Source: Acidobacteriota bacterium
Lineage (GTDB): Bacteria; Acidobacteriota; Vicinamibacteria; Vicinamibacterales; CAVVIG01
DNA: 37,286 nt
Direction: 5' to 3'
NCBI GenBank assembly: GCA_028876655.1
Contig: JAGWRA010000275.1
Location: 1 to 37,286 of the forward strand
Shown here: one piece after another, positions 1 through 37,286 of the stretch
How positions within the stretch are numbered: the stretch's first letter is position 1
Layout: every line of letters begins with the position of its first letter
Program-made: the position numbers and the translations under genes
The notes under the pieces: model-generated
What the model saw: the letters and a program-made list of their open reading frames with translations, nothing else
Databases searched by the model: none
Told to the model about the DNA's origin: nothing

Positions 1-1
1 C

Positions 2-235
2 ATCGAGCGCCGGCAGCCGGCTATCCGGCAGGCGATGGCCTCCCGGCGCTATCCGGACGCCCTGGCGCAGCTGGCGGGGCTGCGGCCGGCGGTGGATCGG
101 TTCTTCGTGGAAGTGCTCGTCATGGCGGACGAGGAGGCGCTCCGGCGTGCGCGGCTGACCCTGATGGGGCAGCTGCGGGACCTCGTCCTCGAGATCGCAG
201 ACATCTCTGAAATCGTTCCTCAAACGGAGTCGTAG
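2..235 (+). CDS. glyS: Glycine--tRNA ligase beta subunit, C-terminal end (5' truncated)
   Basis: The frame is open from the window edge to a TAG stop, so only the last 77 codons are present. The segment with LAGLRPAVDRFF and VMADEE, followed by a leucine-rich helix ending LEIADISE, matches the anticodon-binding-type C-terminus of bacterial tetrameric glycyl-tRNA synthetase beta subunits (family knowledge). The enzyme charges tRNA-Gly in the cytoplasm together with the alpha subunit GlyQ, which would lie upstream and outside the window. The ORF-track start at 35 is only an internal Met. The ppdK start codon follows after 3 nt, and its ribosome-binding sequence GGAG lies inside the glyS end, which suggests co-transcription and translational coupling. 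Confidence 0.85.
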   Translation: MERRQPAIRQAMASRRYPDALAQLAGLRPAVDRFFVEVLVMADEEALRRARLTLMGQLRDLVLEIADISEIVPQTES

Positions 236-238
236 CGC

Positions 239-3043
239 ATGGCCAAGACAACTCGGCGCACTGGCGGGACGAGACGGACGGCGGGCCGGACGGCCGCGAA
301 GAAGCCGGCGAAGAAGGCGGCCGGCAAGGGGCGCAGCCCGAAGTACGTCTACTTCTTTGGCGACGGCAAGGCCGACGGCAACCGGGACATGAAGGACCTG
401 CTCGGCGGCAAGGGCTCCGGGCTGGCCGAGATGACCAACGCGGGGCTGCCGGTCCCGCCGGGCTTCACCATTTCCACTGACGTCTGCCGCATTTATATCG
501 ACCAGAAGGGGAAGATTCCGGCCGCCATCGATCAGGAGATCGCCATCTACCTGCGCCGGCTGGAGAAGGCGGCCGGCGCCACGCTGGGCTCGACCGAGAA
601 TCCGCTGCTGGTGTCGGTCCGCTCGGGTGCGAAGTTCTCGATGCCGGGGATGATGGACACGATCCTGAACCTCGGCCTGAACGACGCGGCGGTCGAGGGG
701 CTGAAGCGCCGGACCTCGAACGGGCGGTTCGCCTACGACTCCTACCGGCGATTCATCCAGATGTTCGGCAACGTCGTCCTGGAGATCCCGAAGGAGGCGT
801 TCGAGCACGAGCTGGACGGGGTGAAGAAGGCGCGGGGGGTGACGCTCGACCCGAACCTCGACGAGGACGCGCTGCGCGAGGTGGTCCAGCGCTACAAGGC
901 CGTCGTCCAGAAGCGGACCGGCAAGGCGTTCCCGCAGGATCCGAACGTCCAGCTGAAGATGGCGCGCGACGCGGTGTTCCGCTCGTGGAACAACCCGCGG
1001 GCGATCGAGTACCGGCGCATCTACGACATCCCCGACTCGATCGGCACGGCCGTGAACGTGCAGATGATGGTGTTCGGCAACACGGGCGACCGGTCGGCGA
1101 CCGGCGTCGGCTTCACGCGGAACCCGGCGAACGGCAAGAAGGAGTTCTACGGCGAGTTCCTGGTCAACGCGCAGGGCGAGGACGTGGTGGCCGGGATCCG
1201 GACGCCGCAGCCGATCACCGAGCTCGAGCAGGTGATGCCGAAGGCGTACCGCCAGCTGCGCGAGATCACGACGCGGCTCGAGCGGCACTACAAGGACGTC
1301 CAGGACTTCGAGTTCACCATCCAGGACGAACGGCTGTTCATGCTGCAGACCCGCAACGGGAAGCGGACCGGCTACGCCGCCGTCGTCATCGCCACCGATC
1401 TGGTCGACGAGAAGCTGATCAAGCCGGTCGACGCCGTGAAGCTGGTCGACCCCGAGTCGCTGTCGCAGCTGCTGGCGCCGGCCTTCGACCGCGAGGAGTG
1501 GGCGAAGATCCCGGTGGCGACGCGCGGCCTGCCGGCCTCGCCGGGGGCGGCGAGCGGCCAGGTGGTCTTCAGCGCGGACCACGCCGTCGAGTGGAGCGAG
1601 AAGGGGAAGCCGGTGATCCTGGTGCGCCAGGAAACGGTGCCCGACGACATCCACGGGATGTTCGTCTCGCAGGGGATCCTGACGGCCACCGGCGGCATGA
1701 CCTCGCACGCGGCCGTCGTCGGCCGGCAGATGGGGAAGCCGTCGGTCGTCGGCGCGGGCGAACTGCAGATCAGCGAGGCGTCCCGCGAGTTCCGGGTGAA
1801 CGGCCAGACGGTGAAGGAAGGGGATTTCCTCTCCTTCGACGGTCTCACCGGCGAGGTCAAGATCGCGAGGGTGGCGACGCAGCCGAGCGAGATCCTGCAG
1901 GTGGTGCAGGGGACGCTGCCGGCCCGGGAGTCGGCGATCTACGGCCGCTTCGCGCGGCTGCTCGACTGGGCCGACAAGGTCCGGCGGCTGGGCGTCCGGG
2001 CGAACGCCGACCAGCCGGATCAGGCCGAGCTCGCCTACGCGTTCGGCGCGCGCGGCATCGGGCTGTGTCGCACCGAGCACATGTTCTTCGGCGAGGGCCG
2101 GATCCCGATCGTGCAGCGGATGATCCTGGCCGAGACCGAGGCCGATCGCCGCAAGGCGCTCGACGGGCTGCTGCCGCTGCAGCGCGGCGACTTCTACGGT
2201 GTGTTCAAGGGGATGCACGGGACGCCGGTCACCATCCGGACCATCGATCCGCCGCTCCACGAGTTCCTCCCCAAGCGCGAGGAGCTGATGGTCGAGATCG
2301 CCCGGATGGAGGCGAAGGGGCAGCAGGGGAAGGAGCTGGCGCAGAAGCAGGCGCTGCTCGCCCGCGTCGAGCAGCTGCACGAGTTCAACCCGATGCTCGG
2401 GCATCGCGGCGTCCGGCTGGGGATCACCTACCCGGAGATCACCGAGATGCAGACCCGCGCGATTCTCGAGGCCGCGTGCCAGCTGAAGCGCGAGGGGCTC
2501 GAGGTCGTGCCGGAGATCATGATTCCGCTCGTCGGCGACGTGAAGGAGCTGAAGGATCAGAAGACGGTGGTCGACCGGGTGGCCCAGGAGACCTTCAAGC
2601 GCGAAGGCGTCAAGGTGAAGTACCTGGTCGGGACGATGATCGAGGTGCCGCGCGGGGTCGTCACGGCCGACGAGGTGGCGACCGAGGCGGCGTTCTTCTC
2701 GTTCGGGACCAACGATCTCACGCAGCTCACCTTCGGCTTCTCGCGCGACGACGTCGGGAAGTTCCTGCGGGTCTACCAGACACGGAAGATCCTGGAGAAG
2801 GACCCGTTCCAGTCGATCGACACGGTGGGCGTCGGTGCGCTCGTCCGGATGGGCGTCGAGAAGGGGCGGGGGGCGCGGCCCAGCCTCAAGGTCGGCGTCT
2901 GCGGCGAGCACGGCGGCGACCCGGCCTCGATCCACTTCTTCGAGAGCGTCGGGCTCGACTACGTGAGCGCGTCGCCGTACCGCATCCCCGTGGCGCGGCT
3001 CGCCGCCGCCCAGGCGGCGCTCGCCGCACGCCACGGCGACTGA
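239..3043 (+). CDS. ppdK: Pyruvate, phosphate dikinase with basic N-terminal tail
   Basis: The enzyme interconverts ATP, phosphate and pyruvate with AMP, pyrophosphate and phosphoenolpyruvate in the cytoplasm. After a tail of about 34 residues the family N-terminus appears (YVYFFGDGKADG), followed by the nucleotide-binding domain (SVRSGAKFSMPGMMDT). The phosphohistidine domain has catalytic His490 in GGMTSHAAVVGRQMGKPSVVG-like context. The C-terminal PEP/pyruvate barrel has GTNDLTQ and catalytic Cys888 in VGVCGEHGGDP. At 934 aa it is slightly longer than the usual 870-900, and the excess is the Lys/Arg/Ala-rich tail. No alternative ATG, GTG or TTG lies between codon 1 and the conserved start, so the tail is encoded unless sequence error intervenes. 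It sits 3 nt after glyS and ends before a strong hairpin. Confidence 0.97.
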   Translation: MAKTTRRTGGTRRTAGRTAAKKPAKKAAGKGRSPKYVYFFGDGKADGNRDMKDLLGGKGSGLAEMTNAGLPVPPGFTISTDVCRIYIDQKGKIPAAIDQEIAIYLRRLEKAAGATLGSTENPLLVSVRSGAKFSMPGMMDTILNLGLNDAAVEGLKRRTSNGRFAYDSYRRFIQMFGNVVLEIPKEAFEHELDGVKKARGVTLDPNLDEDALREVVQRYKAVVQKRTGKAFPQDPNVQLKMARDAVFRSWNNPRAIEYRRIYDIPDSIGTAVNVQMMVFGNTGDRSATGVGFTRNPANGKKEFYGEFLVNAQGEDVVAGIRTPQPITELEQVMPKAYRQLREITTRLERHYKDVQDFEFTIQDERLFMLQTRNGKRTGYAAVVIATDLVDEKLIKPVDAVKLVDPESLSQLLAPAFDREEWAKIPVATRGLPASPGAASGQVVFSADHAVEWSEKGKPVILVRQETVPDDIHGMFVSQGILTATGGMTSHAAVVGRQMGKPSVVGAGELQISEASREFRVNGQTVKEGDFLSFDGLTGEVKIARVATQPSEILQVVQGTLPARESAIYGRFARLLDWADKVRRLGVRANADQPDQAELAYAFGARGIGLCRTEHMFFGEGRIPIVQRMILAETEADRRKALDGLLPLQRGDFYGVFKGMHGTPVTIRTIDPPLHEFLPKREELMVEIARMEAKGQQGKELAQKQALLARVEQLHEFNPMLGHRGVRLGITYPEITEMQTRAILEAACQLKREGLEVVPEIMIPLVGDVKELKDQKTVVDRVAQETFKREGVKVKYLVGTMIEVPRGVVTADEVATEAAFFSFGTNDLTQLTFGFSRDDVGKFLRVYQTRKILEKDPFQSIDTVGVGALVRMGVEKGRGARPSLKVGVCGEHGGDPASIHFFESVGLDYVSASPYRIPVARLAAAQAALAARHGD

Positions 3044-3049
3044 CGGTTC

Positions 3050-3091
3050 GACGGCCGGCGGCCGGGACGGGCGTCCCGGCCGCCGGCCGTC
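3050..3091 (+). terminator. Strong GC hairpin downstream of ppdK
   Basis: A perfect inverted repeat of 19 bp per arm surrounds a GGGC loop (arms 3050-3068 and 3073-3091). It is followed by TTCCCC rather than a uridine run. Its position between the ppdK stop and the corA ribosome-binding site suggests transcription termination or 3'-end protection. The missing U-tract leaves the mechanism open. Confidence 0.7.
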
Positions 3092-3116
3092 TTCCCCTCG
3101 CGACAGGACAGGAGCC

Positions 3117-4082
3117 GTGGTCACAGTCTTCGTGCATCGTGACGGCCGGACCGAACAGGTGCCGAGCGTCGACCGGGCCTGGCTGACGCCGGAGGGGCAG
3201 GCGCTGCTCTGGGTGGATCTGGCGGCGCCGTCGCCGATCGAGGTGGTCGTCCTCCGCGACACCTTCGGATTCCATCCGCTGGCGGTCGAGGACGCGCTCA
3301 GCAAGGTCGAGTACCCCAAGATCGAGAGCTACGACGACTACCTCTACCTGATCCTCCACGGCATCGACTTCCGGGCCGCCGAGCACGGCTTCGGCACGCA
3401 CGACGTCGATTTCTTCCTCGGGCCGAACTACCTCGTCACCGTGCACGACGGCACGTCGCGGTCGGTGGGGGAGCTGCGCGATCACTGCCCCCGGAACCAC
3501 AAGATCCTGGGCGAGGGGCCGGCCGCGCTGATGCATCGCATCGTCGACGCGATGGTCGACCACTACATGCCGGAGGTCGAGAAGCTCGAGGACCGCCTCG
3601 ACGAGCTCGAGAAGGCCGTGCTCGCCTCGCCGCGGCCCGACCTGATCGCGGACATCCTGGAACAGAAGCGGGACGTCAGCTCGCTGCGGCGCGTCATCAC
3701 GCCGCAGCGCGATGCCGTCGGCCGCCTGGCGCGCCGTGAGTTCGCCCTGATCGACACCGAGATGGCGTACCGCTTCCGAGACGTCGGCGACCACCTCGTC
3801 CGTCTCGCCGACGAGGCGACGATGTTCCAGGACCGCATCACGGGGATCCTCGATGCGCACCTGTCGAACGTGTCGAATCGCCTCAACGAGGTCATGAAGG
3901 TGCTGACGGTGATCGCCACGATCTTCATGCCGCTCACCGTGCTTACGGGCCTCTACGGCATGAACGTGACGATGCCGCACTTTCCCGGAGGCGAGGGCGT
4001 GCAGTTCTGGTGGCTGGTGGGGATCATGCTGGGGATGAGCGGCGCGATGCTCGCCTGGTTCCACCGGAAGGGGTGGATCTGA
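3117..4082 (+). CDS. corA: CorA-family divalent cation (Mg2+/Co2+) transporter
   Basis: This is a 321-residue inner-membrane channel of the CorA family, which forms pentamers that admit Mg2+ and often Co2+ or Ni2+. A large soluble N-terminal domain rich in acidic helices is followed by two C-terminal membrane segments. The signature YGMN (GMN at residues 281-283) closes the first segment, and WWLVGIMLGMSGAMLAWF is the second. The protein ends HRKGWI, a basic cytoplasmic tail. It starts at GTG 3117, preceded by AGGACAGGAG. One base separates its TGA from the mutL GTG, so the two are probably co-transcribed although functionally unrelated. Length and topology are normal for the family. The ion specificity cannot be read from sequence. 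Confidence 0.93.
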   Translation: MVTVFVHRDGRTEQVPSVDRAWLTPEGQALLWVDLAAPSPIEVVVLRDTFGFHPLAVEDALSKVEYPKIESYDDYLYLILHGIDFRAAEHGFGTHDVDFFLGPNYLVTVHDGTSRSVGELRDHCPRNHKILGEGPAALMHRIVDAMVDHYMPEVEKLEDRLDELEKAVLASPRPDLIADILEQKRDVSSLRRVITPQRDAVGRLARREFALIDTEMAYRFRDVGDHLVRLADEATMFQDRITGILDAHLSNVSNRLNEVMKVLTVIATIFMPLTVLTGLYGMNVTMPHFPGGEGVQFWWLVGIMLGMSGAMLAWFHRKGWI

Positions 4083-4083
4083 C

Positions 4084-5892
4084 GTGGGGAAGATCACCCG
4101 CCTGCCGTCGGACCTCGCGAACCAGATCGCCGCCGGCGAGGTCGTCGAGCGTCCGGCCTCGGTCGTCAAGGAGCTCATCGAGAACGCGCTGGATGCCGGC
4201 GCGACGCGGATCGCCGTCACCGTGGAACTCGGCGGCAAGAAGCTGATGCGCGTCGAGGACAACGGCGAGGGGATGCCGCCCGAGGACGCGCGGCTGGCGC
4301 TCGAGCGGCACGCGACCAGCAAGATCCGGCGGGCGGACGACCTCGCGGCGATCGCCACGCTGGGGTTCAGGGGCGAGGCGCTGCCGAGCATCGCGTCGGT
4401 GTCGCACCTCGTGCTGCGGACGCGCGCCCGGGGCGCGACCAGCGGGACCGAAATCAAGGTGAACGGCGGGGTGATCGCCTCGGAAGTCGAGACCGGCATG
4501 GCGGAAGGGACGGTCATCGAGGTGGCCGACCTGTTCTACAACCTGCCCGCCCGCCGGAAGTTCCTGAAGTCGGACGGTGCCGAGTCGGCGCAGATTTCGC
4601 GGCTCGTCACGCAGATGGCGCTCGCCTACCCGGAGGTCGGCTTCACGCTGACGAGCAGCGGCCGGCGGGTCCTGGCCTGTCCGCCCGTCACCGGGTTCCG
4701 CGACCGGCTCTACCAGATCTACGGGGACCGGCCGGATCTGGTGGAGGTGCGGCGCGACGGCGGCGGGCTCGCCATCAGCGGGTTCGTCGCGGCGCTGGCC
4801 GAACAGGGGCCGGTGCGCGGCCCGCAGAACGTCTTCGTGAACCGCCGGATCGTGAAGGACCGGACGATCGCCCATGCGATCATCGACGCCTACAGCTCGG
4901 CGTCGATCAAGGAACGCAGCCCCGAGGTCCACCTGTTCATCGACATGCCCCTCGACCGCGTGGACGTGAACGTCCACCCGACGAAGGCGGAGGTCCGCTT
5001 CCGCGAGCAGTCGCTGGTGCACGAGGTCGTGCGGCGCGCGGTCGGCGACGCCATCGGCAGCGGGCCTGCGCCGGAGCTGACGCTGCAGGCGCCACAGGCG
5101 TCGCCCGCCGGCCCCGTGGCCGTGCCGATTCCCGACCTCAATCTCGGCGGCGCGTATCAGAGCCGCTGGGCGCCGGCGACCGCGGCGTTCGCCCGTCGCC
5201 CGGAGGCGGTCCCGGCCGGCCCGCCCCTCGCGGCGCCGGTGTCGTCCGGCGCGGCGCCAACGGCCGCCGGACCGCCGGCGGCTGCGGCAACCGAGGGGAG
5301 CGGGGACTCAGCGGTCCGCCGGATGGTGCCGCTCGGGCAGTTCCGCGACACGTTCATCATCGCGGTGGACGAGGAAGGGGTCGCGATCGTCGACCAGCAC
5401 GTCGCCCACGAACGGATCCTCTTCGAGCGCTTCATGGAGCGGCTCACGGCGGGGACGGCCGAGAGCCAGCGGCTGCTCGAGCCGATCGTCCTCGACCTGC
5501 CGGCCGGCGGCCGTGAAGCGCTGCTGGCCAATACGGAGGCGCTGCACCGGTTCGGATTCGACGTGGAGGACTTCGGCGGCGCCAGCCTCCGGGTCACGGC
5601 CGTGCCGGCCGCGCTGGGCGGAGGCGACGCCGTGGAGGCCGTCCGCGTCCTCGCGCAGGACCTGGAAGGGCTGGACCGGGGCTCGCGGGTGGAAGAGGCG
5701 CTGCGGCGGATTGCCGCGACCATGGCCTGCCATGCGGCCGTGAAGGCGAACGATCCGCTGACCTACGAGAAGATGACCCACCTGCTCGACGAGTTGCGCC
5801 GCACGGCGTACTCGACCGTCTGTCCGCACGGTCGCCCGGTGATGCTGCGGCTGACCCGGCGCGAGATCGAGCGGAACTTCCAGAGAATCTGA
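4084..5892 (+). CDS. mutL: DNA mismatch repair protein MutL (endonuclease type)
   Basis: This 602-residue protein couples mismatch recognition by MutS to strand removal. The N-terminal GHKL ATPase shows ELIENALDAGA (Glu30, Asn34), DNGEGM, TSKI and GFRGEALPSI, then NLPARRKF. A Pro/Ala-rich linker covers about residues 320-410. The C-terminal dimerisation domain carries the metal-site motifs of MutL proteins that nick DNA themselves: DQHVAHERILFE from residue 437, ACHAAVKAND and CPHGRP. The canonical motif is DQHA(x)2E(x)4E, so Ala is replaced by Val here while Asp, His and both Glu remain, and ACR is ACH. It starts at GTG 4084, 1 nt after corA. No mutS or mutH is in the window. It ends at a palindromic repeat shared with convergent rarA. 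Confidence 0.96.
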   Translation: MGKITRLPSDLANQIAAGEVVERPASVVKELIENALDAGATRIAVTVELGGKKLMRVEDNGEGMPPEDARLALERHATSKIRRADDLAAIATLGFRGEALPSIASVSHLVLRTRARGATSGTEIKVNGGVIASEVETGMAEGTVIEVADLFYNLPARRKFLKSDGAESAQISRLVTQMALAYPEVGFTLTSSGRRVLACPPVTGFRDRLYQIYGDRPDLVEVRRDGGGLAISGFVAALAEQGPVRGPQNVFVNRRIVKDRTIAHAIIDAYSSASIKERSPEVHLFIDMPLDRVDVNVHPTKAEVRFREQSLVHEVVRRAVGDAIGSGPAPELTLQAPQASPAGPVAVPIPDLNLGGAYQSRWAPATAAFARRPEAVPAGPPLAAPVSSGAAPTAAGPPAAAATEGSGDSAVRRMVPLGQFRDTFIIAVDEEGVAIVDQHVAHERILFERFMERLTAGTAESQRLLEPIVLDLPAGGREALLANTEALHRFGFDVEDFGGASLRVTAVPAALGGGDAVEAVRVLAQDLEGLDRGSRVEEALRRIAATMACHAAVKANDPLTYEKMTHLLDELRRTAYSTVCPHGRPVMLRLTRREIERNFQRI

Positions 5893-5961
5893 GGGCGACG
5901 GGCTACCGGCTGCGGGGCCCCGGAGCCAGAAGCCCGAAGCCTGAAGCCGACGCCCTCGCCC
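5893..5961. repeat. Palindromic heptamer-repeat element between mutL and rarA
   Basis: The 69-bp gap between the convergent genes reads in 7-nt units. The left half has GGGCGAC, GGGCTAC, CGGCTGC and GGGGCCC. The right half has units of the AGCCNGA type (AGCCAGA, AGCCCGA, AGCCTGA) and closes with GCCCTCGCCC. The outer ends pair (GGGCGA-C-GGGC with GCCCTCGCCC, one bulge) and the centre GGGGCCCC is self-complementary, so a folded transcript from either strand would form a hairpin. It probably acts as a bidirectional terminator. Related heptamer arrays occur at 11636-11727 and 12117-12189, and the block GGGCGACGGGCT recurs there on the other strand. Confidence 0.6.
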
Positions 5962-5962
5962 T

Positions 5963-7330
5963 TCACTCCTCGCGCTTCTTCCGCTTGAACGCCTCCCACG
6001 CGTCCAGGCGCCGCTTGATCTCTTTTTCGAAGCCGCGCTCGGTCGGACGATAGTAGTGCCGTCCGCGCAGCGCGGGCGGCAGACAGTCCATCGCAGCCAC
6101 GCCGTCGGCCTCGGCGTGGGCGTACTTGTAGCCCTTTCCGTAGTCCAGGTCCTTCATCAGCCGTGTCGGCGCGTTGCGGAGGTGCAGGGGGACCGGCTCT
6201 GCGGCGTCGCGATGCGCATCCGCGGCGGCCTGCCCGTACGCCTCGTAGATGGCGTTGCTCTTCGGCGCGGTCGCCAGGTAGATCGCCGCCTGCGCCAGTG
6301 CCGTGTTCCCCTCGGGCATGCCGATGAAGTGGACCGCGTCCTTGGCGGCGACCGCGACCGTGAGCGCCTGCGGATCGGCGTTGCCGATGTCCTCGGAGGC
6401 GAACCGCACGAGGCGCCGGGCGATGTACAGCGGATCCTCGCCCGCCTCGACCATGCGCGCCAGCCAGTAGACGGCGGCATCGGGGTCGCTGTTGCGCATC
6501 GACTTGTGGAGCGCCGAGATGAGGTTGTAGTGCTCTTCGCCGGCCTTGTCGTACAGCAGGGCGCGGCGCTGGACGAGCTGCTGCACGAGGGGAAGATCCA
6601 CGTGCCGGCCCGCGGCTCCCGGGCCGGCCACGCCGCCCGGGACGGCCGAGACCGCCAGTTCCAGCAGGTTGAGCGCCACGCGCGCGTCGCCGTTGGCGTA
6701 CGCCGCCATCGCCGCGATCGCCTCCTCGTCGGCGGTCACCTCGGTGGCGCCGAGGCCGCGCGCGCGGTCGGCAAGGGCGCGCCGGAGGATGTGCGCGGTC
6801 TCGTCGGGGGTCAGCGCGCGCAGGACGAACACCTTCGAGCGCGACAGCAGCGCGGCGTTCACCTCGAACGACGGGTTCTCGGTGGTCGCGCCGATGAGGA
6901 CGATGTCGCCGGCCTCGATGCGGGGGAGGAAGGCGTCCTGCTGGGCCTTGTTGAAGCGGTGGATCTCGTCGATGAAGACGATCGTGCGGCCGCGGCCGGC
7001 GCGGCGCGCCCGCTCGGCCTCCGCCATGACCTCCTTGATTTCCTTGATGCCGGAGAGGACGGCGCTGAACGAGATGAAGCGGGCGCGCGTCAGATCGGCG
7101 ATCATCCGCGCCAACGTCGTCTTCCCCGTGCCCGGCGGGCCCCACAGGATGATCGACTGCAGCAGGTCGCGCTCGATCGCCTCGCGCAGCGGCCGGCCGG
7201 GGGCGAGCAGTTCCTCCTGGCCGACGAACTCGTCGAACGTCCGCGGGCGCATCCGCTCGGCGAGCGGCGCACTCGCGGCCGGGGCGGCGCCGCCCGGCTG
7301 GTCGTCGGGGAAGAGGTCGGCAGTGCTCAT
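5963..7330 (-). CDS. rarA: Replication-associated recombination protein A (MgsA/RarA AAA+ ATPase)
   Basis: This 455-residue clamp-loader-like AAA+ ATPase acts at stalled replication forks (family knowledge). Walker A is GPPGTGKTT at residues 64-72, Walker B is in [14 protein letters not shown], sensor 1 is [11 protein letters not shown], and the C-terminal region has the family's [21 protein letters not shown] and YKYAH segments. A short N-terminal stretch TADLFPDD precedes the conserved LAERMRP and ends in DLF, as many beta-clamp-binding peptides do (inference). It starts at ATG 7330, which overlaps the stop of the upstream methyltransferase as ATGA, so the pair is translationally coupled. 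It converges on mutL, and the C-terminus is Lys/Arg-rich (FKRKKREE). Confidence 0.95.
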
Positions 7331-8124
7331 GCGGTGCGGCCGGCGCGACGGCGGGCCACCTCGAACAGCAGCAGGGCGCCGGCGACGGCGACGTTCAGGG
7401 ATTCGACCGGGGCCTGCATGGGAATGGTGACCTGCAGGGCGGCGCGCGCGGCCAGCGCCGGGCCGAGGCCGCCCCCTTCGCCGCCGAGGAGTACCGCCAG
7501 CGGGCCGTCGAGCGGCGCGTCGTACAGCCCGACACCACCGGCGGGCATCATGGCCACCGGGCGGATGCCGCGGCGCTCGAGCGCCGCGAAGAGATCGGTG
7601 GCGGCGACCGCCGCGGCGATCGGCAGGCGGAAGGCGCTGCCCATCGCCCCTCTCAGCGCTTTCCAGCCGAACGGATCGGCCGAGCCGCCGCAGGTGAGGA
7701 AGCCGGTGGCGCCGGCGGCCTCGGCCGTGCGCACGAGGGCGCCGACATTGCCGGGGTCCTGCACGTCCACGGCCACCGCGACCAGCGGCATCCGGCCCGA
7801 CAGCGCCGCGTCGAGCCCGCCGTGCGGCCGGTCGGCCAGCGCCACGATCCCTGAGGGGGTGCGCACCGGGCTCATGGCGGCGAGGACCGGCCCGGCCACC
7901 GTGACGACCGCCGCGCCGGCCGCCTCGACACGGCGGGCCAGGTCGCCGAGCGCATCGAGCCGGGCCGGCGTCACCGCCAGCGTGCGGATGGTGAGCCCGG
8001 CGGCGGCCGCCTCGGCGATGAGGTGCTCGCCGTCGAGCAGGAGCGGTCCGGCGGAATCGTGGCGGGCCGCCGCCGCGCGGAAGGCCGTCACGAGCGGATG
8101 GCGGCGGCTGCTGATGGTCGTCAC
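7327..8124 (-). CDS. TrmH/SpoU-family RNA 2'-O-methyltransferase
   Basis: This SPOUT-class methyltransferase transfers methyl from S-adenosylmethionine to a ribose 2'-OH of rRNA or tRNA. An N-terminal substrate-binding domain with [12 protein letters not shown] is followed by the SpoU domain with motif 1 [19 protein letters not shown], motif 2 LLGGEGGGL, and motif 3 [23 protein letters not shown]. The catalytic Arg and Asn of the family are in those motifs. The ORF can extend to 8205, but similarity begins at [11 protein letters not shown], so I prefer GTG 8124 (265 aa). ATG 8166 is the alternative. A TATGAT box at 8162-8167 fits the shorter start. Its TGA overlaps the rarA ATG. The RNA target (rRNA as in RlmB/TsnR, or tRNA) cannot be decided. 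Confidence 0.88.
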
Positions 8125-8161
8125 AGGTCCGAGGTTCGTCGTTATGCGGTGCTCAACAAGA

Positions 8162-8167
8162 ATCATA
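8162..8167 (-). promoter_or_regulatory. Possible -10 box for the RNA methyltransferase-rarA pair
   Basis: On the minus strand TATGAT matches TATAAT at five of six positions and lies about 38 nt upstream of GTG 8124. No good -35 hexamer is visible 16-18 nt upstream, so support is modest. If correct, it would exclude the ORF-track start at 8205 and the ATG at 8166. Confidence 0.3.
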
Positions 8168-8210
8168 TCCTCGAGTCGGATGCGCCGCATAACGGCGGCC
8201 CGCACGGCGG

Positions 8211-8305
8211 GCCCGCGAGCGGAACGGAGCGAGCCGCGAGAGGCGAGCGAGTGTCGTGAGCCGGGGTTCGGGGCGGAACCCCGAGGCGGGGAGGTATGTT
8301 AAAAT
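8211..8305 (+). promoter_or_regulatory. Structured GC-rich element and possible promoter upstream of greA
   Basis: The stretch begins with a run of GCGAG/GAGCG-like units and then forms a hairpin: CGGGGTTC at 8262-8269 pairs with GAACCCCG at 8276-8283 around a 6-nt loop. Shortly after comes TATGTTAAAAT (8295-8305), the most AT-rich spot in the region, where TAAAAT matches the -10 consensus at five of six positions. No clear -35 is seen. The core CGGGGCGGA(A/G)CCCCG recurs on the minus strand near 31897-31911. Transcription from here would give greA a leader of about 105 nt with further small inverted repeats. Confidence 0.35.
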
Positions 8306-8416
8306 CCGTGACGGATTGCCGGTTCCTGCCGGCGGTCCGTTCGTACGGCCGAATCACCCGGGAGGGGAGACCCGGGCACGCGCTGCCCGCTCCCGTCACC
8401 TGACCGACAGACCCTG

Positions 8417-8887
8417 ATGAAAGCCCGGATACTGAAGAAGTTCGAGGACGAGATCCAGGCGCTCGAGCGCGAGCTGAAGATGGAGCTCCCGAAGGAGATC
8501 AAGCGGGCCCGGGAGCTCGGCGACCTGCGCGAGAACGCCGAGTATCAGGCCGCCAAGGAACGCCAGCGGCTGGTCGAGGCGCGCATCTCGATGCTCAAGA
8601 AGCGCGTGTCGGAAATCGCGCTGATGAACCTCGACAAGATCCCCGCCGATCGGGTCGGCTTCGGGTCGACTGTCCACCTGCAGGAGGACGGCGCCGACGG
8701 CGTCCAGGTCTTTCAGCTGGTGATGCCGGAGGACGCCGACGCCACCAAGGGGCTCATCTCGACGACGTCGCCCATCGGCCGGGCGATCCTCAACAAGGAG
8801 CCCGGCGACACGGTGAAGGTCGCCACCCCGGGCGGCACCCGCGCGTTCGAGATCCTCAAGCTCATTACGATTCATGACGAGGCGTGA
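8417..8887 (+). CDS. greA: Transcription elongation factor GreA
   Basis: GreA enters the RNA polymerase secondary channel and stimulates cleavage of backtracked transcripts. The 156-residue length is standard. The N-terminal antiparallel coiled coil carries the tip motif LGDLRENAEYQAAKERQ, with the acidic Asp and Glu that hold the catalytic Mg2+. The C-terminal FKBP-like domain includes FQLVMPEDAD, STTSPIGRAILNKEPGD and ending TPGGTRAFEILKL. It starts at ATG 8417 with only a weak ribosome-binding sequence (CGACAGACCC), matched by an unusually long, structured upstream region. The gene lies alone, divergent from the RNA methyltransferase and about 50 nt before the patatin-like gene. Confidence 0.96.
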   Translation: MKARILKKFEDEIQALERELKMELPKEIKRARELGDLRENAEYQAAKERQRLVEARISMLKKRVSEIALMNLDKIPADRVGFGSTVHLQEDGADGVQVFQLVMPEDADATKGLISTTSPIGRAILNKEPGDTVKVATPGGTRAFEILKLITIHDEA

Positions 8888-8939
8888 GCGGCCGCGCCGC
8901 CGCGCCGTCTGACGTCCGTTCCGGAGCGAGCCGCAGGCC

Positions 8940-10412
8940 ATGACGCCGTCCTTCGAGGCACCGCCCGCCGACCCGCACGGGGCGTACTCGCCCGGACTGC
9001 GGACCGCGCTCGTCCTCACCGGCAGCGGTACGGCCGGTGCGTACCACGCCGGGGTGCTGCGGGCGCTGCACGAGGCCGGCGTGAAGATCGACCTGGTCGC
9101 CGGACAGGGGATGGGGGCGGTCGGTGCGCTGCTGGCGGCCATCGACGGCGCCTCGCGGTTGTGGGAGCCCAACGGCCTCTGGCGCAGCGACGAGGCCGCG
9201 CGTCTCTATCCCTGGCGGACCGTCTTCCGGATTGGCGGCTGGACGGCGCTGGCGGTGCTGGCCCTGCTGCTCGTGCCGGTCGCCGGTCTGGCGCTGGGCC
9301 TGGTCGTCTATCCGCTGGACTTCCTGCTCGGCCTGGTGGGGCTCGATCGGGGCGGCCTGCTCGCCTCGGGGTACGCCCACCTGGTCGAGGCCGCCTTCGC
9401 GGCGCCGCGGCTGCCGACCGTCCTCCCGCAGTTGGTCGTCTTCGTCCTCGCCGTCTTCCTGCTGGGTGTGGCGGCCACGGGCGCGGCGACGCTCTGGCAG
9501 CAGCGCCGGCGGGTCCACGGCCCCTTCTGGTGGAAGATGTGGGGCGCCCCGCTCTCGGCGACCGCGGCCCTCCGCTGGGCCCGCGCCGGCCTCTGGCGGC
9601 TGATGGGAGGCGCGGCCGCCGGTCTTCGTGAGCCACCGCCCGCCGACCTCGGACGCCGGTACTGCGAGCTGCTCGGCGAGAGCCTCGGGCAGCCGGCCTT
9701 CCGCGAACTGCTGCTCACCGCGTACGACCTCGATGCCCGGCGCGACCTGGTGTTCGCGCTGCTGTCGGACGAGCGGCGCCGCGACTTCTTCCGGCGGCCC
9801 GCGGCCGGCGGGGGCGCGCGGCTCGCCGAGGCGTTCGACCTGGCCGGTGTCGACCGCGACTACCTGGTCGACGCGCTGGCCGGAGCCCTGAGCGTGCCGG
9901 TCGCCACCGGGGCCCATCCCATCCATTTCTCGCCGGAGTCGGCCTGGCAGGGAGAGACGCACCGGCTGTGCGACCGCCCGGCGTCGCTCGGCCGCCTGCT
10001 CGAGGAGGTGGCGGCCGCCGGCGTCGAGCAGGTCATCCTGGTGACGGCCGCGCCCGAGCCGGGCGGGCCGCACACGCTGCGGGCCGGCGTCGCCGAGCCG
10101 CGGCGCCAGCTCGGCGACGCGCTGGCCCGTCTCGAAGCGGCGGTCGTCCGGGACGGCGTCCACGTGGCGCGCCGCTGGTTCGACGGCGTCTTCGAGATCC
10201 GTCCCACGCACAACCCGCTGGGGCCGTTCGATTTCGCGGGCGGCTACGACGAGCAGTCCGACCGGCGGCAGAGCCGTGAGGAGCTGATCGACCGGGGATA
10301 CGAGGACGCCTACCGCCAGTTCGTCGAGCCGGTCGTCGCGGCCAGCGGCGAGCGGCTCGAGGCGCGGACCGCCGGCCCGGCCGCGCCCGGCGGCGCCGAC
10401 TACGACCTGTAA
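8940..10412 (+). CDS. Patatin-like membrane protein lacking the nucleophile serine
   Basis: This is a 490-residue protein with a patatin-like start. TGSGTAGAYHAGVLRALHEAG corresponds to the oxyanion-hole region, normally GGGxRGxxxxGVL, and LVAGQGMGAVGALL to the nucleophile elbow, normally GTSxGA. The residue in the Ser position is Gly57 (codon GGG), and the oxyanion loop lacks its basic residue. Two hydrophobic stretches (about residues 100-140 and 160-180) form membrane segments inserted in the fold. The C-terminal part carries FEIRPTHNPLGPFDFAGGYDEQSD, which I recall from acidobacterial proteins annotated as patatin-like. A candidate Asp (FDGVF) is present. Without Ser, lipid hydrolysis by the usual Ser-Asp dyad is unlikely. 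It starts at ATG 8940 behind GGAGCGAG. Confidence 0.75.
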   Translation: MTPSFEAPPADPHGAYSPGLRTALVLTGSGTAGAYHAGVLRALHEAGVKIDLVAGQGMGAVGALLAAIDGASRLWEPNGLWRSDEAARLYPWRTVFRIGGWTALAVLALLLVPVAGLALGLVVYPLDFLLGLVGLDRGGLLASGYAHLVEAAFAAPRLPTVLPQLVVFVLAVFLLGVAATGAATLWQQRRRVHGPFWWKMWGAPLSATAALRWARAGLWRLMGGAAAGLREPPPADLGRRYCELLGESLGQPAFRELLLTAYDLDARRDLVFALLSDERRRDFFRRPAAGGGARLAEAFDLAGVDRDYLVDALAGALSVPVATGAHPIHFSPESAWQGETHRLCDRPASLGRLLEEVAAAGVEQVILVTAAPEPGGPHTLRAGVAEPRRQLGDALARLEAAVVRDGVHVARRWFDGVFEIRPTHNPLGPFDFAGGYDEQSDRRQSREELIDRGYEDAYRQFVEPVVAASGERLEARTAGPAAPGGADYDL

Positions 10413-10444
10413 GCGCACCCCGCGCGCCTGGAGGCGCAGCGACC

Positions 10445-11620
10445 ATGAGCGACGAGACCCGAGGCTTCTCCACCCGCATCATCCACACCGGCGAGGGCGA
10501 GGTCGGCCACCCGGTTCCCCTGACGACGCCGATCTACGAGACGACGACGTTCGTGTTCGAGTCGGCGGCCGAGGTGCTGGCCTTCAACGAGGGGCGTTCG
10601 GCGAAGTACCTCTACACGCGCTACGGCAACCCGACGGTGGTCAGCGCCGAGCAGAAGGTGGCCGCGCTGGACGGCGCGGAGGCGGCGCTGCTGTTCTCGT
10701 CGGGGATGGCGGCGACCGCCACCATCGTGATGGGGCACGTGAGCGCCGGAGAGGAAATCATCTGCGGGTCGGCGATCTACGGCGGGACGCTGCACCTTCT
10801 GAACGACCTGCTGGTCCGGTTCGGCATCACGACCCGGTTCGTCGGCCTCGACGCGCTGTCGCATCCCGACACCGTGTTCGGGCCGAAGACCCGCATGCTC
10901 TGGTTCGAGTCGCCGATCAATCCGACGCTGCGGTGCGTCGACATCCGGCACATCGCGGCCGCCTGCCGGGCGCAGGGCGTCGTGTCGGTCCTCGACAACA
11001 CCTTCGCCAGCCCGATCAACCAGCAGCCGCTCGCCCTCGGCGTCGACCTCGCGATGCAGAGCGCGACGAAGTACCTCAACGGGCACAGCGACGTCACGGC
11101 GGGCGCGGTAGCCGGATCGAAGGCCCTCGTGGCGCCGGTCGAGAAGGCGCGACGGCTGCTCGGGACGATCCTCGACCCGCAGCCCGCCTACGCGCTGGCG
11201 CGCGGGATGAAGACGGTGACGCTGCGGGTCGAGCGGCACAACGCGAATGCGATGGCCGTGGCCCGGTTCCTGGCGCAGGACGCGCGCGTGTCGGCGGTGC
11301 ACTATCCGGGCCTCGCGTCGCATCCCGACCATGCCATCGCGGCGCGGCAGATGAGCGGCTTCGGCGGCATGGTCTGCTTCGACCTGGGCGGCAGTCTCGA
11401 GCGGGCGAGTCGCTTCTACGACCGGGTGCAGCTGTTCAAGCGGGCCGCGAGCCTGGGCGGGGTCGAGAGCCTCGTCAGCCTGCCGGTGCTGACCTCGCAG
11501 TGGGGGCACACCGACGCGCAGCTCGCCGAGGCGGGCATCACGCGCGGCATGGTGCGGCTGTCGGTCGGCCTGGAGGATGCGGCCGATCTGGTGGCGGACC
11601 TGGATCAGGCGCTGGGATAG
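10445..11620 (+). CDS. Cys/Met metabolism PLP-dependent enzyme (gamma-lyase/gamma-synthase type)
   Basis: This is a 391-residue fold-type I PLP enzyme. Hallmarks are YTRYGNPT near residue 60, FSSGMAA, FESPINPTLRCVDI, the PLP-binding lysine Lys209 in SATKYLNGHSDV, and the C-terminal SLGGVESLVSLP with RLSVGLED. The family covers cystathionine gamma-synthase, cystathionine gamma-lyase, methionine gamma-lyase and O-acetylhomoserine sulfhydrylase, and these cannot be separated by eye. The opening GFSTRIIHTGEG followed by PLTTPIYETTTFVFES is generic to them. No methionine-pathway gene is nearby to help. It starts at ATG 10445 with GGAGG 10 nt upstream, 32 nt after the patatin-like gene, so the two may share a transcript. 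A heptamer repeat array begins 15 nt after the stop. Confidence 0.9.
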   Translation: MSDETRGFSTRIIHTGEGEVGHPVPLTTPIYETTTFVFESAAEVLAFNEGRSAKYLYTRYGNPTVVSAEQKVAALDGAEAALLFSSGMAATATIVMGHVSAGEEIICGSAIYGGTLHLLNDLLVRFGITTRFVGLDALSHPDTVFGPKTRMLWFESPINPTLRCVDIRHIAAACRAQGVVSVLDNTFASPINQQPLALGVDLAMQSATKYLNGHSDVTAGAVAGSKALVAPVEKARRLLGTILDPQPAYALARGMKTVTLRVERHNANAMAVARFLAQDARVSAVHYPGLASHPDHAIAARQMSGFGGMVCFDLGGSLERASRFYDRVQLFKRAASLGGVESLVSLPVLTSQWGHTDAQLAEAGITRGMVRLSVGLEDAADLVADLDQALG

Positions 11621-11635
11621 GGAGAGCGGGCCCCT

Positions 11636-11727
11636 GGCTACGGACTCCGGGCTTCGGGGCCCGGAGGAGTCTCGTCGTCCCAGGTCTCCGGTCTCCGGTC
11701 TCCAGTCTACGGTCTCCCGTCCTGCGG
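11636..11727 (+). repeat. Left heptamer array of an inverted pair
   Basis: The stretch is in 7-nt phase. It opens with GGCTACG, GACTCCG, GGCTTCG, GGGCCCG, continues after a short break with GGTCTCC three times, then AGTCTAC and GGTCTCC, and ends GTCCTGCGG. The opening GGCTACGGA and the ending GTCCTGCGG both recur in inverted orientation in the array at 12117-12189. It resembles the palindromic element between mutL and rarA but forms only one arm. It has no coding potential that I recognise. Confidence 0.65.
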
Positions 11728-12116
11728 GAAACCCGGTTCACTCGGCCATCGCTCGAAAAGTCAGCCGTACCGGAAATCTCGGAGAGCACACTTGTTGAAG
11801 CAGTCCACCAAAGCGTGCTCACAGTAGCCCGCTTCGCACTCCAGCGGCGGTACACAGCCGATGGGCTCAAGTGGTCGACGGTGATTGAAGCAGTCGATTC
11901 ACTGCAGCGTGGCGAACTCGATGGCCTCGAGATGCCTCAAGCCGCCCGATTGTGGACTCGGCCGGCGAATTGTCGTACGAATCGACCCGGCTACCCACCG
12001 ACGGTGGACAGATACAGCGTGCGCCGATCGCCGTGATGCACGCGGTCCGCGGCGCCGGCACCGCAGCAATCATATTGCCCGGGCGGCCCCTGCGTGAGCG
12101 GGGATTCCGCGCCGCG
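11728..12116. other. Orphan AT-richer segment between inverted heptamer arrays
   Basis: About 390 bp without a recognisable gene, visibly less GC-rich than the flanks. TTGAAGCAGTC occurs twice exactly 90 bp apart (11795-11805 and 11885-11895), although the sequence between and after does not repeat convincingly. Short reading frames run through on the plus strand, including one with AVHQSVLTVARFALQRRY and LKWSTVIEAVDSLQRGEL. None has a ribosome-binding site plus a clean start, and I recognise no family. It could be a gene remnant, a small non-autonomous element or a non-coding RNA locus. The flanking arrays face each other, so the whole 11636-12189 block has imperfect inverted ends. Confidence 0.45.
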
Positions 12117-12189
12117 CCGCAGGACCGGAGACTGAAGACCGAAGACCGAAGACCGAAGACTGCTCCGTAGCCTGCAGCCCGTCGCCCGT
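12117..12189 (-). repeat. Right heptamer array of an inverted pair
   Basis: On the plus strand it starts CCGCAGGAC, followed by GAAGACC three times, GAAGACT, then TCCGTAGCC and GCAGCCCGTCGCCCGTCT. Read on the minus strand it is GGCTACGGA, then GGTCTTC units, then GTCCTGCGG, the same order as the left array. GGGCGACGGGCT on the minus strand also matches the start of the mutL-rarA element. It ends 2 nt before the stop of the DHH gene and may terminate it. Confidence 0.65.
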
Positions 12190-12191
12190 CT

Positions 12192-13649
12192 CTACGAACT
12201 CCTGGCCCCCGTCGGCTCCTTCTCTTTCTCTTTGTCCTTCTTCTTCTCGCCAGCCGCGGGCTCGCGCAGGAACTGCGCGGTCAGTTCCTGCAGCTTCTCG
12301 CTGACCTCGACGCCGCGCAGCCGGCCGAACTTCGCCTGGAACGCCTCGAGCGGCATGACCGCCTTGGCCATCGAGCGATGGCCGCCGGCGCTGCCGAGAT
12401 CGGCGAAGAAGCGGCGGACGAACTCGCCGGCGTGGCGCGAGTACCCCAGGTTGCGCACCGAGACGATCAGCTGGTCGTCGACCACCCCCGAAATCACCGA
12501 CCACTGCACGTTCTCGAGCTGCAGGAAGAAGTCTGCCACGTAGGGGATGAAGTCCTCGCGCGGGCAGACGCCGAGGAACGACGAGAAGACCTGGTGGTCG
12601 AGGCGGCCCGTGTCGTACGCCTTCCGGATGAACTCGAGCCGCTCGAGGTTGATCTCGGCCCCTTCCATCTTGCGGATGAGCGCTGCGTTGGCCAGCGGGT
12701 AGAGGTACGAGAAGGCGTCGAGGTCGACGCGATTGGCCTGCCGGTTGAAGAACAGCGTGTCGGACTTGATGGCGTAGAGCATCGCCGTCGCCGTCCGCTC
12801 GGAGATGTTCACGTCGACGGCGCGCAGGTGCTCGGTGAGGATCGTGGACGTGGAGCCGTAATCGGGCCGGATGTCCTTGAAGACGGCGTTGTAGCCCGGC
12901 TGCTCGGGATGGTGATCGATCACGAGATCCACCCGGTCGATCAGGCCGCCGAAGTAGTGGGGCTGGACGTCGACCATGGCGACCCGCGAGAAGTCGCGCA
13001 GCGACTCGGCCGTGATCGGCTCGATCTGGATGTCGAGCAGGTTCAGCATCCGGAGGTTCTCGGGACGCGTCACGGCCTGCATCGCGCCGAGGATGGTCGT
13101 CGTCTTCGTGCGCCGCAGGACGTTGCGCAGCGCGAGCCCGCTCGCGATGGCGTCGGGGTCCGGGTCGTTGTGGAGCAGGATCAGGATCCGGTCGGCGTCG
13201 CTGAAGTAGCGCTGGTACTGCTGGACCCGGGCCCGGGTCAGCGAACGGCTGAACTCGGTGAGCAGCGGCCCGCCGAGCAGCTCGGCCATCGTCAGGCACG
13301 AGACGTCGGGGAACTGCGTGCGCAGGGCCTCGGCCCGCTGCCCCGCGGCGGTCCCCACGCCGAGCACGTACACGAGGGTCCCACCCGCGTCGCGGATGGC
13401 CGACAAGACCCGCTTCAGGCTCCGTCGCCCGTTGTCCTCGACCACCACGCACGTGCCGGGTGAGACGTCGGCCTTCAGGTAGGTGTCCGTCCGGCGCAGG
13501 TCGCCCGCGGTGACGTTGATACCGGCGTCGTGCAGGCGGCGGGCGAGGGGCCGGCTCTCGACGAGGAATTCCACGTCGAAGCTGGACAGCAGCACTTCGT
13601 CCAGCATCCGGATGACCAGCTCGTCCTGGCAGACGGCAAGGCACTTCAT
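12192..13649 (-). CDS. DHH-family phosphoesterase with N-terminal TrkA-N/RCK-like domain (NrnA-related)
   Basis: Residues 1 to about 125 look like a TrkA-N/RCK Rossmann-type domain (KCLAVCQDELVIRML, then AGINVTAGDLRRTDTYLKA and CVVVEDNGRRSLKRVL). The rest is a DHH/DHHA1 phosphoesterase: motif I HNDPDPDAIASGLAL, motif II VDVQPH, motif III LVIDHHPEQPG, motif IV region IKSDTLFF, and DHHA1 GGHRSMAKAVMP. The DHH part matches enzymes of the NrnA type, which degrade nanoRNA, pAp or cyclic dinucleotides with Mn2+. The specific substrate is unknown. The C-terminus is Lys/Glu-rich (EKKKDKEKEKEP). I use ATG 13649 (485 aa) rather than the ORF-track start because a TATAAT box lies 59 nt upstream and the domain begins at MKCL. 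Confidence 0.85.
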   Translation of the reverse strand: MKCLAVCQDELVIRMLDEVLLSSFDVEFLVESRPLARRLHDAGINVTAGDLRRTDTYLKADVSPGTCVVVEDNGRRSLKRVLSAIRDAGGTLVYVLGVGTAAGQRAEALRTQFPDVSCLTMAELLGGPLLTEFSRSLTRARVQQYQRYFSDADRILILLHNDPDPDAIASGLALRNVLRRTKTTTILGAMQAVTRPENLRMLNLLDIQIEPITAESLRDFSRVAMVDVQPHYFGGLIDRVDLVIDHHPEQPGYNAVFKDIRPDYGSTSTILTEHLRAVDVNISERTATAMLYAIKSDTLFFNRQANRVDLDAFSYLYPLANAALIRKMEGAEINLERLEFIRKAYDTGRLDHQVFSSFLGVCPREDFIPYVADFFLQLENVQWSVISGVVDDQLIVSVRNLGYSRHAGEFVRRFFADLGSAGGHRSMAKAVMPLEAFQAKFGRLRGVEVSEKLQELTAQFLREPAAGEKKKDKEKEKEPTGARSS

Positions 13650-13707
13650 GGGGTTGCAGGGCGCCGCCGGCAGACAGAACGCTCTGCCGGCGTAACCGCA
13701 AACTCCC

Positions 13708-13713
13708 ATTATA
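13708..13713 (-). promoter_or_regulatory. Perfect TATAAT -10 box for the DHH gene
   Basis: On the minus strand the exact consensus TATAAT occurs in otherwise very GC-rich DNA, 59 nt upstream of the chosen ATG. Transcription would begin near 13701, giving a leader of about 50 nt. No consensus -35 is visible. It lies inside the longer ORF-track reading frame, which argues against the 13949 start. Confidence 0.5.
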
Positions 13714-13794
13714 CCCCCGGACGGCCACGGCCGGGCCGGGGCGGGCCGTGCGGCCGGAGGGCTCGGGCGCCGCGCGGACGGTCCTGGACGGCCG

Positions 13795-13823
13795 TTCCGA
13801 AATCGCCGGGCCGGTGGTACAGT
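13795..13823 (+). promoter_or_regulatory. Possible sigma70-type promoter for the VWA gene
   Basis: TTCCGA (13795-13800) and TACAGT (13818-13823) are separated by 17 nt and lie about 93 nt upstream of the VWA start. The -10 matches four of six and the -35 three of six consensus bases. The box is preceded by TGG, and a similar GTGGTAC(A/G) context occurs before uvrB. Confidence 0.35.
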
Positions 13824-14829
13824 GCCGGGATTCGCAGGATTCCCGCGGAAACGTCGTTCCTGAACAGCCGTCCGGCCCGGTCCGGACACCGGGCGGCGAG
13901 GGCCGGGAGGAGCACATGCAGGGCCGGACGATCGTCCTGGGCGCGGCACTGACCCTGGCGGCGACAGGGATGGCGTGGCCGCAGACGCCGATGTTCCGGT
14001 CGGGCGTCGACGTGGTGAACGTCACCGTCACGGTGACCGATCACGACGGCCATTATCTGACCGGGCTGACGCCCGCGGATTTCCAGGTGGAGGAGGACGG
14101 CCGGCCCCAGACGATCCGGTACTTCGCGGCCGGCGTGCCGGAAGGGGCCGACGCGCCACCCCTGCACCTGGGCCTGCTGCTCGACACCAGCGAGAGCATG
14201 ACCGAGGACATCCGGTTCGCCCGGACGGCGGCCATCAAGTTCCTGATGGCGTTGCCGCAGGCCGAGGACATCACGCTGGTCGACTTCGACACGAAGATCC
14301 GCGTGGCCCTCTACAGCCAGTCGAACTTCCCGCGGCTGGTCGAGCGGATCCGGACGCGCGAGCCGGAGGGCTGGACGGCGCTCTACGATGCCGTTGGCGT
14401 CTACCTGGACGGCGCCTCGAACCAGACCGGCCGGAAGATCATGCTGCTCTGCACCGACGGCGGCGACACGCGCAGCTCGCTGACCTTTTCGGACACGATC
14501 AAGCTGCTGAAGGCGTCGGACGTCACCGTGTACGCCATCGGCCTCCTGTCGCACCAGTCCAGCTTCACGCGCAACGAACAGCGGGTCGCCCTCCAGCAGA
14601 TGGCGGCCGTGACGGGCGGCCAGGCGTTCTTCCCCGAATCGGTCCAGTCGCTGGACCGGGTGTACGCGCGGATTCTCGAGGAAATCCACGCCCAGTACAG
14701 CCTGGGGTACGTCTCGACGAACACGAAGATGGACGGGAGCTGGCGGAAGGTCCGGATCCGGGTGGTGAAGCCGGGGGCGAAGGGGCTGCACGTCCGGGCG
14801 CGCGAGGGCTACTACGCGCTGTACGTGCC

Positions 14830-14855
14830 GCCCCGCCGTCGGGCGGGGCCTTTGT
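14830..14855 (+). terminator. Terminator-like hairpin between VWA and uvrB
   Basis: GCCCCGCC (14830-14837) pairs with GGCGGGGC (14842-14849) around GTCG and is followed by CTTTGT. It lies inside the open frame of the VWA gene but 26 nt before the uvrB start. That is the expected place for a terminator if the VWA gene once stopped at about 14820. Confidence 0.55.
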
Positions 14856-14874
14856 GGTACGATCACCGGTTGGC

Positions 14875-16896
<2,022 letters not shown>

Positions 16897-16902
16897 GGCG
16901 GC

Positions 16903-17676
16903 GTGTTCAGGCTGATCCAGAACGCACTGAAGCATGCGGCGCAGGAGACCCAGGAGTACGTCAAGCTGACCGTGGCGGCGATCCGGGCGATCTTCTCGCC
17001 GCCGTTGTACCGCCACGACATCGTCGAGCAGTTCGACGCGATCGGGGTCGGCTCGCTGACGGTCGTGCTGCTGACCGGGTTCTTCACCGGCGCGGCGCTC
17101 GCCCTGCAGAGCGGGCTCACGCTCGACCAGTTCGGCGCGCGGCCGGTCGTCGGCCGGCTCGTGAGCGCCTCGATGGTGAAGGAGCTCGGCCCCGTGCTGA
17201 CGGGCCTGATGCTGACGGGCCGCATCGGGTCGGGGATCGCCGCCGAGCTCGGCTCGATGGTCGTCACCGACCAGATCAACGCGCTGCGGGCGCTGGGGAC
17301 CGATCCGGTCCGCAAGCTGGTGGTCCCGCGGGTGCTGGCCGGCTTCTTCATGGCGCCGGTGCTGACCGTGGTGGCCGACTTCGTCGGCGTGTTCGGCGGC
17401 TGGCTGGTGGCGCGGTTCCAGCTGCAGGTGGCCAGCAGCCTCTACTGGTCGTCGACGACCCAGGCGCTCTACATCCAGGACGTCTGGATGGGGCTCATCA
17501 AGCCGTTCGTGCTCGGGTTCGTCATCGTCACCATCGCCTGTTACGTCGGCCTGCGGACCCGCGGCGGCACCCAGGGGGTGGGCCGCGCCACGACCATTGC
17601 GGTGGTGGCCGGATCGGTGGCGGTGATTGCCGTCGACTTCTTCGTCACCCAGGTGCTCGTCAGCCTGCTCTACTGA
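16903..17676 (+). CDS. mlaE: MlaE/YrbE-family lipid ABC transporter permease
   Basis: This is a 257-residue inner-membrane permease of the Mla-type phospholipid transport system, which moves lipids between inner and outer membranes. Family features are [58 protein letters not shown] and the C-terminal [17 protein letters not shown] with a closing hydrophobic segment. An N-terminal amphipathic stretch and about five membrane segments follow. It starts at GTG 16903, with the complementary ribosome-binding sequence (TGAGGCGG) in the uvrB stop region. The TGA overlaps the mlaF ATG by one base, so the permease and ATPase are coupled. No mlaB or mlaC gene accompanies the cluster. Confidence 0.93.
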
Positions 17677-18527
17677 TGCTGGAGACGTCCACGCCGTCAC
17701 CGTCGGCGACCGAGGTCCTGGATGCCCCCGGGGCGCCGGTCATCGTGTTCGATCGCGTGCAGCTCGCCTTCGACGAGAAGGTCGTCCTGCAGGACATCAG
17801 CTTCACGCTGATCAAGGGGCACACGAAGATCATCCTGGGCGCCAGCGGGTCGGGCAAGTCGACGATCCTCAAGATCGTCACCGGCCTGCTGCGGGCCGAC
17901 GGCGGCGTCGTCTGGGTGAACGGCGCGCGGGTCGACAAGCTGTCGGAGCGCGATCTGATGGCCGTGCGCGGCGACCTCGGCATGATCTTCCAGGAAGGGG
18001 CGCTGTTCGACTCGCTGACCGTGCGGGAGAACGTCGGCTACAAGCTCTACGAGGAGAGCGACATGCCGATCGATGACGTCGACCGGCGCGTGGAGGAGGT
18101 GCTCGGCTTCATCGGGTTGGCCGAGCACATCGACAAGATGCCCTCGGAGCTGTCGGGCGGCCAGCGGCGGCGCGTGGCGATCGCCCGGGCGATGGCCTTC
18201 AAGCCGAAGATCATGCTCTACGACGAGGCGACCACCGGGCTGGACCCGATCACGGCGACGACGGTCGACGACGAGATCATCAAGCTGCGCGACCTGGAGA
18301 ACGTCAGCTCGATCGTGGTCACCCACCAGCTGCGCGACGCCTTCTACGTGGCGCAGCACATGGCCGTGCGCGGCGCCGACGGCCGGGTGGAGGTGGTCCC
18401 CGCCTCGCCCGACAAGGAGCGCGAGGCCGAGTTCATCATGCTGAAGGACGGGTTGATCTGCTTCGAGGGGGACGCCGACGCGCTCCGGACCTCCACCGAC
18501 CCGTACCTGCGAACGTTCCTGTCGTGA
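17676..18527 (+). CDS. mlaF: MlaF-type ABC transporter ATP-binding protein
   Basis: This is the cytoplasmic ATPase of the same lipid transporter. In 283 residues it carries Walker [14 protein letters not shown]-loop [13 protein letters not shown], the ABC signature [16 protein letters not shown], Walker [14 protein letters not shown] and the H-loop [18 protein letters not shown] is characteristic of the Mla/Ttg2A subgroup. The real start is ATG 17676 (METSTPSP); the 1071-aa line of the ORF track is an out-of-frame extension through uvrB and mlaE. The region between the H-loop and the end has an insertion ([20 protein letters not shown]), which is common in this subgroup. It is followed by a 69-nt gap before mlaD. 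Confidence 0.95.
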
Positions 18528-18596
18528 CACGCGGCCGGGCGACCGGCGCGGCGGGCGACCGCGAGACCGGCGGCCGCCCCGAGGAGGACCTGTCCC

Positions 18597-19637
18597 ATGC
18601 CCCGTACCCGCTCCCTCGCCTGGTCGGAGCTGAAGATCGGCGCGCTGACCATCGTGGCGCTGTTCATCGCCGCCATGGCGATCTTCCTCGTGACCGGCGG
18701 CCGCGGCTTCTTCTGGCAGCAGTACCACCTGAAGACCCGCTTCGGCAACGTCGCCGGCCTGAAGCCCGGCTCGCCGGTCCGCCTGGCGGGCGTCGAGGTG
18801 GGCAGCGTGGACAGCGTGCAGTTGAACGGCCCGCAGGTCGACGTCTGGATGTCGGTGAACAACCGGTACCGGCCCGACATCACGACGGCCTCGGTGGCGA
18901 CGCTCGGGTCGGTGTCGCTGCTCGGCGAGAGCGCCGTCGACATCACGCCGTCGCGGGCGGGGCAGGCGATTCCCGACTGGGGCTACGTGACGCCGGGGGA
19001 GGCTCCCACCCAGATTGCCGATGTCACCACCCAGGCGAACCGGGGCCTCGAGCAGCTCAACGACGTCCTGAAAGGGATCCGCAACGGCCAGGGGACGATC
19101 GGCAAGCTGGTGACCGACGACCAGCTGTACCGGAACCTGAACGCCTTCGTCGCGGCCGCCCACGACGTCACCGCCCAACTGGCCGCCGGCAAGGGAAGCC
19201 TGGGCGAACTGCTGAAGAACCCGCAGACGGCCCGGTCGCTGCAGGCGTCGCTGCAGAATCTGGAGGCGGTCACGGCCCGGCTGAACGCGGGGCAGGGGAG
19301 CATCGGCCAGCTGCTGAAGGACGACTCGTTCGCCCGGTCGTTGACGGCGACCACGGGCAACCTGCGCACCCTGACGGGCGACCTGAAGGAGGGCAAGGGG
19401 ACGGCGGGCAAGCTGTTCACGGACGCGGCGCTCTACAACCGCCTGGATTCGTTGTCCTCCCGGCTGGACTCGCTCGTGGCGAACCTGAATGCCGGCGAGG
19501 GGACGGCCGGACAGTTGCTGAAAGATCGCCAGTTATATGAGAACATTAACCAGACGGTCACCGAGGTGCGCAACCTCGTGCAGGACATCCGCAAGGACCC
19601 GAAGAAGTTCCTGACCGTCCGGGTCAGCATTTTCTGA
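18597..19637 (+). CDS. mlaD: MlaD-like MCE protein with five 34-residue repeats
   Basis: This is the periplasmic substrate-binding subunit anchored in the inner membrane. An N-terminal membrane helix (LTIVALFIAAMAIFLV) is followed by the MCE domain (FGNVAGLKPGSPVRLAGVEVG to about residue 125). The remaining 200 residues contain five repeats of the type GxGTxGxLLxDxxLxxxL, with first Gly at residues 164, 198, 232, 266 and 300, exactly 34 apart, and mainly helical spacers. The protein ends DPKKFLTVRVSIF. It starts at ATG 18597 with GAGGAGGA 9 nt upstream, and 346 aa is long compared with about 180 for enterobacterial MlaD. The repeats could extend a hydrophobic tube or coiled coil across the periplasm (inference). 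It likely works with the adjacent MlaE and MlaF. Confidence 0.93.
   Translation: MPRTRSLAWSELKIGALTIVALFIAAMAIFLVTGGRGFFWQQYHLKTRFGNVAGLKPGSPVRLAGVEVGSVDSVQLNGPQVDVWMSVNNRYRPDITTASVATLGSVSLLGESAVDITPSRAGQAIPDWGYVTPGEAPTQIADVTTQANRGLEQLNDVLKGIRNGQGTIGKLVTDDQLYRNLNAFVAAAHDVTAQLAAGKGSLGELLKNPQTARSLQASLQNLEAVTARLNAGQGSIGQLLKDDSFARSLTATTGNLRTLTGDLKEGKGTAGKLFTDAALYNRLDSLSSRLDSLVANLNAGEGTAGQLLKDRQLYENINQTVTEVRNLVQDIRKDPKKFLTVRVSIF
19086..19595 (+). repeat. Five 102-bp coding repeats in mlaD
   Basis: Units begin at 19086, 19188, 19290, 19392 and 19494. Each encodes a glycine-rich turn (for example GQGTIG, GKGSLG, GQGSIG, GKGTAG, GEGTAG) followed by a helix. Spacing is exactly 102 nt, while the nucleotide sequences have diverged, so the periodicity is kept by selection on the protein. 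Confidence 0.75.
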
Positions 19638-19654
19638 GCGCTCGGAGCCGAGAC

Positions 19655-19676
19655 GGCCGTCCGGTCGCCGGCGGCC
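19655..19676 (+). terminator. Weak hairpin after mlaD
   Basis: GGCCGTCCGG and CCGGCGGCC pair around TCG, with one bulged T. No uridine run follows, and the ytxH-like ribosome-binding site begins shortly after, so it may attenuate rather than terminate. Confidence 0.3.
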
Positions 19677-19696
19677 CACGTTGAAGGAGGCGAACG

Positions 19697-20023
19697 ATGG
19701 CAAGGGAAGACGGCAGCGCAGGAACCGTGGTGCTGGCGTTCCTGCTCGGGGCCGTGAGCGGCGCCGCCGCGGCGCTGCTGCTCGCCCCGGTCACCGGCCG
19801 GGAAGCGCGCGGCTACATCAACGAGAAGGCGCGGCAGGGGCGGCAGCGGGCCGAGGAGGCGGCGCGGCAGGGGCGCGAGCTCTTCGACCAGGGACGCGAG
19901 CGGGCCACCGAGGCCGCCCGGCAGGGGCGGCAGATCATCGACCAGGGACGCGAGACGGTCGTCAACGCGATCGAGCGCGGCCGCGAGGCGTACCAGCAGG
20001 CGCGGGAAAAGGGGAACGCGTGA
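19697..20023 (+). CDS. YtxH-like small membrane protein with 18-residue helical repeats
   Basis: This 108-residue protein has one N-terminal membrane segment (VVLAFLLGAVSGAAAALLLAP), then TGREARGYINEKA and a long charged helix. The segment order TM, then P(V/x)TGxExR, is that of YtxH-domain proteins, whose function is poorly known and often stress-linked. The tail is built from 18-residue units: AARQGRELFDQGRERATE, AARQGRQIIDQGRETVVN, then a weaker AIERGREAYQQAREKGNA. It starts at ATG 19697 after GAAGGAGG. The TGA overlaps the next gene's GTG (GTGA). Its position after mlaD suggests an envelope role, possibly scaffolding, which is inference only. Confidence 0.75.
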   Translation: MAREDGSAGTVVLAFLLGAVSGAAAALLLAPVTGREARGYINEKARQGRQRAEEAARQGRELFDQGRERATEAARQGRQIIDQGRETVVNAIERGREAYQQAREKGNA

Positions 20024-20439
20024 GCGCTGAGGTGGTGTTTCTCGCCGCCATCGCGGCCGCCACGGTCATCATGGCCGCCATCCAGATCGGCGCGATCATC
20101 TACGCCGGGCGGATGGCGCGGCGGGTCGAGCGGCTGGTGGATCGGGTCGAGCAGGACCTGCAGCCGCTGTTCGGGAGCCTCACGGAGATCGCCCGTGACG
20201 CCACCCGGGCCAGCACGCTGGCCGTCGCGCAGGTGGAGCGCGCCGACCAGCTGTTCGCCGATCTGTCGCAGCGGCTCACGCAGACGGTCGCGGCGCTGCA
20301 GGCCACGATCCTGGGACCCGCCCGCGAGGGGCGGGCGCTCATCTACGGCCTGCGTGCGGCGTTCGCGGCGGTCCGTTCGATGCGCGACGATGGGCGATCG
20401 CGCGGCCGCAGCGACGACGAGGACGCGCTGTTCATCTGA
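20020..20439 (+). CDS. DUF948-like small membrane protein
   Basis: This 139-residue protein starts at GTG 20020, overlapping the YtxH-like stop, with AAAAGGGGA as the ribosome-binding sequence. An N-terminal membrane helix (VVFLAAIAAATVIMAAIQIGAIIYAG) is followed by an amphipathic helix VERLVDRVEQDLQPLFGSLTEIARDATRA and a second one with QVERADQLFADLSQRLTQTVAAL. This helix-after-TM organisation is that of DUF948 proteins, which commonly neighbour YtxH genes. The C-terminus is Arg/Asp-rich (DDGRSRGRSDDEDALFI). The ORF-track version starting at 19681 is an extension through the YtxH gene in another frame. No enzymatic motif is seen. Confidence 0.7.
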   Translation: MSAEVVFLAAIAAATVIMAAIQIGAIIYAGRMARRVERLVDRVEQDLQPLFGSLTEIARDATRASTLAVAQVERADQLFADLSQRLTQTVAALQATILGPAREGRALIYGLRAAFAAVRSMRDDGRSRGRSDDEDALFI

Positions 20440-20489
20440 TCGTCCGGGCTCGATCGCGTCCGGGGCGTGCCTGAACTCGTCGTCCGTCG

Positions 20490-20519
20490 TTGACGTGAAG
20501 GGCGTGCCGGTGATAGAAC
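20490..20519 (+). promoter_or_regulatory. Probable sigma70-type promoter of the secreted hypothetical gene
   Basis: TTGACG (20490-20495, five of six) is followed after 18 nt by TAGAAC (20514-20519, four of six). TGA immediately before the -10 gives an extended -10 motif. Transcription would start near 20526, about 47 nt before the ATG. Confidence 0.5.
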
Positions 20520-20572
20520 CGTTGCCACAGCTCAGCTGATCGTCCTGATCAACCCCGGAGGAGGGGGCCGAC

Positions 20573-21133
20573 ATGAGACGCTGTGGTCGCCCGATGTACG
20601 CAGGCTCGTTCATCGTGGCCGTACTGGCATGGTTATGCACGGCCGGTCCTGCTGCCGCCCAGAACGCCCAATCCCCAGCGGCAGCCAAGAGCCTCGTCTC
20701 GGCGCTCGATCAGGCCAAGCTGCAGGCCATCGCCGCGGCCGACCCCGCCAACCCCGGCGTCTACGTCGCCGCGCTCTACTACCCCGGTGCCGAACTCCTC
20801 GTGGTCCAGGCGAAGTACTCGGCGCCGGCCGCGATGGAGGCCACGCTCGCCAGCAAGGACTACCGCGAAGCCTACGTCGACCTGAACGGGGCGGCCGAGC
20901 CCGGCACGAAGATCTTCATCGAGGATCTCAAGGCCGACGGGCTGAACGCCAACCCGGGGAACGACCAGCCGTTCGACTCCTACGACGCCGGGACGCAGCA
21001 CGCGCAGTTCAACCACGACTGGAAGGCGCAGAAGATGTCGGAAGACCAGTACAAGAAGATCTTCCAGACCGCCGACCAGCAGTACGAGCACATGCTGACC
21101 GTGCTGCTCGGCGCGCTGAAGAAGCCGTCCTAG
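20573..21133 (+). CDS. Secreted hypothetical protein
   Basis: This 186-residue protein has a clear signal peptide: basic MRRCGRPM, hydrophobic FIVAVLAWLC and cleavage after GPAAA (AQNAQ). The mature part contains LVSALDQAKLQAIAA, VYVAALYYPGAELLVVQAKY and a C-terminal helix with QYKKIFQTADQQYEHMLTVLLGAL. I do not recognise a family. The only Cys residues are in the signal region, and there is no lipobox. The alpha/beta-looking middle (LLVVQAKYSAPAAMEATLASKDYREAYVDL) might be a small ligand-binding domain, but that is a guess. It starts at ATG 20573 behind GGAGGAGGGGG and has its own promoter candidate. It converges on the tRNA-Val gene and appears monocistronic. Confidence 0.75.
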   Translation: MRRCGRPMYAGSFIVAVLAWLCTAGPAAAQNAQSPAAAKSLVSALDQAKLQAIAAADPANPGVYVAALYYPGAELLVVQAKYSAPAAMEATLASKDYREAYVDLNGAAEPGTKIFIEDLKADGLNANPGNDQPFDSYDAGTQHAQFNHDWKAQKMSEDQYKKIFQTADQQYEHMLTVLLGALKKPS

Positions 21134-21161
21134 AGGCGCGAGGCGTGAGGCGGGAGAAGGT

Positions 21162-21236
21162 TGGTGGGCGCTAGTGGATTCGAACCACTGACCCCCGCCG
21201 TGTGAAGGCGATGCTCTACCACTGAGCCAAGCGCCC
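21162..21236 (-). tRNA. tRNA-Val (anticodon CAC)
   Basis: On the minus strand the cloverleaf is complete. The acceptor GGGCGCT pairs with AGCGCCC over 7 bp. The D arm is GCTC-AGTGGTAGA-GC. The anticodon stem TCGCC/GGCGG surrounds loop TTCACAC with anticodon CAC. The T arm AGTGG-TTCGAAT-CCACT is canonical. Discriminator A is followed by an encoded CCA. A reverse-direction peptide of the WLSGRASPSHGGG type in the ORF track is the classic false ORF across such a gene. Confidence 0.97.
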
Positions 21237-21253
21237 AACCAGACAACCCGACA

Positions 21254-21259
21254 AGTGTA
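21254..21259 (-). promoter_or_regulatory. Possible -10 box for tRNA-Val
   Basis: TACACT on the minus strand ends 18 nt before the tRNA 5' end, matching four of six consensus bases. That would give a short leader removed by RNase P. The -35 region is not recognisable. Confidence 0.35.
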
Positions 21260-21316
21260 CCGCAAATCACACGCGCCCGGCAATCCCGCCCGGCGGATCG
21301 GACGCGGATCCGTCCC

Positions 21317-21832
21317 TCACGGCGTCAGCACCCGGATGTCCGGGAGGTTCCGGTAGCGCTCGTCGAAGTCCAGTCCGTAGCCGACGACGAAGCAGTCGGG
21401 GATCGTGAAGCCCACACAATCGACGTCGACCGGCACCTGCCGGCGTGACGGCTTGTCCAGCAGCGTCACCGTGCGGAGCGACCGTGGGGCGCGCGAGCGG
21501 ACGACCTGTTGCAGGACCTGCAGCGTCAAACCGGTGTCCACGATGTCCTCCACGAGCACGACGTCACGGCCGGTGACGGTGGCGTCCAGATCCCGGACCA
21601 GTTCCACCTCGCCCGACGACACCGTCCCCGACCGGTAGCTGGCGGCCGCCAGGAAGTCGACCGTCACCGGTCCCTCCATCGCGCGGACCAGATCCGCCAG
21701 GAAGACGAAGGCCCCCTTCAGGACGCCGACCAGGTGGATCGGCTCGCGGGCGTTGCGCTCGAGGTCGGCCGCCAGCTCGCGCACGCGAACCTGGATCTGC
21801 CCGGCCGTCAGCAGGACGTAATCGATGGGCAT
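21317..21832 (-). CDS. hpt: Hypoxanthine phosphoribosyltransferase
   Basis: This purine salvage enzyme makes IMP or GMP from hypoxanthine or guanine and PRPP in the cytoplasm. The 171-residue protein has the PRPP-binding motif DVVLVEDIVDTGLTL, the N-terminal LVGVLKGAFVFLADL loop, VDFLAAASYRSGT for the flexible loop, and the purine-contacting VGYGLDFDERYRNLPDI. Start ATG 21832 (MPIDYVLLTAGQI) gives standard length; the 469-aa ORF-track line is an antisense extension through deoC. The gene is divergent from deoC, sharing a 75-bp intergenic region with a symmetric -10 element. It is not fused to tilS or ftsH, its frequent neighbours elsewhere. Confidence 0.95.
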   Translation of the reverse strand: MPIDYVLLTAGQIQVRVRELAADLERNAREPIHLVGVLKGAFVFLADLVRAMEGPVTVDFLAAASYRSGTVSSGEVELVRDLDATVTGRDVVLVEDIVDTGLTLQVLQQVVRSRAPRSLRTVTLLDKPSRRQVPVDVDCVGFTIPDCFVVGYGLDFDERYRNLPDIRVLTP

Positions 21833-21876
21833 CGGGAGTCGTGTGCCGGACCGCCGTGGCCGGACGGCCCGCAGCG

Positions 21877-21883
21877 TATCATA
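21877..21883. promoter_or_regulatory. Symmetric -10 element TATCATA shared by hpt and deoC
   Basis: On the plus strand TATCAT (21877-21882) and on the minus strand TATGAT (21883-21878) each match TATAAT at five of six positions, and they overlap. Leaders would be about 18-20 nt for deoC and 39 nt for hpt. Such near-palindromic TATNATA boxes are known to drive divergent transcription in bacteria. Confidence 0.5.
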
Positions 21884-21907
21884 GCCGGCGGGACGGAGGG
21901 GTTGAGG

Positions 21908-22741
21908 GTGACCGGCGAGCAACTCGAGGCGACGATCGAGCGGGTGACCCGGCGGCTGCGGGCGGACGTGGGACGCGACTGGTGCCCCTGCCACGCGCTC
22001 CCGCGCGGGCGCTGCCCCGGAACGGAGCAGACGGCCGGTGGCCAGTCGATCGAGGCGCCGACCGCCGCCGGGCTGGCGCGGCTGATCGACCACACACTCC
22101 TCCGGCCCGAGGCGGCGAGGCCGGACATCGTCAGGCTCTGCCAGGAAGGACTGGCCTTCGCGTTCGCGACCGTCTGTGTCAATCCGTGGTGGGTGCCGGA
22201 AGCGGCGGCCCGGCTGGCCGGGTCGCCGGTCGGGGTCTGCGCCGTGGTCGGCTTCCCCCTGGGGGCGCTGCCGCCGGCCCTGAAGCGCCAGGAAGCAGCC
22301 GCGGTGCTCGGTGACGGGGCCAGCGAGGTGGACATGGTCGTCAATCTGGGCGCCGTGAAGTCCGGCGAGTGGCCGGTCGTCTGTGCCGAGATCGAGGCGG
22401 TGGTGGCGGAGGCCGCCCGCCATGGCGCCCTGGTGAAAGTGATCCTGGAAACGGCGCTTCTCGGGCTGGAGGAGAAGATTGCCGTGGCGCTGGTGGCGCG
22501 GGGGGCCGGTGCGTCGTTCGTCAAGACCTCGACCGGGTTCGGTCCGGGCGGCGCGACGGTCGACGACGTGCGACTGCTGCGGCGGGTGGTCGGATCGGCG
22601 ATGGGGGTGAAGGCCTCCGGCGGCATCCGTGATGCATCCCATGCGGCGGCCCTGCTCGATGCAGGGGCGACGCGACTGGGGACGAGCGCCGGGATGGTGA
22701 TCGTCCGCGAGTGGGAGGTCGCGCAAGGCCGATCGCAGTGA
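21908..22741 (+). CDS. deoC: Deoxyribose-phosphate aldolase with N-terminal helical and Cys-rich extension
   Basis: DeoC cleaves 2-deoxyribose 5-phosphate to acetaldehyde and glyceraldehyde 3-phosphate by Schiff-base chemistry. In the barrel, LIDHTLLRPEA opens the domain, ASEVDMVVNLGAVKSG holds the catalytic Asp, VKTSTGFGPGGAT holds the Schiff-base Lys, and GVKASGGIRD the second Lys. The 277-residue length includes about 50 extra N-terminal residues. These comprise an amphipathic helix EQLEATIERVTRRLRADVG, a CPCHALPRGRC cluster, then a linker. GTG 21908 lies 7 nt after GGAGGGG and supports this longer start. The helix has hydrophobics at residues 6, 10, 13, 17 and 21, as in microcompartment targeting peptides (inference). 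It is divergent from hpt. Confidence 0.94.
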   Translation: MTGEQLEATIERVTRRLRADVGRDWCPCHALPRGRCPGTEQTAGGQSIEAPTAAGLARLIDHTLLRPEAARPDIVRLCQEGLAFAFATVCVNPWWVPEAAARLAGSPVGVCAVVGFPLGALPPALKRQEAAAVLGDGASEVDMVVNLGAVKSGEWPVVCAEIEAVVAEAARHGALVKVILETALLGLEEKIAVALVARGAGASFVKTSTGFGPGGATVDDVRLLRRVVGSAMGVKASGGIRDASHAAALLDAGATRLGTSAGMVIVREWEVAQGRSQ

Positions 22742-22794
22742 CGAGGTGGAGAGTGGATGACAGAATTGTCGCCCGAAAAGCGCCGCGTGATCGC

Positions 22795-22823
22795 TTTACT
22801 TCACCCGGCAGGGCAGCTAGCAT
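22795..22823 (+). promoter_or_regulatory. Possible promoter for the 91-residue basic protein
   Basis: TTTACT (22795-22800) and TAGCAT (22818-22823) are spaced by 17 nt, each matching four of six consensus bases. GCATGT occurs three times at 22820, 22832 and 22862 and might be an operator repeat, though it is short. The position implies translation from 22904, not from the ORF-track ATG at 22757. Confidence 0.4.
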
Positions 22824-22903
22824 GTCGGATAGCATGTGAATCTTATGCGCGACCGGATTCGGCATGTCACCCGGCTCATTGGCGATCGTCAGGAGGCATC
22901 TTA

Positions 22904-23179
22904 GTGGCGGATCTCAATCGCGAGCAGTTACATCGGCTGGCCCGGCTCGGGGCCGAAGCGAGATTGCAGGAGCTTCGTCGGGAGGAACTGGCCATCCGTC
23001 AGGCGTTTCCTGAGTTGTTCAAGTCAGGGCCGCGCGGTCAGAAGGCGGCGCCGGCCGGACAGACGACGGTCAGGAAGCGGCGTTACCGGATGTCAGCGGA
23101 GCAGAAGAAGGCCGTCTCGGAGCGGATGCGGAAGTATTGGGCCGCACGCCGGCGTCAGAAGGACAAGGCCGCGAAGTAA
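22904..23179 (+). CDS. Small basic hypothetical protein
   Basis: This 91-residue protein starts at GTG 22904, 7 nt after a perfect AGGAGG. It is helix-rich and strongly basic: NREQLHRLARLGAEARLQELRREELAIRQAFPEL, then a Gly/Pro/Ala linker (KSGPRGQKAAPAG) and RKRRYRMSAEQKKAVSERMRKYWAARR. The final MSA-x-K-x-x-x-S-x-x-M-x-x-x-W-A-x-x-R pattern is one I know from small bacterial proteins suspected to bind nucleic acid, so a nucleoid- or RNA-binding role is plausible but unproven. It is followed by a 12-bp hairpin. It is preceded by deoC (same strand, 162 nt), probably with its own promoter. Confidence 0.7.
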   Translation: MADLNREQLHRLARLGAEARLQELRREELAIRQAFPELFKSGPRGQKAAPAGQTTVRKRRYRMSAEQKKAVSERMRKYWAARRRQKDKAAK

Positions 23180-23201
23180 TCGGCGCGCGGCGGCCAACCG
23201 A

Positions 23202-23228
23202 GCGGCCACTGGTGCAACCGGTGGCCGC
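23202..23228 (+). terminator. Hairpin terminator after the basic small protein
   Basis: GCGGCCACTGGT pairs with ACCGGTGGCCGC around GCA, 12 bp with one U-G wobble. CCCCTCC follows, so there is no uridine tract. Confidence 0.6.
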
Positions 23229-23377
23229 CCCCTCCTGGAACCACCCCACGAACCCAGTGCAATCGCCGGGCTTCTCGCGTAAGATAGCCTGCAATTCACG
23301 AATGCAAAAGTGTGCAGGACGGCTGCCCGAATGGACGCAGGATCGTCAGGGTATCTGCTGTCGAGTGGACGGATGAC

Positions 23378-23611
23378 ATGGCACGGATGATCGTGCGGCG
23401 TGGCTGCCTCGATACCTTCGAGCGTCTGCGCCGGATGTTCGTCGAGGATCCCGAAATAGAGGTCGTGTGGGACCGGAGGGTAGGGGACCGCCGCGCGGGC
23501 GAACGCCGGCGCGGGTCCAGGCCGGGCTCCCGGGACCGTCGCCAGTCCGACCGCCGCACCATCCCACCCCAGAGCTGGCTCGCGCTCGACTTCCTCGTCG
23601 CGCGGGACTGA
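23378..23611 (+). CDS. Small Arg-rich hypothetical protein with DRR repeats
   Basis: This 77-residue reading starts at ATG 23378 (GGACGGA upstream); an upstream Met at 23312 is possible but less likely. The N-terminal part (MIVRRGCLDTFERLRRMFVEDPEIEVVWDRR) looks like a compact helix-strand unit. The middle is Arg-dense with DRR/ERR spacing (VGDRRAGERRRGSRPGSRDRRQSDRR), ending with PPQSWLALDFLVARD. Proteins with this RR-x-x-DRR pattern occur as unknowns in Acidobacteriota. TAAGAT at 23281 may be a weak -10 box. It converges on the HD-GYP regulator with a 21-nt gap. Compositional bias makes a chance frame possible, so confidence is moderate. Confidence 0.55.
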   Translation: MARMIVRRGCLDTFERLRRMFVEDPEIEVVWDRRVGDRRAGERRRGSRPGSRDRRQSDRRTIPPQSWLALDFLVARD

Positions 23612-23632
23612 GCGACACTCGGTCTCCGTCCG

Positions 23633-24649
23633 CTATCCCCGGTAGGCGGGACGCACCCGCCACCCCAGATCCTCCAGCGCGCCCGTCCGGATCAGCTCGA
23701 TGAAGTGTTCGACGAGGTCGTGCTGCCGCCAGCCGACCCGCACCTCCTCGCGCAGGGTCTCGAAGCCCCGTTCCGCCGGCCAGGCCCCCTTGTACGGCCG
23801 CGCGGTGGTGACGGCGTCGTAGCAGTCGACGATGCCCATGATCTGGGCGAGCAGGGGGACGTCGGTGGCCACGAGGCGATCGGGATAGCCGCTGCCGTCC
23901 AGGTGTTCGTGATGCGAGCGGACGATGGGGCGGACGCGGCGGAGGACGCGCAGTTCGCCACACAGCCGTTCACCCACGACGGGATGCTCCTGCATGATCG
24001 CCCGCTCCTCGGCCGTCAGCGGGCCCGGCTTGAGCAGGATGGCGTCGGGAACGCCGATCTTACCCAGATCGTGCAGAAACGCCCCGCGGCGCAGTGCGGC
24101 GACATCCTCGTCGGGAAGACGCAGCGAGCGTCCCAGGGCGGTCGCATACTCAGACAGCCGGAGGCAGTGACCGTCGGTGTACCGGTCGCGCGCCTCGACC
24201 GTGAGGGCGAGGCTCAGGATGACGGCCTCGGCCGAATCGAGCTCGTCGGTGAAGCGCTTCAGCCGCACGAGCGATCGCACGCGGGCCCGGAGTTCGTGCG
24301 AGTTCACGGGCTTGGTCAGGAAGTCGTCGGCGCCGGCCTCGATCCCGCGGATGCGATCGGCCCGCTCCTGCAGGGCCGTGACGAGGACGACTGGAATCAG
24401 CCGTGTCGCCGGACTCTGCTTCAGTTGCCGGCAGACCTCGAAGCCGCTCAGCCCGGGCATGACGATGTCGAGCAGGACGACGTCGGGGGGATCGTGCTGG
24501 ACGATCTCCAGGGCCGCTTCGCCGCCCGTGGCGGTGCGGACCTCGTAGCCGTCCTTCACCAGAAACGCCGCGAACAGTTCCAGATTGGCCGGCACATCGT
24601 CGACGACGAGAATGCAGCCGGCAGAGGGAGTAGGGACGGGGACAGGCAT
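23633..24649 (-). CDS. Response regulator with HD-GYP phosphodiesterase domain (RpfG-like)
   Basis: This 338-residue protein has a receiver domain at about 10-130, with acidic pocket VVDD, phospho-acceptor Asp61 in DVVLLDIVMPG and conserved Lys in LTKPVN. An HD-GYP domain follows: HDLGKIGVPDAILLKPG, EHPVVG, HHEHLDGSGYPD and DCYDAVTTARPYKG. HD-GYP enzymes hydrolyse cyclic di-GMP, so phosphorylation of the receiver probably tunes c-di-GMP turnover. All the HD and GYP signature residues are present, so it should be active. No sensor kinase or GGDEF gene lies nearby, so its partner is elsewhere. It starts at ATG 24649, and the 260 bp upstream to tRNA-Gly shows nothing recognisable. Confidence 0.94.
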   Translation of the reverse strand: MPVPVPTPSAGCILVVDDVPANLELFAAFLVKDGYEVRTATGGEAALEIVQHDPPDVVLLDIVMPGLSGFEVCRQLKQSPATRLIPVVLVTALQERADRIRGIEAGADDFLTKPVNSHELRARVRSLVRLKRFTDELDSAEAVILSLALTVEARDRYTDGHCLRLSEYATALGRSLRLPDEDVAALRRGAFLHDLGKIGVPDAILLKPGPLTAEERAIMQEHPVVGERLCGELRVLRRVRPIVRSHHEHLDGSGYPDRLVATDVPLLAQIMGIVDCYDAVTTARPYKGAWPAERGFETLREEVRVGWRQHDLVEHFIELIRTGALEDLGWRVRPAYRG

Positions 24650-24909
24650 TTGTTACACGAACGCGTGACGTGGGTCGGACAGGCGGCCGCCGAACCGCTT
24701 CTGTTCGAGGAGAGGATCCAAGCTCCGTACCAGTACCGGAGTCCGGATCTGGCTGGAAGCCGGGCCGGTGGCGCGAGTGCGGGCTGCGCGGTCGTACGGA
24801 TCCGGCGGATGGATGTCGGTTTCGTCGGTACGCCGTGCACGCGTGCGCAGAACCGCGCGGGCTCAGACAGGAGGGACGGACGGGCGTTGGAGGAGCGGCC
24901 GGGAATGAG

Positions 24910-24984
<75 letters not shown>

Positions 24985-25004
24985 CCGGCCGACGTGCAGC
25001 CGCC

Positions 25005-25013
25005 ATTCTATCA
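25005..25013 (-). promoter_or_regulatory. Extended -10 promoter of tRNA-Gly
   Basis: TGATAGAAT on the minus strand combines TGN with TAGAAT (five of six), ending 20 nt before the tRNA. It lies directly after the hairpin that closes the mutase transcript, so the tRNA is likely expressed on its own. Confidence 0.5.
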
Positions 25014-25016
25014 GAT

Positions 25017-25041
25017 CCGGCCCGGCCCACGCCCGGGCCGG
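25017..25041 (-). terminator. Perfect 9-bp GC hairpin after the phosphohexomutase gene
   Basis: CCGGCCCGG (25017-25025 on plus) pairs with CCGGGCCGG (25033-25041) around a 7-nt loop, 5 nt past the stop of the mutase. It has no uridine tract. Confidence 0.6.
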
Positions 25042-25046
25042 CGGCC

Positions 25047-26411
25047 TCAGCTCCGGATGACGGCCAGGACCTCGTCCCGCCGCTGTTCCATCAGGGCCTG
25101 GGTGGCCGCCTCGAGGTTCAGGCGGAGGAGCGGTTCGGTGTTGGAGGGCCGGACGTTGAAGTGCCAGTCCGGGAACTCCACCGAGATGCCGTCCATATGG
25201 TACTGGTGGCCGGTCGCGTAGCGCGCCGCGAGTGCCTCCAGCCTGGCCGGGACGGCGTCCATGCTGGCGACCCGGGTGTTGATCTCGCCCGAGATGAAGT
25301 ACCGGGCCCGGAGCGGCTCGAGCAGCTGGTGCAGGCTCTGACCCTTGCGGGACATCAGCTCGAGGATCAGGAGCGCCGGGATGAAGCCGTTGTCGGCGTA
25401 GTAGTTGTCCCGGAAGTAGTAGTGGCCGGTGACCTCGCCGCCGAAGATGGCGTTCTCTTCGCGCATGCGGCGCTTGATGAAGGCGTGTCCCACCCGGTTC
25501 ATCAGCGCCCGCCCGCCGTAACGGGCGACGGTGTCCTTCACGGCATGACTGGCGCGCAGGTCGTAGATGACCGTCTCGCCGGGGTGTTTCAGCAGGAACG
25601 CCTCGGCCAGGAGCGCGGTGACGAAGTCGCCCGGTACGAAGGCGCCGCTGCCGTCGATGAAGAAGCAGCGATCGGCGTCGCCGTCCCAGGCAATGCCGAT
25701 GTCGGCCTTCTCGGCGACGACGCGTTCGGTGATGTCGCGCCGGTTGGCCTCGATGAGCGGGTTCGCCTCGTGGGTGGGGAAGCGGCCGTCGATCGTGAAG
25801 CAGAGGCGGGTGGTGCGGCACGGCAGCCGGTCGAACAGCTGCGGCGCCACGAGTCCCGCCATGCCGCACCCGGCGTCGAGCACGACGTTGAAGGGCCGGA
25901 TCGCCTGCGGATCGATGAACGACATCACGTGAGCCACGTAGTCGTCCAGGATGGACCCGTCGGAGAGCCCGCCGGCCGCCGGGGGCGCCAGCGGGATGCG
26001 GTCCTGCGCGATCATGTCGCGCAGGGCGCCGATGCCCTGATCGCCGCTCAGGGGCAGGGCGCCTGTGGCCACGAGCTTCAGGCCGTTGTACTCCTTGGGA
26101 TTGTGCGAAGCGGTGACCTCCGCTCCCCCGTCGAAGCCACCGCGGACGACGGCGACGTACAACATGTCGGTCGCCGCCATGCCGAGATCGACCACCTCGG
26201 CCCCCTGTGTCCGGGCCCCCTCGATGAAGGCGGCGGCCAGCGACGGCGACGAGAGCCGCATGTCGCGCCCCACGACGATCCGCTTCGCCCCGAGGTAGGC
26301 GACGAACGCGCGGCCGATCGCGCGGGCGGCGGGCTCGTCGAGTTCGTCGGGGTACGTCCCGCGGACGTCGTACGCCTTGAAGATGCCGGGGTGGATGCGC
26401 GTAACGCTCAT
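25047..26411 (-). CDS. Phosphomannomutase/phosphoglucomutase
   Basis: This alpha-D-phosphohexomutase interconverts sugar 6- and 1-phosphates. The four-domain, 454-residue protein has the phosphoserine loop TASHNPKEYNGLK, the Mg2+ loop DGDADRCFF, the sugar-binding loop FGGEVTGHYYF, and the phosphate-binding loop RPSNTEPLLR near the end. IFKAYDVRGTYPDEL is typical of bacterial PMM/PGM (AlgC/ManB group), so mannose or glucose substrates are equally possible. It starts at ATG 26411 with GAGGAACTC upstream. Only 35 nt separate it from the upstream sugar-1-phosphate nucleotidyltransferase, which uses its product, so the two form an operon for nucleotide-sugar supply. Confidence 0.94.
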   Translation of the reverse strand: MSVTRIHPGIFKAYDVRGTYPDELDEPAARAIGRAFVAYLGAKRIVVGRDMRLSSPSLAAAFIEGARTQGAEVVDLGMAATDMLYVAVVRGGFDGGAEVTASHNPKEYNGLKLVATGALPLSGDQGIGALRDMIAQDRIPLAPPAAGGLSDGSILDDYVAHVMSFIDPQAIRPFNVVLDAGCGMAGLVAPQLFDRLPCRTTRLCFTIDGRFPTHEANPLIEANRRDITERVVAEKADIGIAWDGDADRCFFIDGSGAFVPGDFVTALLAEAFLLKHPGETVIYDLRASHAVKDTVARYGGRALMNRVGHAFIKRRMREENAIFGGEVTGHYYFRDNYYADNGFIPALLILELMSRKGQSLHQLLEPLRARYFISGEINTRVASMDAVPARLEALAARYATGHQYHMDGISVEFPDWHFNVRPSNTEPLLRLNLEAATQALMEQRRDEVLAVIRS

Positions 26412-26446
26412 GAGTTCCTCATGCGCCGGAGCGGGCGCGCCGGCCC

Positions 26447-27502
26447 TCAGAGCCGGCTGAAGTCGGTGACGACGGAGCGATCGCCGAGGACGACGCCGCC
26501 CTGCAGGGTCACGCTGTGGCCGACGTGGCAGCGGCGGCCGAGGATCGCCTGTCGCACCGTGGCCTCGCGTCCGATCCGGCTGCTCGGCCAGAGCACCGAG
26601 GCCTCGACGCTGGCGCCTTCCTCGATCTGGCAGTCCTGGCCGACGACCGAGTAGGGGCCGATCCGGGCCCCCGCCTTCACGACGACCCCCTCGTCGACGA
26701 AGGCCGGTCCGGCGACCGCCGCACCCTCTTCGATGCGGGCGCCCGGCGCGATCCAGGTCGCCGGCGCCTCACCCGCGAACGGGGCGGCCTGGAACCGCCG
26801 GTCGAGGATGTCGCGGTGGACCTGGAGGTACTTCTCGGGCGTCCCGATGTCGATCCAGTAGCCGTGGTGGACGTAGGCGACGAAGGTCTCGCCCCGTTCG
26901 ATGAGCGACGGGAAGAAGCTGCGTTCGATGGACCAGGCCGTGTCCTTCGGGATCCGGTCGAAGGTCTCGGGCTCGAGGATGTACAGGCCGGCGTTGATCG
27001 TGTTGCAGGTGATCTCGTCCGGCCTGGGCTTCTCGAGGAACCGGCGGATGTTGCCCACCTCGTCGGTCTCGACGAGGCCGTAGGCCGTCGGGTTCTCGAC
27101 CGGCGTGAGGACGATGGTGGCCCTGGCGCGCCGCTCCCGATGGAGCCGGATGACGGCCGGCAGGTCGACCTGCGTCAGCACGTCGCCGTTGATCACGACG
27201 ACCGACTCGGTGAGCGCGTCGCCGGCGTAGCGGACGGCACCGGCCGTGCCCAGGGGGGCCGGCTCGACGACGTAGCGGATGCGGACGCCCAGCTCGCTGC
27301 CATCGCCGAGCAGTTCCTCGATGCGGCGGGGCTGGTAGTTCAGGCTCAGCATCACCTCGTCGATCTCGGGGACCTGCTTGAGGAGATCGATCTGGTAGTG
27401 GAGGAACGGCCGGCCGAAGATCGGAACGATCGGCTTGGGGGTGTGGAGGGTCAACGGGCGCAGCCGCGTCCCCTTGCCTCCTGCGAGGAGAATGGCCTTC
27501 AT
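26447..27502 (-). CDS. Sugar-1-phosphate nucleotidyltransferase (mannose-1-phosphate guanylyltransferase-like)
   Basis: This 351-residue enzyme has a Rossmann-like nucleotidyltransferase domain with LLAGGKGTRLRPLT, VPIFGRPFLHYQID, EPAPLGTAGAVR and VINGDVL (metal-binding Asp). A C-terminal left-handed beta helix follows, seen as hexapeptide repeats such as IEEGAAVAGPAFV, VKAGARIGPYSVV and LGDRSVVTDF. This architecture is that of GDP-mannose or related pyrophosphorylases that couple NTP to sugar 1-phosphate. With the adjacent mutase, GDP-mannose is the likeliest product, but UDP- or dTDP-sugars are possible. It starts at ATG 27502 behind GTCGAGG. It is the first gene of the minus-strand pair and divergent from pgsA. 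Confidence 0.9.
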   Translation of the reverse strand: MKAILLAGGKGTRLRPLTLHTPKPIVPIFGRPFLHYQIDLLKQVPEIDEVMLSLNYQPRRIEELLGDGSELGVRIRYVVEPAPLGTAGAVRYAGDALTESVVVINGDVLTQVDLPAVIRLHRERRARATIVLTPVENPTAYGLVETDEVGNIRRFLEKPRPDEITCNTINAGLYILEPETFDRIPKDTAWSIERSFFPSLIERGETFVAYVHHGYWIDIGTPEKYLQVHRDILDRRFQAAPFAGEAPATWIAPGARIEEGAAVAGPAFVDEGVVVKAGARIGPYSVVGQDCQIEEGASVEASVLWPSSRIGREATVRQAILGRRCHVGHSVTLQGGVVLGDRSVVTDFSRL

Positions 27503-27566
27503 AGCAACCTCGACATGTTACCTCAAAACCGCCGTGTTCCGGGGCCGGCCGCCCCTCAGGAAGTCG

Positions 27567-27595
27567 TTGTCGGGGTGGGGGGCGGAGGGTACAAT
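27567..27595 (+). promoter_or_regulatory. Promoter of pgsA giving a leaderless start
   Basis: TTGTCG (27567-27572) and TACAAT (27590-27595) are spaced by exactly 17 nt and match four and five of six consensus bases. The ATG of pgsA begins 8 nt after the -10, exactly where transcription should start. No ribosome-binding sequence is present. The alternative ATG at 27594 overlaps the -10 box. Confidence 0.6.
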
Positions 27596-27602
27596 GGCCG
27601 CG

Positions 27603-28214
27603 ATGAATCTGCCGAACGCCCTCACGGTGACGCGGATTTTCCTCGTCCCGCTGCTCGTGGTGGTCCTGCTCACGAAGTTCGAGGGGCGGCTGATTCTCGG
27701 CGCGCCGAAGGAGTTCGTCGGCGCCGGCATCTTCGCGGTGGCGTCGTTCACCGACTGGCTGGACGGGTTCCTGGCCCGGCGGCGGCAGCAGGTGACGGTG
27801 CTCGGGCAGGTCATCGATCCGCTGGCGGACAAGCTCCTCACGTCCGCGGCGTTCATCTCGCTCGTGCAGCTGGATCTCGCCCCGGCCTGGATGGTGGCCA
27901 TCATCATCGGCCGCGAGCTGGCGGTCACCGGGCTGCGCAGCATCGCCCTCGCGCGCGGGGTGGTCATCCCCGCGTCTCCGCTCGGCAAGGTCAAGATGGT
28001 GTCGCAGGTCGTGGCGATCCTGGCGCTGATCCTGGGGAGCGGCCAGTTCGGGCAGCTCCAGGTGATCGGCCAGTTGGCGCTGTGGGTGGTGGTGGTGACG
28101 GCGGTGGTCTCGGCGGCCGATTACTACCGCCGCTTCAGCGCGGGGCTGGCGCCGCGGGCCGCCACCCGGACGGCGGCGCCGGGCGCCGACGAGCGCCGCA
28201 CCCGCGTCAGCTGA
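27603..28214 (+). CDS. pgsA: CDP-diacylglycerol--glycerol-3-phosphate 3-phosphatidyltransferase
   Basis: PgsA makes phosphatidylglycerol phosphate at the inner membrane from CDP-diacylglycerol and glycerol 3-phosphate. The 203-residue polytopic protein carries the CDP-alcohol phosphotransferase signature DG(x)2AR(x)8G(x)3D(x)3D as DWLDGFLARRRQQVTVLGQV-IDPLADK. It starts NLPNALTVTRIFLVPLLVV, typical for PgsA, and contains GRELAVTGLRSIALARG. A phosphatidylcholine or cardiolipin-type homologue is less likely given these motifs. ATG 27603 is chosen from the promoter position. The C-terminal tail after the last membrane helix is Ala/Arg-rich. It converges on bamD with a 22-nt gap. Confidence 0.93.
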   Translation: MNLPNALTVTRIFLVPLLVVVLLTKFEGRLILGAPKEFVGAGIFAVASFTDWLDGFLARRRQQVTVLGQVIDPLADKLLTSAAFISLVQLDLAPAWMVAIIIGRELAVTGLRSIALARGVVIPASPLGKVKMVSQVVAILALILGSGQFGQLQVIGQLALWVVVVTAVVSAADYYRRFSAGLAPRAATRTAAPGADERRTRVS

Positions 28215-28236
28215 TCCGCCGATCCCGGGCGGCCGC

Positions 28237-29067
28237 TCAGTGGCCCCCGGTCGGTCCGGCCGTGGCGGTCTTCTGCTTCGTCTCCTGGGCCTTCTGCGAC
28301 CCCTTCAACTCGGCAATCCGCTTCTGCGCGTCCTGCAGGTACTGGCTCCGCTCGAACTGCTTGACCAGCTGGACGTAGTAGGGCAGCGCCTCGGCCGGCC
28401 GCTTCAGCTTCACCAGCGATTCCCCGAGATAGAACAGCACGGCGTCGCGGCCCGAGTACTGGGGGTCGCTCTTGAGGATCGACTGGAACCGATCGATCGC
28501 GCCCGGATACCAGTTGATGTGGAAGTAGAACAGGCCGACCTCGTAGTCGTGCTCGTCCAGCCGGTCCTTGGCCTCGCGCAGCCGCTTCTCGGCGTCGGCG
28601 ACCAGCGTACTGTTGGGGTACCGCTGGAGGAAGGTCTCGAATTCCTGGATGGCGTCCCGTGTCTGCGTCTGGTCGCGCTCGGGGCCGCGCATCTGGTTGA
28701 AGTGCGTCATCGCCAGCTGGTACTGGGCGTAGGGCGCCTGGTCGCTCGTCGGGTAGTAGGTGAGGTACTCGCGGTACTGGTTCAGCGCGAGCACCAGCGA
28801 CTCGGGGGTCTTCTGTCCGAGGTACGCATCCCCCAGCCCGAGGCGCGCCTGCGGGACGTACTGGCTCTGCGGGTAGTTGTCGACGATCTTCTGGAACAGC
28901 TCGTGGGCGTCGGTCCAGTGATGCGCCTTGAGCGACGCTTCCCCCTGCTCGTACAGATACCGGTCGGGCTGTGTGGACCCCTGGGGCACCTTGAGCTTGT
29001 TCGCGGCACAGCCGGCGGCGGCTCCTGCCAGCATCGCGATCGTGACGTAACGGATCAGACTCTTCAC
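28237..29067 (-). CDS. bamD: Outer membrane assembly lipoprotein BamD/YfiO family
   Basis: BamD is a periplasmic lipoprotein of the beta-barrel assembly complex. The 276-residue protein starts at GTG 29067 with AGGAAG upstream. A lipoprotein signal (SLIRYVTIAMLAGAAAGC) has Cys as the acylation site. Five TPR-like helical hairpins follow, seen in YLYEQGEASLKAHHWTDAHE, YPQSQYVPQARLGLGDAYL, YQLAMTHFNQMRGPERDQT, FETFLQRYPNSTLVADAE and YEVGLFYFHINWYPGAIDRF. These segments are classic for BamD. A Lys/Gln-rich tail (AELKGSQKAQETKQ) is specific here. The ORF-track 622-aa line is an extension in frame through the epimerase gene region. It is the last gene of the aroC-to-bamD run and may be co-transcribed with the epimerase. 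Confidence 0.93.
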   Translation of the reverse strand: MKSLIRYVTIAMLAGAAAGCAANKLKVPQGSTQPDRYLYEQGEASLKAHHWTDAHELFQKIVDNYPQSQYVPQARLGLGDAYLGQKTPESLVLALNQYREYLTYYPTSDQAPYAQYQLAMTHFNQMRGPERDQTQTRDAIQEFETFLQRYPNSTLVADAEKRLREAKDRLDEHDYEVGLFYFHINWYPGAIDRFQSILKSDPQYSGRDAVLFYLGESLVKLKRPAEALPYYVQLVKQFERSQYLQDAQKRIAELKGSQKAQETKQKTATAGPTGGH

Positions 29068-29093
29068 AATCGGGTACTTCCTGCCGTCCGGCG

Positions 29094-30041
29094 TCAGGCG
29101 CCAGCGGCCGTGTCGAGGAGCCACCGGTATTCCGCCGCGAGACCCTGCTCGAGCGAGACCGAGGGGATGAAGCCGAGCTCGGCGCGGGCGAGTGACGTGT
29201 CGGCGTAGGTGTCGCGCATGTCGCCCTTCTGCGTCGATTCCCGGGTGATCGTCACCGGCCGGCCGGTCACCTGGCCGATCAGGGCGAGCACACCATTCAG
29301 CGAGATGCGCGCACCGCCTCCGATATTGTACACGTGGCCCGGGACGCCGCGGAGGCCGGCCGCCAGCGTGGCCGCGACGGCGTCGGCCACGAAGGTGAAG
29401 TCGCGCGTCTGCTCCCCGTCGCCGTAGAGCGCAATCGGCTGCCCGGCCACCACGGCCCGCAGGAAGCGGTTGAACGCCATATCCGGCCGCTGGCGCGGTC
29501 CGTAGACGGTGAAATAGCGCAGGGAGACGGCCGGCACGCCATGGTTGGCATAGTAGAGGTAGCACAGCAGCTCGGCGGCGAGCTTGGTCACGCCGTAGGG
29601 CGAGACCGGCTGCAGGTGCATCGTCTCGCGCATCGGCAGCGGGGCGTTGTCGCCGTAGACCGATGAGCTGGAGGCGTAGACCAGCCGTTCGAGCGGCTGG
29701 CCGACGCAGGCCTCGAGCAGCACCTGCGTCGCTTCGACGTTGTTCACCGTGTAGACCTGGAAGTCGCGGCCCCAGCTCTTGCGGACGCCGGCCTGCGCGG
29801 CCAGGTGGAACACGTGGGTCGTGCCGGTGAGGATCTCGGCGAGCGGCGCCGCCTGGATCGTCGACTCGATGAACCGGAAGCGCGGGTGCCGCCTGAGACC
29901 GGCGAGGTTCGCCTCCTTGAGCGGGCGCGGATAGTAGTCGGTGAAGCAGTCGATGCCCGTGACCTGGGCGCCCTCGGCGAGCAGCCGCTCGGCCAGATGC
30001 GAGCCGATGAAGCCGGCCACTCCCGTGATCAGCGCGTTCAT
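29094..30041 (-). CDS. NAD-dependent nucleotide-sugar epimerase/dehydratase
   Basis: This short-chain-type extended SDR enzyme of 315 residues starts at ATG 30041 (MNALITGVAGFIGSH) with AGGAG about 8 nt upstream. It has the Rossmann GVAGFIGSHLAERL, then FHLAAQAGVRKSW, YASSSSVYGDN holding the catalytic Ser, the YGVTKLAAE Tyr-xxx-Lys pair and RYFTVYGPRQRPDMAF. The latter two segments are characteristic of UDP-glucuronate or UDP-glucose 4-epimerases. A dTDP-glucose dehydratase is less likely. The ATG overlaps the stop of the ybgC-like gene as ATGA. It probably feeds polysaccharide synthesis with the mutase and nucleotidyltransferase at 25-27.5 kb. Confidence 0.9.
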   Translation of the reverse strand: MNALITGVAGFIGSHLAERLLAEGAQVTGIDCFTDYYPRPLKEANLAGLRRHPRFRFIESTIQAAPLAEILTGTTHVFHLAAQAGVRKSWGRDFQVYTVNNVEATQVLLEACVGQPLERLVYASSSSVYGDNAPLPMRETMHLQPVSPYGVTKLAAELLCYLYYANHGVPAVSLRYFTVYGPRQRPDMAFNRFLRAVVAGQPIALYGDGEQTRDFTFVADAVAATLAAGLRGVPGHVYNIGGGARISLNGVLALIGQVTGRPVTITRESTQKGDMRDTYADTSLARAELGFIPSVSLEQGLAAEYRWLLDTAAGA

Positions 30042-30466
30042 GTGAACAGACTCCTGGCCCGCGCGGGCAGCCGGCACGGACGCCCGTCGGCGTCCAGCGC
30101 GGCATGTTCCGTCCGGCCTTCCGCCAGCAGGGCGCCGTCCGCCTGCCGGACGACCTGATAGTCGAAGGCCAGCCGGACCGGCGAGAGCAGCCGGCCCGTC
30201 GTCCGGATCTCCACGTCGTCGTCGTAGCGGGCCCCGAGGCGATACTCGCAGCGGGCGTCGATGACCGGCAGGGAGATCCCCTCGGCCTCCATCTCGCGAT
30301 AGCTCCAGCCCGAGGCCCGGAGCAGATCCGTCCGTCCCACCTCGAACCAGACGAAGTAGTTGGCGTAGTACACCACGCCCATCTGGTCGGTTTCGGCGTA
30401 CCGCACGCGGAGCCGCGAGGTGTGCTGGGCTCCGGACGTCACGCGCTGGGGATCCGTCGGGGTCAC
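30038..30466 (-). CDS. ybgC: YbgC-like acyl-CoA thioesterase (4-hydroxybenzoyl-CoA thioesterase fold)
   Basis: This 142-residue hot-dog-fold protein hydrolyses short acyl-CoA thioesters. The signature VRYAETDQMGVVYYANYFVWFEVGR includes the catalytic Asp. LLRASGWSYREMEAEGISLPV and ALLAEGRTEHAALDADGRP follow in family order. YbgC often neighbours the tol-pal genes, but here it lies between rpe and a nucleotide-sugar epimerase. It starts at GTG 30466, overlapping the rpe stop as GTGA, and its stop overlaps the epimerase ATG as ATGA, so all three are translationally coupled. The N-terminal residues before RLRVRY are variable. Confidence 0.93.
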   Translation of the reverse strand: MTPTDPQRVTSGAQHTSRLRVRYAETDQMGVVYYANYFVWFEVGRTDLLRASGWSYREMEAEGISLPVIDARCEYRLGARYDDDVEIRTTGRLLSPVRLAFDYQVVRQADGALLAEGRTEHAALDADGRPCRLPARARSLFT

Positions 30467-31146
30467 CCGCGTCCGGGCGCGGCCAGGCCGGCCTGCGCCG
30501 CCGTCCGCAGGTCGCGCGTCGCGCGCTCCACGTCGGGGCTGTGGAAGATGGCCGAGCCGGCGACGAGGATCTCGGCCCCCGCGGCGACGACCCGGGCGAC
30601 GTTGCCGTGATCGATGCCGCCGTCGATCTCGATCGCCGCCCGGCTGCCGGTCCGATCGAGCAGCTGGCGCACGCGGCGCAGCTTGGCCTCGCTCTGCTCG
30701 ATGAACCGCTGGCCGCCGAAGCCCGGGTCGACCGACATGACCAGGACGAAGTCGAGGTCCGGCGCGATCTCCTCGAGCGCCGACACCGGCGTCGACGGGT
30801 TCAGCACCGCCCCCGCCTGCGCGCCCTGCTCCTTGATGTGCGCGATGGTCCGGTGCAGGTGAGGGACGACCTCCACGTGCACGGACACCATGGCCGCGCC
30901 GGCGGCGACGAACGCCGGGATGTAGCGGTCCGGCTCGGTGATCATCAGGTGCACGTCGAGCGGAATGGTGGCGGCCCGCTTCGCCGCGGCGACGAAGGGC
31001 GGGCCCATGGTGATATTGGGGACGAAGTGGCCGTCCATGACGTCGACATGGATGAGGTCCGCCCCGCCGCGCTCGGCGGCGGCGATGGCCACGCCCAGGG
31101 CCGTGAAGTCGGCCGACAGGATCGAAGGAGCAATCCGCAGGGACAT
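30463..31146 (-). CDS. rpe: Ribulose-phosphate 3-epimerase
   Basis: Rpe interconverts D-ribulose 5-phosphate and D-xylulose 5-phosphate in the pentose phosphate pathway. The 227-residue TIM barrel shows IAPSILSADFTALG, the metal-binding HVDVMDGHFVPNITMGP, LDVHLMITEPDRYI, VLVMSVDPGFGGQRF and AIEIDGGID, then VAGSAIF. All metal-ligand His and Asp residues are in place. It starts at ATG 31146, only 2 nt after the PASTA gene stop, and is coupled downstream to ybgC. In Firmicutes rpe also sits in the def-fmt-rsmB neighbourhood, so this is conserved gene order. The 1064-aa ORF-track line is an antisense-independent extension through rsmB in a shadow frame. Confidence 0.96.
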   Translation of the reverse strand: MSLRIAPSILSADFTALGVAIAAAERGGADLIHVDVMDGHFVPNITMGPPFVAAAKRAATIPLDVHLMITEPDRYIPAFVAAGAAMVSVHVEVVPHLHRTIAHIKEQGAQAGAVLNPSTPVSALEEIAPDLDFVLVMSVDPGFGGQRFIEQSEAKLRRVRQLLDRTGSRAAIEIDGGIDHGNVARVVAAGAEILVAGSAIFHSPDVERATRDLRTAAQAGLAAPGRG

Positions 31147-31148
31147 CG

Positions 31149-31871
31149 CTATCGGCTCACCTCGAGCGAGATCGCCTCGCCTGGAGAGATCTGGAATCCG
31201 GCCTGCGGGTTCTGCCGCAGCACGACGCCGGCCGGCACCCCGGGATAGGGCTGGCGCGCGACGATGGTCACCCGGAAGCCGTGCGCCTGGAGGTAGCCGA
31301 CGGCTTGCGCGCCGTCGATGCCGATGAGGTCGGGCATCAGGTAGGTCACGTCCTGCTGTCCGCGATTGATCAGCAGATCGACGGTCGACGCATGCGCCTG
31401 CGGCGGCGGCACCTGCGCGATCACCATGCCCGCCGGGTAGGTCTGCGAGCGGACGATCGACGTCCGGGCGATGGTGATGCCATCCTGCGCCGCCCGCCCC
31501 TGCGCGCCGCGCTCGGTCTGGCCGACGAACGCCGGGATGATGTTGGCCCGCGCCCCTGCACTGATCCACACGCGCACGCTGCGGCCCAGTCGCGTCGTCG
31601 TTCCCTGTTCCGGGTCCTGTTCGACGATGAGCCCGGCGGCGATGCGGGGATCGGGCCGGCGGCTGGGATCGACCTGGAGGCTGAGGCCGCGCTGGGTCAG
31701 CAGGCGCTGGGCGTCCTCGACCGTCTGGCTGGCCAGGTTCGGCACCGTCACGTCGCGGCCCTGGAGCGCCATCCGCATGGCGATGGCCCCGAAGACGAAG
31801 TAGGTCGTGACGAGCGCCCCGGCCAGGAGCACGAGCCGGCCGGCCTTCCGGAGGCGGTTCGAGATCGGCAT
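31149..31871 (-). CDS. Membrane-anchored triple-PASTA protein without kinase domain
   Basis: This 240-residue protein has a basic N-terminus (ISNRLRKAGR), one membrane helix (LVLLAGALVTTYFVFGAIAM) and three extracytoplasmic PASTA domains starting near DVTVPNLASQTVEDA, NIIPAFVGQTERGA and TYLMPDLIGIDGAQA. PASTA domains bind peptidoglycan fragments or beta-lactams in PrkC-type kinases and PBPs. No catalytic domain is attached. It is in the position where Firmicutes carry the PASTA kinase prkC (between rsmB and rpe). It starts at ATG 31871, with a TACAAT box only 9 nt before, so the mRNA may be leaderless. It is likely a cell-wall sensor or scaffold (inference). Confidence 0.88.
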   Translation of the reverse strand: MPISNRLRKAGRLVLLAGALVTTYFVFGAIAMRMALQGRDVTVPNLASQTVEDAQRLLTQRGLSLQVDPSRRPDPRIAAGLIVEQDPEQGTTTRLGRSVRVWISAGARANIIPAFVGQTERGAQGRAAQDGITIARTSIVRSQTYPAGMVIAQVPPPQAHASTVDLLINRGQQDVTYLMPDLIGIDGAQAVGYLQAHGFRVTIVARQPYPGVPAGVVLRQNPQAGFQISPGEAISLEVSR

Positions 31872-31879
31872 TCGCGGAA

Positions 31880-31885
31880 ATTGTA
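31880..31885 (-). promoter_or_regulatory. -10 box TACAAT in front of the PASTA gene
   Basis: TACAAT on the minus strand (five of six) ends 8 nt before the ATG, in the pattern seen for pgsA (TACAAT then CCGCG then ATG). No -35 is recognisable because the upstream DNA is a terminator hairpin. Confidence 0.45.
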
Positions 31886-31890
31886 CTACT

Positions 31891-31911
31891 AAAATACGGG
31901 GCTCCGCCCCG
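31891..31911 (-). terminator. Intrinsic terminator after rsmB
   Basis: On the minus strand CGGGGC pairs with GCCCCG around GGA and is followed by TATTTT, the only hairpin in the window with a real T-rich tail. It splits aroC-def-fmt-rsmB from the downstream PASTA-rpe run. Confidence 0.65.
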
Positions 31912-31961
31912 GGCCGTGACGCTGAGGGGCCTCTCTCCCGAAGGCCGGGTCCGACCGCACG

Positions 31962-33338
31962 TCAGACGATCCGACGGAACGTCGCGGCGAAGAACGCCTC
32001 GAGGCCGTGGCGGTGGGGCCAGGTGCGCAGATGGCCCCGTTCGTCGATGACGGTCTCGAGTCCCGGGACGGCCGGCGGCGCCGCCGGTGAAAAGTCCGGG
32101 CGGGCGGCGAGGAACGCACTGGCCACCGCTTCGTTCTCCTCGGGTTCGCTGGAGCAGGTGGCGTACGTCAGGCATCCGCCGGGCGCCACGCCGTCGGCCG
32201 CCGCCTGCAGCATCTGTCGCTGGCGCTCGGCGAAGGCGGCCAGATCCTGCTCCGTCCGCCGCCACCGGATGTCCGGGTCGCGGCGAATGGTGCCCAGTCC
32301 GCTGCACGGCGCGTCGACGAGGACTTGATCGAACACCGCGCCGAAGGGCAGGGGCTGCAGCAGGTCGAGCTGGACGATCGGGATGACCCCCAGGCCGGCG
32401 GCCTGGAGCTGGCGGCGGAGCAGCTGGACCCGCCGGGGCCGGCGGTCGGCGGCCACGAGCAGGCCGCGGCCGCCCATCCGGTCGGCCATGACGACCGTCT
32501 TGCCGCCGGGAGAGGCGCAGGCATCGAGCACGCGGGCCCCCGGCCGGGACTCGGCGAACAGGGCGACCAGCTGCGAGGCTTCGTTCTGGAGCACGAACAG
32601 GCCGCGGCCGGCCAGCGGGCTGCGCTGCGGAGTGCCGCTGCGGACCACCAGCGCATCGACGGCGTACGTCGCGCGATCGACCTCGATGCCCTCGTCTGCC
32701 AGCTGGCGGACGAGGTCGTCGGTCGTGGTGCGCAGCGTGTTGACGCGCAGCGTGACGGGCGCCGGCGCGTTGTCGAAGCGCACCCAGCGATCGGCCGCGG
32801 CGAAGCCGACGCGCGACAACCAGCGTTCGGCCAGCCAGCGGGGATGGGACTGCGTGACGCTCAGGTAGTCCACGGCCGCCTCCCAGGCCGGCGATCCCGG
32901 CTCGGGGCGATCGGGACCGTCCACGGGCATTGCCGGGAGGGGCAGACGGTCGCCGGCGCGCGAGACCGCGCGCAGCACCGCGTTCACGAAGCCCGATGCG
33001 CTGCGCTTGCCGGCGCCGCGCGTCAGGTCCACTGCATCGTCGACCACGGCGGCGGCCGGGACGCGGTCGAGGTGGAGCAGCTGGTAGACGCTGAGCCGCA
33101 GGATCTCGACCACCTCCGGATCGATCCGGTCGATGGCGCGCCGTGCGAAGGTGGCGATCAGATGATCGAGCGTGCCGCGCCAGCGCAGCGTGCCGGTGAC
33201 GATCTCGGCGGTGAGGGCCCGGTCGCGGTCGTCGGCCAGACGGTCGCGGCGGGCGGCCAGGGCCGCCGGCAGATCCGCCCGCCCGGTGGAGACCAGCCGC
33301 AGGGCCTCGAACGCCGCCCGCCGGGCCGGCGCCACCAT
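31962..33338 (-). CDS. rsmB: 16S rRNA (cytosine-967-C5)-methyltransferase
   Basis: RsmB methylates C967 of 16S rRNA (E. coli numbering) using S-adenosylmethionine. In 458 residues an N-terminal NusB-like RNA-binding helical domain (ALRLVSTGRADLPAALAARR, LSVYQLLHLDRVPAAAVVDDAV) precedes the methyltransferase. That domain has the SAM motif VLDACASPGGKTVVMADRM, catalytic PC motif VDAPCSGLGTIRRDPDIRW and TC motif YATCSSEPEENE. The start is ATG 33338 (MVAPARRAAFE), which overlaps the fmt stop by one base, so translation is coupled; the ORF-track start at 33476 lies in fmt. The C-terminal FFAATFRRIV is normal. A T-rich terminator follows 51 nt after the stop. Confidence 0.95.
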   Translation of the reverse strand: MVAPARRAAFEALRLVSTGRADLPAALAARRDRLADDRDRALTAEIVTGTLRWRGTLDHLIATFARRAIDRIDPEVVEILRLSVYQLLHLDRVPAAAVVDDAVDLTRGAGKRSASGFVNAVLRAVSRAGDRLPLPAMPVDGPDRPEPGSPAWEAAVDYLSVTQSHPRWLAERWLSRVGFAAADRWVRFDNAPAPVTLRVNTLRTTTDDLVRQLADEGIEVDRATYAVDALVVRSGTPQRSPLAGRGLFVLQNEASQLVALFAESRPGARVLDACASPGGKTVVMADRMGGRGLLVAADRRPRRVQLLRRQLQAAGLGVIPIVQLDLLQPLPFGAVFDQVLVDAPCSGLGTIRRDPDIRWRRTEQDLAAFAERQRQMLQAAADGVAPGGCLTYATCSSEPEENEAVASAFLAARPDFSPAAPPAVPGLETVIDERGHLRTWPHRHGLEAFFAATFRRIV

Positions 33339-34306
33339 CAGGCGTCCGCCGTCTGGCGGAAGACGGCGCCCGGCGCCAGGGCGTGACCGGCGAGGAACTC
33401 GCGCGCGCGCATCGGCCGCCTGCCTTCGGGCTGGATCTCGAGAACCTGAAGGACTCCACGCCCGGTGGCGACGCACAGCCGATCGCCCGCTGCCTCGACG
33501 ATCGTGCCCGGAGGCGCGCTCGCGTCCCCGGGGATCGCGGCGGTCCGGCGGATGATGACGCGGCGGCCGTTGAGCAGGCTGAAGGCGAGCGGCCAGGGAT
33601 GGAGCCCGCGCACCTGGTTGTGGAGGTCGGCGGCCGGCCGGCTCCAGTCGATGACACCGTCCTGGCGCGCGAGCCGGTGGGCGTAGGTCGCCTGGCTGTC
33701 GTCCTGTGGGACTTCCTCGAGCGGGCCGTCGGCCAGGCGGTCCACGACGGTCACGAGGAGTTCGGCGCCGAGCAGGCCCAGGTCGTGTTCGATCGCCTCG
33801 CTCGTCTCGTCGGGCCCGATCGGCCGTCGCACGCGGGCGAGCATGGCGCCGGCGTCGAGGGCTTGCACGATCCGCATGATCGTGACGCCGGTCTCCGACT
33901 CGCCGGCCATGATCGCGCGATGCACCGGCGCCGCACCGCGGTACTTCGGCAGCAGCGAGGCGTGGACGTTGATCAGGCCGAGCGGCGGGAGGGTGAGGAC
34001 CGCGGGCGGCAGCAGCTTGCCGTAGGCCGCCACCACGCCGAGGTCCGGCCGCAGCGCGGCCAGGGCATCGAGGAACGCCGGGTCCTTGAGGCGTTCGGGC
34101 TGCAGGACCGGAATGCCGAGCGCCCGGGCACGCGCCTTCACCGGACCGTCACTGACGCGCTGGCCCCGGCCGTGCGGGCGATCGGGCTGGCAGACCACGG
34201 CGACCACCTGGTGGGCCGAACGCGCGAGCGCGTCGAGCGTGGGCACGGCAAAGGCGGGCGTGCCGAAGAAGACCACGCGCAGGGAACGGGCAGGCGCGGC
34301 TACCAT
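33338..34306 (-). CDS. fmt: Methionyl-tRNA formyltransferase
   Basis: Fmt formylates initiator Met-tRNA with 10-formyltetrahydrofolate. The 322-residue protein has RVVFFGTPAFAVPTLDAL, VCQPDRPHGRGQ, the AAYGKLLPPAVL segment, and the catalytic site INVHASLLPKYRGAAPVHRAI (Asn, His) with the following LDAGAML Asp. The C-terminal OB-like domain has WPLAFSLLNGRRVIIRRT. It starts at ATG 34306, overlapping the def 3' end by 7 nt. def, fmt and rsmB in this order are conserved in many phyla. There is no visible ribosome-binding sequence except inside def. Nothing unusual is seen in length or motifs. Confidence 0.97.
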   Translation of the reverse strand: MVAAPARSLRVVFFGTPAFAVPTLDALARSAHQVVAVVCQPDRPHGRGQRVSDGPVKARARALGIPVLQPERLKDPAFLDALAALRPDLGVVAAYGKLLPPAVLTLPPLGLINVHASLLPKYRGAAPVHRAIMAGESETGVTIMRIVQALDAGAMLARVRRPIGPDETSEAIEHDLGLLGAELLVTVVDRLADGPLEEVPQDDSQATYAHRLARQDGVIDWSRPAADLHNQVRGLHPWPLAFSLLNGRRVIIRRTAAIPGDASAPPGTIVEAAGDRLCVATGRGVLQVLEIQPEGRRPMRAREFLAGHALAPGAVFRQTADA

Positions 34307-34809
34307 CGATTCGCGCGCATCTGCTTCCGGATCCTGCGGACGATCATCTGCTTCTTGATCCCCTGCAGGCGGTCGAGGAACAGCGTGCCGTCGAGGTGGT
34401 CCATCTCGTGCTGGAACGCCCGCGCGAGCAGATCGCGACCCTCCACCTCGTGCGGGTGTCCCTCGCGATCGAGGCCGCGGACCACGGCGTGGAGCGGCCG
34501 CGCGACGGTCGCGTTGAAACCGGGGACGCTGAGGCAGCCCTCCTCCTCGAGCTGCATGCCGCTGCGCTCGACGAACACCGGATTCACCATCGTGATCAGG
34601 CCGGCGGGATCGCGGCCGATCGAGAGGTCGACCACGAAGATGCGGAGCGGGATGCCCACCTGGGTGGCCGCCAGGCCGATGCCCGGCGCCGCGTACATCG
34701 TCTCCACCATGTCGTCGATCAGCCGCTGGATCTCGGGTGTGACCTGTTCGACCTCGCGGGCCGGGTCGTGCAGCACTTCGTCGCCGTACTTGAGAATCGG
34801 ACGGATCAT
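34300..34809 (-). CDS. def: Peptide deformylase
   Basis: Def removes the N-formyl group from nascent peptides using Fe2+ or Zn2+. In 169 residues it carries the three signature motifs GIGLAATQVG, EEGCLSVPG (metal Cys) and QHEMDHLDG (two metal His and catalytic Glu), with standard spacing. It starts at ATG 34809 (MIRPILKYGDEVLHDPA); the 345-aa ORF-track line is an extension through aroC in another frame. A short Arg/Lys-rich tail (IVRRIRKQMRANRW) closes the protein. It lies 32 nt after aroC and overlaps fmt. Confidence 0.97.
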   Translation of the reverse strand: MIRPILKYGDEVLHDPAREVEQVTPEIQRLIDDMVETMYAAPGIGLAATQVGIPLRIFVVDLSIGRDPAGLITMVNPVFVERSGMQLEEEGCLSVPGFNATVARPLHAVVRGLDREGHPHEVEGRDLLARAFQHEMDHLDGTLFLDRLQGIKKQMIVRRIRKQMRANRW

Positions 34810-34841
34810 GGACGCGAGCAATCCCGTGTCGGGCGCGGCCG

Positions 34842-36050
34842 TCAGGCGCGGAAGAACCGCGCCCGCAGGCGTTCGCGCGAGGCCTGAAACGTACGGTCGA
34901 TCTCGTCGATCGAGTCGCCGGTGAACTTCTCCAGGAAGGCGTCGGCGAGCACCAGGCAGACCATCGCTTCGCCGACCACCGCCGCCGCCGGGACGGCGCA
35001 GACGTCGCTGCGCTCGATCGCCGCCGGCGATTCCTGCATGGTGGTCAGATCGACCGAGCGGAGTGGCTTCATCAGCGTCGAGATCGGCTTCATGTAGCCG
35101 GAGACGCGAACGTCCTGGCCGTTGGTCACCCCGCCCTCGAGGCCGCCGGCATTGTTGGTGGGCCGGGCCAGACCGGGGGTCGCCGTGACGGTGCCGTCGC
35201 CGGCCGGGACGATTTCGTCGTGCACGAGCGAGCCCGGCAACTCCGCCACGAGCGGGCCGCGGCCGATGCCGACCGCCTTGATGGCGGGACTGGACATCAA
35301 CGCCTGGGCCAGCCGGCCGTCGAGCTTGCGATCCCACTGCACGTGGCTGCCGAGACCGGCCGGCACGCCCCGGGCGATGACCTCGAAGCTGCCCCCCACG
35401 GTATCGCCCGCGTCGCGCGCCCGGTCGATGAAGGCGATCATCTGTGGCTCGAGCGCCGGATCGGCGCAGTGCAGCGGGGACTCGGCCGGGATCGCCCGCG
35501 CCTGCTCGAAGGTCACCTGGTGGGGCGCGGGCAGGGCCACGTCGCCGATCCGGACGACGTGACTCGCCACGTCGATGCCGAAGCGGTGGAGCAACTGGCG
35601 AGCCACCGCGCCCAGCGCCACCCGGGCTGCCGTCTCACGCGCGCTGGCCCGCTCGAGAACGTCCCGGAGATCCTCGTGACCGTACTTGATCGCGCCGGCG
35701 AGATCCGCATGGCCGGGACGCGGGCGGGTGACCGGTGCGCGCCGGGCGCCCGTCGCCCCCTCCGGCAGCTGCGCCTCGGGGTGCATGGTCTGCTGCCAGT
35801 TCGGCCAGTCGCGGTTCCGGACCTGCAGGGCCAGCGGCGCCCCGGTCGTCCGCCCGTGACGGACCCCGGAGAGGATGACCGCGGTGTCCGACTCGATGGC
35901 CATCCGCCGGCCCCGGCCGTAGCCGCCCTGACGCCGGCGCAGGTCGACCGTGATGGCCTCGAAATCCAGAGCCAGGCCCGCCGGCAGGCCGTCGATCACG
36001 GCGACGAGGGCCTGTCCGTGTGATTCCCCCGCAGTGAGAAAACGCAGCAT
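34842..36050 (-). CDS. aroC: Chorismate synthase
   Basis: AroC makes chorismate from 5-enolpyruvylshikimate 3-phosphate with reduced FMN. The 402-residue protein has LRFLTAGESHGQALVAVIDGLPAG, RRRQGGYGRGRRM, the central HADLAGAIKYG segment, ASARETAARVALGAVA, NNAGGLEGGVTNGQ and SDVCAVPAAAVVGEAMVC, all family signatures. The ORF-track Met at 36053 is a TTG codon directly before ATG 36050, and I prefer the ATG. TATAAAAT lies 9-10 nt upstream, so the transcript may begin at or just before the start. It is the first gene of the long minus-strand run and divergent from the truncated P-loop gene. Confidence 0.97.
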   Translation of the reverse strand: MLRFLTAGESHGQALVAVIDGLPAGLALDFEAITVDLRRRQGGYGRGRRMAIESDTAVILSGVRHGRTTGAPLALQVRNRDWPNWQQTMHPEAQLPEGATGARRAPVTRPRPGHADLAGAIKYGHEDLRDVLERASARETAARVALGAVARQLLHRFGIDVASHVVRIGDVALPAPHQVTFEQARAIPAESPLHCADPALEPQMIAFIDRARDAGDTVGGSFEVIARGVPAGLGSHVQWDRKLDGRLAQALMSSPAIKAVGIGRGPLVAELPGSLVHDEIVPAGDGTVTATPGLARPTNNAGGLEGGVTNGQDVRVSGYMKPISTLMKPLRSVDLTTMQESPAAIERSDVCAVPAAAVVGEAMVCLVLADAFLEKFTGDSIDEIDRTFQASRERLRARFFRA

Positions 36051-36059
36051 CAACTGGGC

Positions 36060-36067
36060 ATTTTATA
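36060..36067 (-). promoter_or_regulatory. -10 region TATAAAAT before aroC
   Basis: The minus strand reads TATAAAAT, containing TATAAA and TAAAAT. It ends 9 nt before the aroC ATG, giving almost no leader. The -35 area is GC-rich without a consensus match. Confidence 0.45.
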
Positions 36068-36243
36068 CGAAGTTTCTGCGGCGTCCGGCCACCGGGGATT
36101 CACCTGCGCGCCGGAAGAGGCCCGTTGGGCGGGCTGATGCCTCCGGCGCTGGTCTTGCACCGCAGCAGGGCCGCCGGTCATGTAGCGGCCGAACGGGACG
36201 CGCGGCGAGGACGAGGATCCGTCGCGGCCCGGCGGAGGGGGAC

Positions 36244-37286
36244 ATGGAGTTGTTCGCAGATCGGTTCCTGCGTGGATCGTCGTCGCAGGCGCTCGACCTG
36301 GCCTCTGGCCGGCGTGTCGTGCTGCGCGAGTTCAGGGCGGCCGAAGCGTTCAGGCTGGCGCAATGGGCGGCCCGTTGTGCCGCCCGCGGGCAGACGAGGC
36401 GCGAGGCTCGTCCGGCGCTCGTGGATTTCGGTACATGCGCCGGCGAGCGGTGCTTCGAGGCCTACGCCGTGTGCGGCGACGTCGAGGCGCGCGGCGGGCC
36501 GCCGGCTCCGTCACCGATCGTGCGCGTGACGATTCAGCCGCGGGAGGCGTTGCGCGAACTGGCCGCTCTGCTCGACGACCCGGGTGGGTCCCTTGGAGGC
36601 GTGCGCATCGTCGCGCTGCGTGGCGGCCGCGGCTCGGGACGGAGCACGCTGCTCGCCCAGCTGGCGCGCGAAGCGCGCCTGCGCGGATACGTGCCGGTGT
36701 CCACGCCGCTGCTCGCGGCCTTCGCCGGATCGGCCATGGTGCCGGCGCTTCCGCCGGGGCTCCGCGACGAAGGGCACAGGCTGCTGGCAGGCCGCCACCT
36801 CCTCGTCCTCGACGACGACTCGGCAGAGACGGCGGCCGAGCGGCTGGCGCGGCTCGTGGTGCAGCTGGGCGCAGCCGGCCCGTCCGCCCATCTGGTCATC
36901 ACGACCGGGCGCGGCCGCGGAGCCTGCTGCACCGTCGACATGGATCCGCTGTCGGTGCCGCAGCTCATGGCCGTGGCGCGCGTGCATCGCCGGTACGGCG
37001 CGCGTGTCGCGTTCGCGACGGCCTCGGCGGCGCGGCTGGCGGAAGGGGCCCCCGGTCTCTTTCTCGATCGCCTGCGGCGGACCCTGCTGGCGCCAGGCCG
37101 GGGCGTCGGGCGACGCAGGAACGCTACGGAGGCAGCCCGCCCTGCCATCGTGCAGGCGGCGGCTGTGGCGGAAGAGGCGGCGGAGTATCGCGTGGTGGCC
37201 CGGCAATCCGGGCCGGTTGGCGGTGAAGGGCCCCCGGGGCCGTCGCCGGCGCGTGCGGCCGCGGCGGCCGGGGCGGCGCTGGCGGC
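36244..37286 (+). CDS. P-loop NTPase-like protein with kinase-lobe-like N-terminus (3' truncated by window)
   Basis: The frame is open from ATG 36244 (GGCGGAGGGGG upstream) to the window end without a stop, at least 347 codons. The ORF track omits it because it has no stop. Residues 1-90 (MELFADRFLRG, LDLASGRRVVLREF, ALVDFGTCAGERCFEAYAVCG) resemble a degenerate protein-kinase N-lobe. A P-loop ATPase-like part follows: IVALRGGRGSGRSTLLAQLA, in which the Walker A lysine is Arg133, then a Walker B-like HLLVLDDD with Asp190 and LVITTGRG. The order is reminiscent of STAND-type signalling ATPases. The remainder is Arg/Ala-rich. The codon use is that of the neighbours. The specific function is unknown, and the other shadow frames here should be ignored. 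Confidence 0.7.
   Translation, partial: MELFADRFLRGSSSQALDLASGRRVVLREFRAAEAFRLAQWAARCAARGQTRREARPALVDFGTCAGERCFEAYAVCGDVEARGGPPAPSPIVRVTIQPREALRELAALLDDPGGSLGGVRIVALRGGRGSGRSTLLAQLAREARLRGYVPVSTPLLAAFAGSAMVPALPPGLRDEGHRLLAGRHLLVLDDDSAETAAERLARLVVQLGAAGPSAHLVITTGRGRGACCTVDMDPLSVPQLMAVARVHRRYGARVAFATASAARLAEGAPGLFLDRLRRTLLAPGRGVGRRRNATEAARPAIVQAAAVAEEAAEYRVVARQSGPVGGEGPPGPSPARAAAAAGAALA

Follow-up and report, generated by a model that had tools for sequence, protein, structure and literature searches.

A probable sigma-54 activator of Acidobacteriota with a pseudokinase remnant and a degenerate STAND-like NTPase as its front modules

The gene that is cut by the 3′ end of the window (the whole stretch of 37,286 nucleotides analyzed here) probably encodes the front part of a sigma-54 activator whose inputs are pseudo-enzymes, namely, a truncated pseudokinase and a STAND-like NTPase with an arginine in place of the Walker A lysine. 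The AAA+ ring of a sigma-54 activator is normally under the control of one input domain. Among orthologues at one syntenic site, the upstream STAND NTPase is lost by degrees, with loops ranging from GSGKT via GSGR to complete absence, and the pseudokinase is degraded too. This gradation allows one to ask which parts of a multi-domain switch need catalysis and which need only their fold.

The reading frame at the contig end and its probable continuation

An uninterrupted open reading frame runs from an ATG at position 36244 to the end of the window (36244..37284, + strand), encodes 347 amino acids and is preceded directly by an RBS-like GGAGGGGG. As the window is a complete contig (G000:C246) of a draft genome of 4.19 Mb in 281 contigs, the missing 3′ part of the frame, which the first-pass annotation had placed outside the window, reflects an assembly break within the gene and not the choice of window. 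A protein-level search detected a same-genus relative with 41% identity (E value of 3e-33), and the occurrence of relatives both in this genus and throughout the order argues that the frame is not spurious. An early stop, which had been named as a sign of a spurious frame, was not seen in the relatives soon after the corresponding point. All three motifs quoted in the annotation (VVLREF, GGRGSGRST and LLVLDDD) are present in the translation.

Relatives were detected in 27 of 60 near genomes by a single-sequence protein search and in 69 of the 162 genomes of the order by a profile search, with nearly all of the family included. In a wider sample of the phylum, all of the matches listed fall in the same order. 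A scan of a wider contig database with the single protein gave no match, and a profile from a tighter alignment recovered 12 named Acidobacteria records; the database records that could be named were Acidobacteria MAGs, several of them labelled gp6. Full-length relatives have about 1,000 to 1,250 amino acids and carry a sigma-54 AAA+ domain and a Fis HTH at the C terminus.

When the C-terminal half of a relative was searched against the genome that contains the window, the best match (57% identity, E value of 4e-146) began at base 11 of contig C162. A frame open from the edge of this contig (L069, 2-1552) contains GESGAGKE, GAFTGA and a Fis-type HTH; the Sigma54_activat AAA+ domain was recovered over its cut-off (E value of 6e-68) and the Fis-type HTH as HTH_8 (E value of 2.5e-6). 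RpoN is encoded in the same genome (PF04552, E value of 4e-65). The two contigs do not overlap, and about 250 amino acids between them, where relatives have TPR repeats, are absent from the assembly. From synteny and homology, we infer that a single gene is split between C246 and C162, the likely C-terminal half beyond position 37286 having been located in this way. The open frame, the length of the relatives and this likely continuation all point to the window frame encoding the N-terminal portion of a bEBP (sigma-54 activator), and the best reading of the full protein is an activator of ∼1,100 residues. In the explanation that we consider probable as a whole, its domains would follow in the order pseudokinase remnant, STAND-like NTPase, TPR superhelix, GAF-like domain, sigma-54 AAA+ domain and Fis-type HTH.

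PDB matches for the region between the NTPase and the GAF were to TPR and related helical repeats, weakly including MalT, while the equivalent stretch of the window gene falls in the assembly gap. GAF_2 was detected in 5 of 23 members in the region after the TPR (best E value of 2e-4), with GAF scores near or below the curated cut-offs. Every relative with a contig long enough to include the sigma-54 domain has an intact Walker A motif there, and GAFTGA is likewise intact in such relatives, the cases to note being L113, which has a frame break ahead of this domain, and L125, in which the motif was looked for and none was seen. Frames on contigs C132 and C120 were considered as an intact paralogue and dropped, the former having a TPR-GAF-sigma54 arrangement and the latter being a response regulator. 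The C132 frame (L072, 1579-4914) appears from its sequence to be a second sigma-54 activator with TPR-like and GAF-like parts and no kinase/NTPase module.

The kinase-like and P-loop modules

The first-pass annotation had proposed a decayed kinase N-lobe at the start of the protein, and this was borne out by the family AF2 model, Foldseek and comparison with a profile of kinases from the same genome. The remnant covers residues 1 to 75 (36244..36468, + strand) and comprises beta1 to beta3, alphaC, beta4 and beta5, with no C-lobe. For the N terminus of the family, AF2 predicted an opening module that resembles a kinase N-lobe, followed by a P-loop NTPase (pLDDT of 88); for the window protein, it predicted a confident N-lobe-like module at residues 1 to 75 and a P-loop NTPase at ∼93 to 282 (mean pLDDT of 80). 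Foldseek with the family model returned protein kinases (MELK, CaMKII, ULK1 and WEE1) and NB-ARC/NLR proteins, with a probability of 1.0, and the best 50 matches to the window's own model were all P-loop folds, with zero kinases. An hhalign comparison with active kinases of the same genome scored 31.4, relative to a maximum of 18.8 in 40 column shuffles, and paired strands beta2 to beta5, setting DLATGxRVxL opposite the strand that ends in VALK. The assignment comes from these three approaches, and Pfam gave no match: Pkinase was not among the 25 most frequent Pfam families for 24 members (maximum E value of 10), among the nine families of the first member or in the table for the window protein.

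Residues associated with kinase catalysis are lost. The VAIK-type beta-3 lysine is an arginine in the window protein (VVLR) and is retained only in L050. The catalytic loop and DFG region have been deleted from the window protein, unlike in the relatives, which have a helix and a beta hairpin after the N-lobe where these elements of a kinase sit. An HRD-type catalytic loop was absent from every row of the alignment; vestiges, such as AGDLSRESL in L058, could be discerned by eye at the position of HRDLKPENI. By computation, the kinase-like start is real and represents a truncated pseudokinase.

A degenerate STAND/NB-ARC-type P-loop NTPase occupies residues ∼93 to 282 (36520..37089, + strand). 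AAA_16 matched the window protein with an E value of 2.3e-4 and nSTAND_NTPase5 with one of 5.6e-4, both below the curated cut-offs (22.2 versus 32.6 bits and 20.2 versus 34, respectively); the AAA_16 score of one relative, L042, is 33.6. The leading Foldseek matches of the window model were NRC2, NRC1 and NB-ARC, with a probability of 1.0. Domain search, AF2 and Foldseek therefore upheld the proposal of an Arg-variant P-loop, and the absence of a P-loop fold from structure prediction, which would have spoken against it, was not observed. The Walker A variant GGRGSGRST (36622..36648, + strand) departs from GxxxxGK[ST] at the lysine, the same-genus relative L033 having GPPASGKST, while the Walker B-like LLVLDDD (36802..36822, + strand) follows hhhhD[D/E] and aligns with LFIIDD of the relatives. 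A single sequencing error is ruled out as the source of the arginine, as CGG differs from both lysine codons at two or more bases.

When the relatives were compared at the position of GK or GR, as the annotation had suggested, the Walker A lysine was found in 13 of 59, all of them in the window's own family (f1), and 4 of these 13 have lost the next Ser/Thr. An arginine within an otherwise glycine-rich loop is present in the window protein, L037, L046, L048 and L127. Outside f1, the families of the order have Leu, Ile or Ala at this position or have lost the loop (for example, TPEGPAR, ESDSPAG and EPSAAN), and Walker B likewise decays among the relatives. At least four Walker A changes were counted on a tree of the C-terminal half, the within-genus contrast between the window and L033 adding one more; this tree was built in quick mode, leaves the deep branches open and cannot separate gain from loss, and the changes are read as losses because the P-loop fold is present. 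Five f2 genomes (L116, L117, L120, L133 and L137) have an aroC-linked activator with a strongly shortened pseudokinase and no P-loop, which nevertheless keeps GESGxGKE and GAFTGA. The f2 activators, in which both front modules are strongly shortened, are an end point of front-module decay, and degeneracy of the front modules is the rule in the family, not a peculiarity of the window gene.

Elsewhere in the window, the region 6890-7162 (- strand), inside a 729-amino-acid frame, gave a weak match (E value of 1.1e-4) to the profile of the activator family, in its NTPase part; to judge from this match, its product is possibly another P-loop protein.

The upstream promoter element and neighboring genes

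Sigma-54 promoters have a −24/−12 register with the consensus TGGCACG-N4-TTGCW. A sigma-54-type −24/−12 element of the activator gene, GGCGCTGGTCTTGCAC, is located at 36145..36160 (+ strand) and was identified by cross-locus conservation. Of the 55 loci, 53 had a TTGCA at a distance of 14 to 89 nucleotides 5′ of the start codon, and in 44 of these 53 the TTGCA was preceded by a GG at an offset of exactly ten bases; most other offsets gave counts of 0 to 5, and the offset adjacent to the GG register gave 21, owing to GGG runs. TCTTGCA occurred in 37 of the 55 upstream regions, compared with 0.3 expected from shuffles. The conserved form, directly 5′ of the activator gene, is GGC-N5-TCTTGCA. For GGCNNNNNTCTTGCAC, the sole perfect match in the genome is the window copy; with its trailing C included, the exact pattern occurs only once there. 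The canonical consensus was found no more often than by chance in the window and C162, the conserved variant having emerged only by cross-locus comparison. A regulon search with this variant gave two to four matches per genome, a yield below that of the reversed control, and hence no wider regulon is claimed. As the −24/−12 element stands in front of the gene at nearly every locus, activation of the activator gene is probably autogenous.

The syntenic anchor of the family is the divergent neighbor aroC, encoding chorismate synthase (34842..36053, - strand; Pfam Chorismate_synt, E value of 1e-115), which is divergent from the activator gene at nearly every locus that extends far enough to include it. 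On the aroC strand, a TATAAA-like box lies just before the aroC start, at about 36062-36067. On C162, dppB, dppC, an ECF sigma factor gene and a gene for a zf-HC2 anti-sigma-like protein are located 3′ of the activator (1661-5108), an arrangement conserved in many loci; dppB adjoins the activator in 18 of the 43 loci with room for it. A DHquinase-shikimate dehydrogenase fusion of the aroDE type, cut by the contig end, lies ∼8 kb downstream of the activator on the same contig (L069, 9621-10946), and shikimate genes are thus present on both sides of the locus, aroC on one and the aroDE-type fusion on the other.

Mode of action, alternatives and known systems

Since catalytic residues are missing from the kinase remnant and the STAND Walker A lysine has been lost here and in most relatives, both front modules are probably non-catalytic. 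They may work without ATP hydrolysis, as an input or assembly platform for protein docking, ligand sensing or oligomerization, with the caveat that Arg or another substitution in Walker A may leave nucleotide binding intact. Together with the TPR and GAF, this platform would control the C-terminal AAA+ ring, which would be the only ATPase needed and would remodel the closed complex of RNA polymerase and sigma-54. The activator would thereby turn on its own promoter and, putatively, the co-directional dppB, dppC, ECF sigma and anti-sigma genes. The first-pass annotation had suggested a signalling ATPase or a degenerate regulator; degeneracy holds for the front modules, but the intact output half of a sigma-54 enhancer-binding activator had been missed. 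On a broader evolutionary reading we are evenly divided: that in this family, at an unchanging position in the genome, the kinase and the STAND NTPase turned step by step, and repeatedly, into pseudo-enzymes, with no change in the sigma-54 engine or in the sigma-54 promoter of the gene, so that sensing by dead enzymes is combined with autogenous sigma-54 feedback.

An alternative that we consider unlikely is that the STAND NTPase still binds ATP/ADP as an on/off switch despite its arginine, with MalT-like, nucleotide-dependent oligomerization gating the sigma-54 ring. The intact fold, the GSG loop and Walker B-like motif kept by the window protein, the lysine of the 13 f1 relatives (including same-genus L033) and the weak MalT match of the TPR region are all compatible with such a switch, but the gene persists in other families of the order in which the whole loop has gone, and Walker B decays as well; a nucleotide switch cannot, therefore, be essential across the family. 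It is very improbable that the gene in the window is decaying as a pseudogene or is an artefact of assembly at the contig end. Although the contig breaks within the gene and part of the kinase C-lobe is deleted relative to the relatives, the frame is long and open, the promoter element and start are conserved, the identity to the same-genus protein is 41% and the C-terminal half on C162 is intact, while the change from Lys to Arg takes at least two base changes. A sigma-54 activator with pseudo-enzyme inputs remains the preferred reading.

In open-licence papers, nothing specific was found on the activator family or on kinase/STAND/sigma-54 fusions. The family shares with sigma-54 enhancer-binding proteins of the NorR, NifA, NtrC and FhlA class an AAA+ domain with GESGxGKE and GAFTGA, the AAA lid and a Fis-type HTH and, with NifA and NorR, a GAF-like domain ahead of the AAA+ domain. 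Among the NCBIfam models, that of NorR fits the relatives best, with all NCBIfam equivalog scores far under the cut-off. The family differs from this class by an extra input part of ∼700 residues (pseudokinase, STAND-like NTPase and TPR). With STAND regulators that have TPRs (MalT and NB-ARC/NLR proteins, such as Apaf-1 and NRC), it shares an NB-ARC-like P-loop fold followed by a TPR superhelix, but its Walker A lysine is mostly absent and a second AAA+ ATPase, which is intact, provides its output. Inactive STAND (iSTAND) proteins are conserved components of MoxR-vWA ternary systems (PMC7159879) and provide a precedent for catalytically inactive STAND NTPases; these, however, are conflict systems with other partners and no sigma-54 activator. 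Bacterial Ser/Thr kinases fused to a MalT-like part or to TPR and GGDEF have been described in a text that does not mention a sigma-54 output for kinase fusions (PMC1262709). Such kinase-STAND/TPR/output fusions have the same order of kinase, NTPase, TPR and output as the activator family, in which the kinase is instead truncated after the DFG strand or further and has no catalytic residues.
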